Shown here: piece by piece, positions 1 to 64,000 of the stretch
Numbering within the stretch: the stretch's first letter is position 1
Layout of the letters: each line of letters starts with the position of its first letter
Origin: Bacteroidota bacterium
GTDB taxonomy: Bacteria; Bacteroidota; Bacteroidia; Bacteroidales; VadinHA17
Assembly: GCA_029547705.1 (NCBI GenBank)
Contig: JAKPOU010000034.1
Location: 84,508 to 148,507 of the forward strand
Direction of reading: 5' to 3'
DNA length: 64,000 nt
The notes under the pieces: model-generated
The model's database searches: none
The model's input: only the letters and a program-made list of their open reading frames with translations
What the model was told of the DNA's origin: nothing
Position numbers and translations under genes: made by a program

Positions 1-2
1 AG

Positions 3-101
3 CGACAGCTTGATATCAAGTCGAGAAAGAAAATCATTGTCTGTGAATATTGCGGCCGTATACTTGTGGATGATGAAATAATAGAACAAAGCAAGGAGTA
101 A
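3..101 (+). CDS. C-terminal fragment of a C4-type zinc-ribbon protein (5' end outside window)
   Basis: Frame from nt 3 reads RQLDIKSRKKIIVCEYCGRILVDDEIIEQSKE*; contains a C-x2-C zinc-knuckle half typical of the C-terminal zinc ribbon in this family. Confidence 0.6.
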   Translation, partial: RQLDIKSRKKIIVCEYCGRILVDDEIIEQSKE

Positions 102-120
102 TTACAGGAATATAAATTGA

Positions 121-158
121 ATGCCGTCCGGATCACATCTCAGGACGGCATTTTTTTT
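121..158 (+). terminator. Rho-independent terminator
   Basis: tgccgtcc (122-129) / ggacggca (143-150) perfect 8-bp stem followed by T8. Confidence 0.85.
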
Positions 159-285
159 GCCGTTTTGCAGAAATGCTTTTTATCCTGAATTCATTAACTT
201 TACTCTGTAGGTTCACAGGATTTTAATGAGTCCCTGTGTCAGCAGAAATATCCATATACATTTATTCTGATAAAATCAGCATCTC

Positions 286-2316
286 ATGTCAGAAACAATT
301 TTCCAGAAAAGCATAGCTGAGGGCATTCCTTCAGTACTTCCGGCGCCACGGCCTTATGATGCCGGCATTAATCATGCTCCCCGGCGGAAGGACATTCTTA
401 CGGCAGCAGAAAAAAAACTAGCAGTCAGAAATGCACTGAGGTATTTCCCCCGGGAATTCCATTCTGTTCTGGCTCCTGAATTTGCAGCCGAACTGGCAGA
501 ATACGGAAGAATATACATGTACAGGTTCCGGCCGGAGTATGAAATCAAAGCCCGGCCGCTTTCAGAAATTCCCCACAGATCGGTAAAGGCAGGAGCAATC
601 ATGCTGATGATTCTGAATAATCTTGACCCGGTTGTTGCCCAGCATCCTCATGAACTGATCACTTACGGGGGGAACGGGGCTGTTTTCCAGAACTGGGCAC
701 AATACCTGCTGACAATGAAGTACCTGTCGGAGATGACGGATGAGCAGACACTTGTAATCTATTCCGGCCATCCTCTCGGCCTGTTTCCTTCTCACGGCGA
801 TGCCCCGAGGCTTGTTGTCACAAACGGAATGGTTGTTCCGAATTATTCATCGCAGGATCACTGGGAGAGGTTCAATGCTCTCGGGGTAACACAATACGGC
901 CAGATGACGGCCGGTTCCTATATGTATATCGGTCCGCAGGGGATTGTGCACGGAACCACGATCACTCTCCTTAACGCGGCGAGGATGACAGCTCAGGGCA
1001 GGAAAAGCACCGGGGGCAGGTTGTTTGTGTCATCCGGGCTCGGAGGCATGTCGGGGGCGCAGCCAAAAGCGGCATCGATTGCAGGCCTTGCATCAGTGAT
1101 AGCGGAAATCAATCCGAAAGCAATGGAAAAACGGCACAGGCAGGGATGGGTGGATGAGGTCACAGACGATATAGACAGGCTGGTTTCACGGTGTATGGAA
1201 ATAAGGAAAAGCAGGGAGAACATTTCCGTCGGTTACCTGGGAAATATTGTGGATGTGTGGGAACGGTTTGCCGATGAAGATATTTTTGTTGATCTGGGAT
1301 CTGATCAGACTTCACTTCATAATCCCTGGGCCGGGGGATATTATCCTGCAGGACTGACATTTGAAGAATCTTCGAGGCTGATGGTTGCTGATCCTGATGA
1401 ATTCAGGTCGAGAGTCAGATCATCCCTGGTGAGGCAGGTGGCAGCCATCAACCGGCATGCTGAACGGGGAACCTACTTTTTTGATTACGGCAATGCCTTT
1501 CTGCTGGAATCATCCCGTGCCGGTGCAGACATTCTCAGATCCGACGGATCATTCAGGTATCCTTCCTATGTTCAGGATATTATGGGTCCGCTTTGCTTTG
1601 ATTACGGCTTCGGTCCCTTCAGGTGGGTCTGCTGTTCGGATAATCCTGAAGATCTGATGACTACAGATATGATTGCAGCCGGGGTGCTGGAGGATCTGAT
1701 ACGGGAAGCACCGCCCGAGACAAGCCGCCAGATGGCCGATAATATCCACTGGATAAAGGAAGCGGGACGGAACCGCCTGGTGGTGGGTTCACAGGCCCGG
1801 ATACTTTATGCTGATGCAGCCGGGAGGATTGCCATAGCCGGTGCCTTCAACGAAGCAGTATCTTCGGGAAAAATTTCCGCACCCGTTGTTATCGGGAGGG
1901 ATCATCATGATGTGTCGGGAGCAGATTCTCCCTACAGGGAGACCTCGGATATATATGATGGTTCCAGGTTCACGGCGGACATGGCTGTTCAGAATGTGAT
2001 CGGTGATTCATTCCGCGGCGCGACATGGGTTTCGCTGCATAACGGGGGAGGAGTTGGATGGGGCGAGGCTGTCAACGGAGGCTTCGGTATGGTGCTTGAC
2101 GGTACTGAAGATACTTCCCGGAAACTGAGGATGATGCTTTTCTGGGACGTGAACAACGGAATTGCCAGAAGAAGCTGGGCAGGAAACAGGGGTGCACTGT
2201 TCACCCTCGGAAGAGAAATGGAAATGATTTCCGGTCTCAGGGTGACTGTTCCCTTTGATGCCGATGACAGTATAATTGATGGTTTATCCTTTCCGCCGGC
2301 GGATACCACGCTGTGA
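286..2316 (+). CDS. hutU: Urocanate hydratase (long form)
   Basis: 676 aa; family motifs ITYGGNGAVFQNWAQYLLTMKYLSEM, SGHPLGLFPSH, VVPNYSSQDHWERFNALGVTQYGQMTAGSYMYIGPQGIVHGTT, SLHNGGGVGWGEAVNGGFGMVLDG. Confidence 0.95.
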   Translation: MSETIFQKSIAEGIPSVLPAPRPYDAGINHAPRRKDILTAAEKKLAVRNALRYFPREFHSVLAPEFAAELAEYGRIYMYRFRPEYEIKARPLSEIPHRSVKAGAIMLMILNNLDPVVAQHPHELITYGGNGAVFQNWAQYLLTMKYLSEMTDEQTLVIYSGHPLGLFPSHGDAPRLVVTNGMVVPNYSSQDHWERFNALGVTQYGQMTAGSYMYIGPQGIVHGTTITLLNAARMTAQGRKSTGGRLFVSSGLGGMSGAQPKAASIAGLASVIAEINPKAMEKRHRQGWVDEVTDDIDRLVSRCMEIRKSRENISVGYLGNIVDVWERFADEDIFVDLGSDQTSLHNPWAGGYYPAGLTFEESSRLMVADPDEFRSRVRSSLVRQVAAINRHAERGTYFFDYGNAFLLESSRAGADILRSDGSFRYPSYVQDIMGPLCFDYGFGPFRWVCCSDNPEDLMTTDMIAAGVLEDLIREAPPETSRQMADNIHWIKEAGRNRLVVGSQARILYADAAGRIAIAGAFNEAVSSGKISAPVVIGRDHHDVSGADSPYRETSDIYDGSRFTADMAVQNVIGDSFRGATWVSLHNGGGVGWGEAVNGGFGMVLDGTEDTSRKLRMMLFWDVNNGIARRSWAGNRGALFTLGREMEMISGLRVTVPFDADDSIIDGLSFPPADTTL

Positions 2317-2370
2317 GAATCCGCTGTTTGTGTATATATGTCAGGACCGGATCCCGGTCTCCGTATCAGG

Positions 2371-2853
2371 TCAGGCAAGGGATTTCAGAAGAACTGAAGC
2401 CAGCGCCGCTACTCCTTCACCGCGGCCGGTAAATCCCATTTTCTCGGTTGTTGTGGCCTTTATGGATATGCTTCCGCTATCCAGGCTGAGTATTGCGGAT
2501 ATCACCGACTTCATCCGAGGTATGTACGGTGAGATACGGGGTTCTTCGAGGCAGACCGTACTGTCGATATTGACAAGGCAATATCCTTTCTCCCTGATCA
2601 GCTCATTTGTCCTTGTAAGGAGAACCCTGCTGCTGATGTTTTTAAATTCAGGGCTGTTATCCGGAAAATGATGGCCGATGTCGCCGAGTGCTGCCGCACC
2701 GAGCATGGCATCACATATGGCATGCAGAAGACAGTCACCGTCGGAATGGGCTATGCAGCCTTTGGAGAAGGGTATCAGAACGCCTCCCAGCCAGAACTCC
2801 GGGCCTGTTCCGAAGCTGTGGAAGTCAATTCCCAGGCCGGTTCTGAGATTCAT
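2371..2853 (-). CDS. ispF: 2-C-methyl-D-erythritol 2,4-cyclodiphosphate synthase
   Basis: 160 aa; GIDFHSF, HSDGDCLLHAICDAMLGAAALGDIGHHFPD, TTTEKMGFTGRGEG. Confidence 0.97.
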   Translation of the reverse strand: MNLRTGLGIDFHSFGTGPEFWLGGVLIPFSKGCIAHSDGDCLLHAICDAMLGAAALGDIGHHFPDNSPEFKNISSRVLLTRTNELIREKGYCLVNIDSTVCLEEPRISPYIPRMKSVISAILSLDSGSISIKATTTEKMGFTGRGEGVAALASVLLKSLA

Positions 2854-4040
2854 ATGTTTGAACTGGCTTTTTTCCCTGCGGAGCTGATGTCGAATGCAAT
2901 GGAAAAACGCAGTGTTCTGGCCAGGGGATGATTCTGCACGGTCGGCATAAGATATGAGAAGTCGACTGTGAATCCGCTCAGTCTGAATCCCGCACCTGCA
3001 GTGAAGTATTTTCTGTTTCCCTTGGTTTCGTTTTCATGGAAATAGCCTGCTCTCAGTGCGAATTGTTCATTGTACCAGTATTCCGTTCCCACTGACAGGG
3101 TATATTCCCGCAATTCTTCCCTGAAACCGCCCGGGGCGTCGTAGAAGGACTGGAAAATGGCTACGGGCACTGAAACATTGGGATCTTTTCCGGCTATGAT
3201 ACTGTCCGGATTGGTGATAGCATAACGCGGGGGTGTGGGAACAAGAAGCTTGTTTATATCTGTGGTGAGCGTTATTTTGTTGTAGGTGTCAAGGTTCATG
3301 GTCAGTGCAGTTCCCAGTCTCATGTTCATCGGTATGAAATCGGAAGTCTGGGCATCCGTATAGCTCATTTTTGATCCGATATTGGAGAAGTTGACTCCGA
3401 AAGCAAGTCTGCTGTCTTTATTCAGGATTGTCATATCCGTATGATGGTACAGGGAAATGTCGGCAGCAACCGAGATTCCTGCTTTTGTAGCTTCACCGCC
3501 GGAATAGGATCCTCCGGTCAGGTTGGAGTATATCATACGGAATGCGATTCCTCCCGAGAGCCTGTCAGTGAACAGTCTTGAATATGCCACATCAAGTGAC
3601 CATTCATTCGGGGTGAATGTTCTCTCAAGATTTCCGTACTGATCTGTAAAGTCAACATCCCCGAGTGATGAATACAGAAGGCTTCCGCTGAGGACCTGCC
3701 TGCTGTCCAGTTTGTAATAACCACTGAGGTATGCGATGTTAATATCCGGGACCAGGTTTCTCAGCCACGGGGAATATGATATTCCCACACCTGCCTTTTC
3801 TTCGATGAATGCAAATTTAGCCGGATTCCAGTGCATGCTGTAAACATCGGGAGATGTTGCAACACCGGCATCACCCATTGCCCCGGCTCTTGAATCGGGT
3901 GCAATTGTCAGAAAAGGCACCACCGTCTGAATGGCATTGAGCTCACCGTCCGGCTGGCTGTAAAGATTAATGGTTCCTGACAGCATAACTGTCACCAGGA
4001 ATATTCCGATTAGTCTGTTTTTCATTCCGATACGTTTCAT
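2850..4040 (-). CDS. porV: Type IX secretion system outer membrane protein PorV (LptO)
   Basis: 396 aa, signal peptide, VPFLTIAPDSRAGAMGDAGVATSPDVYSMHWNPAKFAF; directly downstream of porU on the same strand. Confidence 0.92.
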   Translation of the reverse strand: MKRIGMKNRLIGIFLVTVMLSGTINLYSQPDGELNAIQTVVPFLTIAPDSRAGAMGDAGVATSPDVYSMHWNPAKFAFIEEKAGVGISYSPWLRNLVPDINIAYLSGYYKLDSRQVLSGSLLYSSLGDVDFTDQYGNLERTFTPNEWSLDVAYSRLFTDRLSGGIAFRMIYSNLTGGSYSGGEATKAGISVAADISLYHHTDMTILNKDSRLAFGVNFSNIGSKMSYTDAQTSDFIPMNMRLGTALTMNLDTYNKITLTTDINKLLVPTPPRYAITNPDSIIAGKDPNVSVPVAIFQSFYDAPGGFREELREYTLSVGTEYWYNEQFALRAGYFHENETKGNRKYFTAGAGFRLSGFTVDFSYLMPTVQNHPLARTLRFSIAFDISSAGKKASSNI

Positions 4041-4093
4041 TCAAGAAAAATGTAAATATAAAACTAAATTTTCTCCGACTTATTATGTATTGT

Positions 4094-7000
4094 TTATAAA
4101 ATGATTATTCTGACTGTTCCCGAAGCCTCCTCGCCATCGTCCGTACGGACTGTTAACCTGCAGAAATAGATGCCTTTTCCGGCTCTTTCCCCGCCATCGG
4201 TATTTCCGTCCCACAGCAGCGGTGACAGACGGTAACCGCCTGACCAGGTTTCCTCCTTTATTATTCTGATGGTTCTCCCGCTCACATCAATTATGCTGAT
4301 GGTAATTTGAAGCCTGCGGTCGGGCCGGTTATGGTTTGCACTTATTCTTGCATCACCGGCAACCGGATTCGGGTAAACGACAATGTCCCTGAGCATGAAT
4401 TTTTCTTCCGGTGTAACGGTGAAGCTGATGGTTTTACTGGAAGAATTGTTGAAATTATCCCAGGCTTTAAGGGTAAGGGTATGGTTTCCTTCCGGCAGAT
4501 CACTCAGGGCATAGCTGATTCTTCCCCTCGTATGGCTGTTAAAATCACTTTCAAAATAATTATTCAGGATGATTGCTGAAGCGGGGTCATTGTCGAGATA
4601 TGCTGTAATGTCGTGACCGATTCCCGCCCCCGTGGTGTTTATCCCTCCCTCATCCTCAATTATTGCCAGTATTCTTGGATTCGGGCAGCTGATTCCTCCG
4701 CTTCTGAAAAGAGTGTCATTGAGATATAATTTTATCAGCGGTCCGGCAGTGTCGCTAGCGGCGGTATTCTCGAATCCCCCGACGATTATTCCGGAATAGC
4801 TGCCGTTCATGTCGCGTGTTTCGTCCTTTGCGTAGTAGCTTATTTTTCCTGTTCCGAAGGAATAGTTAATATCTCTCGGAACCATGAAGGTAAAGCTGAA
4901 TCGGCCGTTTGCCGCCTTTGTTTTCCCGCTGAAAAGAATGTTGTTCCTCATTTCAAAGGTCATCGGCGGTCCGCCGTCGTTTGCCAGTGTCCTGATTATG
5001 GCGGGCTTGTCGTAGATCACCTGCGACACCGTTCCGTTGAAATCATCAATAAGGGTTCCTCCGTGATCCTCGATATGACCTGATATGGTTATTGTTGAGA
5101 GTGCTTTAAGGGTATCGGCAGCACTGCCTGCAGGCCCATGGTTTATTGAGTCGGTAATTACTTTCCCGTGAGGGGGAAATGCCAGTATTACCGCGGGGTC
5201 GCCCAGCAGGGAAAAGTTCCTCTTATTGGGTCCGTCTCCCGAATTATTCTTTGCAATCCGCATGATATCGCCGAGAGCCAGTGGTTCACCGGATTCCCTC
5301 AGCCTGATTATCGCATCGTAAATATTGCGGTTCAGGTAATAGTTCGGGGCTGAATAGGCAACGCGTGTTGTGGACATCAGTGCTATTGCCCCCCCGCCGG
5401 GATTCAGCAGTACCTTTTCGCCGGCCGATGTTCTCGGACTTATAATCTTTGTGGCCATATTTATATCAGCGTCGTCGAATCTGCTGAATTCACATGTGGC
5501 CGTTATGAAAAGGGGAAGCTTTGTCCCGTTCTTCCAGGAATTGATATCTTCGGTTTTTACGACTCTTTCATGAGCGAGTCCGTTTTCATTTCCGTGGCCG
5601 ACATAGTTGAAGATCAGACAACCGGAATTTATACGGTTATTGATTGCTATTGTTACGTCGGGATAGGACTGGCCGGCTGCCGAGGTCTCCTGCCTGAATG
5701 CATCCAGATAGATTTTGTCCACATTTATTTCCGGAATACTGTCCTGAAGGAGCAGGCTGAGACCTTCCGCATCTGCCATATGAGCATTGCCGTCTTCATC
5801 GTCGGCAACCATGCATACTATGTTCTTCCATTCACCCGTGTTGGATGATTCAAGGTATCTTCTTATCTTGTTTACCACAATACCAGCCTGAAGGGTATCC
5901 GTCACGGGAATGCGCCCGATGCCGATATCCTCGGTTCCTTCGGCTTCACCCTTCCCGTCTTCAAGCAAGCCGTAGAAATCGTCAGAGGTGAATGAAGAGA
6001 CAATGATGTTTGAATTCTGTGACTGATAGGTAGGAATATAATTGGGGCTGTTCGGGGGAGGCGTTTTATTCTCATATGAGCCGTCGCCGAAAAGGAGCAG
6101 GTATCTCAGAGGGGTGGCTGTGTTTTTCTGCCTGAGATATTTCATCCGGAGAAAATTCCTGATGGCAGCTATATCGGGAATGCCTCCCGAGAATTCATTA
6201 TAGATCTCCCCGGGCGTTACTATCTGTGAAACAAGTCCCTCTCTTTCAAAATGCAGATCAGCAAGCTTTTTTGCATATTTTCTGAACAGGGGATGAGTTA
6301 CTATAACCATTTCCGCGGGTGGGGAAGCGTGAAGATCCTGGTTTGCCACGGGACCCGGCCTGAAAACGGGCTTCAGTGCATCTGACTCGCTGAAGATCAC
6401 AAATTTCCTCAGTGAATCAGAATTGGCCCTGAAAACAATATTTTCCCCTGATCTTGCCGGGTTCACGTTTTTCGGATTGCCTGCATCCGTAATATCCCAT
6501 ACAAGAGGATTCCTGCCGGGACTGTTCACGGAATATTCAGTCAGGTTTCCCGCTGAGACAGTCCTTGAGTCGAGGACATGAAGTGTTTTTCCCCTGTAAA
6601 CATTGTGCTTTCTTGCATGCAGAGTCACAAAGTCCAGCCATCCCCTGGCGCCGGGGTCCTTTTCATTCCTGAATCCTATCCGGTAAACCGGTGTAGCCGA
6701 CAAAGGCAGCACCGTTCCCGAGGAATCGCTTATACGGGCATAGGTTCCCGTATAATTGTACATGTTCACATCCTGCACAAGGATTGTGTTCAGCAGGCTT
6801 TCCCCTTCCGAGAAGCTGAATTGTGAAACTGAGGGAGCCCTTGCCAGTACCCTTATCCTGTATCTGATTTCGCCGGTACTTACCAGATCCGTGAATTCAG
6901 GCCTGATTTCAACAGGCGTAAGTGAAGAAACCGGCTGATACCATTCCCGTCCGGATTTTATAATATTTTCTGTTTCCAGTTCATGGATGAAAAGAAGATC

Positions 7001-7534
7001 TGATTCTGATGAATAATAGTCCGGTTCCTCCGTATGGACCGCAGCAGCGGATATTGTTCTGGCGGCTCCCCCTCCCGATGTTATGAAATAGAAGGCGGTA
7101 TCCGAGTAATTGTGCCTGACAAAATCATATCTGCCTTCGCCTTCATTATACTTCCATCTGTGGGTTGCCTGTCCGTAAAAGAGCAGATAATCACCTTCAC
7201 CGAAGATGCCGTCGCTTCCGGTTGAAAGCAGTACTGAAATCTCCCTGAGGTCATCCGGTGCCGGATCGCCGGTGAGGTATGAAAGCTGGCCCCAGTTACT
7301 GGCAAAGAGCCTTGGGCCGGAAGGATCGCTCAGACCGGCCTCTTTCAGCTGTGAATAGCTTATCTTATAGATACCGTCTGCTGTCACCGCAATTTTAAGC
7401 CATTTCCCTGATGAGAGGACCGAAGATGCAGAATAGTTTTCAATGGATGATTGTGAATACAGAATGGCGGGTATAAAAGCCAATATAAGTGATATATTAT
7501 GCAACAATCTGAACATCATTACGTACAAAGACAC
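4094..7534 (-). CDS. porU: Type IX secretion system C-terminal signal peptidase PorU (gingipain-like C25 fold)
   Basis: 1146 aa; C25-type catalytic regions FNYVGHGNENGLAHERV (His) and LFITATCEFSRFDD (Cys); C-terminal CTD-like domain VVYPNPVAGDARI...; adjacent to porV. Confidence 0.93.
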   Translation of the reverse strand: MSLYVMMFRLLHNISLILAFIPAILYSQSSIENYSASSVLSSGKWLKIAVTADGIYKISYSQLKEAGLSDPSGPRLFASNWGQLSYLTGDPAPDDLREISVLLSTGSDGIFGEGDYLLFYGQATHRWKYNEGEGRYDFVRHNYSDTAFYFITSGGGAARTISAAAVHTEEPDYYSSESDLLFIHELETENIIKSGREWYQPVSSLTPVEIRPEFTDLVSTGEIRYRIRVLARAPSVSQFSFSEGESLLNTILVQDVNMYNYTGTYARISDSSGTVLPLSATPVYRIGFRNEKDPGARGWLDFVTLHARKHNVYRGKTLHVLDSRTVSAGNLTEYSVNSPGRNPLVWDITDAGNPKNVNPARSGENIVFRANSDSLRKFVIFSESDALKPVFRPGPVANQDLHASPPAEMVIVTHPLFRKYAKKLADLHFEREGLVSQIVTPGEIYNEFSGGIPDIAAIRNFLRMKYLRQKNTATPLRYLLLFGDGSYENKTPPPNSPNYIPTYQSQNSNIIVSSFTSDDFYGLLEDGKGEAEGTEDIGIGRIPVTDTLQAGIVVNKIRRYLESSNTGEWKNIVCMVADDEDGNAHMADAEGLSLLLQDSIPEINVDKIYLDAFRQETSAAGQSYPDVTIAINNRINSGCLIFNYVGHGNENGLAHERVVKTEDINSWKNGTKLPLFITATCEFSRFDDADINMATKIISPRTSAGEKVLLNPGGGAIALMSTTRVAYSAPNYYLNRNIYDAIIRLRESGEPLALGDIMRIAKNNSGDGPNKRNFSLLGDPAVILAFPPHGKVITDSINHGPAGSAADTLKALSTITISGHIEDHGGTLIDDFNGTVSQVIYDKPAIIRTLANDGGPPMTFEMRNNILFSGKTKAANGRFSFTFMVPRDINYSFGTGKISYYAKDETRDMNGSYSGIIVGGFENTAASDTAGPLIKLYLNDTLFRSGGISCPNPRILAIIEDEGGINTTGAGIGHDITAYLDNDPASAIILNNYFESDFNSHTRGRISYALSDLPEGNHTLTLKAWDNFNNSSSKTISFTVTPEEKFMLRDIVVYPNPVAGDARISANHNRPDRRLQITISIIDVSGRTIRIIKEETWSGGYRLSPLLWDGNTDGGERAGKGIYFCRLTVRTDDGEEASGTVRIIIL

Positions 7535-7634
7535 AAATTTATAATGTTCTTTGACTTGTTTTTTTATTGTTTACAGCCAGGCAAAATTAAAATAATAACG
7601 CTTTAAAAACGTTGATATTGCAGCTTGCAATATT

Positions 7635-8603
7635 ATGACAAAACAGCTTATTGGAATCACTTTCCTGATTATTATCACAGGGGGAATCTCGGGCGGGCAA
7701 TACTCTGAAAGCGGTTTTGATTATCAGGCGATCATGCTTAATAATCCCGCACTGGCCGGAGCTGAGGGAGACGGATCGCTGAGACTGTCATTCATTAATC
7801 ACTATCCCGGACAGGGTTACAAACTTTTTTCGGGAAGAATGTCATACGATTCCTATTTCCCTTCCCTGCACGGAGGTGTCGGGATTTTTGTCTCGAACGA
7901 TTATCTGGGTGGAATCATTAATGATTTACAGGGAGGATTTTCCTACGCCTATTATTTCCGGGCGGGCAGGGATGTATTTATAAGTGCCGGCCTTTCAGCC
8001 TCGGTGTGGCACAGAGGCTATAATTTCAGCAGTGCGGTACTGCCTGAGCAGATAGATCCTGCCGGGAATATTGTTTTTCCGGGAAGTGAAACAGTATCAC
8101 AGAACGGCAGTTACATGCTGGACCTGGGTACTGGATTTCTTTTTATGACAGAAAGGATTTTCTGGGGAATTTCAGTGAACCATCTGACGGAGCCGGATGT
8201 TGATTATTCAGGTGATCAGGCGGGGAAAACTGGCAGGAAGCTGCTGGTTCATGCAGGAGGGGATTTTCATATCAGCAGGGAAAAGGAATTCAGGATCAGA
8301 CCACTGGTTAAAGGTGAGATTACTAAGGATTATTTCTCGGCGGGAGCAGGAGCGGTCCTTGAAATGGCGAATCTGTCGTTAAGTACAGTTTTGCTGGGTG
8401 ACGGGGAAAGGAACACAGATCTTCAGGCCGGATTCGCGCTGAATACCCCGGGAATGAAGTTGTTTTACAATTACCGTTTTAATATTGCAACGGGGAAAAA
8501 TCTGCTTCCGTTCTCGCTTCTGCACCATGTGGGAATAGTGCTTGGTTTAAACAGTGTTGATAAAAGAAGAGTCATAAAAACAATAAATTACCCTGCATTA
8601 TAG
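7635..8603 (+). CDS. PorP/SprF family type IX secretion membrane protein
   Basis: 322 aa; signal peptide, NNPALAGAEGDGSLRLSFINHYPG and beta-barrel-like pattern of the PorP/SprF family. Confidence 0.85.
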   Translation: MTKQLIGITFLIIITGGISGGQYSESGFDYQAIMLNNPALAGAEGDGSLRLSFINHYPGQGYKLFSGRMSYDSYFPSLHGGVGIFVSNDYLGGIINDLQGGFSYAYYFRAGRDVFISAGLSASVWHRGYNFSSAVLPEQIDPAGNIVFPGSETVSQNGSYMLDLGTGFLFMTERIFWGISVNHLTEPDVDYSGDQAGKTGRKLLVHAGGDFHISREKEFRIRPLVKGEITKDYFSAGAGAVLEMANLSLSTVLLGDGERNTDLQAGFALNTPGMKLFYNYRFNIATGKNLLPFSLLHHVGIVLGLNSVDKRRVIKTINYPAL

Positions 8604-8680
8604 TTATACTTATTGTTTGAAATAATTTTTGGAAATTATTATCTTTGTAAACTGATAAAAGTCAAAAAAACCATAGTAAT

Positions 8681-10171
8681 ATGTGCAGAATAAAATTCTT
8701 GCCGGTAATTCTGATAGCCGGTTCTGTTCTCGTGTCATGCAAGGGAGGCAAACAGGCCAATACATCTCCCACCACCGGATGGAGGTATAACAGTCCTGAT
8801 CACGGTGGTTTTGAAGTGGTTTTGGGTGCTGAACAGAAAACGGGTCCCGGGCTTGTCCTTATAGAAGGGGGCAGGTTCACCATGGGACAGGTTCAGCAGG
8901 ATGTTTTGTTTGACTGGAACAACAAGCCGCGCACAGTCACCGTATCATCTTTTTATATGGATGAAACCGAGATAACCAACGTTGATTACCGTGAATATCT
9001 TTACTGGCTGAGGCGTGTGTATGTTGATTATCCCGAAGTATACAGGAGGGCTTTGCCAGATACGCTTGTATGGAGAAGTCCCCTGGGCTTCAATGATCCC
9101 TATGTTCAGTACTATTTCCGTCATCCGGCATATAACACCTATCCGGTTGTCGGTGTTAACTGGCTGCAGGCCAATGATTACTGCCTGTGGAGGAGTGACC
9201 GGGTCAATGAACAGATCCTTATTGATGAAGGTGAGCTGAAGCCTGATCCCGAGCAGAAGAATCAGAACAATTTCAATACCGAAGCATACCTTGTTGGGCA
9301 GTATGAAGGTGTAGTGAACCGGCTGAGAGAGAGTCTCAATCCCAATCAGACTGAAAGAAGGACAACTTTTGAAGACGGAGTGCTTCTTCCCAACTACCGC
9401 CTTCCCACTGAAGCCGAATGGGAATATGCTGCATATGGTCTGCGGGGCAATACATACCAGGAAAGGATTTATGAAAGAAGGATTTATCCATGGGACGGCC
9501 ATAATGTAAGGAATGCCAAAAAGCGTCACCGCGGCCAGATGATGGCGAACTTTGTCCGGGGCAGGGGAGATATGATGGGTGTGGCAGGAAGTCTTAACGA
9601 TAATGCAAGCATCACAGCCGATGTGAAATCCTACTGGCCCAATGATTATGGCCTCTATTGCATGGCCGGCAACGTGAACGAATGGGTTCTGGATGTGTAC
9701 CGTCCGCTTTCATCGGACGACGTTGATGCATTCAACCCTTTCAGGGGCAACGTGTATACCGATCTCCGCCGTGATGCAAACGGCAATGTGGTTACAAAAA
9801 ACAATCTCGGCCGTTTGTATATTGATACCGTAAAGGACATTGATGTGGCCAACAGGTATAATTACCAGAAGGGAGATTACAGGAACTACAGGGATGGCGA
9901 CCTGCAGTCCTCAATAACAAGTGACTGGCGTGCAGATGACGGCATGAGGGGGTCTGAAAGAATGTATGCCCAGAGTACCGGAGCTGAAGGTGCGAGTGAT
10001 TATGTCACGCTGATAAATGATAATGCCAGGGTTTTCAAGGGAGGTTCCTGGAAAGACAGGGCATACTGGCTCAATCCTTCCACACGGCGTTTCCTTGACC
10101 AGGAAAGCTGCCGCGATGATCTCGGATTCAGATGCGCAATGATCAGAGTAGGAAGTCCTGCAGGGTTCTGA
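8681..10171 (+). CDS. gldJ: GldJ-like lipoprotein (formylglycine-generating-enzyme fold), T9SS/gliding component
   Basis: 496 aa; lipobox VLVSCKG; GGRFTMGQ...YMDETEITNVDYREYL...RLPTEAEWEYAAYG...GNVNEWVLDVYRP...FKGGSWKDRAYWLNPSTRRF; located between porU/porV and murF as in known gldJ loci. Confidence 0.87.
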   Translation: MCRIKFLPVILIAGSVLVSCKGGKQANTSPTTGWRYNSPDHGGFEVVLGAEQKTGPGLVLIEGGRFTMGQVQQDVLFDWNNKPRTVTVSSFYMDETEITNVDYREYLYWLRRVYVDYPEVYRRALPDTLVWRSPLGFNDPYVQYYFRHPAYNTYPVVGVNWLQANDYCLWRSDRVNEQILIDEGELKPDPEQKNQNNFNTEAYLVGQYEGVVNRLRESLNPNQTERRTTFEDGVLLPNYRLPTEAEWEYAAYGLRGNTYQERIYERRIYPWDGHNVRNAKKRHRGQMMANFVRGRGDMMGVAGSLNDNASITADVKSYWPNDYGLYCMAGNVNEWVLDVYRPLSSDDVDAFNPFRGNVYTDLRRDANGNVVTKNNLGRLYIDTVKDIDVANRYNYQKGDYRNYRDGDLQSSITSDWRADDGMRGSERMYAQSTGAEGASDYVTLINDNARVFKGGSWKDRAYWLNPSTRRFLDQESCRDDLGFRCAMIRVGSPAGF

Positions 10172-10196
10172 TTGTAAAAAAATAAAACTATCTTTA

Positions 10197-10229
10197 GCCC
10201 CATTATGATATCATAATGGGGCATTTTTT
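10197..10229. terminator. Perfect 26-bp palindromic terminator between gldJ and murF
   Basis: GCCCCATTATGATATCATAATGGGGC (10197-10222) is a perfect palindrome followed by attttttt. Confidence 0.8.
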
Positions 10230-10239
10230 TGAAAATATA

Positions 10240-11529
10240 ATGACAGAGCAGATTTATCAGCTTTTCAGGGAATCCAAAGGCTTGTCAACAGATTCGCGGA
10301 CCATTTCGGAAGGGCAGATGTTCCTTGCCCTCTGGGGAAATAAGTTCAACGGCAATAAGTATGCTGCTGATGCCCTTAAGAAGGGGGCTTCATGGGCTGT
10401 TATCGATGATCCGGCCTTTGAAACGGAAAAAACCATTCTGGTGGATGACACGCTGATGGAGTTGCATAAGCTTGCGACACATCACAGGAAGGAACTGAAA
10501 TGCCCGGTTCTGGCAGTTACGGGTTCCAACGGAAAGACAACGACTAAGGAGCTTATCGCGGCAGTTCTTTCAAAGAAGTACAGGGTTCATTCCACAAAAA
10601 GGAATCTCAATAATCAGATTGGCGTGCCCCTCACCATATTATCAGCACAGGAGGGCACTGAGATCATGGTACTTGAGATGGGCGCCAGCCATATCGGCGA
10701 GATCAGGACACTCTGTCTCATAGCCCGGCCCGATTACGGGATCATTACCAATATAGGTGCGGCACATATGGAAGGTTTCGGATCAATCGAGGGGGTTGCG
10801 AAAGCAAAAACGGAACTCTATGAACATCTCCGCAAGGTAAACGGCATAGCCTTCTACAATGACAGGGACAGACTGATCAGCTCAAAGATCTACGGAATGG
10901 TCAACAGGGCGGTTCCCTTCTCGGATCCGGCAGGGACGGCACTGAAAGCAGTTCCTGAGATTACCGGCCTGAACCTGGCGGTAAACGTGAAGTACCGTAA
11001 AAAGAAACTGAAGGTTCAGACAAAGCTGTTCGGAGCCTATAATGCTGACAACGTCAGGGCAGCTATGGCGGTGGGACTGTTTTTCGGTGTTGACATTGAG
11101 GATATTGCCGATGCAATTGAAAACTATGAACCGGAAGACAATCGTTCGCGTGTGATTGTCACGGAGAACAACACCCTGATCAGCGATTCATACAATGCCA
11201 ACCCGGTAAGCATGAAGCTTGCCCTGGAATCATTTGCGGCAATAAAGGCAGAAAACAAATTGTGCATTCTGGGCGACATGCTTGAGCTCGGGGACAGGAC
11301 GGAGGAGGAACATAAAAAAATACACCGGGTGCTTACGGATCACAATCTTCAGAATGTAATGCTGACGGGTCCGGTATTTACGAAAGTTTCCGCCGGATTC
11401 AGGTTCAAGACATTCTCGAGCGTCGGCAGGCTCAGGAAATATCTGAAGCTTAAACCTGTGAAGGGATACCATATTCTTATAAAAGGCTCCAGGGGAATGG
11501 CTCTTGAGCAGATTTATGATGTATTGTGA
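10240..11529 (+). CDS. murF: UDP-N-acetylmuramoyl-tripeptide--D-alanyl-D-alanine ligase
   Basis: VTGSNGKTTTKELIAAVL, LEMGASHIGEI, ITNIGAAHMEGFGS, DSYNANPVSMKLAL; start moved from 10216 to 10240 because 10216 lies inside the terminator hairpin. Confidence 0.95.
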   Translation: MTEQIYQLFRESKGLSTDSRTISEGQMFLALWGNKFNGNKYAADALKKGASWAVIDDPAFETEKTILVDDTLMELHKLATHHRKELKCPVLAVTGSNGKTTTKELIAAVLSKKYRVHSTKRNLNNQIGVPLTILSAQEGTEIMVLEMGASHIGEIRTLCLIARPDYGIITNIGAAHMEGFGSIEGVAKAKTELYEHLRKVNGIAFYNDRDRLISSKIYGMVNRAVPFSDPAGTALKAVPEITGLNLAVNVKYRKKKLKVQTKLFGAYNADNVRAAMAVGLFFGVDIEDIADAIENYEPEDNRSRVIVTENNTLISDSYNANPVSMKLALESFAAIKAENKLCILGDMLELGDRTEEEHKKIHRVLTDHNLQNVMLTGPVFTKVSAGFRFKTFSSVGRLRKYLKLKPVKGYHILIKGSRGMALEQIYDVL

Positions 11530-11537
11530 TCCGGAAC

Positions 11538-12695
11538 TCAGTTCTGTCCGCTGCCGGTAAATTCCAGATCCACCTGTATCACTTCGGATCTTCCGGATGT
11601 TCTCACCCGTGGTCCCCACAGACCAAAACCCGAAGAGACTATTACATGGGTATTCCCTATTTTCCTGTGTCCGTAGCCTACCTCATAAATTTTGTCAATA
11701 AGGTAGTTGAGAGGCCACAGCTGTCCTTTGTGGGTATGGCCGGACAGCTGAAGGTCAATGCCATTATCTGCTGCCTCACCCAGTTGCAGGGGCTGATGGT
11801 CCAGCAGTATAAGCGGAAATGAATGATCGGCATTTTCAATGAGTTTTCCGACCGGCATTCTTTTTTCTGACAGGTACCTCTGTGAATCCCTGTCGAGCCT
11901 TCCTGCCACCTGTATACCGCCGGGAAGAACTATCATCTCGTCCCTGAGTATTCTTATACCCCTGCTTTCGATGTACGGGATGGTTCTGTCAGCTCCCCCT
12001 ATATATTCATGGTTGCCTGTTATGGCATACAGTCCGTCTCTCGTGTCAGGTCCGGTGAAGTATTTCAGGAGATCGCCCCTGAGAACCGGACCAAGTTCCC
12101 CGTCTATAATATCGCCAAGCAGGAATACCGCATCCGGTTTGATTTCCTCAAGTATTGAAGAAAGTTTTCTAATGCTCCGCTTGCGGATAATACTCCCGAG
12201 ATGAATGTCGGAAACTGCGGCAATTCTCATGGTGCTGACACCTTCTGTCTTCTTCGGAAGGGATATTTCATATTTTTTTACCACCGGAATGACTGCATTG
12301 ATGAAACCGCCCATGATCAGAAGAGATGAGCCTGCAAGGATCAGTATGAAGGCCCACCTGCGGTAAAGCGGGATGTTTTCCGGATGAAGGATGCCGGTGA
12401 TCCTGAACAGGATGAACAGTATATCTGACAGAAGGAAAAAAATGAAGCCATAGAAAAGGAAGGCAATCCAGAATCCCCCTGCAATGTTCAGTATGTCTGA
12501 GAAAACAGTTGAATGCCTGGTTTCCAGGAATTTGGCTACGATAAAGGTTGTGGCGAGTGAAATGAACACTACTGTGTAGGTCAGTCTGCCCGTCCGCGGC
12601 ACAAAACTGTAACCCTTAAGAAAGATATACAGGTTTCCAATGAAATATATGATAAAAACGATTGTGAAAAATATGAGGAACTGCGATATTTTCAT
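11538..12695 (-). CDS. Membrane-anchored calcineurin-like metallophosphoesterase
   Basis: 385 aa; N-terminal TM segments; AAVSDIHLGS, LLGDIIDGE, GNHEYIGG, LSGHTHKGQLWPL. Confidence 0.92.
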   Translation of the reverse strand: MKISQFLIFFTIVFIIYFIGNLYIFLKGYSFVPRTGRLTYTVVFISLATTFIVAKFLETRHSTVFSDILNIAGGFWIAFLFYGFIFFLLSDILFILFRITGILHPENIPLYRRWAFILILAGSSLLIMGGFINAVIPVVKKYEISLPKKTEGVSTMRIAAVSDIHLGSIIRKRSIRKLSSILEEIKPDAVFLLGDIIDGELGPVLRGDLLKYFTGPDTRDGLYAITGNHEYIGGADRTIPYIESRGIRILRDEMIVLPGGIQVAGRLDRDSQRYLSEKRMPVGKLIENADHSFPLILLDHQPLQLGEAADNGIDLQLSGHTHKGQLWPLNYLIDKIYEVGYGHRKIGNTHVIVSSGFGLWGPRVRTSGRSEVIQVDLEFTGSGQN

Positions 12696-13717
12696 CGTGA
12701 TGTGAGTATGTCAAATGTTCTTTTCTTCAGGATATAAAACTCGAAAACCAGGCATTTGTTCAGTATCAGTCCGTGAGCTTCCTTTTGCCCGCAGGCCCTG
12801 GCCATTTTTCTTTTCTGCCTTAGTTTCCCGATATTCCTGTAATAGTGCACATGGGCCCTTAAAACGGCCAAGGAGCTTCTGAACTGTCCCTTCAGGAGAA
12901 AAAATACTGCCGCTATGCCATCGAGAATTTTTCTTTTGAACATTGTTCTTCTGAATTCCCTGTCGGGCAGGTTTTTATACAGAAGGAACAGGCTGTTCCG
13001 GAAATTCAGGTATGTCTTGAAAGGAGATTCATACGGAAGTGCACCTCCGCCGACGTGATAGATGGCAGAATCAGGCACGAATGAAACACGGTAGCCGGCT
13101 TTGTGGAAGCGCCAGCAAAGATCTATTTCTTCCATATGGGCGAAGAAATCGGGATCGAATCCTCCGCATTCCTTCCATGCTGAGGATCTGACGATCATAC
13201 AGGCACCGGTTGACCAGAATATATCTGTCCGGCTGTCATACTGCCCCCTGTCTTTTTCAATTCTGAAAAGGACACGTCCCCTGCAGAGGGGATAGCCGTA
13301 TTTGTCAATAAACCCGCCTGCAGCTCCGGCATATTCAAAATAATCCCTGTTGTGGTATGACAGGATTTTAGGCTGGCATGAAGCCGTATCGGGACTGGAA
13401 TCCATATATTTCACCAGGGGGTCGAGCCACCGGGGAGTAACTTCGATATCCGAATTCAGGAGTACGTAATATTGTGAATCTATCTGTGCCAGTGCCAGAT
13501 TATAGCCTTCCGCGAAGCCGTGATTCTTTTCAAGCCGGATAAGTCTGACATTGCTTACTTCCGAGGTGATCCAGTCCTGTGATCCGTCAGTTGAACCATT
13601 GTCTGCCACGAATATTTCCGTTCCGGTACCGGCGGTATGCCTTACCACTCCCGGAAGAAACATTTTCAGATATTTCAGTCCGTTCCAGTTCAATATGACA
13701 ACTGCAGTTTTGATCAT
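12692..13717 (-). CDS. Glycosyltransferase family 2 protein
   Basis: 341 aa; VVILNWNGLKYLKMFLP, FVADNGSTDGSQDWI, YYVLLNSDIEVTP, FFAHMEEIDLCWR. Confidence 0.95.
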   Translation of the reverse strand: MIKTAVVILNWNGLKYLKMFLPGVVRHTAGTGTEIFVADNGSTDGSQDWITSEVSNVRLIRLEKNHGFAEGYNLALAQIDSQYYVLLNSDIEVTPRWLDPLVKYMDSSPDTASCQPKILSYHNRDYFEYAGAAGGFIDKYGYPLCRGRVLFRIEKDRGQYDSRTDIFWSTGACMIVRSSAWKECGGFDPDFFAHMEEIDLCWRFHKAGYRVSFVPDSAIYHVGGGALPYESPFKTYLNFRNSLFLLYKNLPDREFRRTMFKRKILDGIAAVFFLLKGQFRSSLAVLRAHVHYYRNIGKLRQKRKMARACGQKEAHGLILNKCLVFEFYILKKRTFDILTSR

Positions 13718-13727
13718 TGTCAGTGTC

Positions 13728-14591
13728 TTAATATTTCCATCTCCTGTGAGTCCATAACCAGTATTCGGGTTTTTCCCTGATTATTTCTTCAAGTCTCCTG
13801 ACATGGCTGTCGGTTACGGAGTATTCCTCCAGCCCTGATGTATGTTCGAACAGCATTTCCGTTGAATAGGAATAATAGCCTCTCCGTATTTTCCGGATAT
13901 TCATGAACACCACGGCCATATCGTATTTAAGGGCTATTTTTTCTGCTCCGAGATATACCGGTGTGTCCTGGTTCAGGAACCTGGTCCTGTATTTTATCTC
14001 CGCCCTGGGGGGAGTCTGGTCGGCTATAAGACCATAAACTGCCTTAACACTGTTTTTCCTGTTAGTGAGAATTTCCCGTATTATAGCGGACATTGCAACA
14101 GGAGTGGCCTTGTTTCTCGATCTGATTCCGAGCATGAACCTGTCGAAGTGCTTATTGTTCAGGGCCCTGTACACAGGGACGCATTTATGTCCGGTGAATG
14201 CCGGGAGGATGTTCGTCCATTCCCAGTTGCAGTAGTGGCTGTACACCATGACTACATCACGTCCTTCGGCAAAGAGTCTGTCAAGCAGTCCGGGATTTTC
14301 ATAATGCATCCGTTCAGCCAGCTCCTCATTGCTTATATGGATGAGTTTCAGTATTTCCACTACCAGATCGCAGAAATGGCGGTAGAACTTTTTGCTGATG
14401 GCTGCCAGCTCCCTTTCGCTTTTTTCCGGAAATGCATTTCTCAGATTTGTTATTACAACTTTTCGCCGGTATCCCGGGAAATAAAATGCCAGAAGGAAGA
14501 GGAAGTCGGAAAACAGGTATAATATCTTCAGTGGCAGCAGGCTTATTGCCCAGCTGATCCCGTAGAAGATATAGAATCCTGCAGCCTCCAT
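13728..14591 (-). CDS. LpxL/HtrB-like lysophospholipid acyltransferase
   Basis: 287 aa; HYCNWEW (HX4-type), VYGLIADQTP, PEYWLWTHRRWKY C-terminus. Confidence 0.92.
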   Translation of the reverse strand: MEAAGFYIFYGISWAISLLPLKILYLFSDFLFLLAFYFPGYRRKVVITNLRNAFPEKSERELAAISKKFYRHFCDLVVEILKLIHISNEELAERMHYENPGLLDRLFAEGRDVVMVYSHYCNWEWTNILPAFTGHKCVPVYRALNNKHFDRFMLGIRSRNKATPVAMSAIIREILTNRKNSVKAVYGLIADQTPPRAEIKYRTRFLNQDTPVYLGAEKIALKYDMAVVFMNIRKIRRGYYSYSTEMLFEHTSGLEEYSVTDSHVRRLEEIIREKPEYWLWTHRRWKY

Positions 14592-14601
14592 AGATCCGGG
14601 A

Positions 14602-15399
14602 TTAGCTATTCATAAATTTAGCGACGGTTTCGAGAAATTCAGAATAAAGAAGATTGTTTGAAGCGATTACGTCGGAACCTGAAAGATTTTTTTCATTGCC
14701 TCTGAAGTCGCTTACTTTTCCTCCCGCCTCCCTCACGATTATTGTTGCTGCGGCTATATCCCAGGGATTAAGGCCGTATTCATAGAATGTTTCGAATCTT
14801 CCGCAGGCGACATAGGCCATGTCAATTGCAGCCGAACCGAGTCTTCTGATCCCGTGGGTGGTCTTTGAAAAATGTTTCAGGCTTTCCAGGAACTCATTCA
14901 GCCTGCTGAAATCGTTGTACGGGAATCCCGTGGCAATGAGACTGTCGGAGAAGCTTTTTATTTCAGACACATGAATGGCCCTGTCATTGAGCCAGGCTCC
15001 CCCGTTTTTCCATGCGGTGAAGGTTTCCGATCCGACTGCTTCATAAACGACGCCGGCAACCGGTTCTTCATCTTCCAGGAGTCCGATGCTTATTGCATAG
15101 GGCTGAAGGCCATGGACAAAGTTGGTGGTTCCGTCAAGAGGATCAATTACCCAGCAATATCTTCCGCATTTTTTTGATGATGTTCCCTCTTCCGTAATGA
15201 AGCCGGCTTCCGGAAGGATCAGACTCAGTTTCTCCACCAGCATTTCTTCCGACTTCCTGTCGACATAGCTTACAAGGTCGTGAAGTCCCTTTTTTTCAGT
15301 ACGGCTGATATCGAATCCCGCCGATTCACGCCGGATGAATTTTCCTGTTTCGCGTGCAAGTTCTGCCACTTCACTCACTATGGATTTTAAATCTTTCAT
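14602..15399 (-). CDS. Inositol monophosphatase family protein
   Basis: 265 aa; CWVIDPLDGTTNFVHGLQPYAISIGL and GLNPWDIAAATIIVREAGG motifs. Confidence 0.95.
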   Translation of the reverse strand: MKDLKSIVSEVAELARETGKFIRRESAGFDISRTEKKGLHDLVSYVDRKSEEMLVEKLSLILPEAGFITEEGTSSKKCGRYCWVIDPLDGTTNFVHGLQPYAISIGLLEDEEPVAGVVYEAVGSETFTAWKNGGAWLNDRAIHVSEIKSFSDSLIATGFPYNDFSRLNEFLESLKHFSKTTHGIRRLGSAAIDMAYVACGRFETFYEYGLNPWDIAAATIIVREAGGKVSDFRGNEKNLSGSDVIASNNLLYSEFLETVAKFMNS

Positions 15400-16709
15400 T
15401 ATGATCTGTTTAATTCAATATTCATATTTCCGGATGCAGACATGCCGAGTATTTTTACTTTCCTGACCGTTCCGGCAAGGGCTGCCTCCCAGGGATGTTC
15501 AACCCTGATGTAGTTTCCGGTGAAACCATATATCATTCCTTTGTTTCTGACATGTTCGAAAAGTACTTCCGCGTTTTTCCCCCTGTTCCGTTCCCTGAAC
15601 TCCAGTGCTTTTTTCTGTGACAGTTCCAGGAGTTTTTTACTTCTCAGACTCTTCAGCTCGTGCGGAACTTTTCCCGGAAGCTTTTCAGCGGCAGTTCCCG
15701 GCCTTTCCGAAAAGGGAAAGACATGAAGGTATGAGAGGGGCAGATTCTCCAGAAAGGAATAAGTCTCTGCAAAATCCGCTTCATTCTCTCCGGGGAAGCC
15801 CACTATAACATCGGCCCCGATACCGGCCAGCGGGATTGCTTCGCTTATGTGCCTTACCCTTCCGGCAAACAGGTCCTTTCTGTATCTCCTTCTCATGAGG
15901 GCAAGTATTCTGTCACATCCGCTCTGCAGCGGTATGTGGAAGTGGGGCATGATCCGTGGTTCTGCCGAGCATATTTCAATAAGCCCGTCCGTAAGCAGGT
16001 TGGGTTCAACCGAGGATATCCTGTAGCGCTCTATCCCTTCCACCCTGACCAGTTCCTTCAGAAGTTCCGCAAGTGATTCCCCTGTGGATCTGCCGAAATC
16101 CCCCGTGTTGACACCGGTCAGGACGATTTCCTTCACGCCTCCGGCAGCTATTGCCCTGGCCTCGTCAAGCAGTGTCTGTATTCCGGGATTCCGGCTTTTT
16201 CCCCTTGCCATGGGAATGGTGCAGTAGGAACAGTTATAATCACATCCGTCCTGCACTTTCAGAAAGGATCTTGTGCGGTCGCCGGCGGAATAGGAATGCA
16301 TGAAACCGTCACTGTCAGAAAGCTCACAGGAATGAATCTCGGCCCCGCGCCTTTTGCTTGTATCCTCAAGAAATCCAGCAATATTGAATCTCTCGTTGGT
16401 TCCCAGCACGAGATCGACTCCCGGTATGGAAGCAAGTTCTTCAGGCCTGAGCTGTGCATAGCATCCTGTAACAGCAATAAATGCGTCAGGCGACCGGCTG
16501 ATGATTCTTTTTACGGCCTGCCGGCATTTCCTGTCAGCAATACCGGTTACCGTACAGGTGTTGATAATATATATATCAGCCTTCTGTCCGTCGGCAACCC
16601 TTTCAAATCTTTCCGGCGGGAATGATCTTGCAAGGGTTGATGTTTCAGCGAAGTTTAACTTGCAGCCAAGAGTATGAAATGCTATTTTTTTCTTTCTGCT
16701 GTCGTTCAT
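15399..16709 (-). CDS. mtaB: tRNA (ms2t6A37) methylthiotransferase, MtaB-like radical SAM
   Basis: 436 aa; HTLGCKLNFAETS, NTCTVT, VQDGCDYNCSYCTIPMARGKSR, GVNTGDFG, PLQSGCDRILALMRRRY. Confidence 0.93.
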   Translation of the reverse strand: MNDSRKKKIAFHTLGCKLNFAETSTLARSFPPERFERVADGQKADIYIINTCTVTGIADRKCRQAVKRIISRSPDAFIAVTGCYAQLRPEELASIPGVDLVLGTNERFNIAGFLEDTSKRRGAEIHSCELSDSDGFMHSYSAGDRTRSFLKVQDGCDYNCSYCTIPMARGKSRNPGIQTLLDEARAIAAGGVKEIVLTGVNTGDFGRSTGESLAELLKELVRVEGIERYRISSVEPNLLTDGLIEICSAEPRIMPHFHIPLQSGCDRILALMRRRYRKDLFAGRVRHISEAIPLAGIGADVIVGFPGENEADFAETYSFLENLPLSYLHVFPFSERPGTAAEKLPGKVPHELKSLRSKKLLELSQKKALEFRERNRGKNAEVLFEHVRNKGMIYGFTGNYIRVEHPWEAALAGTVRKVKILGMSASGNMNIELNRS

Positions 16710-16725
16710 GCAATATTCCTTCAGG

Positions 16726-17409
16726 CTATTCTTTCAGCCTTGTAAGCCATACATTTCTGAATTCAATGGCCCTGCCCTCGCTCTGCAGGCATATGTGACC
16801 CTCCTTCAGGCTCGTACCGGTCGCCCTGTTCATCAGGACATCATTAAGCGTAACATCAATATTGTCAGAAATACAGGTTATTTCCATCTTGTTCCATTCA
16901 CCCACGGGCTTTTCTGCTGATTCAGCCAGTTTGGCCACGATAATGGTTGATTTGTCGGTTCTTTCATTCATGTCTGAGCCGCCCATGCACAGGAGATCTC
17001 CGGCATTACCGGCCTTCAGCTGGACTTCAAAGCATTTCGGCCAGATTGTGTCAGGCTGCTGAACATGGATGAAAACACCGCTGTTCGTGGCTTCCGTTGG
17101 GTATCTCCATTCAACATGAAGGGCATAATTGCCGTAAACTTCCCCTGTTCTCATATACCCGAAAGGATCACCGCTGATGTGGATCACGCCGTTTTTTATC
17201 GTGAACACTTCCGAGGCATCTGCCGAAGGATCTCTCAGGAAGAAGGTCCAGTTGCTGAGGTCTTTGCCATTGAAGAGCATTACTTTCTCAGTGGCTGATG
17301 CTGTTTCGCCCCCGTCCTTTTTTGTTTTTGTACGGCCGCATGAACTGAATGATACAATTGCGGCAACAGTAAGGAGAACCAGGATAGTTTTTACATGTTT
17401 GATTTTCAT
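16726..17409 (-). CDS. DUF1080 (3-keto-disaccharide hydrolase-like) lipoprotein
   Basis: 227 aa; lipobox SFSSCG; LFNGKDLSNW, YGNYALHVEWRYP, NSGVFIHVQ, GHICLQSEGRAIEFRNVWL. Confidence 0.9.
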   Translation of the reverse strand: MKIKHVKTILVLLTVAAIVSFSSCGRTKTKKDGGETASATEKVMLFNGKDLSNWTFFLRDPSADASEVFTIKNGVIHISGDPFGYMRTGEVYGNYALHVEWRYPTEATNSGVFIHVQQPDTIWPKCFEVQLKAGNAGDLLCMGGSDMNERTDKSTIIVAKLAESAEKPVGEWNKMEITCISDNIDVTLNDVLMNRATGTSLKEGHICLQSEGRAIEFRNVWLTRLKE

Positions 17410-17438
17410 AATAATTTGTATTTAAGTTATTTGAATTA

Positions 17439-18773
17439 TCAGAGAAGTTTGCTGGCCAGTTCAGCAAGGTAGCTTCGTTCTCCCTTTACAAGGTTGACGT
17501 GTGCGAATATGTCCTGGTCTTTCATTTTATCGGAGAGATAGCTCAGACCGTTTGATCCGGTGTCAAGATAGGGAGAGTCAATCTGTTCGATGTCGCCTGT
17601 AAAGACCATCTTGGTACCTTCCCCTGCACGGGTTATGATTGTTTTTATTTCGTGGGGGGTAAGGTTCTGGGCTTCATCCACGATGAAGAATATGCTTGAA
17701 AGACTTCTTCCCCTGATGTATGCAAGGGGGGTAATGACCAGTTTTTCCTCTTTCATCATGTCATTTATCCTGAGGAATTCCGGACTCTGATGACTGAACC
17801 TGTGTTTGATGACTGTCAGGTTGTCATACAGGGGCTGCATATACGGATCCATCTTGTCCTTGATATCGCCGGGAAGGAAGCCAAGGTCGCGGTTTGCAAG
17901 CGGAACTATCGGCCGGGCCAGGAAGATCTGTTTGTATCTCTTATGCTGGGCAAGTGCAGCTGCCAGGGCAAGGAGGGTTTTTCCCGTTCCTGCCTTTCCC
18001 GTGAGCGACACGAGCTGGATTTCCGGATTTGTCAGAACATCAAGGGCAAAGGTCTGTTCAGCATTACGGGGATCAATACCATAGGTGGTTTGCTTGACAA
18101 CCCTGTTCAGGAGTTTGCTGGCAGGATTGTAATGGGCCAGGGCGCTGGCTCCGTTATTCTTCATGATGAAGAACTTATGGCCTTTCTGTTCCTGGTCGAG
18201 GTTGAATTCCGACACGCTTACTCCGGCGGGATTGTCGTAGAGCTTGTTTATCAGCACCTGATCAATGCCTTCCACGACGCTGATACCCTTGTACAGGTCA
18301 TCTATGTTCGCCACCTTGTCGGTCCTGTAATCCTGTGCCATGATGCCCAGCGACTTGGCCTTCATCCGGAGGTTTATGTCTTTTGTGATAAGAACCACCG
18401 TTTTGTTTTTATTGGCATTGCAGACATAATCAGCAATGGCAAGTATCCGGTGATCGGGGGTTCTGTCAGGAAATGACTGGCTGACTTTTTCCGAGAATTC
18501 CTTGCCGGTTTCGATATGCAGATTCCCCAGGTTCTCACCAAGAGGAATATTGGCAGTCAGAAGCAGGTCGCCGGATAATTTGTCAAGCTCCCTGGTAAAT
18601 TCCCTTGCATGAAAATTAATCTGGTCATTTCCCTTCTTGAACCTGTCCAGCTCTTCCAGTACTACAATAGGTATAATCACATCATTTTCTTCAAAATTGT
18701 AAATGCACTTGTAATCATGTAAAAGAACATTCGTGTCGATTATGAAGATTTTTTTGTTGTGTTTTTTTGCCAT
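17439..18773 (-). CDS. PhoH family protein with N-terminal PIN domain
   Basis: FIIDTNVLLHDYKCIYNF, LTGKAGTGKTLLALAAAL, FIVDEAQNLTPHEIKTIITRAGEGTKMVFTGD; likely start at MAKKHNKK (18773) rather than 18836. Confidence 0.94.
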   Translation of the reverse strand: MAKKHNKKIFIIDTNVLLHDYKCIYNFEENDVIIPIVVLEELDRFKKGNDQINFHAREFTRELDKLSGDLLLTANIPLGENLGNLHIETGKEFSEKVSQSFPDRTPDHRILAIADYVCNANKNKTVVLITKDINLRMKAKSLGIMAQDYRTDKVANIDDLYKGISVVEGIDQVLINKLYDNPAGVSVSEFNLDQEQKGHKFFIMKNNGASALAHYNPASKLLNRVVKQTTYGIDPRNAEQTFALDVLTNPEIQLVSLTGKAGTGKTLLALAAALAQHKRYKQIFLARPIVPLANRDLGFLPGDIKDKMDPYMQPLYDNLTVIKHRFSHQSPEFLRINDMMKEEKLVITPLAYIRGRSLSSIFFIVDEAQNLTPHEIKTIITRAGEGTKMVFTGDIEQIDSPYLDTGSNGLSYLSDKMKDQDIFAHVNLVKGERSYLAELASKLL

Positions 18774-18970
18774 GTTTAAATATCTGATAATCAAAATGGT
18801 ATTTTGCAAATATCCTTCCGGGTGCCGGAAATGCAAAAATAAGGAAAATATGCCATTGTTGGTACTGATATTGAAAGTTAGTTAATTTGTGTTGTCTCTG
18901 GTTAACAAGCCGGAACGCAGGGCAGGGAATCCTCCTGACCGGGCGGGAAACACCGGACACAGAATTTTTT

Positions 18971-20353
18971 ATGATGAATTACAGCGAAACACTGGATTTT
19001 TTATACAGCCGTCTTCCGGCATATCACCGCATAGGCAGGGCTGCCTACAGAAACAATCTTGACAACACCCTTGCCCTTGATGCATATTTCGGACATCCTC
19101 ACCGCAATTACCTTTCCGTACATATTGCCGGAACCAACGGGAAGGGGTCGGTTTCGCACATGCTTGCATCAATACTGATGGAAGCCGGATATAAAACCGG
19201 TCTTTACACTTCACCCCATCTGAAGGATTTCAGGGAAAGGATAAGGATAAATGGTAAGATGATCCCGAAGGGCCGGGTTGTTTCCTTTGTCAGAAATCAC
19301 AGGGGGATCATTGAAACTGTTCAGCCCTCCTTCTTTGAACTGACGGCAGCAATGGCATTTGATTATTTTTCGCGTGAAGGGGTGGATGTATCGGTTATTG
19401 AAACCGGGATGGGGGGGAGGCTGGATTCAACCAACATCATAACACCCGTTCTGTCGGTCATTACGAACATAGGGCATGATCACGCCGATCTTCTGGGAGA
19501 TACCCCGGAAAAGATCGCGGCAGAAAAGGCAGGAATCATTAAAACAAATATTCCGGTGGTAATAGGTGAAACACAGTCTGAAACCATGGAAATATTCTGT
19601 GAATCTGCAAGGGCGTCCCATTCCCGTATTTTTTTTGCGGACAGGCATTACAGGTGTACTGCCACAGTAGATTCCGCTGATCCGGAATTAAGATACTATA
19701 CCGTGGAGAGACCGGCAGGAGGGGAAGCGTTTACGGGTGAGGATCCGTGCAATCGCGGAAATGCACTCACCTCCGTGAATCCGCCCACTTCCGGGAATCC
19801 ATCAGCTGCCGTGAAACGGGTAAATGTTGCTGTTCCGCTTGTGGGGGATTACCAGGTCAGAAATATTCAGACGGTGTTTCAGGCCTGCGAATGTCTCAGT
19901 GATTCACTGGCAATTGATGAAAAAGCTGTTGTCGGTGGTCTGAGGAAGGTTGTCAGCAATACCGGTTTTTCGGGCCGCTGGCAGATATTGCAGAAAAGGC
20001 CACTGGTCATTGCCGATACCGGACATAACAGGGAGGGCATTGAGTATGTGGTACGTCAGATTGGCAAAATGAATGCAGAACGGATACATTTTGTTCTGGG
20101 TTTTACCGGCGACAAGGATCTTTCTCTTGTGCTTCCGCTTTTTCCCGTGAATGCTTTCTATTATTTTACCAGGGCATCGGTTTCACGTGCTCTGGATGAA
20201 AAACTGCTTCAGAAAGAGGCCCTGAGGTACGGACTGAGGGGCGAAAGTTATGGAACAGTGGCTGATGCATGGAAGGCAGCACTGGACAATGCTGCTGCAG
20301 ATGACATTATATTTATCGGGGGCAGCACTTTTGTGGTGGCGGATGTGTTATAA
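18971..20353 (+). CDS. folC: Folylpolyglutamate synthase / dihydrofolate synthase
   Basis: HIAGTNGKGSVSHMLASIL, YTSPHLKDFRERIRING, ETGMGGRLDSTNI, ITNIGHDHADLLGDT; start placed at MMNYSETLDF. Confidence 0.94.
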   Translation: MMNYSETLDFLYSRLPAYHRIGRAAYRNNLDNTLALDAYFGHPHRNYLSVHIAGTNGKGSVSHMLASILMEAGYKTGLYTSPHLKDFRERIRINGKMIPKGRVVSFVRNHRGIIETVQPSFFELTAAMAFDYFSREGVDVSVIETGMGGRLDSTNIITPVLSVITNIGHDHADLLGDTPEKIAAEKAGIIKTNIPVVIGETQSETMEIFCESARASHSRIFFADRHYRCTATVDSADPELRYYTVERPAGGEAFTGEDPCNRGNALTSVNPPTSGNPSAAVKRVNVAVPLVGDYQVRNIQTVFQACECLSDSLAIDEKAVVGGLRKVVSNTGFSGRWQILQKRPLVIADTGHNREGIEYVVRQIGKMNAERIHFVLGFTGDKDLSLVLPLFPVNAFYYFTRASVSRALDEKLLQKEALRYGLRGESYGTVADAWKAALDNAAADDIIFIGGSTFVVADVL

Positions 20354-20468
20354 ATATTATTTAATTTTACTGTAATAAATTAATTGTATTTTACCTGCAG
20401 GCTTTATTCCGGCGTCGGCATGCCGGCAGAACTGATCTGATCACCGAATCTTTAAAAATTACCGGATT

Positions 20469-22265
20469 ATGAAAAAAATAATTGTCTCACTTTCGTTTAT
20501 CCTGCTTGTGTTCAGCCTTGAGGCTCAGCCGGATTCAAAGATAGTAATAATCCACAGCAACGATCTGCATTCCCATCTTGCCGGATTTGCTCCCGAGCTC
20601 GATTATTCACCGCTTGTTACGGGTAATGACGGAACTGTCGGCGGTTTTGCCAGGATAGCATCAATAATCAGGAGTGAAAAAGAAAAAAATGAGGGGATCA
20701 CCCTTGTTCTGGATGCAGGAGATTTTTTAATGGGAACCCTTTTTCAGGGTGTTGAAATAAAGACAGGCTTTCAGCTGCGCCTGATGAAAACAATGGGATA
20801 CGATGTACTCTGTATCGGCAATCATGAATTTGACTATGGTCCCGCCAGGCTTGCCGATATCATCAGTTCATCTGCCGGTGCGGGAGAGATTCCGGCCCTG
20901 CTGCTCGGCAACGCCGTATTTGATCCGGCTGATCCGGAAGATGACGGGCTTGAAAAACTCTTTTCAGACAATGTATTGCGAAGAACGATGATCATCAACA
21001 GGGGAGGTATCAGGTTCGGCTTTTTTTCCCTTCTTGGGAAAGTTGCCGTCGGTAATGCCGCCTATGCTCCTCCTGTTAAGTTTTCAAAACAGATTGCCTC
21101 TGCCCGTCAGATGGTTAAGGAGCTTAAGGATGAAGGCTGTGATGTGATTATCTGTCTTTCACATTCGGGAGTATCAAGGGATAAAAAGGGCAGATGGGCA
21201 GGTGAGGATGTCGAATTGGCCAGGAAGGTAAAAGGCATTGATGTCATAGTAAGCGGCCATACCCACACTGCCCTGGAGCAGCCTGTAATGGTCGGGGGTG
21301 TACCCGTAGTCCAGACAGGTGAGTATGGCATGAATATGGGGAAACTGACACTTGAATATAAAGGAGGAAAGCTAAAGGTAAGCGATTATTCGCTGATACC
21401 CGTCAATGACAATATTGCAGGCGACAGGCATATCCATGATCTTATTGAGCTGCAAAAGGAGAGGGTTAATGAAGATATACTGAAGCCGGCCGGACTGAGT
21501 TATGACAAACCGGTTGTTGAAACTGATTTCCTTCTTGAATGTGACGAAGGAGGTGACATAAGAAACAGTAATCTCGGCCCCCTGGTGGCAGATGCGATTC
21601 ACAGCTATGTGAACAATCATGTCAGGACAGGAACTGATATCAGTATGGTCGCCGTTGGTGTCATCCGCGACAGGATTGTTCCGGGTTACCAGTCTGCACC
21701 CGATATTTTCAGGATAATGTCGATGGGAACAGGGAATGATGCGATTCCGGGATACCCTCTTTCCAGGGTTTACCTTACAGGAAAGGAGCTTAAGAGTGTT
21801 CTGGAAATACTCCAGCTTGCCTACAGGTCAACTCCGGAGAATTATTGTTATTATTCCGGACTGAGAGTCATGCACGATCCGGGCAGAATGATGTTCAGAA
21901 AAATAAAAAGAATTGAACTGGTAAAGGCCGACGGAAATGTAAAACAGGTGGATTTCTCAAGGAAAAACAAGGAACTTTTTTCGGTAACGGCCAATTCCTA
22001 TATGCTGGAATTTGTCGGTATAATAAAAAAGATGAGCTTTGGCCTGTTGAACGTGGTTCCGAAAGATATTAACGGGAATCCGCTTACTGACATGAAAAAG
22101 GCGATTCTTGACTTTGATGAAAACACACCCGGGATTCAGGAAGGCAGGGAATGGCTGGCTCTTGTGGAATACCTGTCATCGATGGAAGACACTAATTTCA
22201 ACAATATTCCCGATATAGACAGTAAATACAGGGAAGCAATCCAGACTTTTATACCGGTAAAGTGA
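20469..22265 (+). CDS. Secreted bifunctional metallophosphatase/5'-nucleotidase (UshA family)
   Basis: 598 aa; signal peptide; IIHSNDLHSHL, LDAGDFLMGTLFQG, CIGNHEFDYG, VIVSGHTHTALEQPV. Confidence 0.93.
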   Translation: MKKIIVSLSFILLVFSLEAQPDSKIVIIHSNDLHSHLAGFAPELDYSPLVTGNDGTVGGFARIASIIRSEKEKNEGITLVLDAGDFLMGTLFQGVEIKTGFQLRLMKTMGYDVLCIGNHEFDYGPARLADIISSSAGAGEIPALLLGNAVFDPADPEDDGLEKLFSDNVLRRTMIINRGGIRFGFFSLLGKVAVGNAAYAPPVKFSKQIASARQMVKELKDEGCDVIICLSHSGVSRDKKGRWAGEDVELARKVKGIDVIVSGHTHTALEQPVMVGGVPVVQTGEYGMNMGKLTLEYKGGKLKVSDYSLIPVNDNIAGDRHIHDLIELQKERVNEDILKPAGLSYDKPVVETDFLLECDEGGDIRNSNLGPLVADAIHSYVNNHVRTGTDISMVAVGVIRDRIVPGYQSAPDIFRIMSMGTGNDAIPGYPLSRVYLTGKELKSVLEILQLAYRSTPENYCYYSGLRVMHDPGRMMFRKIKRIELVKADGNVKQVDFSRKNKELFSVTANSYMLEFVGIIKKMSFGLLNVVPKDINGNPLTDMKKAILDFDENTPGIQEGREWLALVEYLSSMEDTNFNNIPDIDSKYREAIQTFIPVK

Positions 22266-22277
22266 ATTGTTGCCGCC

Positions 22278-23909
22278 TCACCATTTGCTGAATGGATTAT
22301 TTACTTTCAGGCGTTTTTTGTTATTTGCCACTGTATAGCCGATCTGGAAAAGAGCTTCGGTTATTCTCTCCATTTTCCCGAAATTAATTTTTCCAATCAC
22401 ATCTCCGGGTGTATGATAATCGGTATGAAGGCCTGTTGTGAAAAAGAGTACAGGAATATCCTTCCTAACGAAATTATAGTGATCGCTGCGTGCAAAAAGC
22501 TGAAGGGGATGATCTCTTCCGCTGAGGGAATAATCGAAATCCAGAGGGATACGTTCATCCACATCCCTGGCTATTCCTGACAGTTCCCTGCTCTGGTTTC
22601 CCGTTATCACAAACACCTCGTTAAGTCCCGTCATGGGATAGTCTGAAGTAGTGTCCGCTATGCCTTTCACCCTGCCGATCATGTCGACGTTGATATCTGC
22701 AACCGTATTTTCAAGCGGTACAAGAGGATTGTCGGTATAGTATTCGGATCCGAACAATCCGATCTCTTCGCCTGAAAACCACAGGAACAATATTGATCTC
22801 AGGGGTTTCCTTTCAAGTTCCCTGAAAGCACCGGCTATTGAAAGGAGAGCTGCACACCCTGAGGCATTGTCGTCAGCCCCGGTATTTATCCTGTCACCGT
22901 ATCCTCCGATATGGTCGGCATGACAGGAATATACAAGAAACTCGTTTTTCAGTACGGGATCGCTTCCTTCAATAATGGCAGCTACATTGTTAAGAGTTAT
23001 TTCTTCCGTGGAGGTGACGATATCAATTGCCAGACTCTTGCCGGGTATGGCGAACGAGCATGGCTGTAAATCAGTATCTATCTTTTTCTGGATATCTTCA
23101 AGGTTCCTTCCGCTTCCCTCAAGCAACTGATCAGCCACGCTCCGGTCAGCAAAAAAGATTTTCATCGTTCCCGGAAAGGGGAACACAGGAGCCTTTTTGC
23201 CCTTGAGGCTGAGGGATGAACTCAGATATTCTGCAATTCCCGGTTCCTGTTCATCAAGACTGTTAAAACCGGATTTGGGATCACAGACAAATATGACGGC
23301 CTTTGCCTTGAGCCGGAAAAGATTTCTGAATTTGAAAGTGTAACTGCTGAAATCCGACCAGTTGTCACCTTCGAAGATATAGGTGCTGCCGTCAGCCTTT
23401 GTAGGGGATCTGGTCATTACGAGCAATATCTTGTCCTCTGTCGGGATATCCCTGAAATCATCATAACCGTATTCTTCCCTGACCAGACCGTAGCCTGCAA
23501 AAACAACTTCCCCCTCGACAGTGATATCCGCCGGATGGAAAGGGAACATCTGGTACAGGTTCTTCGTTATCCTTACAGTATCATCATCCGGGGAACTAAT
23601 TCTTATTCCGGACTTTTTCTGGTCCACTCCCTTGCTTATAACCTGATAAGGCTGCAGGTAGCCTGTTCCGGCAGCAGGTTTAAGGTTGAGCAGTCTGGCA
23701 TTGGAAACAATATATTCCTGGGCAATGTCAAGGCCCGGGGATCCGTTTTTCCTTCCGTTCAGAAGCGGAGAGGCAAGGAATGAAACATGTGCTTCCAGGT
23801 GGTCAGCTTTTATGAAAGCGGAAGCAGGATACCGTTCCTGGGAGCATATGCCCGATGGCATTGTAACAGCCAGGATGAAAATGAGGGCAGAGTGGTAAAT
23901 GTTTTTCAT
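22278..23909 (-). CDS. M28 family zinc aminopeptidase (secreted)
   Basis: 543 aa; signal peptide; SCHADHIGG, GADDNASGCAALLSIA, WFSGEEIGLFGSEYY, INVDMIGR, RSDHYNF. Confidence 0.93.
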   Translation of the reverse strand: MKNIYHSALIFILAVTMPSGICSQERYPASAFIKADHLEAHVSFLASPLLNGRKNGSPGLDIAQEYIVSNARLLNLKPAAGTGYLQPYQVISKGVDQKKSGIRISSPDDDTVRITKNLYQMFPFHPADITVEGEVVFAGYGLVREEYGYDDFRDIPTEDKILLVMTRSPTKADGSTYIFEGDNWSDFSSYTFKFRNLFRLKAKAVIFVCDPKSGFNSLDEQEPGIAEYLSSSLSLKGKKAPVFPFPGTMKIFFADRSVADQLLEGSGRNLEDIQKKIDTDLQPCSFAIPGKSLAIDIVTSTEEITLNNVAAIIEGSDPVLKNEFLVYSCHADHIGGYGDRINTGADDNASGCAALLSIAGAFRELERKPLRSILFLWFSGEEIGLFGSEYYTDNPLVPLENTVADINVDMIGRVKGIADTTSDYPMTGLNEVFVITGNQSRELSGIARDVDERIPLDFDYSLSGRDHPLQLFARSDHYNFVRKDIPVLFFTTGLHTDYHTPGDVIGKINFGKMERITEALFQIGYTVANNKKRLKVNNPFSKW

Positions 23910-24169
23910 GAGCGGAATGACTGATTATTTATCAGCGGGGCAAATTTAATGAAAGTTTCAGATTCCTTTGCAGGATCCGGTGTGCAGGCCTTTTTTCTGG
24001 CCAGCTTTCAGATCTGTGATATTACGGCAGAAAATTGTAATGACACCGGCATTCCGGCTCACGGGAATATTGCGCTGCAGAAATTTAATATTAATTATCG
24101 GGAAAATATTAAATTTACGGCATTGTTGAAAGTGCGGGTTTGATTTTCCTGTAAGAGAAGAAAATAATA

Positions 24170-26674
24170 ATGAATTCCAAGAAACAAAAACCGGCCGTTC
24201 CATGGCCTCTTATTATTCTCTTTCTGGTATTGTCGGCGGGTGAACTTGTTGTCGGGCTTCTGTATTACAGGTATCACAGAATGCACATGTTCAATGACAC
24301 CAAACAGGAATTGTCCGCAATCGCCAATCTGATGGTCAGAACGCTTAGTCAGTGGCGCAGTGAGCGGATCAATGACGGCAATTACCTGAATGAGAGTGCC
24401 ATGTTATCGGAGCAGTTTTTCCGTTTCAGCAATAATCAGAAGGACAGCAAGCTGCGTGAAGAGCTCAGGGAAAATCTCAGGGTACTGGTTGATAATTATG
24501 ATTATTCCTCTGCATTATTTGTTGACAATAATCTGAAGGTGAGATTGAATTACCCCATGGAGGATTCGCTTCCGGGGGATTATCTGAAACGGAACCTTCC
24601 CGCTTTCATGAAGAGGGGGGAAGTCAGGATGACAGACATTTACAGATCAGCAGAAATGAACTATCATCATATTGATCTGATAATACCCCTCAGGGACGGA
24701 AACAATTCCCCCGGTCAGGTATTTGGTGCCCTTGTATTAAGGATCGATCCCCGGGAGGTACTTTACCGCCTGATACGCACCTGGCCGCTTCCCAGCCGTA
24801 CTTCCGAAGCCTATCTCGTAAGACAGGACGGAGATGAATTGGTGTATCTCAGCAATCTGAAATATTCTGACAGTACGGATCTGCTGAGGAAGTCCATAAC
24901 GGAGGAAAAGCTGGCAGGAACAATGGCGCTTCAGGGTATTCAGGAAAGCGACGAAGCTGTTGATTACCGGGGGGTCAGAGTGATTGCTGCCATGAAAAAG
25001 ATTCCCCAGCTGCCCTGGTTCATGGTGGCAAAGGTTGACCGGGCAGAGGTTCTGGGCAGGCTGAATTTTGAGTTCCGGCAGATACTCATGATAACCTTTC
25101 TTTTCATTCTGATAACTGCCCTGCTGCTCGGGATGTTATGGTGGAACCAGCGGGTAAGGTTTTACCGTACCAGATATGAAACAGAGCTGGAGCATCTCGC
25201 CCTTGTCAGGCATTTTGACTACATACTCAAATATGCAAATGACGTTATCATGCTGTTCAACAAGGATCTTAAGGTTATTGAAGCAAATGACCAGGCTCTT
25301 GAAAAATACCAGTATAAAAGAAATGAGCTTATTGGGAAAAGGCTTCCTGATCTTCTGCCTGACAGGAAATCAGGAAGACACAAGGATGTTATCAGCATAC
25401 TTGACCGTGAGGGGCATCATACATTTGAAGAGCTTCACAAAAGGAAAGACGGTACCACATTTCCTGTTGAGATCAGTGCCCGGAGGATAATGATGGAAGG
25501 ACTGGTATATTATCAGACCATTGGCAGGGATATCACCGAAAGAAAGCATTCGGAAGAAACACTGAGGGCAAGCGAGGAAAGATTCCGGAAAATTTTCGAG
25601 GAAAGCCCGATAGGAATGGCAATGACAGGCAAGGATCTTGTTGTAATAAGGGCTAATTCCGCTTTCTGCAGTATGATGGGATATTCCGAAGAGGAACTTA
25701 TGGGAATGACATTCAGAAGTTTTACCCATCCTGATTATGTCGGGAAGGATGAATACGGACTTTTGCGACTGATAGCCAACGAGATACCCATTTACCATTC
25801 GGAGAATGAATACATAAGGAAGGACGGAAGGATGATCTGGGGTTCCACAACGGTAAGTGTTGTAAGAAACAGGGATGAGGAAGTACAGTTCTTTCTGGGA
25901 ATGGTGGAGGATGTGACTTCCAGAAAGATTGCCGAAGCTGAGCTTATTGCAGCCAAGGAAAAGGCGGAGGAAAGTGACAGGCTGAAAACGGCATTCCTCC
26001 ATAACGTGTCCCATGAGATACGTACCCCGATGAATGCAATACTGGGTTTTTCTTCCCTCCTGAGTGAACCCGGGATTACGGATGCTGAAAAGAACCAGTA
26101 TATTGACATAATTTTCCAGAGCGGAAACCAGCTGCTTTCCATAATCAATGATATTGTTGACCTGGCCGGGATAGAAAGCGGACATGTGAAAATCAAGATC
26201 GGCAGGGTGAATATCAATTCAGTTCTCAGGGAGATGTCGGAGCAGTATGCCTATAAGGTCAAATCGCAGAACATAGGACTGAACCTGGAGATGCCATTGC
26301 CGGACGAGGAGTCGGAAACAATGACAGACAGGACAAGGCTGATACAGATACTTTCAAATCTGCTGACCAATGCTTTTAAATTTACAAAGACCGGGGAAAT
26401 AGATTTCGGATACAGGCTGGAAAACGGCTTTTTTGAGTTCTATGTAAGGGATACAGGCATTGGTATTCCCGGCGAGTTCCATTCCCTTATTTTCGAAAGA
26501 TTCTACCAGGTTGACAGTACAGTTTCCCGGCAATATCCCGGTACCGGCCTTGGTCTTTCCATCTGCAAGGCCTATGTCGGATTGCTTGGCGGGAATATAC
26601 GGGTTGAGTCAGAATCAGGACAGGGCTCGACTTTCTATTTCACCATCCCGTATAACAGGGAAGGCATTGATTAA
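24170..26674 (+). CDS. Membrane PAS-domain hybrid-less sensor histidine kinase
   Basis: 834 aa; two TM segments flanking an extracellular sensor; two PAS/PAC domains; HNVSHEIRTPMNAILGFSSLL H-box; HATPase motifs RDTGIGIPGEF, GTGLGLSICK; no receiver domain. Confidence 0.94.
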   Translation: MNSKKQKPAVPWPLIILFLVLSAGELVVGLLYYRYHRMHMFNDTKQELSAIANLMVRTLSQWRSERINDGNYLNESAMLSEQFFRFSNNQKDSKLREELRENLRVLVDNYDYSSALFVDNNLKVRLNYPMEDSLPGDYLKRNLPAFMKRGEVRMTDIYRSAEMNYHHIDLIIPLRDGNNSPGQVFGALVLRIDPREVLYRLIRTWPLPSRTSEAYLVRQDGDELVYLSNLKYSDSTDLLRKSITEEKLAGTMALQGIQESDEAVDYRGVRVIAAMKKIPQLPWFMVAKVDRAEVLGRLNFEFRQILMITFLFILITALLLGMLWWNQRVRFYRTRYETELEHLALVRHFDYILKYANDVIMLFNKDLKVIEANDQALEKYQYKRNELIGKRLPDLLPDRKSGRHKDVISILDREGHHTFEELHKRKDGTTFPVEISARRIMMEGLVYYQTIGRDITERKHSEETLRASEERFRKIFEESPIGMAMTGKDLVVIRANSAFCSMMGYSEEELMGMTFRSFTHPDYVGKDEYGLLRLIANEIPIYHSENEYIRKDGRMIWGSTTVSVVRNRDEEVQFFLGMVEDVTSRKIAEAELIAAKEKAEESDRLKTAFLHNVSHEIRTPMNAILGFSSLLSEPGITDAEKNQYIDIIFQSGNQLLSIINDIVDLAGIESGHVKIKIGRVNINSVLREMSEQYAYKVKSQNIGLNLEMPLPDEESETMTDRTRLIQILSNLLTNAFKFTKTGEIDFGYRLENGFFEFYVRDTGIGIPGEFHSLIFERFYQVDSTVSRQYPGTGLGLSICKAYVGLLGGNIRVESESGQGSTFYFTIPYNREGID

Positions 26675-26957
26675 GCCGCATGGAGGCAGGGTCTGCCTTG
26701 TTTTCCGGATTTCCGGTTCTGGCTCGATTCCATCGCGCTTAACGGAAATGCCTTGCAGAACTTCCCGGATTCCGCCAGGAATATTTTCATCCTTTTTTGT
26801 GGAATCAGCATGCAGGGTTTAATACTCCGCGGATGATAAATAGATTATGAAAAATGATTTCTTTCCAAAAAAGTGATGAAAAATAAAAATGAATTGATTA
26901 AGGGGTTTATCTTTGACACTTGATCTGTGATTTTAAGGATTCTGTAATAATTAAACT

Positions 26958-28109
26958 ATGGTGAAGAAAAGAAGTATAGACGAGATCAATGAGAAGATCC
27001 GCGGCGGAAAGGCAGTAGTGCTTACTGCTGAACAGGTTGCGGCTATGGGAAAGGAAATGACTCCGGCAGAGATATTCAGCAGGGTAGATGTGGTTACCAC
27101 TGCCACATTCGGACCCATGTGCTCGTCGGGAGTTTTTATCAATTTCGGACATACCACACCACCAATCCGGATGGAAAGAATAACACTCAACAATGTTCCG
27201 GCCTACGGGGGGATTGCTGCGGTAGATGCCTATCTGGGTGCAACCGAGACAGCCATGCCCAATGACCAGTATGGAGGGGCCCATGTGATTGAAGAGCTTA
27301 TTTCGGGAAAGGATGTTCTTCTGGAGGCAAGTGCGAAGGGAACCGATTGTTATCCCCGTACTGAAGTAAAGACCCTTATCAATAAGGATACTATCAATGA
27401 AATGATAATGTTCAATCCCCGGAATGCATATCAGAATTATAATGTGGCGGTGAACAGTACTCATAAGATAAAGTACAGCTATATGGGTACCCTGCTCCCT
27501 TCCCTGGGGAATGCCAATTTTTCCACTTCCGGAGAGCTGAGTCCTCTGCTGAACGATCCGGAGCTGCGCACTATCGGCATAGGAACAAGGATCCTTTTCG
27601 GCGGCACTACGGGTTATGTGGCATGGCACGGAACTCAGTTCAATACCGGCAAGCCGGTCAATGAATATGGTATTCCTGTTGGTAATTCTGCTACCCTGGC
27701 TCTTATAGGAGATGCGAAACAGATGAGCACCAGGTTTATCAAAGCAGCATATTTCGAGAGATATGGTGTTTCGATGTTCGTCGGGGTCGCTGTTCCGGTA
27801 CCCGTGCTTGATGAAGATCTGGCAAGAAGGGTCTCTGTTAACAACAGACAGATAGAGACCAATGTCATAGATTACGGATCGGGAAATTTTGAAGTTCTGG
27901 GACGTGTTGACTATGATTCTCTTTTTTCAGGGAGGATCACCGTCAACGGAAAGAAGATTCGCACAGCACCTCTGTCAAGTGTCAGGACAGCAAGAGAGCT
28001 GGCGGATATCCTCAGGCTTGAAATAAGTGAAGGACGGTTTTTCCTCACGGAACCAATTGCTCTTTTTAAGAAGACAAGCGGACTGAACAGCCTGGAAATA
28101 AGACTTTGA
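26958..28109 (+). CDS. COG1900/DUF39 homocysteine biosynthesis protein (no C-terminal CBS pair)
   Basis: 383 aa; FGPMCSSGVFINFGHTTPPIRMERITLNNVPAYGGIAAVDAYLGAT, ASAKGTDCYPR; Cys55 and Cys131 counted from the ORF. Confidence 0.9.
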   Translation: MVKKRSIDEINEKIRGGKAVVLTAEQVAAMGKEMTPAEIFSRVDVVTTATFGPMCSSGVFINFGHTTPPIRMERITLNNVPAYGGIAAVDAYLGATETAMPNDQYGGAHVIEELISGKDVLLEASAKGTDCYPRTEVKTLINKDTINEMIMFNPRNAYQNYNVAVNSTHKIKYSYMGTLLPSLGNANFSTSGELSPLLNDPELRTIGIGTRILFGGTTGYVAWHGTQFNTGKPVNEYGIPVGNSATLALIGDAKQMSTRFIKAAYFERYGVSMFVGVAVPVPVLDEDLARRVSVNNRQIETNVIDYGSGNFEVLGRVDYDSLFSGRITVNGKKIRTAPLSSVRTARELADILRLEISEGRFFLTEPIALFKKTSGLNSLEIRL

Positions 28110-28134
28110 TGTTTTAATTTTTTAATTTCAGATT

Positions 28135-28545
28135 ATGGCAAGCAAAAGATTTGTTCTGACTTTTCCTCCTGATGCAACAGGACAACCAATCACATATAAT
28201 CTCATAAAGAAGTTCGATATTATGATCAATATCGTCAAAGCCGATGTTTCGCCCGGCAAGATCGGACATCTTGTCATTGAAATGACAGCACCGGCCAGGG
28301 TCCTGAAAGAGGGAATGGAATACATTAAACAGCAGGATATTCAATGTGATCCTATCGAAAAGAAGATCACTTACAGGGAAGACCTCTGCATTCATTGCGG
28401 GGCATGTACGGCAGTATGCTTTGCCGGAGCACTTACCATGAGACGTGACAATGCTGAACTATTGTTCGAACCTGAAAAATGTGTTGTCTGTGAGCTCTGT
28501 CTGAAAGCCTGTCCGCTGAAACTTTTTTCCATAGATATTGGTTAA
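28135..28545 (+). CDS. NIL domain + two [4Fe-4S] ferredoxin motifs
   Basis: 136 aa; NIL-like N-terminus (RFVLTFPPDATGQPITYNLIKKFDIMINIVKADV) plus CIHCGACTAVC and CVVCELCLKACP. Confidence 0.92.
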   Translation: MASKRFVLTFPPDATGQPITYNLIKKFDIMINIVKADVSPGKIGHLVIEMTAPARVLKEGMEYIKQQDIQCDPIEKKITYREDLCIHCGACTAVCFAGALTMRRDNAELLFEPEKCVVCELCLKACPLKLFSIDIG

Positions 28546-29296
28546 AAATACTTCATACCAGCCAAGGCTCTACCGCGAAAGCATGGGTAATGACAGATGG
28601 CAGGTCTTCAGATCGTTATACCGGGAAACAGATTTATGGGTTGCAGCAGGCCGGGAATATTCCCTGACGGATGTGGAAGCCTTTACGAAGCAGAGGGTCA
28701 TATATTACAGAAATATTCTTGAAGACCATATCCGGAGGCAACCCGGATTTAAAACATCCCTTGTTCCGGTTTCAGAACTGACTGATACGGAGCCTCTTAT
28801 TGCAGAAATGTACAGGGCATCCTCAGCTGCCCTTACCGGACCCATGGCTGCGGTTGCGGGAGCCATCGCACAGTTTGTATGCAATGATCTTACTGATGAA
28901 TTCAGCCTTGGGGAGGTAGTTGTTGAAAATGGCGGAGATATTTTCCTGAAACTTGAAGATGAGGCGGTAATCTCGGTTTATGCGGGAACATCACCTCTTT
29001 CCGGAAAAGTCAGTCTGCTGGTGAAGCCTGAAGAAACACCCCTTTCTGTCTGTACTTCTTCAGCAACGGTCGGCCACGCTTTCAGTACGGGAAAAGCCGA
29101 TGCATGCATGATTGCATGCCGGTCAGGAGCATTGGCTGATGCATATGCCACGAGCTTCTGCAACAAGGTAAAAAGCAGGGACCAGGTACAGGAAACAGCG
29201 GAAGAAGCCCTGAAAAAACCTGATATTCTTTCTGTAGTGATCATAATGGATGACGTGGTCGGATTAGGCGGAAGGCTGTCATTTCAATTTGCTTAA
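28538..29296 (+). CDS. UPF0280/COG2122 family protein
   Basis: 252 aa; AAVAGAIAQFV, VVENGGDIFLK, SVCTSSATVGHAFSTGKADACMI; TTG start overlapping the preceding gene by 8 bp. Confidence 0.87.
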   Translation: MVKNTSYQPRLYRESMGNDRWQVFRSLYRETDLWVAAGREYSLTDVEAFTKQRVIYYRNILEDHIRRQPGFKTSLVPVSELTDTEPLIAEMYRASSAALTGPMAAVAGAIAQFVCNDLTDEFSLGEVVVENGGDIFLKLEDEAVISVYAGTSPLSGKVSLLVKPEETPLSVCTSSATVGHAFSTGKADACMIACRSGALADAYATSFCNKVKSRDQVQETAEEALKKPDILSVVIIMDDVVGLGGRLSFQFA

Positions 29297-29489
29297 CCGA
29301 CAATTGTTGAGTATCTTTAAATACTTCATTCCATAGGGAGGTAATGGAACCCTGAATTGCTGACAGGCACGGCAGGGCAGCGGAAACCTTGAGAAGTTCC
29401 CGGCTTGCTGACTCAGGTGACGGGATGCTGGAAATTCCCGGTGCTTCCTTATAATTTTAACTATTGGCAACAGGATAACTTCTTTTCGG

Positions 29490-29900
29490 ATGAAAAATTT
29501 AATTATGAACCGGGTGGATCATGCCAGGATATTGAAATGCATAAATGATGCAAGAGACATGAATACCATCAGTTCAGAGGAAGCTGAAAATCTCCTCCAT
29601 GAACTGAATTCCGCAAAAATTGTGGAGCCCAAGGACGTTCCTGTCAACCTGGTGACGATGAATTCGATAGTGAAAATCAGATTTATCAACACGGACAAGC
29701 AGATACAGTTCCGCATAGTATATCCCGACCAGGCTGATCTGAAGGAAAACAAAATATCAATTTTTTCTCCGGTGGCTACAGCGCTTATCGGATACAAAGT
29801 CAATGATGAGATTGAATGGCTCATTCCTTCGGGCATGACTACAATCAGAATAGAGGAGATTATTTATCAGCCCGAGGCTGCGGGAGATTATACATTGTAA
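29490..29900 (+). CDS. GreA/GreB-like (Rnk-type) transcription elongation factor domain protein
   Basis: 136 aa; VPVNLVTMNSIVKIRFINTDKQIQFRIVYPDQAD...ISIFSPVATALIGYKVNDEIEWLIPSGMTTIRIEEIIYQPE. Confidence 0.88.
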   Translation: MKNLIMNRVDHARILKCINDARDMNTISSEEAENLLHELNSAKIVEPKDVPVNLVTMNSIVKIRFINTDKQIQFRIVYPDQADLKENKISIFSPVATALIGYKVNDEIEWLIPSGMTTIRIEEIIYQPEAAGDYTL

Positions 29901-29965
29901 ATTGCATGTCTGTCTCTGCTTTCAGCAGATCCGGACAGAAGTTCATGTGAATAATTTATAAATCC

Positions 29966-30901
29966 ATGTCAAAATACAGAATTGTTACCATTGACGGGGG
30001 AGGAATACGGGGAATCATTACAACAATTCTTCTCCAAAGAATAGTTGCAACCCCCGGACTTGAGAACTTTCTTGAAACCATTGATCTTCTGGCCGGAACC
30101 TCAACAGGAGGTCTTCTTTCCCTGGGCATTTCCCACGGAATCAGCCTTGAAAGGATCAGGGAACTATATGAAAAAAGCGGCCCGGAAATATTTGCCGATA
30201 CCTGTCTTGACAACATCCGGGACCTGGGAAAGCTGCTGGGTGCTGATTATAGCATCAGGCGGCTCAGAAGGGAACTAAACGATATTTTCGGCAGCACCAC
30301 ACTGGGACAGCTGAAAAAACGTGTACTGATCACAACTTTTGATCTTGATAATGAAGATCAGGATCCCGCCGGGAGAACCTGGAAACCCAAACTCTTTCAT
30401 AATTTCCCGGGTGAAAACAGCGATGAGGATGCCCAGGCGGCCGATGTGGGCCTTTATACCAGTGCTGCACCAACATATTTCCCTTCTGTGGATGGTTATA
30501 TTGACGGGGGAGTGTATGCAGTCAATCCTTCGGTATGTGCACTTGCCCAGACACAGGACAGGCGGTACAGGCCCAATCCTCCGCTTCGGAATATTCTTCT
30601 GTTTTCCCTCGGAACGGGAACCAGTCTGCAGTATATAAAGGGGAAATCACTGGACTGGGGGTATCTGCAATGGATTAAACCGCTGATAGACCTGATATTT
30701 GATGGCACAGCCGGGATTGCTGATTATCAGTGCCGGCAATTCCTCGGACCGGACTATCATCGCCTGGCTCCTGTCTTTCCGCCGGGCGTAAAAATTCCGA
30801 TGGATGGTGTGAAAAAGATTCCTGAAATGATCAGCTTTGCCGAGTCGCTGGATATGGAAAGCACTCTCAGATGGCTGAAGGAAACCTGGAACAAGGAATA
30901 G
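29966..30901 (+). CDS. Patatin-like phospholipase
   Basis: 311 aa; DGGGIRGI oxyanion loop, GTSTGG nucleophile elbow, YIDGGVYAVNP Asp motif. Confidence 0.93.
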   Translation: MSKYRIVTIDGGGIRGIITTILLQRIVATPGLENFLETIDLLAGTSTGGLLSLGISHGISLERIRELYEKSGPEIFADTCLDNIRDLGKLLGADYSIRRLRRELNDIFGSTTLGQLKKRVLITTFDLDNEDQDPAGRTWKPKLFHNFPGENSDEDAQAADVGLYTSAAPTYFPSVDGYIDGGVYAVNPSVCALAQTQDRRYRPNPPLRNILLFSLGTGTSLQYIKGKSLDWGYLQWIKPLIDLIFDGTAGIADYQCRQFLGPDYHRLAPVFPPGVKIPMDGVKKIPEMISFAESLDMESTLRWLKETWNKE

Positions 30902-30993
30902 AAATATGCTGAAACAGATTTGAAATTAATTGAAACCCGGCAGCCATTACACTCATCAGCCTTAATGTTTATAAACTGAACACAATCTGAACC

Positions 30994-32505
30994 ATGAAAA
31001 GATTACTGTCTGCACTGCTGTTGTTAATCATAATCCCGGGCATAACTGACGCTCAGAAGGAAGTCATAAAGGACAAGTGCATTCCCTGTGAAAAACTTAC
31101 AGAACTGAGACTTCCTGATGTTAAAATAACTGAAGCTGAAATTGTAGCAGAAGGATCATCTTATTGTAAAGTACTGGGCATTATAGGGAAGGAAATCAAT
31201 TTTGAAATCCTTCTTCCGGATGACTGGAACGGAATCTACCTGATGGGCGGCGGAGGCGGATTTGTAGGGACAATTCAGAATGCTGTCCGTTCTTCTGTTG
31301 AAAACGGGTATGCAACATCCGGCACTGATACGGGTCATGATGCAAAAATATCACCTGGAGCCGGATGGGCTCTTGATAACATGGAAAGGCAGCTGAACTT
31401 CGGATATCTGGCTGTTCACAGGACCGCCGAAGTATCAAAGGCAATAATTGCAAGCTATTACGGAAGCGGTCCGGAATACTCATATTTTATGGGATGTTCC
31501 AGGGGAGGAGGTCAGGCAATGATGGAAGCCCAGCGCTTTCCGGAGGATTTTGACGGGATTGTTGCAGCCGCACCGGCTTTCAACTGGCCGGCCCTGGCTG
31601 CTGAATTCATTCAGAACACCCGTGCGGCTTTCCCGGAGAAACTGACAGAACCGCTTTTTATGCCGGAACATATCCGGATACTCCATTATGCTGTTCTCGA
31701 ACAATGTGATCAGATTGACGGTGTAAAAGACAGCATTATCAGTAATCCTGAACGCTGCAGATTTGATTTTGAGGTTCTTCCGAAGTGCAGGAATGGCAAG
31801 GCAGGGAAAGAATGTTTTACTGAGGTTCAGATTAATTCGCTTAAAAAGATATATGACGGCATTGATCTCGGAAATGGTATTGCCTATCCCGGTTTTCCTT
31901 TTGGCGGGGAAGGCGAGGCCGGAGGCTGGACAAGCTGGATAACGGGCAGCGGAACTGCTGTTACTAGCACAGAATATCCGAGTTCCCAGGCCTACTTTGG
32001 CATAGAAGTTTTCCGCTACCTTATTCTGCAGAACCCGGACTGGGACTATACTGAATATGACTTCAGGGGCTATGACAGGGAAATGAAGTATGCGTCGTCA
32101 TATCTTGATGCCACATCTGACGATTACAGCGGATTCAGGGACAGGAACGGAAAAATAATCCTCTGGCACGGCTGGAATGATCCGGCTCTTTCTGCCCGTG
32201 CAACGATTGATCACTACAATGCAGTAAAGGAAAAAGATCCGGCGGTAAACAGTTATATGAGACTTTACCTCCTTCCGGGCGTCCTTCACTGCGGGGGAGG
32301 AAAGGGGCCCTCGGAGACAGACTGGATCACCCTTATCCGTGACTGGGTTGAAAAAGATATTGCTCCCGGGAAAATCATCGTCAGAAAAAGTGTCAGCGGC
32401 AGGGCAATGATGTCAAGACCGGTTTTTCCGTATCCGGCGGAAGCCGTTTATGACGGCCGGGGGAATCCTTACAGGGAGAGCAGTTTCACTGTCAGGCAGC
32501 CTTAA
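30994..32505 (+). CDS. Tannase/feruloyl esterase family alpha/beta hydrolase
   Basis: 503 aa; signal peptide; GCSRGGGQAMMEAQRFPEDFDGIVAAAPAFNW, WHGWNDPALSARATIDHYN, LLPGVLHCGGGKGPS. Confidence 0.93.
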   Translation: MKRLLSALLLLIIIPGITDAQKEVIKDKCIPCEKLTELRLPDVKITEAEIVAEGSSYCKVLGIIGKEINFEILLPDDWNGIYLMGGGGGFVGTIQNAVRSSVENGYATSGTDTGHDAKISPGAGWALDNMERQLNFGYLAVHRTAEVSKAIIASYYGSGPEYSYFMGCSRGGGQAMMEAQRFPEDFDGIVAAAPAFNWPALAAEFIQNTRAAFPEKLTEPLFMPEHIRILHYAVLEQCDQIDGVKDSIISNPERCRFDFEVLPKCRNGKAGKECFTEVQINSLKKIYDGIDLGNGIAYPGFPFGGEGEAGGWTSWITGSGTAVTSTEYPSSQAYFGIEVFRYLILQNPDWDYTEYDFRGYDREMKYASSYLDATSDDYSGFRDRNGKIILWHGWNDPALSARATIDHYNAVKEKDPAVNSYMRLYLLPGVLHCGGGKGPSETDWITLIRDWVEKDIAPGKIIVRKSVSGRAMMSRPVFPYPAEAVYDGRGNPYRESSFTVRQP

Positions 32506-32941
32506 GTGTCAAACAAATCCGGAGGCATTTTTACCGGATCTGACGTTTTCACAGCATCCTGTTGCAAATTATTTCCTTAAAAATGAGGTATTTCATAGAG
32601 TTTAATCAGTTTTCCGCTGTTGTTCGTCAATTTGGGGATAAAGTGCAATGCAACAAAATTATCAGCTAAATTCAGGATTAACACCTTGAATATCAGTTTG
32701 ATTATATTGGGGATAATATGATTGAACTGAATTTACCGTACTTCTCAAGTCAATATCATAAAGAATTTGATTAAGGTGCCTTAATCAGTGGTAAATACCT
32801 GCCGGTGACAAGTCTTCTGCTGTAATAATTTGACAAAGGACAGGGTGAGAATGCTTTAAAAGCCCACTGTACGGGCATTAGCGTATTGACAAGCCCTTTT
32901 CCTTGCAGTATTTTTACACTGTGATATTAAACTGTGATAAG

Positions 32942-33622
32942 ATGAAAAAGAATTCATTTGTTCAATATTGCAGAATTTCATTACTGGCACTGGTATTTGT
33001 TTCCTTTTCCGGAATATGTACTGCACCGGCCTTAGGTTACCGTGCCAGAATGGATAATTTCCGGAAACTTTCGGAATATGTCAGGAGAGAGCATTATAAA
33101 TCTGAATTTGCCAGATTCATAAAAGATCTCGGGAAAAGCGAGTCCGGCAATAACTGGCAATGCGTTAACCTGATAGGCTGTTTCGGTGAATGGCAGTTTG
33201 CTGAAAAGACATTGCACTATCTTGGTCATAAGCACATAACGGCGCGCAAGTTTAAGAAGGATCCTTCGATTTTTCCGCCCGATCTCCAGCTTCAGGCATT
33301 GAAATCGCTGATCAGGGTGAATCTTGTCTCACTAAAGGATTATGAGAGATTTGCCGGAGACACAATAAGAGGAGTTGTCATCACCAGGTCCGGAATGATT
33401 GCAGCATCCCACCTGGGCGGAGCCAGATCACTCAAGCTGTTTCTGAATTCAAAAGGAAGGATTAACAAGGCTGATGTTCTCGGTACTTCCATATCCGACT
33501 ACCTTTGGAAGTTCAGGAATTACGATCTGGATACCTTTGACCGTTATGATCTCTATTGTGACGCGTCAGCCCATGCTTCCGGGAAAACAATTTTCAGGAA
33601 GTCCTTCAGTCAGAGCAACTGA
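32942..33622 (+). CDS. Secreted lytic-transglycosylase/lysozyme-like protein
   Basis: ORF 32903..33622, likely start at 32942 (MKKNSFVQYCRISLLALVFVSFSG signal peptide); LGKSESGNNWQCVNLIGCFGEWQFAEKTLHYLG, GMIAASHLGGARSLKLFL resemble GH23-like folds. Confidence 0.55.
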   Translation: MKKNSFVQYCRISLLALVFVSFSGICTAPALGYRARMDNFRKLSEYVRREHYKSEFARFIKDLGKSESGNNWQCVNLIGCFGEWQFAEKTLHYLGHKHITARKFKKDPSIFPPDLQLQALKSLIRVNLVSLKDYERFAGDTIRGVVITRSGMIAASHLGGARSLKLFLNSKGRINKADVLGTSISDYLWKFRNYDLDTFDRYDLYCDASAHASGKTIFRKSFSQSN

Positions 33623-33683
33623 TATTTGTAAAAGGGTGCTTCATACCCGGGAAAAGGATGATTTGTTTCCGGGCACAATCCGC

Positions 33684-34493
33684 TTATTTCCCGGAGGAAG
33701 ACAGGTTCTCCAGCTTTCTGAAAGATACTGTTAAGCCTTTTATTACTGCCGAACTGAGGCCCTGGTGTTCCATCTCGTTCAGTCCGGAAATAGTTATGCC
33801 CTGGGGTGTGGTTACCTTGTCAATTTCTTTTTCCGGATGATTGCCGCTTTCCATGATAAGCCGGGCTGCTCCCCGTACCGTCTGTGCTGTAATCATCTGC
33901 GACATTTCTGCATTGAAGCCTATCTCAATCCCTCCCTGTGACATGGCCCTCATGAATCTTAATGCGAACGCAATGCCGCATGCCCCTATTACAGTCGCAG
34001 CATCCATCAGCTCTTCAGGAACCGGAATAGTCTTCCCCATTTTATCAAACAGGGAGGAAATATATTCCTTCTGATCTTTTTTCATGTTCCTGAAAGACAT
34101 ACAGGTCATTGACTCGCAGATCTCAATTGCTGTATTCGGCATTATTCTGACATTGGGCAGAGGGCCGAAGGCCGCCTCAATATTATCATGGCTTATTCCC
34201 GTAATGGTAGAGATCAGAATATGACCGGAAGTGAGATGGCTTTTTATCTCATCCGCCAGTGTTTTAAACTGCTGTGGCTTTACAGCCATGATAATAATGC
34301 GGGCATGGTCAATGGCCTCGCCATTGTTTTCTGTTACCCTGAATCCGTTCTCCCGGAGGTATGAGATTCTTGACCCGCGTTTGTCGGTCACAATAATCTC
34401 TTCAGCTGTAAACTGGCCTGATTTTATAAGTCCCTTCGCAAGTGAAGTGCCGATATTTCCTCCTCCGAGGACAGCAATCTTATCTTTTCCCAT
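33684..34493 (-). CDS. proC: Pyrroline-5-carboxylate reductase
   Basis: 269 aa; AVLGGGNIGTSLAKGLI, MAVKPQQFKTL, GISHDNIEAAFG, GACGIAFALRFMRAMSQGGIEIG. Confidence 0.94.
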   Translation of the reverse strand: MGKDKIAVLGGGNIGTSLAKGLIKSGQFTAEEIIVTDKRGSRISYLRENGFRVTENNGEAIDHARIIIMAVKPQQFKTLADEIKSHLTSGHILISTITGISHDNIEAAFGPLPNVRIMPNTAIEICESMTCMSFRNMKKDQKEYISSLFDKMGKTIPVPEELMDAATVIGACGIAFALRFMRAMSQGGIEIGFNAEMSQMITAQTVRGAARLIMESGNHPEKEIDKVTTPQGITISGLNEMEHQGLSSAVIKGLTVSFRKLENLSSSGK

Positions 34494-34562
34494 TTTTCTG
34501 AAATAAGAAAGCGAAGATAATTAAAAACTATATTTACCCTCCGGAATTAAAAACAATGTTTT

Positions 34563-35909
34563 ATGAAATTCAGATTTCTACTTACGGTTCTGGCTTTATT
34601 ATCAGCAAGCCTTTTTATTTCCGCACAGCAGGCAGCCAATAAGCCTGAACGGGAAGAATGGTTCATGGACATGGGGTTCGGAATGTTTATTCACTGGAGC
34701 GTGGATTCCCAGGTCGGAGCTGTAATAAGTCATTCAATGGCAGGCGCATCTGAAGATTATCTTGCCAGATTTGAAAATGATCTTCCGGCTACTTTCAATC
34801 CGCGGAAATTTGATCCCGATGAATGGGCTGTTCTGGCAAAACTTGCCGGAATGGAATATGTTGTTTTTACATCAAAGCATCATTCGGGTTTTTGCATGTG
34901 GGACACAAAAACGACGGAGTTCAATATCATGAACACTCCCTTCAGACGGGATGCAATGAGGGAGATACTTGATGCATTCCGCAGGAGGGGAATTGCCACG
35001 GGATTATATTTTTCCCCCGAGGATTTCCACTATTTCCGGAAAAACAATATTCCGGTCGGACGTCTGCAGGATCCACTGCATTATCCGGCAAACAATCCCG
35101 GACTGATGGCTTATAACAAGGCCCAGATCAGGGAATTGCTTACGGGTTACGGGAAGATAGACATATTTTTCATTGACGGGCCCGAAGAAGGCCTGAAGGA
35201 ATATGCCTGGCAGTTGCAGCCAGATATTGTGGTAACACGCGGACAGATGCAGACACCGGAGCAACAGCTGCCTGACAGGCCCTTGCCCGGACCGTGGGAA
35301 GCCTGTTTTACAATGGGTACAGACTGGCAGTATAAACCTACAAATGATCCTCACAAAAGCGGAACTGAAATAATCAATATGCTTATTGAAACCAGGGCAA
35401 AGGGAGGGAACCTTTTACTGAACATCGGACCCAAACCCAACGGGGAGATCCAGATTGAACAGGAAGCCCTTCTGCGGGAAATCGCCCTGTGGAATCTTGT
35501 AAACGGTGAAGGTATTCACAATATCCGGCCATGGGAAATAACCAGGGAAGGGGATATCTGGTTTACCAGGGGGAAGGATAATAGCGTATATGCCTTTGTT
35601 CCCGGCGGTGACAACTGGAAATACGGGGAACGCAGGGAATTTGTGCTGAAAACCCTGTCAGGCACTGAGAAAACGAGAATAAGCATTCTGGGATATTCAT
35701 CCGAACTGGTTGAGTACAGGCCGGGATATGATGCAAAAATCTATTTCAGTTCCACTCCGGTAGGCCTGGTTGTAAGTGCCGTAAACGGACACCGCCTCTA
35801 TACGAACAACAGATGGCCCAATCCTGTTGTGCTGAAGCTTGAAAACGTCAGGTTCCGGGAAATAGACAGTACAGAGGGCAGGAGATCGGAAATCGACGGC
35901 GCCCTTTAA
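34563..35909 (+). CDS. Secreted alpha-L-fucosidase-like glycoside hydrolase (GH29)
   Basis: 448 aa; signal peptide; GFGMFIHWSVDSQVG, FTSKHHSGFCMWDTKTTEFNIMNTPF, IDIFFIDGPEEG, GGNLLLNIGPKPNGEI. Confidence 0.92.
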   Translation: MKFRFLLTVLALLSASLFISAQQAANKPEREEWFMDMGFGMFIHWSVDSQVGAVISHSMAGASEDYLARFENDLPATFNPRKFDPDEWAVLAKLAGMEYVVFTSKHHSGFCMWDTKTTEFNIMNTPFRRDAMREILDAFRRRGIATGLYFSPEDFHYFRKNNIPVGRLQDPLHYPANNPGLMAYNKAQIRELLTGYGKIDIFFIDGPEEGLKEYAWQLQPDIVVTRGQMQTPEQQLPDRPLPGPWEACFTMGTDWQYKPTNDPHKSGTEIINMLIETRAKGGNLLLNIGPKPNGEIQIEQEALLREIALWNLVNGEGIHNIRPWEITREGDIWFTRGKDNSVYAFVPGGDNWKYGERREFVLKTLSGTEKTRISILGYSSELVEYRPGYDAKIYFSSTPVGLVVSAVNGHRLYTNNRWPNPVVLKLENVRFREIDSTEGRRSEIDGAL

Positions 35910-36069
35910 AAAAAACTCTATCTCCTTACAAGTCTGCCGGCAATAAAAAAATCAGATATTAAACAGCCTGATTTTCAGATATGTGCAAAGAATATTATCA
36001 GGATATAGAGGAAACCTCATCAGGGTATGGAAGATACCTCATCGGGATGCCACGGGAGTGAATGGTTGT

Positions 36070-36143
36070 GGGCGATGAGGGAGTCGAACCCCCGACCCTA
36101 TGCTTGTAAGGCATATGCTCTGAACCAACTGAGCTAATCGCCC
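36070..36143 (-). tRNA. tRNA-Val (anticodon UAC)
   Basis: Minus strand GGGCGATTAGCTCAGTTGGTTCAGAGCATATGCCTTACAAGCATAGGGTCGGGGGTTCGACTCCCTCATCGCCC folds as a cloverleaf; loop CTTACAA. Confidence 0.95.
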
Positions 36144-36418
36144 GAAAAAGTGACTGCAAATATATCATATTTTTCTTTTCTCCACAAAATATTTTGTTTC
36201 ATGTTTTTCCCGGCTGATTTTTCTGAAGCAAAGTGCCGGAACTTATTGCAACATATTAACAAATCATTTCATTTTGTTGAAAACAGTCTGATAATCTGAT
36301 GTAATAAGTGAACAAAAAATTCTTACATTCGCTTTCGTTAATGTTTAGTCAATCCTGTAATTCTGTTGCAGTCCAACAAGGTTGCCAGAAGTGAGTCGTT
36401 ATTTATCTGATACATTGG

Positions 36419-39400
36419 GTGTTACTTCTGATGAAAAAAATGAACCTGATCAATATGAGGCATAACAGTATTGTTTCGTTTCTTAAATCGATTATCAGTT
36501 TCCTTGCAGAATTCTTCCCGCTCTGGATTTTTTCCGAAGATGAAACTGTATTGTCCACCAGGCTGAAGAGGCCCGATCCGGCGCAGTACATCCTTCCTGC
36601 AATGGTCAGTGTCTTTCTCGGTTTCAGCGGACAGTGGAACATGGCCGGGGCACAGGGCTGTGATCCTTCCTTCAGAAATTGCCCGGGTGATATAGTGGTA
36701 AATGTTCAGCCCGGAACCTGTGGCAATAATGTTTCCTGGACAGCTCCCGTAATGACTGCTCCCTGTCCCGGATATACTGTTACAAGCAACCATGAACCCG
36801 GGAATTTCTTCAATGCCGGGACAACCACCGTGACGTATTTTTCCTGGGAAGGAACAGAAAAAAAAGATTCCTGCAAGTTCAATGTCATTGTTATTGATAA
36901 TCAAAAACCTGTTGTTCTGACAAAGAACGCGAACCTGTATATTGGCCAGTCGGGGACTGCAATACTCAGAGCTGCCGATATAGACAATGGTTCGTACGAC
37001 AACTGCTCTCTTATACTGGTGCCTTCCAGGACGGTTTTTACATGCTCTGATGTGGGACAGACCATAGCTGTAATGCTCAGGGGCAGTGATCCTTCAGGAA
37101 ATTCATCGGCTTCAGGTGCCCTGGTAACTGTTTATGACACTGTCCGCCCGGTTATCATGACCAGGGAATTTACGCTGACACTGGACAATAACGGGACAGG
37201 TATTATTCAGGCATCAGATATCGATAACGGAACTTATGACAATTGTGGTCCGGTTACATTATCCGTCACACCTTCGGTGTTTTCCTGTGCCGATCAGGGA
37301 GACCGGACAGTAAGATTTACCACAACAGATATTCATGGCAATACTGCTTCAAGGGATGTATTCATTTCTGTACGGTCATCGCTGAAAATCCATAGTATAT
37401 CTCTAAGCAACTGCGATGCCGTGGGCACATATTCCCTTTTCAACCTGAATGTATCGGGAGGTGCTGGAAATTATACTTATTTCTGGGATTGCCTTGATGA
37501 TAACGTAAAACCGTTTGTCCAGGAAATACCTTACTATCCTTATGTTTCATTTGCAAATACGAGCCATAAGGTTACTCCTTTTTTCAATAATAATATTCCC
37601 AACGGTAGCTATACCATAAGGCTGACGGTCACAGACGGGAACGGATGCCGGGATTCGGCCGATATGCTGATAATAAAAAGCGGTCCTGTTTACGGGAACG
37701 TTAATTTCAGGAAGTCGGTAGCCTGTGAAGGGTCTGTTGTGACCTACACGGTCAATCCCGATCCCGTAGCAACATTTGACTGGGAGGTGGAGAATGGCAC
37801 CATATTGTCGTCTGTTCCCTATTCCAATTCGGTTGAGGTCCGGTGGAATCTTGGAGTTACCAGGGGAGTGGTTAGGGCAACACTCAACAAAACCAATCTG
37901 GTAGGCGAGCCATGCGCCGCTACGGTTATTGATTCTGTTTCCATTGATCTTATACAGCCTCCGGTATTTAATAATCCTGTCAACATTGCATGTATGGGAT
38001 CAGAAGAGATCTATACCCTGACAGCACCTTACCAGTTTTATGAATGGTCTGTCACAGGTGGTGTCATCACAGAGGGAGGCTCGGATAATAATTTTGTCAG
38101 GGTGAGATGGAATGAGGCCCCGGCGGGGAAAGTTGAGGTGATTGTAAGTACGCCCGCAGGATGTTCGTCCTCGGCTTTTGTGGATGTCATTATAAATAAT
38201 CTTGAAGGAAGCGTGGTTTCGTTGACTGATATAAGCTGTAACGGAGCTGCAAACGGCATGGTTACGGTTGCAGCAGTGGAGGGGTCCGGCCTGGCGCCAT
38301 ATGAGTATTCCCTGGACGGAGGAACGTATCAGTCATCAGGCAGTTTCGTAAATATTGGTCCCGGTCCGCATATTGTTACAATACGCGATGCACATTCATG
38401 TACCTTTGATGTCGGCTTCAATATAACTCAGCCTGTAATCCTTGTTGCTTCAGTAAACAAGTCAGATGTTAGCTGTTTTGGCGGATCTGACGGCTCCGTC
38501 TCTGTAGCGGGATCGGGCGGAACCGCACCCTATGAGTACAGTCTCAATGGCGGTCCTTTCCGGACTTCGGGCAGTTTTCCCGGTCTTCCTGCAGGTTCAT
38601 ACACAGTGCAGGTAAGAGACGCAAATCTGTGCACGTTTGTACAGAAGGTTATGATTATGCAGCCGGATGCGGTTTCGGCTTCTGCTGAAGTCACAATACC
38701 CGTGAACTGTCACGGCGGAACGGCCACTGTCGCCATCACCGGCAGCGGCGGCACACCGCCCCTGTCATACACCTTCAACGGATCCGTCAGTACGACCGGA
38801 GTATTTCCCGGTATCAGTGCAGGCGTCTATGAATGGAGTGTTACTGATGCCAATGGCTGCGGTCCCTTCAGGGGTACTCTTGAAGTTACCGAACCCCCAC
38901 AGCTTTCGGGTTCAGCTTCGGTTACCGGAGCAATAGACTGTCATGGCGGAACGGCCATAGTCACTCTTACCGGCAGCGGAGGCACATCACCCCTGACATA
39001 CACCTTCAACGGCATCAGCAATGATACCGGCATATTCACCGGTATTCCCGCCGGAAACGGATACAGCTGGAGTATCACCGATGCAAATAACTGCGGTCCT
39101 GTCAGTGGTGTCATAAATGTCACAGAACCACCTCCCATAAACGGTGCCGCGTCGGTTACAACGGCGATAGAATGTCACGGCGGCACGGCCACTGTTCGGC
39201 TTACGGGAGGCGGCGGCACGGCACCCCTGACATACACTTTCAACGGCATCAGCAATGATACCGGCATATTCACCGGTATTCCCGCCGGAAGCGCCTACAC
39301 GTGGATCATCACAGATTCCCGTGGCTGTGGTCCGGTTACGGGTACACTTGACGTTACTGAGCCGGCAGTTATAACCGGTTCCGCCATGATCCTTGTTCCG

Positions 39401-42400
39401 GTTCAGTGCAACAGCGGAACGGCCACTGTTCAGCTTACGGGAGGCGGAGGCACGGCACCGCTGACATACACCTTCAACGGTATCAGCAATGAAACCGGCA
39501 TATTCACCGGTATTTCCGCCGGAAACGGATATATCTGGAGCATCACCGATGCAAATAACTGTTCGCCTGTCACAGGTGTTACGGATATTTCAGAGCCTCC
39601 CGTCATAAGCACTGCTGCAAGCGTTGCAACGGAGATAACCTGCCATGGTGGCACTGCCACCGTTACCATTACCGGCAGCGGTGGCACACCGCCCCTGTCA
39701 TACACCTTCAACGGATCCGTCAGTGCGACCGGAGTATTTCCCGGTATCAGGGCAGGTGTCTATGAATGGAGCGTTACCGATGCCAATGGCTGCGGTCCCT
39801 TCACGGGTACTCTTGAAGTTACCGAACCCCCACAGCTTTCGGGTTCAGCTTCGGTTACCGGAGCAATAGACTGCTATGGCGGAACGGCCACAGTCACTCT
39901 TACCGGCAGCGGAGGCACATCACCCCTGATATACACCTTCAACGGCATCAGCAATGGTACCGGCATATTCACCGGTATTCCCGCCGGAAACGCCTACATC
40001 TGGAGCATCACCGATGCAAATAACTGCGGTCCTGTCAATGGTGTCATAAATGTTACAGAACCTCCTCCCATAAACGGTGCCGCGTCGGTTACAACTGTGA
40101 TAGCATGTCATGGCGGAACGGCCACAGTCACTCTTACCGGCAGCGGAGGCACATCACCCCTGATTTATACCTTTAACGGCATCAGCAATGGTACCGGCAT
40201 ATTCACCGGTATTCCTGCCGGAAGCGGATACAGCTGGAGTATCACTGATGCCCGTGGCTGCGGTCCTTTTACCGGCACTGTTGATATTTCGGAGCCCGAA
40301 GTGATAAATGCTTCGGTATCAATCACGGAGCCGATAATCTGTTACGGAGGCACAACAACAGTTATTTTAACGGGAAGCGGCGGCACGGCACCCCTGACAT
40401 ACACTTTCAACGGCATCAGCAATGATACCGGCATATTCACCGGTATTCCCGCCGCCGACGGATATATCTGGAGCATCACTGATGCCAATAACTGTACGCC
40501 TGTAACCGGTACCATTGATATTTCAGAGCCTCCCGCCATAAGCGCTGCTGCAAGCGTTGCAACGGAGATAGCATGTCACGGCGGAACGGTCACTGTCGTC
40601 ATTACCGGCAGCGGCGGCACACCGCCCTTGTCATACACCTTCAACGGATCCGTCAGTGCGACCGGAGTATTTCCCGGTATCAGTGCAGGCGTCTATGAAT
40701 GGAGCGTTACCGATGCCAATGGCTGCGGTCCCTTCAGGGGTACTCTTGAAGTTACCGAACCCCCACAGCTTTCGGGTTCAGCTTCGGTTACCGGAGCAAT
40801 AGCATGTCATGGCGGAACGGCCACAGTCACTCTTACCGGCAGCGGAGGCACATCACCCCTGACATACACCTTCAACGGCATCAGCAATGATACCGGCATA
40901 TTCACCGGTATTCCTGCCGGAAGCGGATACAGCTGGAGTATCACTGATGCCCGTGGCTGCGATCCTATTACCGGCACTGTTGATATTTCGGAGCCCGAAG
41001 TGATAAATGCTTCGGTATCAATCACGGAGCCGATAATCTGTTACGGAGGCACAACAACTGTTATTATAACGGGAAGCGGCGGTACTGCACCCCTGACATA
41101 CACTTTCAACGGTATCAGCAACAGGACAGGGATCTTTGCGGGAATACCTGCGGGTTCTGATTACCACTGGAGCGTCACGGACACTTACTTATGCACCCCG
41201 GCAGCGGGAACACTGGACATCACGGAACCTCCGGAATACAGAGCTGAAATTACTTTTATCACGAATGTGTCAGTTTCCGGCGGCAATGACGGAAGTGTAA
41301 CAGTTGAGGCGTCGGGTGGCACAGCTCCGTATCTGTTCAGACTGAATTCGGGAAGCTATCAGCCGTCAGGATCGTTCAGTGACCTGACTGCGGGCAGTTA
41401 TTCCGTCACCGTCCGGGATGCTGCCCTATGTGAAACAGTATTGACTGTAAGAATTACCGAGCCGGTCGTACCTCTTTCCGGCACACTGGTTTCGAAGGAA
41501 GATATTTTATGCTTCGGGGCTTCTACCGGTATGATTACCGTAAGCGGAACAGACGGACTGGCACCTTATGAATACAGCCTGAACGGAGGTGATTTCCGGT
41601 CTTCGGGTATCTTTACGGATCTTTCTGCGGGCAGCTATATTGTGACAATCAGGGATGCACAGCCTGAGGAATATCATATAATGGTAATCCTTGATGAACC
41701 TGCCACAGCTGTCAGCGTGGAAACCAGGGTGATAAACAATATTTGCCACGGAAGCAACCGTGGTATTGCCATAGCCATTGCAGACGGAGGAACAGGGCCC
41801 TACGAATTTTCATGGAACAGCTTGCCTGTGCAGAAAAACGATACAGCTTCGGGACTGGCAGCCGGCACCTATACTGTAACGGTTGATGATGCCAATGGCT
41901 GCAGGGTAACAGCCTTTGCTGTCCTGACAGATCCTCCGCCGCTGACGCTCGGGGTGATAACAACAGATGCCGATTGCCCTGACACCTATGAGGGTTCTGC
42001 GGAAGTTACCGTAAGCGGAGGCAATGCACCCTACAACGCTTTCTGGGAAGACGGAAACACATCCTTCAGCCGGACTGAAATGTTGCCGGGCACCTACAGG
42101 CTTATCGTGACGGATGCCGACGGATGCGTCGCGCAAGAAGATATTGTGATAGGTTACAGCGGTACCTTCGGCTGTCTTGAGATACCCCAGGTCATTACCC
42201 CGAACAATGACGGGTTCAATGATGAATGGAGGATCAGGAATATTGAGATGTATCCGGATGCTGAAGTCCTTGTTTACACCAGGTGGGGCAAGCTTGTCTA
42301 CAGGTCGAGGAATATATCCGCTGATCCCTGGGACGGAAGGTTTAACGGGCGGCTGATGCCTACGGATTCATATCATTACATATTGTATCTGAATGACGGC

Positions 42401-42439
42401 TCCAGGCCGAGGACGGGTGTAATAAGCATAATCAGGTAA
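36419..42439 (+). CDS. Giant T9SS adhesin: HYR-like domains, SprB-like repeats, gliding-motility-associated C-terminal (type B) sorting domain
   Basis: 2006 aa; CPGDIVVNVQPGTCGNNVSWTAP (HYR); many ...CHGGTATVTLTGSGGT.PLTYTFNG... units; C-terminus VITPNNDGFNDEWRIRNIEMYPDAEVLVYTRWGKLVYRS...YHYILYLNDG. First ATG in frame is 36431 (36419 is GTG). Confidence 0.92.
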   Translation: MLLLMKKMNLINMRHNSIVSFLKSIISFLAEFFPLWIFSEDETVLSTRLKRPDPAQYILPAMVSVFLGFSGQWNMAGAQGCDPSFRNCPGDIVVNVQPGTCGNNVSWTAPVMTAPCPGYTVTSNHEPGNFFNAGTTTVTYFSWEGTEKKDSCKFNVIVIDNQKPVVLTKNANLYIGQSGTAILRAADIDNGSYDNCSLILVPSRTVFTCSDVGQTIAVMLRGSDPSGNSSASGALVTVYDTVRPVIMTREFTLTLDNNGTGIIQASDIDNGTYDNCGPVTLSVTPSVFSCADQGDRTVRFTTTDIHGNTASRDVFISVRSSLKIHSISLSNCDAVGTYSLFNLNVSGGAGNYTYFWDCLDDNVKPFVQEIPYYPYVSFANTSHKVTPFFNNNIPNGSYTIRLTVTDGNGCRDSADMLIIKSGPVYGNVNFRKSVACEGSVVTYTVNPDPVATFDWEVENGTILSSVPYSNSVEVRWNLGVTRGVVRATLNKTNLVGEPCAATVIDSVSIDLIQPPVFNNPVNIACMGSEEIYTLTAPYQFYEWSVTGGVITEGGSDNNFVRVRWNEAPAGKVEVIVSTPAGCSSSAFVDVIINNLEGSVVSLTDISCNGAANGMVTVAAVEGSGLAPYEYSLDGGTYQSSGSFVNIGPGPHIVTIRDAHSCTFDVGFNITQPVILVASVNKSDVSCFGGSDGSVSVAGSGGTAPYEYSLNGGPFRTSGSFPGLPAGSYTVQVRDANLCTFVQKVMIMQPDAVSASAEVTIPVNCHGGTATVAITGSGGTPPLSYTFNGSVSTTGVFPGISAGVYEWSVTDANGCGPFRGTLEVTEPPQLSGSASVTGAIDCHGGTAIVTLTGSGGTSPLTYTFNGISNDTGIFTGIPAGNGYSWSITDANNCGPVSGVINVTEPPPINGAASVTTAIECHGGTATVRLTGGGGTAPLTYTFNGISNDTGIFTGIPAGSAYTWIITDSRGCGPVTGTLDVTEPAVITGSAMILVPVQCNSGTATVQLTGGGGTAPLTYTFNGISNETGIFTGISAGNGYIWSITDANNCSPVTGVTDISEPPVISTAASVATEITCHGGTATVTITGSGGTPPLSYTFNGSVSATGVFPGIRAGVYEWSVTDANGCGPFTGTLEVTEPPQLSGSASVTGAIDCYGGTATVTLTGSGGTSPLIYTFNGISNGTGIFTGIPAGNAYIWSITDANNCGPVNGVINVTEPPPINGAASVTTVIACHGGTATVTLTGSGGTSPLIYTFNGISNGTGIFTGIPAGSGYSWSITDARGCGPFTGTVDISEPEVINASVSITEPIICYGGTTTVILTGSGGTAPLTYTFNGISNDTGIFTGIPAADGYIWSITDANNCTPVTGTIDISEPPAISAAASVATEIACHGGTVTVVITGSGGTPPLSYTFNGSVSATGVFPGISAGVYEWSVTDANGCGPFRGTLEVTEPPQLSGSASVTGAIACHGGTATVTLTGSGGTSPLTYTFNGISNDTGIFTGIPAGSGYSWSITDARGCDPITGTVDISEPEVINASVSITEPIICYGGTTTVIITGSGGTAPLTYTFNGISNRTGIFAGIPAGSDYHWSVTDTYLCTPAAGTLDITEPPEYRAEITFITNVSVSGGNDGSVTVEASGGTAPYLFRLNSGSYQPSGSFSDLTAGSYSVTVRDAALCETVLTVRITEPVVPLSGTLVSKEDILCFGASTGMITVSGTDGLAPYEYSLNGGDFRSSGIFTDLSAGSYIVTIRDAQPEEYHIMVILDEPATAVSVETRVINNICHGSNRGIAIAIADGGTGPYEFSWNSLPVQKNDTASGLAAGTYTVTVDDANGCRVTAFAVLTDPPPLTLGVITTDADCPDTYEGSAEVTVSGGNAPYNAFWEDGNTSFSRTEMLPGTYRLIVTDADGCVAQEDIVIGYSGTFGCLEIPQVITPNNDGFNDEWRIRNIEMYPDAEVLVYTRWGKLVYRSRNISADPWDGRFNGRLMPTDSYHYILYLNDGSRPRTGVISIIR
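38670..41235 (+). repeat. 11 tandem ~78-aa SprB-like units arranged as a 933-bp higher-order repeat
   Basis: Anchor GGATCCGTCAG occurs at 38780, 39713 and 40646 (both intervals 933 bp); long near-identical DNA tracts between periods. Confidence 0.95.
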
Positions 42440-42450
42440 AGAGGAATATT

Positions 42451-43464
42451 ATGAATATGATACACATGAAATACGTCAGATGCTTATTGCTGATGGCTGT
42501 TTTAGTTTCATTCAGCAGGGAATTATATTCACAGCAGGTTCCCATGTACAGCCAGTACATAATGAACGGATATCTTGTCAATCCCTCCTTTGCCGGCCGT
42601 GATGGCTATTCTACCATAACTCTGACCGCCAGGGAACAGTGGGTGGGACTTGCGCAGAATCCGGCAACCTATGCTGCCAGCTTTCAGACCAGACTTCTGA
42701 AGAACAGTTATATATCAAAATCCACCGAAGTCAGGAAAAAGCTCGTAAAACCTTCACGCGGAAGCAGGGTAGGGATGGGTGGCTATATTTTCAATGATAA
42801 TAACGGCATTATGAGACGTACCGGTCTGCAGGCAATATATGCATATCATATTCCCATCGGCCGGTCCGAAGAAAGCAGGAGCAGCCTTTCCTTCGGACTC
42901 GCAATGACTGCATATCAGTTTGCAGTAAACACTGATAATCTGATATATGATATTGATGATCCCTTTCTGAACACGTATAAGAAATCAGTCTTTATTCCGG
43001 ATTTCAATTTCGGTACAAGTTATACTTCGTCCCGTTACTATGTGGGTTTTGCCATGACCAACCTGCTCAGGGGATCCCTTCTCTTCGGTGATGTTGAAAA
43101 TTCCAGAAGAGGAGAGCTGGGTCACTTCTATCTTACCGGGGGAGTTAAATTCCCTGTAGCCGAAGACTGGATAATTGAACCTTCCGCATTTGTCAAATCC
43201 TCGGATATGGTTTTCAAGTCGATCCAGATGGATATTACATCAAGGGTTTACTACAAAAATGATTACTGGGCAGGATTGTCGTGGAGGACTAACGACGCCC
43301 TCATTCTTCTGCTGGGCCTGAAGTATGACAGGTTTTATTTTGCCTATGCCTTTGATTTTACCCTCACGGATATAAGGCGTCAGAGCAACGGGACACATGA
43401 ACTGACGGCAGCAGTCAAGTTTGGTGAAAGTGCACGCCGGTACAGATGGATCAATTCATTCTGA
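42451..43464 (+). CDS. PorP/SprF family type IX secretion membrane protein (adhesin partner)
   Basis: 337 aa; QQVPMYSQYIMNGYLVNPSFAGRDGYSTITLTAREQWVGLAQNPATYAASFQT; 11 bp downstream of the adhesin gene. Confidence 0.94.
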   Translation: MNMIHMKYVRCLLLMAVLVSFSRELYSQQVPMYSQYIMNGYLVNPSFAGRDGYSTITLTAREQWVGLAQNPATYAASFQTRLLKNSYISKSTEVRKKLVKPSRGSRVGMGGYIFNDNNGIMRRTGLQAIYAYHIPIGRSEESRSSLSFGLAMTAYQFAVNTDNLIYDIDDPFLNTYKKSVFIPDFNFGTSYTSSRYYVGFAMTNLLRGSLLFGDVENSRRGELGHFYLTGGVKFPVAEDWIIEPSAFVKSSDMVFKSIQMDITSRVYYKNDYWAGLSWRTNDALILLLGLKYDRFYFAYAFDFTLTDIRRQSNGTHELTAAVKFGESARRYRWINSF

Positions 43465-43483
43465 AATAGAGCCCCGGATTGAT

Positions 43484-44527
43484 ATGATAAAGAGAAGGCT
43501 TGCTGTTCTCATCCTGTTTCTCTTCCATTTCCCGTGGTCATCCCATATGCTGTTTCCCCGGCCTTCCCCCGGTGAGCCGCTGCTGCTGATGTTTTACAAT
43601 GTTGAGAATCTCTTCGATATATATGATGATCCGGATACCAATGATGATGAATTTCTCCCGGGGAGCCCGAGGAGATGGAATATGAGAAAATACAAATCGA
43701 GGATCAATTCCCTGTACAAGGTAATAAGTGCCGCAGGCAGCTGGACACCCCCCGGAATAGTAGCTTTGTGTGAAACAGAAAACAGGAGGGTTCTGGAAGA
43801 CCTGGTGTACGGAACAAATCTTGCGAAATACAATTATGAAATTATCCATGAGGACTCTCCCGACCCCAGGGGAATAGATGTCTGTCTTATTTACAGAAAG
43901 GAAATTGTAGAGGTTTTATTCTGGGAATATCTTGTGCCAAAGACCTATACAGCAGGAACCTTTACAAGCCGGAGTGTGTTGTATGCAAAGTGCCTTGCAG
44001 GAGGAGACCTCATACATATTTTTGTAAACCACTGGCCGTCGAGAAGGGGAGGTGTGCTGGCCGGAGAGCGGCTGAGGAAGGATATAGCCGTAATGCTGAG
44101 GGACAAGGCAGACTCGGTTGCCCTTTCGGATGCCGGAAGCAAGATAGTGATCACGGGTGATTTCAATGCAGCTCCCGATGACAATATTGTAAGAATGATA
44201 CAGGATCCCTATTCTTCCGGTCTGGCGATGATCAATCTCTCCGCTGATACTCCCGGGGGGCAGGGTACCTACAGGTATCGCGGAACCTGGGAGACAATAG
44301 ACCAGTTTATCGTTTCAGAATCCCTGCTGGACAGCCCCGGGGGCCTTTACACATCAAGGGAGTATTATCACATATTCAGTCCTGATTTTCTGTTGAAAAA
44401 GGATCCCGTTTATCCCGGAATGAGTCCCTATTCAGCCTGGCGCGGCTATAAATTTCAGGGAGGTTTCAGTGATCATCTCCCTGTTCTGCTTGAACTCAGG
44501 CACCGGGATCATTCTCAAGCGGAGTGA
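43484..44527 (+). CDS. Endonuclease/exonuclease/phosphatase family protein
   Basis: MFYNVENLFDIYDDPDTNDDEF, VALCETENRRVLEDLV, IFVNHWPSRRGG, ITGDFNAAPDD, FSDHLPVLLEL; start likely MIKRRLAVLILFLF. Confidence 0.92.
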   Translation: MIKRRLAVLILFLFHFPWSSHMLFPRPSPGEPLLLMFYNVENLFDIYDDPDTNDDEFLPGSPRRWNMRKYKSRINSLYKVISAAGSWTPPGIVALCETENRRVLEDLVYGTNLAKYNYEIIHEDSPDPRGIDVCLIYRKEIVEVLFWEYLVPKTYTAGTFTSRSVLYAKCLAGGDLIHIFVNHWPSRRGGVLAGERLRKDIAVMLRDKADSVALSDAGSKIVITGDFNAAPDDNIVRMIQDPYSSGLAMINLSADTPGGQGTYRYRGTWETIDQFIVSESLLDSPGGLYTSREYYHIFSPDFLLKKDPVYPGMSPYSAWRGYKFQGGFSDHLPVLLELRHRDHSQAE

Positions 44528-45926
44528 GTCCGAGTTCCCTGCCTTTTCTGAGCATAAGATCCCTTGCCGCCTTGTGTTCGTTCGGAATAATACCGTCAAG
44601 GATTGCGTCGCGGATAGCATTCTTGATGATTCCGACGCTTTTTCCCGGCTTGATTCCGAATGTACTTATAATTTCTTCCCCCGTAACGGGTGGCTGAAAA
44701 TTCCTGATGGCATCCTTCTCCTCTATTTCCCTGAGTTTCTCCCTTACAATGGCAAAATTTTCCAGATGCTTCATTTTTCTTTTCTCATTCTTTGAGGTGA
44801 TGTCCGCTTCACACAGGAGCATGAGGTCATCAATATCATCCCCGGCTTCAAAAAGAAGCCTTCTGATGGCGGAATCGGTAATTTCTTCCTGTGAAAGCAC
44901 AATAGGGCGCAGATGAAGGTCAACCAGCTTCTGGACATATCTCATGTGTTCATTGAGGGGGAGTTTCAGTCTGCGGAAAATGTCCGGAATCATTTTTGAT
45001 CCCCTGTATTCATGACCATGGAATGACCAGCCTGTTTCCCTGGTATATTTTTTTGTGAGGGGTTTTGCTATATCATGAAGGAGTGCAGCCCATCTGAGCC
45101 ACAGATTGTCAGTATTGAGGGCTATATTGTCCAGCACCTCAAGTGAATGGAGAAAATTATCCTTATGTGCCCTGCCATCCTTTTTCTCCACGCCTTTCAA
45201 GTTGTCGAGCTCGGGAAATATGATGGCAAGGAGCCCGGATTTTTCAAGCAGCCTGAATCCCACGGAAGGTTTATTGCACATCATAATCTTGTTGATCTCG
45301 GCAATTATCCTTTCCGCAGAAACTATCCTGATTCTGGCGGCATTTTCCGACAGGGCCTTAAATGTTTTTTCTTCAACGGTGAATCTGAGCTGGGTGGCAA
45401 AACGTACAGCCCTGATCATTCTGAGGGGGTCGTCGGAGAAGGTCATGCCCGGATCCAGAGGGGTGCGGATAATTTTTTTTCTGAGGTCATCCATGCCGCC
45501 GAATGGATCCAGTAACTGTCCGTATGTATCCTTGTTCAGACTGATGGCAAGGGCATTGATGGTAAAATCCCTCCTTCGCTGATCATCTTCCAGGGTGCCG
45601 TCCTCAACAAGAGGTTTCCTGGAGCCGGACCTGTAGGATTCTTTGCGGGCGCCAACGAACTCAATCTCATAATCACCCCATCTGAACATGGCTGTTCCGA
45701 AATTCCTGAAGACACTGACCCTGATCCGGGGATTGATTTTATCTGCTGTTTTGCGTGCCAGCTCTATTCCGCTTCCCGTCACAACAATATCGATATCCTT
45801 TTCGGGATGATTCCGGTCCAGAAGGCAATCTCTTACCCATCCCCCTATAACATAGGCTTCTGCAGATTCACCGGAGGCAACTTCGGAAATGATAGTGAAT
45901 ATTTTGTCATTAATACATATGTTCAT
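44496..45926 (-). CDS. cca: CCA tRNA nucleotidyltransferase / poly(A) polymerase family with HD domain
   Basis: AYVIGGWVRDCLLDRNHPEKDIDIVVTG, RRRDFTINALAISL, DPLRMIRAVRFATQL, LLHDIAKP; ORF extends to 45962 with alternative start. Confidence 0.92.
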   Translation of the reverse strand: MNICINDKIFTIISEVASGESAEAYVIGGWVRDCLLDRNHPEKDIDIVVTGSGIELARKTADKINPRIRVSVFRNFGTAMFRWGDYEIEFVGARKESYRSGSRKPLVEDGTLEDDQRRRDFTINALAISLNKDTYGQLLDPFGGMDDLRKKIIRTPLDPGMTFSDDPLRMIRAVRFATQLRFTVEEKTFKALSENAARIRIVSAERIIAEINKIMMCNKPSVGFRLLEKSGLLAIIFPELDNLKGVEKKDGRAHKDNFLHSLEVLDNIALNTDNLWLRWAALLHDIAKPLTKKYTRETGWSFHGHEYRGSKMIPDIFRRLKLPLNEHMRYVQKLVDLHLRPIVLSQEEITDSAIRRLLFEAGDDIDDLMLLCEADITSKNEKRKMKHLENFAIVREKLREIEEKDAIRNFQPPVTGEEIISTFGIKPGKSVGIIKNAIRDAILDGIIPNEHKAARDLMLRKGRELGLTPLENDPGA

Positions 45927-46070
45927 ATATAGATATGACAATTTATCAATAATACCTGACAAAGTTACAATTATTCGCCTGTTTTCCGTTAATTGAATGA
46001 TTAATGCTTTTATGGCATGATGCTTGCCGGTAGTAAAAAGATATAATTTCGGACATTAAATAAAACAGAT

Positions 46071-46430
46071 ATGACTGAGCATTTAACCAAGGAAACATTC
46101 AAGAGCAAAGTATTTGACTATGAGAATAACAAGGAATGGAAATTTGAAGGCGACAAGCCCTGCATTATAGATTTTTATGCAGACTGGTGTGCACCTTGCA
46201 AGATGGTTGCCCCTGTTCTTGAGGAACTTTCTGAAGATTTTAACGGGAAACTTGATATTTACAAGGTCAATACGGAGGAGGAACAGGAACTTGCCGCGAT
46301 TTTCGGGATACGAAGCATTCCCTCCATTCTGTTTGTCCCGGTTGGCGGTCAGCCTCAGATGGCTATGGGGGCTTTGCCGAAGGAAACCTTCATAAAAGCA
46401 TTTAAGGATGTACTTGGAGTAGAGAAATAA
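46071..46430 (+). CDS. Thioredoxin family protein
   Basis: 119 aa; IIDFYADWCAPCKMVAPVLEEL, IRSIPSILFVPVGGQP. Confidence 0.95.
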   Translation: MTEHLTKETFKSKVFDYENNKEWKFEGDKPCIIDFYADWCAPCKMVAPVLEELSEDFNGKLDIYKVNTEEEQELAAIFGIRSIPSILFVPVGGQPQMAMGALPKETFIKAFKDVLGVEK

Positions 46431-46580
46431 ATATTTTTAAAATAAATAGCATTTTGTTTAAAAATTTCGTAAATTTCTGAAACATTCTTCTACGAATTTC
46501 CGTTTAAAACGGCAAAGGTAGTGAAGGTAGTAGTAAGAGAAGGTTACAGAATTTTTTCATGGATTTAGGTTTAGGGTAGT

Positions 46581-46614
46581 AGAGAATCAGGATTGAGGTC
46601 CTGATTCTCTTTTT
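46581..46614 (+). terminator. Strong Rho-independent terminator
   Basis: agagaatcagga (46581-46592) / tcctgattctct (46599-46610), perfect 12-bp stem, 6-nt loop, followed by T-run. Confidence 0.92.
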
Positions 46615-46830
46615 ATATCGTCCTGTTTTTACACTGTTTCCCTTTTTATGTCAGTTTTCTCCTGATAGCGGTTCTTTCTCCCGCTTATCCGTTCAGCGGA
46701 TGGTTTTTTCCCGGGGAATTTCCGGTCCGGGAATCTGTATTCCGCTGTTTTTCTTTCGGAGAGTGTCCGGTCAGTGAGCCGGTATCGGCCCGGGTTTTCT
46801 TCCGGAAATTTCACTTCCCCGGACTGTTTT

Positions 46831-47028
46831 CTATATCAGTTCCCTGAAGATATTGCTGATTTCCTCCTCTGTTGTGCGAAGTTTTTTCTGACACTGCCTT
46901 ATCAGTTCGGAGGCACGCTTCACTTCTCCTGCAAGTTTGTCGATATCGAGGACACCACTTTCGATCGCGTTTAATATTTTATCTATTTCCTTTACCGCTT
47001 CGGTGAATGAGAATTCCTTTTTTGCCAT
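46831..47028 (-). CDS. xseB: Exodeoxyribonuclease VII small subunit
   Basis: 65 aa; FTEAVKEIDKILNAIESGVLDIDKLAGEVKRASELIRQCQKKL; 5 bp downstream of xseA. Confidence 0.93.
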   Translation of the reverse strand: MAKKEFSFTEAVKEIDKILNAIESGVLDIDKLAGEVKRASELIRQCQKKLRTTEEEISNIFRELI

Positions 47029-47033
47029 TGTAT

Positions 47034-48419
47034 TTAGTCTTTTAGATATTGTTTGCCCGTAACCCTGCTTTTTATTTTTCCGTCCTGCAGGCGTGTTTCC
47101 AGGACGTCATTTTTTTCAGCATCCTTCACACTTCTGATTATCACTCCGTTAATGCTGGTCAGTGAATAACCTCTCTTAAGAACGTTGACCGGGTTGAGGA
47201 TATCCAGTGAATTATCCAGAGCGCTCAGTTTCATTTTCTGGTTCTCAATGATTTTGACAGAGTAATTCATCAGGTCCATCCTGTTTTTTTCCAGGTATGT
47301 TCTTTTTGAAAGTATGAAGGAAGCAGAAGAGGAGTTAAGCCTGTTTTTAAGGTTTTCCGGAATGAATCCTGCCCTGGTCAGGTATTCTTTTCCGATATTC
47401 AGTATTCCCATTATCCGGTTCGAGAGCCGTTCCTTCTGGTCAGCGACAGCCAGTTTTGCCAGGGGCATGAGCTTTGACAGGAATGTAGTGGTGATATCCT
47501 TGTGTTCAGCAATTATCCCTCGGGATTTATCTGCAATCCGGCTGCCGAGTTCCGTCAGCTGTGTTTCTGCCTCAGCAACGGAGTTTATGAGAAAATCCGC
47601 AACTGCCGTCGGTGTCCGGAGTGCCTTGAAAGCAACTATATCCGTTACTGAAACATCTTTTTCATGACCGATGCCTGTTATTACCGGAATCGGGAACTGG
47701 GTAACATAATAGGCAATATTGTAATTATCGAACCAGCTGAGATCGCTCTGTGAGCCTCCGCCCCTGATTATTGCCACAAGATCAAAGTGGCCTATGTTTT
47801 CAGCTATCCTTTCAAAAGCGCCGATAATGCTGCGTTCGGTTTCTGTTCCCTGCATTACGGCTTCGAAAAGTGCGGTATAGAAGACATATCCGTAATGGTT
47901 TTCCCTGAGATGCCTGCTGAAATCCGACCAGCCTGCCGCGCTTCCCGACGAAATGACTGCGATTCTCTGTGGAACAAGGGGGAATTCATGTTCTTTATTC
48001 ATGGTGATTACTCCCTCTTCTTCAAGCCTTTTCAGGATCATTTGTCTCTTTACCGCCATTTCCCCTACCGTGTAGGAGGGGTCTATATCCGAAACGATGA
48101 GGCTCAGGCCATATATTTCACTGTAATCGACCCTTACACGGATCAGGATTTTCATTCCGCTTTCCAGTGACTCTCCCGTTACATTTTCAAACAATGATTT
48201 TAGCAGCCTGTACCGGGTATTCCAGATTATTGCCCTGGCCCTTGCCCTTACGTTCCTTTCACCGGCCTGTTTCTCGACAAGTTCCAGGTAGCAATGGCCG
48301 GCATAGTTTTCCTTTATTTCAGATATTTCGGCAACAACCCAATAAAAATCAGGCAATGCCAGATGAAGGGAGTCCCTGATTATCAGCTGCAATTCAGTAA
48401 GAGATAATTTTTCATTCAT
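47034..48419 (-). CDS. xseA: Exodeoxyribonuclease VII large subunit
   Basis: 461 aa; OB-fold N-terminus, IAVISSGSAAGWSDF, IIRGGGSQSDLSWFDNYNIAYYVTQFPIPVITGIGHEKDVSVTDIVAFKALRTPTAVADFLI. Confidence 0.95.
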   Translation of the reverse strand: MNEKLSLTELQLIIRDSLHLALPDFYWVVAEISEIKENYAGHCYLELVEKQAGERNVRARARAIIWNTRYRLLKSLFENVTGESLESGMKILIRVRVDYSEIYGLSLIVSDIDPSYTVGEMAVKRQMILKRLEEEGVITMNKEHEFPLVPQRIAVISSGSAAGWSDFSRHLRENHYGYVFYTALFEAVMQGTETERSIIGAFERIAENIGHFDLVAIIRGGGSQSDLSWFDNYNIAYYVTQFPIPVITGIGHEKDVSVTDIVAFKALRTPTAVADFLINSVAEAETQLTELGSRIADKSRGIIAEHKDITTTFLSKLMPLAKLAVADQKERLSNRIMGILNIGKEYLTRAGFIPENLKNRLNSSSASFILSKRTYLEKNRMDLMNYSVKIIENQKMKLSALDNSLDILNPVNVLKRGYSLTSINGVIIRSVKDAEKNDVLETRLQDGKIKSRVTGKQYLKD

Positions 48420-48421
48420 TG

Positions 48422-50140
48422 TCAGCTGTTCAGTTTTATGATTTTTTTTAAATACATGGCATTTGCCGTCCGTATTCTGAGGAAATATATTCCCTGTTCC
48501 CTTTTTGCAAGAGCCCTGACTTTCAGCAACCTTCCCGGAGACGAACTGAAATCCTGCCGGTAAACAAGTTTCCCTGAAAAGCTGAAGATTTCCAGGATCA
48601 CTGATTCCGGGTATTCCCTGAAAACAATGTCAAAATCTTCCCTGACGGGATTTGGATAGATGACAATCGCATTTCCGGGCCTTCTGAGGTAAGTCTCCTG
48701 CAATATATCAAGAGCCCGGTTTATATCGGGTATTCCATAGCCGTAAAGTGAATCGGGGGAGTTATATCTGTCCCCTGACTTACGGAGTGCACCGGCTATT
48801 TCGGGGGCTGCAGCTTCAGGTACTGCCTGGAGAAGGCAGGCGCTGATTCCGCTGAGTACCGGACATGAAAAGGATGTACCGCTTGACCTTGATACAGAAC
48901 CCGGTGATATCTGTACGGGTACGTTCACTCCCATGGCAGAAAGATCTGGTTTTATTCTTCCGTCGGCTGAAGGGCCTGCCGACGAGAAGGCTGAGATTTT
49001 CCTGTCCCGGTCGACTGCAGCCACGGTCACGACACTGTCGCCGTCAGCAGGAGCGAGGATTCTCTTCCAGGTTTTGTTTCTTTCATTTCCCGCACTGCTG
49101 AAAACCAGTATTCCCCTGGAGGCTGCGATATCTGCTGCCCTTGTTATAAAGGCAGTGTTTCCGTCAAGATCGCTGAACTTGTAATTAAGCGAGGGATCAT
49201 CAAAAAGGCCGTATCCCAGGGATGAGGTTATGATATCTGCACCGGCACTGTCAGCATATTCTGCGGCCGCGGCCCAGTAATCCTCCTCTGCAGGAAATTC
49301 ACCGGAAACATCCTCTGTACGGAAAAGCATATAATCAGCGCCGGTTGCGGCACCCTGCAGCATTCCCTCCAGTTGTCCGGCAAGTATTGACATAACCGCG
49401 GTTCCGTGTGTATGATGGTCATAAGTGAATTCATCTCCGCTGACAAAATCGCGAACAACCTTTATTCCGTTTCGTCTGCGCAGATGTTCCAGGGAAGATA
49501 TCTGGTCTGTGAATCTGAAGCCCCCGTCATTCACTGCGATAAGGATTCCCTTGCCGTCATAGCCTATGTCTTTAAGCAGGTTTCCGTTGATCATCCTGAG
49601 GGGATGATCATGGGGCGGAAAATCGGATTGTTCCGCGGAGAAATCCAGCTTGTCGGTAAAGATGCTTTTTCCCGCAGGGTATTTGACCGGCGTGACTTCC
49701 TTTACAAAGGGCAGGTCTTCGACCATACTGATGTCGGCTGGTCCGGAAGATTTGAAAAGTGCGGTGTTCAGCCATTTTGAGGTGCAATGCAATCTGAGGC
49801 CCCCGGCTTCAACAGCTTCGATGTAACCGCGGTAAACGGGAAGGTCCCGGAAGTCGGGAAACTCAATGCCTGCCCTGACCCTCCTGCTGATTGCCCGTTC
49901 GGAAAGCAGTTCGCGGGGATCCGTTATGGAGGTGTTTGATCCTTTGTCGGTAAACCAGACCCTGTAGAAATACTTGTATGAAATATCCTGTCCATTGAGA
50001 AGCAATCCGGAAAGCAGTAATATGACGGCGGGAATTTTTTTCAATTTGATACGGAATGACTGCTGTTTCAATGGTTCATCTGATTTCTCCGGTATTTTGC
50101 GGATCAGCAATTTTTCCCCTGTTCTTTTCCATATTGTCAA
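48422..50140 (-). CDS. S8 subtilisin-family serine peptidase with T9SS type A sorting domain
   Basis: 572 aa; GKGILIAVNDGGF (Asp), DHHTHGTAVMSILAG (His), SGTSFSCPVLSG (Ser); C-terminal VIYPNPVREDFDIVF...GIYFLRIRTANAMYLKKIIKLNS. A TTG start at 50071 is plausible. Confidence 0.92.
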   Translation of the reverse strand: MTIWKRTGEKLLIRKIPEKSDEPLKQQSFRIKLKKIPAVILLLSGLLLNGQDISYKYFYRVWFTDKGSNTSITDPRELLSERAISRRVRAGIEFPDFRDLPVYRGYIEAVEAGGLRLHCTSKWLNTALFKSSGPADISMVEDLPFVKEVTPVKYPAGKSIFTDKLDFSAEQSDFPPHDHPLRMINGNLLKDIGYDGKGILIAVNDGGFRFTDQISSLEHLRRRNGIKVVRDFVSGDEFTYDHHTHGTAVMSILAGQLEGMLQGAATGADYMLFRTEDVSGEFPAEEDYWAAAAEYADSAGADIITSSLGYGLFDDPSLNYKFSDLDGNTAFITRAADIAASRGILVFSSAGNERNKTWKRILAPADGDSVVTVAAVDRDRKISAFSSAGPSADGRIKPDLSAMGVNVPVQISPGSVSRSSGTSFSCPVLSGISACLLQAVPEAAAPEIAGALRKSGDRYNSPDSLYGYGIPDINRALDILQETYLRRPGNAIVIYPNPVREDFDIVFREYPESVILEIFSFSGKLVYRQDFSSSPGRLLKVRALAKREQGIYFLRIRTANAMYLKKIIKLNS

Positions 50141-50864
50141 TTATTTCAGCGGCATCAATATCCATCTGACGGTCATTTGTCATGCCCAGGGTATAATTCT
50201 GTTCATATCTCTCTGTTCCGTCCTCATTGTAAATGATCCATCTGCCCTCACGGAGATTATTCCTGTATTCTCCGCTTATTTCAGGCTTTCCGTTTTCATA
50301 CCACACTTCAAATTTTCCGTTGAGCATGCCGCCCGAATAGCTGGATTTCAGGAATATTTTACCGCTGGCGTAATATTGTATCCATTCGCCTTCCTTTTTG
50401 TCATTCCTGTAAGTTACTTTTTCGGCTATGCTGCTGTCACTATAGAATTTGAGGGATAGTCCGTTTTTCATGTTTCCCGCATATTCTTCCTCATTGATGA
50501 GATAACCGGGGATGGAGGATGAATAAAATTTCCACCTGCCTTCTTTCATCCGGTTCACATAGATGCCTCTTGCAGCGATTGAGCCTCCGGGGTAATAGAT
50601 GGTTGCTTCGGCCTTCCTGCCTTTATCGGAGAATATCATTACCGAGTTGATGTCCTGGTCTTCATAATATCGTCTGAATTCCCCTTCGGGATAATCATCC
50701 CTGAAAAAACCCTCATAAAGGATGTTTCCGTTGGAATATCTTACCGTCCACTGGCCCTGTTTTCTGCCTTCAGAATCGGTTTTGTTAAGGCCGCTGCCGT
50801 CCTGGCCAGATAGAATCGGGGCACATGCCAATAGTATTGTGATTGTGAATAACTTAAGATTCAT
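50076..50864 (-). CDS. MORN-repeat protein (YwqK-like family)
   Basis: 262 aa; repeated GxWxxYYxxGxxxxxGxYxxxxxxGxW pattern, e.g. KQGQWTVRYSNGNILYEGFFRDDYPEGEFRRYYED. Confidence 0.88.
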   Translation of the reverse strand: MNLKLFTITILLACAPILSGQDGSGLNKTDSEGRKQGQWTVRYSNGNILYEGFFRDDYPEGEFRRYYEDQDINSVMIFSDKGRKAEATIYYPGGSIAARGIYVNRMKEGRWKFYSSSIPGYLINEEEYAGNMKNGLSLKFYSDSSIAEKVTYRNDKKEGEWIQYYASGKIFLKSSYSGGMLNGKFEVWYENGKPEISGEYRNNLREGRWIIYNEDGTERYEQNYTLGMTNDRQMDIDAAEIIDNMEKNRGKIADPQNTGEIR

Positions 50865-50921
50865 ATGAAAGAAACGGAAAATCTACCGTAAAAGTACAAA
50901 ATTTGGAGGTCTGAAAGAAAA

Positions 50922-50962
50922 AATAATAAAACGCGGGAAAACAAAGTATTTGCCTTCCCGCG
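50922..50962 (-). terminator. Rho-independent terminator downstream of dnaK
   Basis: Minus strand CGCGGGAA...TTCCCGCG (arms 50955-50962 / 50932-50939) followed by TTTTATTATTTTTT. Confidence 0.85.
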
Positions 50963-50995
50963 CTTATAGTTTAACAGTGACCTGAAAAACAGGTG

Positions 50996-52924
50996 TTAGT
51001 CAACCTCTTCAAAATCCACGTCTGTGACCTCGTCGTTGCCGGATTTGCTGTCGCCGCCACTGTGATGCTGACCGCCCGCATGTTCCTGGCCATGCTGTGA
51101 TGAACCCCCGGGTGCTGTGCTCTGTGCTGTTTTGTACATTTCTTCCGAAGCAGACTGCCAGATGCTGTTCAGACTTGCGAGTGACGTATCTATTGCATTT
51201 ACATCCTGATTTTTATGAGCTTCTTTCAGTTTCTCAAGGGCACTTTCTATTTCAGCTTTTTTATCGGCAGGAAGTTTGTCGCCGAACTCTTTCAACTGTT
51301 TTTCAGTACTGAATATCATGCTGTCGGCCGAATTGATCTTGTCAACTCTTTCCCTTGCCTTGGCGTCAGCCTCCTCATTGGCCTTTGCCTCTTCACGCAT
51401 CCGTCTGATTTCATCATCGCTGAGCCCGGACGAGGCTTCAATCCTTATCCTTTGTTCTTTTCCCGTTCCGCGGTCTTTTGCGGTAACATGGAGGATTCCG
51501 TTTGCATCAATATCGAAAGTGACCTCTATCTGCGGAATGCCCCTCGGAGCAGGCGGAATGCCATCGAGATGGAATCTTCCGATTGTTTTGTTTCCTGTCG
51601 CCATTGGCCTTTCGCCCTGCAGTACATGTATCTCAACCGAAGGCTGATTATCGGCTGCGGTTGTGAAGACTTCCATCTTCTTGGTTGGTATTGTTGTATT
51701 GGCATCAATGAGTTTTGTCATGACACCGCCCATGGTTTCAATACCCAGCGAAAGCGGGGTGACATCAAGGAGAAGCACATCCTTCACCTCGCCCGTGAGG
51801 ACACCACCCTGAATTGCAGCACCAACAGCAACAACTTCATCAGGATTAACGCCTTTTGAAGGAGCTTTTCCGAAGAAATTTTCCACAAGCTGCTGTATTG
51901 CCGGAATTCTTGTTGAACCACCCACCAGAAGGACTTCATCAATATCCGATACTGAGTAGCCCGAATCAGACAGGGCTTTTTTGACCGGCTGAATACATTT
52001 CTGGAATAGGGGATCGCATATCTTCTCAAAATTTGCCCGGGTAAGGGTTTTGACAAGATGTTTCGGAATTCCGTCGACGGGCATTATATAAGGAAGATTT
52101 ATTTCTGTTGAAGTAGTGCTTGAAAGTTCTATTTTCGCCTTTTCGGCAGCTTCCTTCAGTCTCTGCATTGCCATGGGATCTTTCCTCAGGTCAACCCCTT
52201 CGTCCCTGATAAATTCTTCAGCAAGCCAGTCGATTATCTGATGGTCAAAATCGTCTCCGCCAAGATGGGTGTCGCCATTGGTTGACTTAACCTCAAAAAC
52301 ACCGTCTCCCAGTTCAAGTATGGATATGTCGAATGTTCCTCCACCCAGGTCAAATACCGCAATTTTAAGATCCTGTGATTTTTTATCAAGACCATAGGCG
52401 AGAGATGCTGCTGTCGGTTCATTGATTATCCTCTTGACAGTCAGACCGGCGATCTCTCCTGCTTCTTTGGTGGCCTGTCGCTGGGAATCACTGAAATAGG
52501 CCGGTACGGTTATAACTGCTTCAGTAACTTCCTGGCCCAGATAATCCTCAGCGGTCTTTTTCATCTTCTGAAGTATCATTGCAGAAATCTCCTGGGGTGA
52601 ATACAACCTGTTGTCGATTTTTACCCTGGGAGTATTATTGTCACCCTTGACTACATTATATGTGATTCTTTTTATTTCCGGATTCAGTTTGTCATAGGTC
52701 TCGCCCATGAACCTTTTTATTGAATACACGGTCTTTGTGGCATTTGTTATAGCCTGACGTTTTGCCGGATCACCGACTTTGCGTTCATTATTCTCAACAA
52801 AGGCAACTATTGAAGGTGTGGTTCTTTTGCCTTCACTGTTGGGTATAATAACAGGCTCATTGCCTTCCATTACTGCAACACATGAATTTGTTGTACCAAG
52901 ATCTATACCGATTATCTTTCCCAT
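50996..52924 (-). CDS. dnaK: Molecular chaperone DnaK (Hsp70)
   Basis: 642 aa; [87 protein letters not shown]. Confidence 0.99.
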
Positions 52925-53068
52925 TTTATAAATTTTTGCATTATCGATTTTTTACTTTGATACTATGTTCATCAATGATTATGCCATTTGAAATAACTGA
53001 CAAAACGACAGTAGCCGGCACAGGCCGGACCAGGAGGCTGAATAAAAAGAAAAGAGTAATTTTGCACT

Positions 53069-53830
53069 ATGAACGAGGTTTTTAATGATGCGTCAGAAAG
53101 TAAAAAACTAAACGGGCCGGAAGTTCTTTACGAGGATAACCATTTAATTGCCCTGAACAAGAAGTCTTCCGATTTATCGCAGGGCGATGCTTCGGGCGAT
53201 CTTTCCCTTGATGCAAGGGTGAAGCAATACCTTGCTGCAAAATATGACAAGCCCGGGGATGTTTTTCTTGGTGTTGTCCACAGGCTTGACAGGCCTGTCA
53301 GCGGTGTCATCCTCTATGCCCGTACCTCAAAGGCCCTGTCGCGGATGAATGAGATGTTCAGGCAATCCCTGGTAAAAAAGACCTACCTGGCAATTGTAGG
53401 GGAATGTCCTCCGGAGGATGAGGGAGTACTGATACACTATCTCAGGAAGAATGAGAAGCAGAACAAGTCCTATGTCTTTGACAGGGAGGTTGCCGGTTCC
53501 AGAAAGGCGGTACTGACCTACAGGATTGCCGGACGGTCCCAGAGATATTATCTTCTTGAGATCGGACTGCATTCCGGACGGCATCATCAGATCAGGGCAC
53601 AGCTTGCTGCAATTGGCTGCCCGGTGAAGGGTGATCTGAAATACGGTTACAGGAGGGCGAATGAAAACGGAGGGATAAGCCTGTTTGCCAGGAAACTGGA
53701 GTTTATTCACCCGGTCAGAAAGGTAAACACCGGGATAGTTGCTCCCTTCCCTGAAGGAGATTTATGGAGAAAGTTCAATTATGATGCGGGGAATCCTGAA
53801 ACTGAAGTTAAAAGAAAGGGGCAGCGCTGA
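53069..53830 (+). CDS. RluA-family 23S rRNA/tRNA pseudouridine synthase
   Basis: 253 aa; VVHRLDRPVSGVILYARTSKALSRMNE, GLHSGRHHQIRAQLAAIGCPVKGDLKYGYR. Confidence 0.95.
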   Translation: MNEVFNDASESKKLNGPEVLYEDNHLIALNKKSSDLSQGDASGDLSLDARVKQYLAAKYDKPGDVFLGVVHRLDRPVSGVILYARTSKALSRMNEMFRQSLVKKTYLAIVGECPPEDEGVLIHYLRKNEKQNKSYVFDREVAGSRKAVLTYRIAGRSQRYYLLEIGLHSGRHHQIRAQLAAIGCPVKGDLKYGYRRANENGGISLFARKLEFIHPVRKVNTGIVAPFPEGDLWRKFNYDAGNPETEVKRKGQR

Positions 53831-53967
53831 CCGGAAAAAACCGGGATTGAACTTGAGGCCCCGATTTTTCACATGAAAGGCAGGAGTGAAGTTAAATTCA
53901 GGTTAATAACCGTTAAGGAAAAGTTAAATTTAGTGTAAGATACGCAGGGATAAGGTAATTTTGCCGC

Positions 53968-55593
53968 ATGAGCAGGAAGAAATTCATATGGCTGATATTT
54001 ATGATGCTGGTTTCACTTATCGGTATCATATGGGTTCAGTCGGTCTGGATCAGAAATGCCGTCGGCACTCAGAATGAAAACTTCGATGCTGCTGTCATTG
54101 CAGGTATAAATGATGCTGCCGGTTCCATAGAAACAGCCAGGGAGCTGGATTTCTTTAATAATTTCATGTTCAGCGGAAGCAGGGCAATGAACGGTCTGAC
54201 TGATGATATTTCACAGTATCTGAGTGTGGACAGCTATTTATCCCCGGCCGGTGAGGAGCTGAGTGTGAGGATAACAAATCAGGCAATAACCAGGACTCCC
54301 GGGCAGGATCCCGTTGTTGTTGTTCATGATACGGTAATCAAGGCAAACGGGGATTCCTCTATTATATTCCCTTCAGTCAGGAGATCAGCCATTCCGGGAC
54401 CTGATGATAAAGCAGGTATGATTCCCGGAAAGGAAAGCTCATATGTTCAGCAGCAGGAGTTCATCGAATGGGTAAAAAAGAGGCAGAATGAATTCCAGAA
54501 CATAGGCAACAGGATGATTTCTGAAATCTACTCCTGGGAAAAATCACTGGCACTTGATGATAAGGAGATAGAGTTTGCCCTTAAAAGATCACTTCTTTTC
54601 AGAAACATACAGACACCCTTTGAATTTGCCGTTATCAGAAACGGAATTATAGACGAGGGACGCTATAAAAAAACAGATGTTAACGATTTCATTAAAAGTA
54701 AATACAAAGTCAGTCTTTTCCCGCATAGTTTTATTCAGCAGGATCTGATCCTGTCGGTGATCTTTCCGGAACGCACGAATTATGTCCTGGGCTCGATGGC
54801 ATGGGTTCTGTCGGCATCCCTGCTTTTTTCACTGATCATTCTTGCTACTTTCGCAATGAGCCTTTCATTTATTTTCAGGCAGAAAAAGATTTCTGAAATG
54901 AAATCGGATTTCCTGAACAATATGACCCATGAGTTCAAGACACCGATTGCCACAATATCGCTTGCAGCTGATACAATCGTAAATTCCAGGGTCATTGGTG
55001 ATGAATCGAAGATCCGTCACTTCATCAGCATGATAAAAAAGGAAAACAGCCGCATGAATAAAAAGGTGGAGACCATTCTTCAGATATCATCGCTCGACAG
55101 GAAGGAGATCAGCTTTAATTTTGAGAATCTGTCCCTGCATTCGATTATTGAACGTGCCGTGGATTCGACTGACATCATTGTGCAGCAGAGGAAGGGCAGG
55201 GTAAATCTTCATCTGGATGCATCTGAACCCGTGGTATGCGGTGATGAGGAGCATCTTTACAATCTTGTAAACAATCTTCTTGACAATGCCATCAAATATT
55301 CGCCGGGATCTCCGGAAATAACCGTAAGCACAAAAAACAACGGCAGAGGGGTCATTATGACGGTGGAAGACAGGGGGACAGGCATGTCGAAAAGTGTTCA
55401 GAACAGGATATTTGAGAGATTTTACAGGAAACCTTCCGGAAATGTGCATAATGTCAAGGGATTCGGCCTTGGACTCAATTATGTGCAGGCCATAGTCAAT
55501 GCCCACAGGGGAAATATTACGGTTCACAGCGAATCGGGCAGGGGAAGCCGTTTTGATGTTTTTATACCTTTTAATCCGGAAAATGAGAGATGA
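53968..55593 (+). CDS. Two-component sensor histidine kinase
   Basis: 541 aa; two TM segments, NNMTHEFKTPIATISLAADTI H-box, VEDRGTGMSKSVQNRIFERFYRKPSGNVHNVKGFGLGLNYVQAIVNAH. Confidence 0.95.
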   Translation: MSRKKFIWLIFMMLVSLIGIIWVQSVWIRNAVGTQNENFDAAVIAGINDAAGSIETARELDFFNNFMFSGSRAMNGLTDDISQYLSVDSYLSPAGEELSVRITNQAITRTPGQDPVVVVHDTVIKANGDSSIIFPSVRRSAIPGPDDKAGMIPGKESSYVQQQEFIEWVKKRQNEFQNIGNRMISEIYSWEKSLALDDKEIEFALKRSLLFRNIQTPFEFAVIRNGIIDEGRYKKTDVNDFIKSKYKVSLFPHSFIQQDLILSVIFPERTNYVLGSMAWVLSASLLFSLIILATFAMSLSFIFRQKKISEMKSDFLNNMTHEFKTPIATISLAADTIVNSRVIGDESKIRHFISMIKKENSRMNKKVETILQISSLDRKEISFNFENLSLHSIIERAVDSTDIIVQQRKGRVNLHLDASEPVVCGDEEHLYNLVNNLLDNAIKYSPGSPEITVSTKNNGRGVIMTVEDRGTGMSKSVQNRIFERFYRKPSGNVHNVKGFGLGLNYVQAIVNAHRGNITVHSESGRGSRFDVFIPFNPENER

Positions 55594-56285
55594 CGGGAAA
55601 ACCGGTTAAGATATTCCTGGTTGAGGATGACCTGAGTTTCGGATCGGTTCTGAAATCATATCTAGAACTGAATGATTTCCTGGTCGACTGGATTGATGAC
55701 GGGAAATATGCAGTTGATCATTTCAGAAAAGGCATGTTCGATATCTGCATTCTCGATGTTATGCTTCCTCATGTTGACGGATTTACCATAGCAAATGAAA
55801 TAAGGCAGATTAACAACCTTGTGCCTATCATATTCCTGACGGCAAAAAAGATGAAGGAGGATGTTCTGAAGGGATATGGAGTGGGAGGGGATGACTACAT
55901 AACAAAACCATTCGATACTGATATTCTCCTTGCGAAACTCAGGGCAATTCTTGCCCGCCGTGATTTTCAAAATGGTACAAAAGATATTTATGAACTGGGA
56001 AAATTCACCTTCAACTCAAAACTAAGAACCCTTACAACGGAAGATGAGGAAAAAAAGCTCTCTCCGAAGGAAGCACAGCTTCTGGAACTCCTGGCTGTAA
56101 ATCAGAATGCCCTGATAAGCAGGGAAACGGCATTGAAAAAAATATGGGGGAATGATGATTATTTCACAGCAAGGAGCATGGATGTCTATATAACGAAACT
56201 GAGAAAAATCCTTTCGGAGGATCCCCGTTTGAATATCAAGAATATACACGGTTCGGGCTTCCAGCTTATAGTAAGCGCGGATTGA
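55590..56285 (+). CDS. OmpR/PhoB-family response regulator
   Basis: 231 aa; FLVEDDLSFGSVLKSYLEL, CILDVMLPHVDGFTIANEIR, FLTAKKMKEDVLKGYGVGGDDYITKPFD; winged-helix C-terminus; ATGA overlap with the kinase gene. Confidence 0.96.
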   Translation: MTGKPVKIFLVEDDLSFGSVLKSYLELNDFLVDWIDDGKYAVDHFRKGMFDICILDVMLPHVDGFTIANEIRQINNLVPIIFLTAKKMKEDVLKGYGVGGDDYITKPFDTDILLAKLRAILARRDFQNGTKDIYELGKFTFNSKLRTLTTEDEEKKLSPKEAQLLELLAVNQNALISRETALKKIWGNDDYFTARSMDVYITKLRKILSEDPRLNIKNIHGSGFQLIVSAD

Positions 56286-56349
56286 TGTTCACATCAGCCT
56301 GCATGAAATTAATTCACTTTTTACTATTTTTACCGCAAACGGAAGATCA

Positions 56350-57522
56350 ATGCACAAAAGCCCTTACTGTATCTTTTTTCTGTTCCTCCTTGGCGGTCTT
56401 GTTTCGTGCGGGGTTTTCAGGCCGGCCTCAGTATCCTCCCCGGCCCCTCTCACAACATCTGCAGCAGAATATATCCAGCGGTACAAGGATTTGGCTGTCA
56501 GCGAAATGGCTCGATCGGGAGTTCCCGCCAGCATTACTCTCGCCCAGGGAATGGTGGAATCCGATTACGGGCGCAGCACTCTCGCCCGCACAGCAAATAA
56601 CCATTTCGGGATAAAGTGTCATAATGACTGGAGGGGTCCGTCTGTGCGGCATCATGATGACAGACACAATGAGTGCTTCAGGAAATACAGCACTGCAGAG
56701 GACTCTTTTTACGATCATTCTGATTTTCTGCGAAGCAGATCACGCTACAGTTTTCTCTTTGATCTTCCGGTTACCGACTACAAAAGCTGGGCAAGGGGGC
56801 TGAAGAAGGCAGGATATGCCACCAATCCCCATTATGCAGAGATGCTGATCAGGAAGATAGAGGAGTACAATCTTCATTTATATGATCATATGCTGCCGGT
56901 TGCCGGAGCAGGGACCGGAGCAGGGTACGGAACATCTTCAGGGACAGCATCCGGAACAGGCTCAGGAAGAACCTCCGGAGCAGCATCCGGAACAGCATCC
57001 GGAACAGCATCCGGAACAGCCACCGGAACAACGTCCGGAACAATTTCAGGAACGGCCTCCCGGTCAGTGGCTTCTGAAGAAACCAGGGTCAGGGAAAAAG
57101 AGATCTTGTCTGACGTGAAAACAAGCCGGCCGCTGATAAATGACAATTTCACGGTAAATATTCATGATCAGAGGGTAATTGAGAATAATGGTTCAAAATA
57201 TATAATTGTAAGGGATGAGGAGAGCATGGAAATGATCATGGAGGAGTTTGATGTTTTCAGGTGGGAGATTCTGAGGTTTAATGATCTGGAAGATGATTAC
57301 GTGCCACGGCCGGGACAGATTCTGTATATTCAGCCCAAGCGCGCCAGGGCAGAGGCCGGAAAGGAGAAATATACTGCAGCTGCAGGTGATACAATGCATT
57401 CCATTTCCCAGAAATACGGTGTAAAACTTAACAAGCTGTATGAATACAACAGGATGGCCAGGGGGAGTGAAGCAGAGGCAGGTCAGGTTATCTGGCTGAG
57501 GAAGGCAAAGCCTGCCAGGTGA
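56350..57522 (+). CDS. Glucosaminidase-domain lipoprotein with GTAS low-complexity linker and C-terminal LysM domain
   Basis: 390 aa; lipobox GGLVSCGV; SITLAQGMVESDYGRSTLARTANNHFGIKCHNDWRGPSV; YTAAAGDTMHSISQKYGVKLNKLYEYNRM (LysM). Confidence 0.92.
   Translation: MHKSPYCIFFLFLLGGLVSCGVFRPASVSSPAPLTTSAAEYIQRYKDLAVSEMARSGVPASITLAQGMVESDYGRSTLARTANNHFGIKCHNDWRGPSVRHHDDRHNECFRKYSTAEDSFYDHSDFLRSRSRYSFLFDLPVTDYKSWARGLKKAGYATNPHYAEMLIRKIEEYNLHLYDHMLPVAGAGTGAGYGTSSGTASGTGSGRTSGAASGTASGTASGTATGTTSGTISGTASRSVASEETRVREKEILSDVKTSRPLINDNFTVNIHDQRVIENNGSKYIIVRDEESMEMIMEEFDVFRWEILRFNDLEDDYVPRPGQILYIQPKRARAEAGKEKYTAAAGDTMHSISQKYGVKLNKLYEYNRMARGSEAEAGQVIWLRKAKPAR
56905..57060 (+). repeat. 13 x 12-bp in-frame tandem repeat (consensus GGAACAGCATCC, Gly-Thr-Ala-Ser)
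   Basis: Units read directly: ggagcagggacc, ggagcagggtac, ggaacatcttca, gggacagcatcc, ggaacaggctca, ggaagaacctcc, ggagcagcatcc, ggaacagcatcc x2, ggaacagccacc, ggaacaacgtcc, ggaacaatttca, ggaacggcctcc. Confidence 0.95.
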
Positions 57523-58489
57523 CTGCCACCGGGTGATCCGCTAATCTGAATCCTTTCAGAAATTCGCTGATGTTCATCCTTTTTCTTCCTGCCAGCTGGA
57601 GGGAGTCAATATTTACATAACCATTCTTACAGGCTATTTTTATATAATTTTTCCGGTCGGATATTACAGAGCCCGGAACCAGGGTGTGGACTGCAATTTC
57701 CGGCCGGCTTTCAAATACCTTGAATGAAAGTGTTTCTCCGTCCTGTTTAAGGAATGACCGTGCTCCCGGCGAGGGAGAAAGGCCTCTTATGAAATTATGG
57801 ATTGCATGGCATTCATTCTGCCAGTTTATAATACAGTTTTCAGGGAATATTTTGGGTGCTGTCCTTGGTATCTCTCCGGGCATAAGAAATGCCGACTGCG
57901 GCTGAGGACTGATCTGCCCTGCCGAAATTGCTGCCAATGTTCTCAGAACAAGGGCGGCCCCTCTTTTCATCAGTTTGTCATGCAGGTCACCGGCATTCTC
58001 GGACGGATCAACGGGTATTTCCTCCCTGAGCAGGATTTTGCCGGTATCAATATTGTCATCAATGAGAAAGGTTGTTACTCCTGTTACTGTTTCCCCGTTG
58101 ATCAGAACATGGTTGATCGGGGCTGCTCCCCTGTAATGGGGCAGAAGGGAGGCGTGAAGATTGATTGTTCCGCAGGGGGGAATTCTCCATACGGCTTCCG
58201 GAAGCATACGGAATGCAACAACGATGAATACATCGGCCTCAAGCTTTTTCAGGGCACTGATAAATTCAGGATCTTTCAGGTTTTCCGGCTGGAGAACGGG
58301 CAGGGAGTGTGATCCGGCAAAGATACTGACCGGTGACCTGCTTGTTTTTCTTCCCCTGCCTGACGGCTTATCAGCTGCGGTGACAACCGAAACAACATCA
58401 TAGCCGTTATCAAGCAGTGAGCCCAGTGTTGCCACGGCAAATTCAGGCGTTCCCATAAATACTATCCTGAGTTTTTTCATTGCGGTCAC
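57488..58489 (-). CDS. fmt: Methionyl-tRNA formyltransferase
   Basis: 333 aa; IVFMGTPEFAVATLGSLL, INLHASLLPHYRGAAPINHVLINGETVTGVTTFLID, FIRGLSPSPGAR. Confidence 0.96.
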   Translation of the reverse strand: MTAMKKLRIVFMGTPEFAVATLGSLLDNGYDVVSVVTAADKPSGRGRKTSRSPVSIFAGSHSLPVLQPENLKDPEFISALKKLEADVFIVVAFRMLPEAVWRIPPCGTINLHASLLPHYRGAAPINHVLINGETVTGVTTFLIDDNIDTGKILLREEIPVDPSENAGDLHDKLMKRGAALVLRTLAAISAGQISPQPQSAFLMPGEIPRTAPKIFPENCIINWQNECHAIHNFIRGLSPSPGARSFLKQDGETLSFKVFESRPEIAVHTLVPGSVISDRKNYIKIACKNGYVNIDSLQLAGRKRMNISEFLKGFRLADHPVAVTWQALPSSAR

Positions 58490-58506
58490 GGCTGTATGGA
58501 TGAACT

Positions 58507-59745
58507 TCAGGGCCTGTCCTTTGCCAGATGTTTGTAGCAGGTCAGGTTATGCCCCATCTTTTTCTCCTTGGTCTGAAGGTAGAACTCGTTATGTGGATTT
58601 GATTCGATGATAAGAGGGATTGTTTCAACTATTTTTATTCCATAGCCTTCTAGACCCGCTCTTTTAACCGGATTGTTGGAAATCAGCTTGATTTTTCCCA
58701 GCCCTAGTGCCCGCATGATGCTGGCGCCAACGCCGTAGTCCCGTTCATCTTCCGCGAATCCCAGCTTCAGATTTGCCTGGACGGTATCCATTCCTTCATC
58801 CTGAAGCCTGTATGCCTTTATTTTATTGAAAAGGCCGATTCCCCTGCCTTCCTGACTCAGGTATATCACTACCCCCTTGCCCTCTTTTTCGACCATTTCC
58901 ATGGCCCTGTGAAGCTGCGGACCGCAGTCGCAGCGCAGCGACCCGAAAATATCACCTGTAAAGCAGGAAGAATGCACCCTTACCATTACAGTATCATCTT
59001 TCGTCCAGCTTCCCTTTACCAGCGCCCCGTGTTCCAGGCCGTTGCTTATCTGCCTGAATGGTATGAAATCAAATTCCCCCCTGTCGGTGGGCAGTTTGAC
59101 CCTCTCACCGACCTCAATGATAGTGTCCCTTTCAAGTTTGTATTTAATAAGATCGCTGATGGAAACTATTTTTATTCCGAATTTTTCTCCCAGTCCGACG
59201 AGATCGTTGAGTCTTGCCATGGATCCGTCGTCATTCATTATTTCCACCAGAACCCCGCCGGGATTAAGTCCGGCCAGCACAGTCAGGTCCACCGCAGCCT
59301 CTGTGTGGCCGGCTCTTCTGATTACACCCTTGGCTTTGGCCTTTAAGGGAAAGACATGTCCCGGCCGTCCCAGGTCGGAAGGTCTGGTTCCGGGATCCAC
59401 CAGGGCTTTTATGGTAAGGGCCCGGTCTTTTGCCGAGACCCCCGTGGTGGTTTCCGGGGATATCAGGTCAACCGAAACGGTAAACTGGGTTTCATGAAGT
59501 GATGTGTTGTTGCCTACCATCAGATCAAGTTCAAGTTCCTCACATCTTTCTTCCGGAAGAGCCACACAAATCAATCCCCTTCCGTGTTTGGTCATGAAAT
59601 TGACAATTCCCGGAGTTATAAGCTCAGCGGCACAGATAAAGTCGCCTTCATTCTCCCTGTCCTCGTCATCCACTACGATGACAAGCTTTCCCCTGCCTAT
59701 ATCCTCAATTGCTTCTTCAATGGTATTAAGTTTAATATTATTCAT
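58507..59745 (-). CDS. ribBA: Bifunctional 3,4-dihydroxy-2-butanone-4-phosphate synthase / GTP cyclohydrolase II
   Basis: 412 aa; [65 protein letters not shown]. Confidence 0.97.
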
Positions 59746-61237
59746 CGGTTATATTTATTATATCATATTTAGGTTTTTTCCCCTGGAAAATTATTCTGAA
59801 AAGAAAATTTTTTATGTTCCTGAAAAACTGAAGATAGGTATCTACATTCATAATTACGGAATCATGTGAAGCTTTGTAGGTAAGGAAGATACCGATGGGC
59901 AGCAGGATAAATGACGATGTCCACATTCCTGCAAAGCTGCTTATCAGGTTTTCCTCCACAAATTTTTCTGCCGACATGGATATCACATACCAGATCACAA
60001 AGAAAAGAATTGAAATCACCGTGGGTGTTCCGAGGCCCCCCTTTCTGACAATTGCTCCCAGCGGCGCCCCGATAAAAAAGAAAACAAGACAGCCGAATGG
60101 AAGAACAAGCTTTTTATGCCAGTCGACCTCATATCTTTTCATGAATCTTATTTTCATTTTCATTGTTTCGGTTGTCATTGAGAGAAAATTGGCAGCTTCC
60201 TTTGCATTTTCAAGAGCCCGGGCAACCACGATCTTTTTGTCATGGGACCTGAGACCGGAATAGAGCTGCCCCGGATTAAAGAAGACGGAATCTTTCTCCT
60301 GATCCTCACCGTCCACGTCATACATTACGTTCTTTCCGGTATAAATCTTTGAATCCCTGAATTCCCCGTACTGCTGATAGTATTTTATGTTATACTCGTT
60401 GTTCATGGAATCGATATAGAACGAGAGCTGGGAGAGGTTCAGCATCCATGAAGTTGATCTGAAAAGGTCGTCACTGCTGCGTTGCAGGTCAAATCCGGAA
60501 AGGGAGATTACTATGGTTTGTTCCCTGAATTCATCCTTCCTTGAAGGATATTTCCTCTGATCCGGAGCAACGTTTTTTTCCTCAATTTCAGTAAAGCTTT
60601 TACCGTTGTACAGAGTCATTATCATTGCCGTTTCATCGGGTGTTATTTTCATATAACCCGAGTCGGCCGTGGTTACCGAAATATTTCCTTTTTTATCGCG
60701 GTGGTCGTAGATAATGATTCCATCGAGGCGGTTTGTTACAGGGTCCTTGGCGGTTACCTTAATGCTGAAACCATCGATGTCGTTGTTGAAAGACCCTGCC
60801 TGAAGATTGATATCAGGCCGTTTTCTCCTTATGTCGTAAAGAAGCATTCTGGCCTGGCGGTTTGAGTAAGGCAGAACATAGTTTGAAAAAAGGAATGAAA
60901 TTATTACCAGTATTCCAATCAGGAACATGAGGGGCCTCATTATTCTCATCAGGGATATACCGGATGATTTCAGTGCCGTCAGTTCACTGAATTCCCCCAT
61001 GTTTCCGAAAGTCATGAGTGCTGCGAGCAGGATTGCAAGCGGCAGTGCCGTGGGAACAAAGGAAAGGGTAAACTGTATGAGAAGTTCGGCGATTATATTA
61101 AAATTCAGTCCCTTGCCGGCCAGGTCATCGACATACATCCATAGAAACTGCAAAAGAAGTATTGTAAGCACAATGAAGAATGTGAGTATGAGAGGGCCTA
61201 TAAACGACTTAAGCACAAATTTGTCGACTTTTTTCAC
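59738..61237 (-). CDS. LptF/LptG family lipopolysaccharide export permease
   Basis: 499 aa; [82 protein letters not shown]-terminal TM segments. Confidence 0.95.
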
Positions 61238-61371
61238 CGGAAATAAATTTCAGGATGCAAAGTTACCGAATTTAGTTGGTTTTACAACGAAGTAATCCTT
61301 GTGGAAACAGGGGCGGGATGCCGGGACCGTGCTTAACTGATACCTTCTTCCTTTGAGCCTTTAAATGCTTG

Positions 61372-61752
61372 TCATACGCCGAGCAATCTTCTCAGATCGG
61401 TTATCTGCGTATCCCAGAGAAATATTGTGTCTTCTTTTTCCTCGGGTTCGGCAAAATCGGTTATTATGAGTGCGAGGCTTCCGGAAAGTTCTTCGACATT
61501 CAGACGGAACTCGAAATAGTTTGAAGAAGGTTCATCGTCATCTATCCATTCAAAGCGGACCAGCTTATTTTCCTTGAGGGCTATGAGCCGGGCCCTGGCT
61601 TCGGAACTGCTCCATGAGAAAGTGAATACATCCCCGTCTGTCCTGACTTCATCCGCGAACCACTCGCAGAGTCCTTCCGGAGTGCTCAGCCTTGAGAAGA
61701 GGACTTTGGGAGAACAGTTAAGCGTATATTCCAGTTCGTATTTCAATTTCAT
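61372..61752 (-). CDS. START-like (AHSA1-type) domain protein
   Basis: 126 aa; YTLNCSPKVLFSRLSTPEGLCEWFADEVRTDGDVFTFSWSSSEARARLIALKENKLVRFEW. Confidence 0.88.
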   Translation of the reverse strand: MKLKYELEYTLNCSPKVLFSRLSTPEGLCEWFADEVRTDGDVFTFSWSSSEARARLIALKENKLVRFEWIDDDEPSSNYFEFRLNVEELSGSLALIITDFAEPEEKEDTIFLWDTQITDLRRLLGV

Positions 61753-61952
61753 CAGGATTAACTGTGTTACTGATTTGCAATATAGAAAAAATAAAATAAT
61801 AACAAAAAATTCTTGTTGTTATTTAGCTTCAAACTGTATATATTTGCAGCCTCAAAAAGCCCTCCTTTTATTATAGCCGCGGAAGAAAAAGGTCTTCTCC
61901 GGAAAGGGCAGAGAAGGTTAGATTAGTTTTACCGGAATGAGGGAGGAATAAT

Positions 61953-62012
61953 GGCGGGATAACTCAGATGGTTAGAGCGTCCCGACCATAAGTCGGGAAG
62001 GTGCCGGGTTCA
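61953..62012 (+). pseudogene. Truncated tRNA-like sequence (degenerate tRNA-Met copy)
   Basis: aataatggcgggataactcagatggttagagcg closely matches the 5' half and flank of the intact tRNA-Met at 62026; arm cccgaccataagtcggg, then stops in the T arm (gccgggttca), with no T-stem/acceptor 3' halves. Confidence 0.8.
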
Positions 62013-62025
62013 TTAAGGTAATAAT

Positions 62026-62099
62026 GGCGAGATAGCTCAGATGGTTAGAGCGCATGATTCATAATCATGAGGTCGGGGGTTCAATCCCCCCTCTCGCTA
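62026..62099 (+). tRNA. tRNA-Met (anticodon CAU)
   Basis: GGCGAGATAGCTCAGATGGTTAGAGCGCATGATTCATAATCATGAGGTCGGGGGTTCAATCCCCCCTCTCGCTA cloverleaf; loop TTCATAA; elongator-type. Confidence 0.94.
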
Positions 62100-62110
62100 C
62101 ACTGAAGAAC

Positions 62111-62150
62111 AACCACTTACATTATCAAATATGTAGGTGGTTTTTGTTTT
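62111..62150 (+). terminator. Terminator downstream of tRNA-Met
   Basis: aaccacttacat (62111-62122) / atgtaggtggtt (62131-62142) stem with one wobble, followed by tttgtttt. Confidence 0.75.
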
Positions 62151-62195
62151 GTGCTAGGGTTCTTAAAAATGGGATAACAGAATATTATCCCAATT

Positions 62196-62648
62196 CTATT
62201 TTTCTAATTTATTAAAGTTAAAGGTTGCATCCTCTTTAATAATCAGAGTTACATTGATTGTAGGGAGTACATATTTGTTGAAACAAGTACCTTCTGTTTT
62301 TGCATGTAAAATACCACGGGAGGTTCCTACAGTCAACATTGCCAAATGACGTAAAAACCCTTTTGGTATTACAAGAGTGTTAGTCACAGAATTAAACATC
62401 TGAATCCACGCAGTATCATTTATTTTAAAATGACAACTTGCTTCAACTATAAGAAAAGGTTTGGTATCTGAATCAAAAATAAAAGATGTAAATACAGCCA
62501 CATACTTTTGTATATCGTCAGCTGCATACCTTAACGAAGTGTTTAATCTGATTTTTCCCTTGTCATTAAAACCTTCTTCAATAATTGCAAACTGCTCTGT
62601 TGAGACTTTTTTTAGTGAGAATCCGATACTTTTTTTGGGAGTTTTCAT
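62196..62648 (-). CDS. SecB-like chaperone (third gene of putative TAC module)
   Basis: 150 aa; IRLNTSLRYAADDIQKYVAVFTSFIFDS...FLIVEASCHFKIN...LVIPKGFLRHLAMLTVGTSRGILHAKTEGT...YVLPTINVTLI resembles the SecB pattern (LFPYARECITSMVSRGTFP..NLAPVNFDAL). Confidence 0.72.
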   Translation of the reverse strand: MKTPKKSIGFSLKKVSTEQFAIIEEGFNDKGKIRLNTSLRYAADDIQKYVAVFTSFIFDSDTKPFLIVEASCHFKINDTAWIQMFNSVTNTLVIPKGFLRHLAMLTVGTSRGILHAKTEGTCFNKYVLPTINVTLIIKEDATFNFNKLEK

Positions 62649-62650
62649 TG

Positions 62651-63097
62651 CTAAGCTGCAATATGTATTTCTTGAGGTTGATATTTACTTTCAGAATTGT
62701 ATTCTGTCTTTTTGGAACCGATTGGTTTACTCTCAATCTTTGGAATTGAGAATGGCACAGTAGAAAAACTATCAAGAATAACCTGGCTGGATTCATAAGA
62801 TGGGACCGAAATCAAGGAAATTCCTAATGATCTTTCAATTTTACAAATTGTTTCTAATGAAAGATTTTCATAGCCCTTAACAACTTTATTGATATATTGA
62901 GGAGTTACTCCCATGCTATCTGCAAGTGCTTTTTGGGTTATTGATTGACTTCTCAGAGTGCTAAGTATTTTTATTGCAATTAGAGCTGACTTGTTGAGCC
63001 AATCCTTATTGATTTCATAATAATCAGCCTGAGCCATCCAGTCTAATGATTCTCTGGAAATGTATTTATTGAGTTTATTTTTTGCTGTATCCTTCAT
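62651..63097 (-). CDS. HTH (XRE/Cro-like) antitoxin-type regulator with C-terminal extension
   Basis: 148 aa; TQKALADSMGVTPQYINKVVKGYENLSLETICKIERSLGISL is a clear HTH_3; two bases separate its stop from the SecB-like start. Confidence 0.85.
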   Translation of the reverse strand: MKDTAKNKLNKYISRESLDWMAQADYYEINKDWLNKSALIAIKILSTLRSQSITQKALADSMGVTPQYINKVVKGYENLSLETICKIERSLGISLISVPSYESSQVILDSFSTVPFSIPKIESKPIGSKKTEYNSESKYQPQEIHIAA

Positions 63098-63101
63098 TGT
63101 T

Positions 63102-63662
63102 TTATAATTCTAATAGTTCGATGATTCCATCTTCATCAACAATTCCTTCTTCTATAATATATCTCTTACACGTTTCGAGTTTTCTTAATTCTTCTCTTGT
63201 ATGTTCTCTTTCAGACATGTTATCTGTAAGTTTTATAGCACCTCCAGTGATTAGATATTTATCTTCACCGAATTTAAGGGCATAAATCCTAAGCCAAGTT
63301 TTGTTTCTTAAACCATAAGCTTTCTTCTTTTCCAAGAAAGAGATTGTCGGTTGATCTTTTTTTAGTGGTTGAAATAATCTCAATAATAAAACAAGCCTTT
63401 CTGATGGATTCTTCTTAGATATCCTTCTAAGGTACTGTCGGAATTTGATAGCTTCATTTCTTGTCTCAATTATTGCTTGTTCAACTGAAATTCCCTCCCA
63501 AAAGGGTCTTTTTAAATCTACTTCATGAGTTGTAAAGAATGTGTCAAGGTATTCAATATCAGTCCAATTTCTCAATATCTTATCAAACTCACAGTATTTT
63601 TCATGGTCACCCTTAACAGATAATAAATAATCTTCATCATCAAATATAGGAACAAATTTCAT
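63102..63662 (-). CDS. Putative toxin of unknown family (weakly HigB/RelE-like C-terminal half)
   Basis: 186 aa; ...RNKTWLRIYALKFGEDKYLITGGAIKLTDNMSEREHTREELRKLETCKRYI; first gene of the operon, 4 bp from the HTH gene. Toxin function is inferred mainly from gene order. Confidence 0.55.
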   Translation of the reverse strand: MKFVPIFDDEDYLLSVKGDHEKYCEFDKILRNWTDIEYLDTFFTTHEVDLKRPFWEGISVEQAIIETRNEAIKFRQYLRRISKKNPSERLVLLLRLFQPLKKDQPTISFLEKKKAYGLRNKTWLRIYALKFGEDKYLITGGAIKLTDNMSEREHTREELRKLETCKRYIIEEGIVDEDGIIELLEL

Positions 63663-63768
63663 TAAATCAACTTATGGGTTTATTATTTAACAAATTTTTA
63701 TAATTAAACTTGACAATTATGTGTGTTAGAAATGTAAAACTACCCATTATTTGTAAACGGTAAATAAC

Positions 63769-63847
63769 AATGTACATTTTTTCGCAAATAGGAATGTACC
63801 AAAAACAGCAATTAGTGATGTATTAAAAACAGCAATTAAGAATGCAC
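63769..63847 (+). repeat. 24-bp-period iteron array
   Basis: AATGTACATTTTTTCGCAAATAGG (63769), AATGTACCAAAAACAGCAATTAGT (63793), GATGTATTAAAAACAGCAATTAAG (63817), AATGCACAC... (63841): exact 24-bp spacing. Confidence 0.8.
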
Positions 63848-64000
63848 ACTTTCTGTTATAAGAAGAATTTCTTTCAAGGAAAAGTTTTCCATTTTTTCAT
63901 TTAAACAGATTTTAAGAAACAAAACAACTTAGTGTTAATAATGTTGTTTTGAACCAATTGGGATTATCCTGTTATTGGTAATCTGATAATTAACCAATAA

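Follow-up and report, generated by a model that had tools for sequence, protein, structure and literature searches.

Homocysteine synthesis directly from aspartate semialdehyde and sulfide is an established pathway, and UPF0280 (COG2122) proteins had already been linked to it (PMC5764234). In D. vulgaris Miyazaki, methionine rescues mutants in each of the DUF39 (DvMF_1464), NIL/ferredoxin (DvMF_0262), and COG2122 (DvMF_0044) genes, which represent the same three families as the genes described here and are required for homocysteine. For homoserine dehydrogenase mutants of D. vulgaris threonine alone is enough, and homoserine is therefore not an intermediate in that organism (PMC5764234). The D. 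vulgaris genes carry distant locus numbers and the classical routes are apparently missing, whereas the present genes form one tight operon in a genome that also carries metY-metX-hom.

The L-ASST of Methanosarcina acetivorans (MA1821-MA1822), together with MA1715, shares with the present system a COG1900a protein with Cys54/Cys131, a NIL/ferredoxin protein, a COG2122 homologue, and the company of a second route. MA1821 differs in carrying a CBS domain. In this enzyme C54A is nonfunctional and C131A lowers activity without abolishing it. Its NIL and CBS domains are proposed to act as sensors of methionine and SAM, and deletion gives no methionine phenotype, owing to the second pathway (PMC12068725). 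Earlier work reported in PMC5764234 had found a DUF39 cysteine of M. acetivorans as a persulfide in vivo and raised the idea that a thioaldehyde might be reduced by ferredoxin. Among bacteria, Dehalococcoides DET0921-DET0919 has been given the same pathway (PMC5764234); the Dehalococcoidia loci fetched for this analysis, from a different phylum, have the gene order found here and about 50% identity in HcyBio.

Layout of the three-gene operon

The window is the whole 64,000-nucleotide stretch of DNA that was analyzed. Three ORFs, all on the + strand, were found at exactly the positions given in the preliminary description (26958 to 29296), confirming an intact, tightly packed operon. Its features are as follows.

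26908 to 26915, + strand: candidate Bacteroidota −7 promoter box TATCTTTG (TAnnTTTG), 50 nt 5′ of the HcyBio ATG
26958 to 28109, + strand: HcyBio/DUF39/COG1900a gene (383 aa; PF01837, 473 bits)
28135 to 28545, + strand: gene for the NIL plus two [4Fe-4S] ferredoxin subunit (136 aa; PF09383 and Fer4 matches)
28538 to 29296, + strand: COG2122/UPF0280 gene, ApbE-like fold (252 aa, TTG start; NF003323, 234 bits; 2o34)

The TTG start of the UPF0280 gene overlaps the stop of the ferredoxin gene by 8 nt. Every one of the 14 loci checked, namely the window and 13 close relatives, has both the overlap and the TTG. In 13 of 18 related loci a TAnnTTTG sequence, the Bacteroidota −7 motif, lies 42 to 52 nt 5′ of the start codon of HcyBio, against a chance expectation of ∼2% per 90 nt. 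Given this box and the 8-nt TTG overlap, the three genes appear to be transcribed together from a promoter of their own and to be translationally coupled. Riboswitch control was rejected, as Rfam searches of the window and the met loci at gathering thresholds returned tRNAs only, and the candidate promoter box lies merely ∼50 nt 5′ of the ATG. The same gene order was kept in fetched loci from Bacteroidales, Clostridia, Dehalococcoidia, Bathyarchaeota, and Archaeoglobus.

Downstream of the operon, positions 29490 to 29900 encode a short GreA/GreB C-terminal-domain protein, a homologue of which lies just 3′ of COG2122 in loci L003 and L075. Elsewhere the window carries a C25 peptidase (4094 to 7534) and a 2006-aa SprB-repeat protein with a CHU_C type IX secretion signal (36419 to 43464), which adjoins a PorP/SprF protein.

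The HcyBio and NIL/ferredoxin proteins

The family identities proposed in the preliminary description were borne out by profile searches, with matches of a strength far beyond chance. The HcyBio protein, product of the single PF01837 gene in the genome, scored 473.4 bits against that family (E value, 4.7e−142; curated cut-off, 26.2). In the 136-aa protein a NIL domain (PF09383; E value, 4.9e−15) is accompanied by two Fer4 clusters, and all eight cluster cysteines were invariant in 25 homologues; a NIL domain with two [4Fe-4S] clusters is expected of the partner protein in an L-aspartate semialdehyde sulfurtransferase system. The third protein scored 234 bits against NF003323 (NCBIfam PRK04334 family, UPF0280; E value, 1.9e−69), under the curated cut-off of 271, and matched the structure 2o34 with an E value of 5.5e−28.

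Two cysteines of HcyBio had been put forward as candidate catalytic residues, and both are present and widely kept: Cys55 (GPMCSSG) in 45 of 47 aligned homologues and Cys131 (GTDCYPR) in all 47. They were equated with Cys54 and Cys131 of MA1821 via the residue numbers in PMC12068725, not by direct alignment. In M. acetivorans the equivalent of Cys55 is essential but Cys131 is not, as C131A there still has reduced activity (PMC12068725). Both homologues lacking Cys55 are cyanobacterial (L063:6001-7230 and L068:6001-7194) and have Glu at this position with Cys131 kept. No NIL/ferredoxin or COG2122 gene was found near either of them in the fetched flanks, and these proteins possibly catalyze a different reaction.

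The lack of a CBS pair, also noted beforehand, agrees with the length of the protein, which at 383 aa stops just past the HcyBio domain and so leaves no room for one. Archaeal homologues fetched were ∼472 to 565 aa long, excepting the MMP16-like L078 to L080; the other bacterial homologues fetched likewise lack CBS domains, as judged by length. A Thermotogota contig (L035:2888-4339) carries a natural fusion, in which a single 484-aa ORF joins HcyBio to two Fer4 clusters and apparently lacks a NIL domain; COG2122 comes next.

AlphaFold2 modeled HcyBio with a pLDDT of 94.9 and a pTM of 0.92. A Foldseek search of the PDB with this model returned nothing at an E value of 0.001 or better (best, 0.14; TM-scores of ∼0.1 to 0.2). 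Single-sequence and profile searches of PDB sequences identified no credible relative, the weak profile matches being nearly all antibody chains. The predicted fold thus has no match among the solved structures in the PDB.

Classical homocysteine genes elsewhere in the genome

The preliminary description proposed checking the genome for absence of the classical route (metA/metX and metB/metY). In the genome to which the window belongs (3.78 Mb in 70 contigs, 92.9% complete), a family search for metA (PF04204) found it absent, but the check fails on another contig (C69, 54,234 bp), where the following were located using fetched locus L127.

L127:7710-11237 (about 39.7 to 43.2 kb of C69): metY-metX-hom operon
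L127:15819-17144: aspartokinase gene near metY-metX-hom

MetY scored 632 bits against TIGR01326 (cut-off, 495) and retains the SATKW lysine motif, and the homoserine dehydrogenase scored 319 against NF004976 (cut-off, 205). MetX reached 331.1 against NF001209 (cut-off, 331) and 353.6 against TIGR01392, under the cut-off of 500; it retains the GASIGG motif around the expected nucleophile as well as the Asp and GHD motifs, completing the Ser/Asp/His set. Contamination from another bin is unlikely, because metX also occurs in the sister genome G297, and G278, a member of the genus, carries the same metY-metX-hom operon at 69 to 78% protein identity. At most, then, the DUF39 operon provides one of two routes to homocysteine in this genome; it is not the sole one.

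Occurrence, possible replacement, and descent

Rather than being exceptional in Bacteroidota, the system was found in 31 of 117 genomes of the same GTDB family and 10 of 247 across the order, counted by HcyBio/DUF39. COG2122 was present in 30 of the 117 family genomes, 29 of which had both genes. The two genomes with HcyBio and no COG2122 (G325 and G345) probably reflect an assembly gap, as their fetched loci stop within the NIL/ferredoxin gene. In the order-wide sample of 247 Bacteroidales genomes, co-occurrence was obligate, with COG2122 in 10/10 genomes with DUF39 and 0/237 without it (Fisher p, 5e−18, a value that overstates the evidence, as related genomes are phylogenetically nonindependent). 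The association holds when the genes are unlinked: in G030 they lie on different contigs, and in G068 they are ∼15 kb apart.

Among family genomes of at least 90% completeness, neither metX nor metA was found in 16 of 22 with HcyBio, compared with 5 of 47 without it (Fisher p, 4e−7, overstated for the same reason). For this count a metX match needed ≥200 bits; a 155-bit match in G335 did not count, and a metA fragment at a contig edge in G292 did. Elsewhere in the order, six of nine further HcyBio genomes had neither gene. This pattern fits the substitution of one homocysteine route by the other, with the genome studied here among the few dual-route genomes. The five family genomes of at least 90% completeness without HcyBio, metX, or metA (G260, G264, G274, G343, and G360) may be auxotrophic for methionine or may rely on another route.

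The HcyBio and rpoB trees concur on the subclade (G325, G292, (G000, G297)), where G000 is the genome of the window. As the two subtrees are identical, the operon looks vertically inherited within this subclade, and recent horizontal gain into G000 was rejected. Placing all HcyBio copies of the genus in one clade was rejected (AU p, 7e−6); with G294 removed, it was not (p, 0.55). The copy in G294 (L090), a metA-positive member of the genus, groups within another genus, suggesting one horizontal transfer. Between the window and the isolate represented by L019 and L075, both dual-route relatives, dN/dS was 0.02 to 0.19 for the three operon genes, which indicates that the operon is maintained by purifying selection even beside metX. 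This isolate was taken to be G297 because the gene is split into the same two pieces.

With metY-metX-hom present, the DUF39 operon need not be the main source of homocysteine in G000. It is about an even question whether it is redundant or conditional there, a reading that would refine rather than contradict assignment of the operon to homocysteine synthesis. The division of labor in this reading would leave ordinary growth to hom-metX-metY and call on the DUF39 operon when, for example, conditions are sulfide-rich, strongly reducing, or limited in acetyl-CoA or homoserine. The complete operon on C69, with its MetX catalytic set and MetY lysine motif, favors this reading, as does the precedent of the L-ASST deletion without a methionine phenotype in M. 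acetivorans (PMC12068725). Against it, both systems look intact, the DUF39 operon is under purifying selection between dual-route relatives, and metX and metA are both missing from close relatives such as G325, so that in them the operon is probably the main route.

The COG2122 protein

The preliminary description took linkage in the operon as support for a role of UPF0280 in the pathway. Such a role exists, but the proposal is not novel, since genetic proof was published for D. vulgaris in 2018 (PMC5764234). The COG2122 protein here shares about 33% identity with its homologue from D. vulgaris Hildenborough (PDB 2o34). Its predicted structure (pLDDT, 91.7) retrieved 2o34 first in Foldseek, followed by ApbE flavin transferases (E value, about 2e−6).

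This resemblance, together with GGD and ADAxAT-like motifs in COG2122 that resemble those of ApbE, raises the question of whether COG2122 is an ApbE-type flavin transferase that flavinylates an operon partner. Such a function is very unlikely. A Pfam search at an E value of 0.001 matched no family, and thus gave no curated ApbE match; at the sequence level the relationship to ApbE is barely detectable (profile E value, about 1.6). ApbE FAD:protein FMN transferases have a similar fold, but their flavinylation target motif is missing from the operon partners here, with no motif of this type found in HcyBio or the NIL/ferredoxin protein. An obligatory persulfide carrier function through Cys172 (the CTSS cysteine) was likewise rejected, as this residue is not universal: 6 of 32 homologues have Ala or Ser instead, among them one from Bacteroidales and those from Bathyarchaeota.

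A more specific proposal, which we put forward tentatively and regard as rather doubtful in its entirety, is that COG2122 may belong exclusively to the aspartate-semialdehyde sulfurtransferase, as a part it cannot do without, and may not be a general sulfide-assimilation or persulfide factor. Its ApbE-like pocket would then have been reused, for example in nucleotide-dependent activation of DUF39, and the enzyme itself would have a fold unlike any solved.

Proposed mechanism and significance

The operon very probably encodes an L-aspartate-4-semialdehyde sulfurtransferase system that stands beside O-acetylhomoserine sulfhydrylation (hom-metX-metY). The families, cysteines, and partners support the sulfide-dependent conversion of aspartate semialdehyde to homocysteine that was originally proposed, and COG2122, the other genomic mark of such a system, is present. 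We infer that the system is active in its host, where HcyBio/DUF39 would transfer sulfide-derived sulfur to the aldehyde carbon of aspartate semialdehyde. The sulfur would probably be bound as a persulfide on Cys55, with help from Cys131. The NIL/ferredoxin protein would give two electrons to reduce an intermediate at the thioaldehyde level, yielding homocysteine, and through its NIL domain it may also detect methionine as a feedback signal. COG2122 would be a dedicated third component that is needed, probably to load DUF39 or to keep it in its sulfur-charged or active form. Homoserine would be bypassed, and in G000 the system would run beside the complete hom-metX-metY route.

That HcyBio acts instead on another aldehyde, as MMP16 (COG1900d) does on sulfoacetaldehyde for coenzyme M, and that the operon does not serve methionine synthesis, is highly improbable: COG1900 paralogues do differ in substrate (PMC12068725) and a dual-route genome needs no second homocysteine route, but the MMP16/coenzyme M synthase model TIGR03287 scored only 113 bits on HcyBio (cut-off, 363.95), the protein has both COG1900a cysteines, the NIL/ferredoxin and COG2122 partners accompany it, and HcyBio is anticorrelated with metX/metA.

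The comparative facts that are new here are the tracking of DUF39 by COG2122, the anticorrelation with metX/metA, the conserved TTG overlap, and the unmatched HcyBio fold. The locus offers a compact, single-operon version of the route from aspartate semialdehyde and sulfide to homocysteine. Of interest are the function of COG2122, the structure of HcyBio, and the retention of both routes by some genomes. In Bacteroidales, the perfect match between the distributions of COG2122 and DUF39 narrows what COG2122 does to this homocysteine pathway. The patchy spread of the operon in one Bacteroidales family, often in genomes without metX or metA, helps to account for the gaps in methionine synthesis that uncultured Bacteroidota appear to have.
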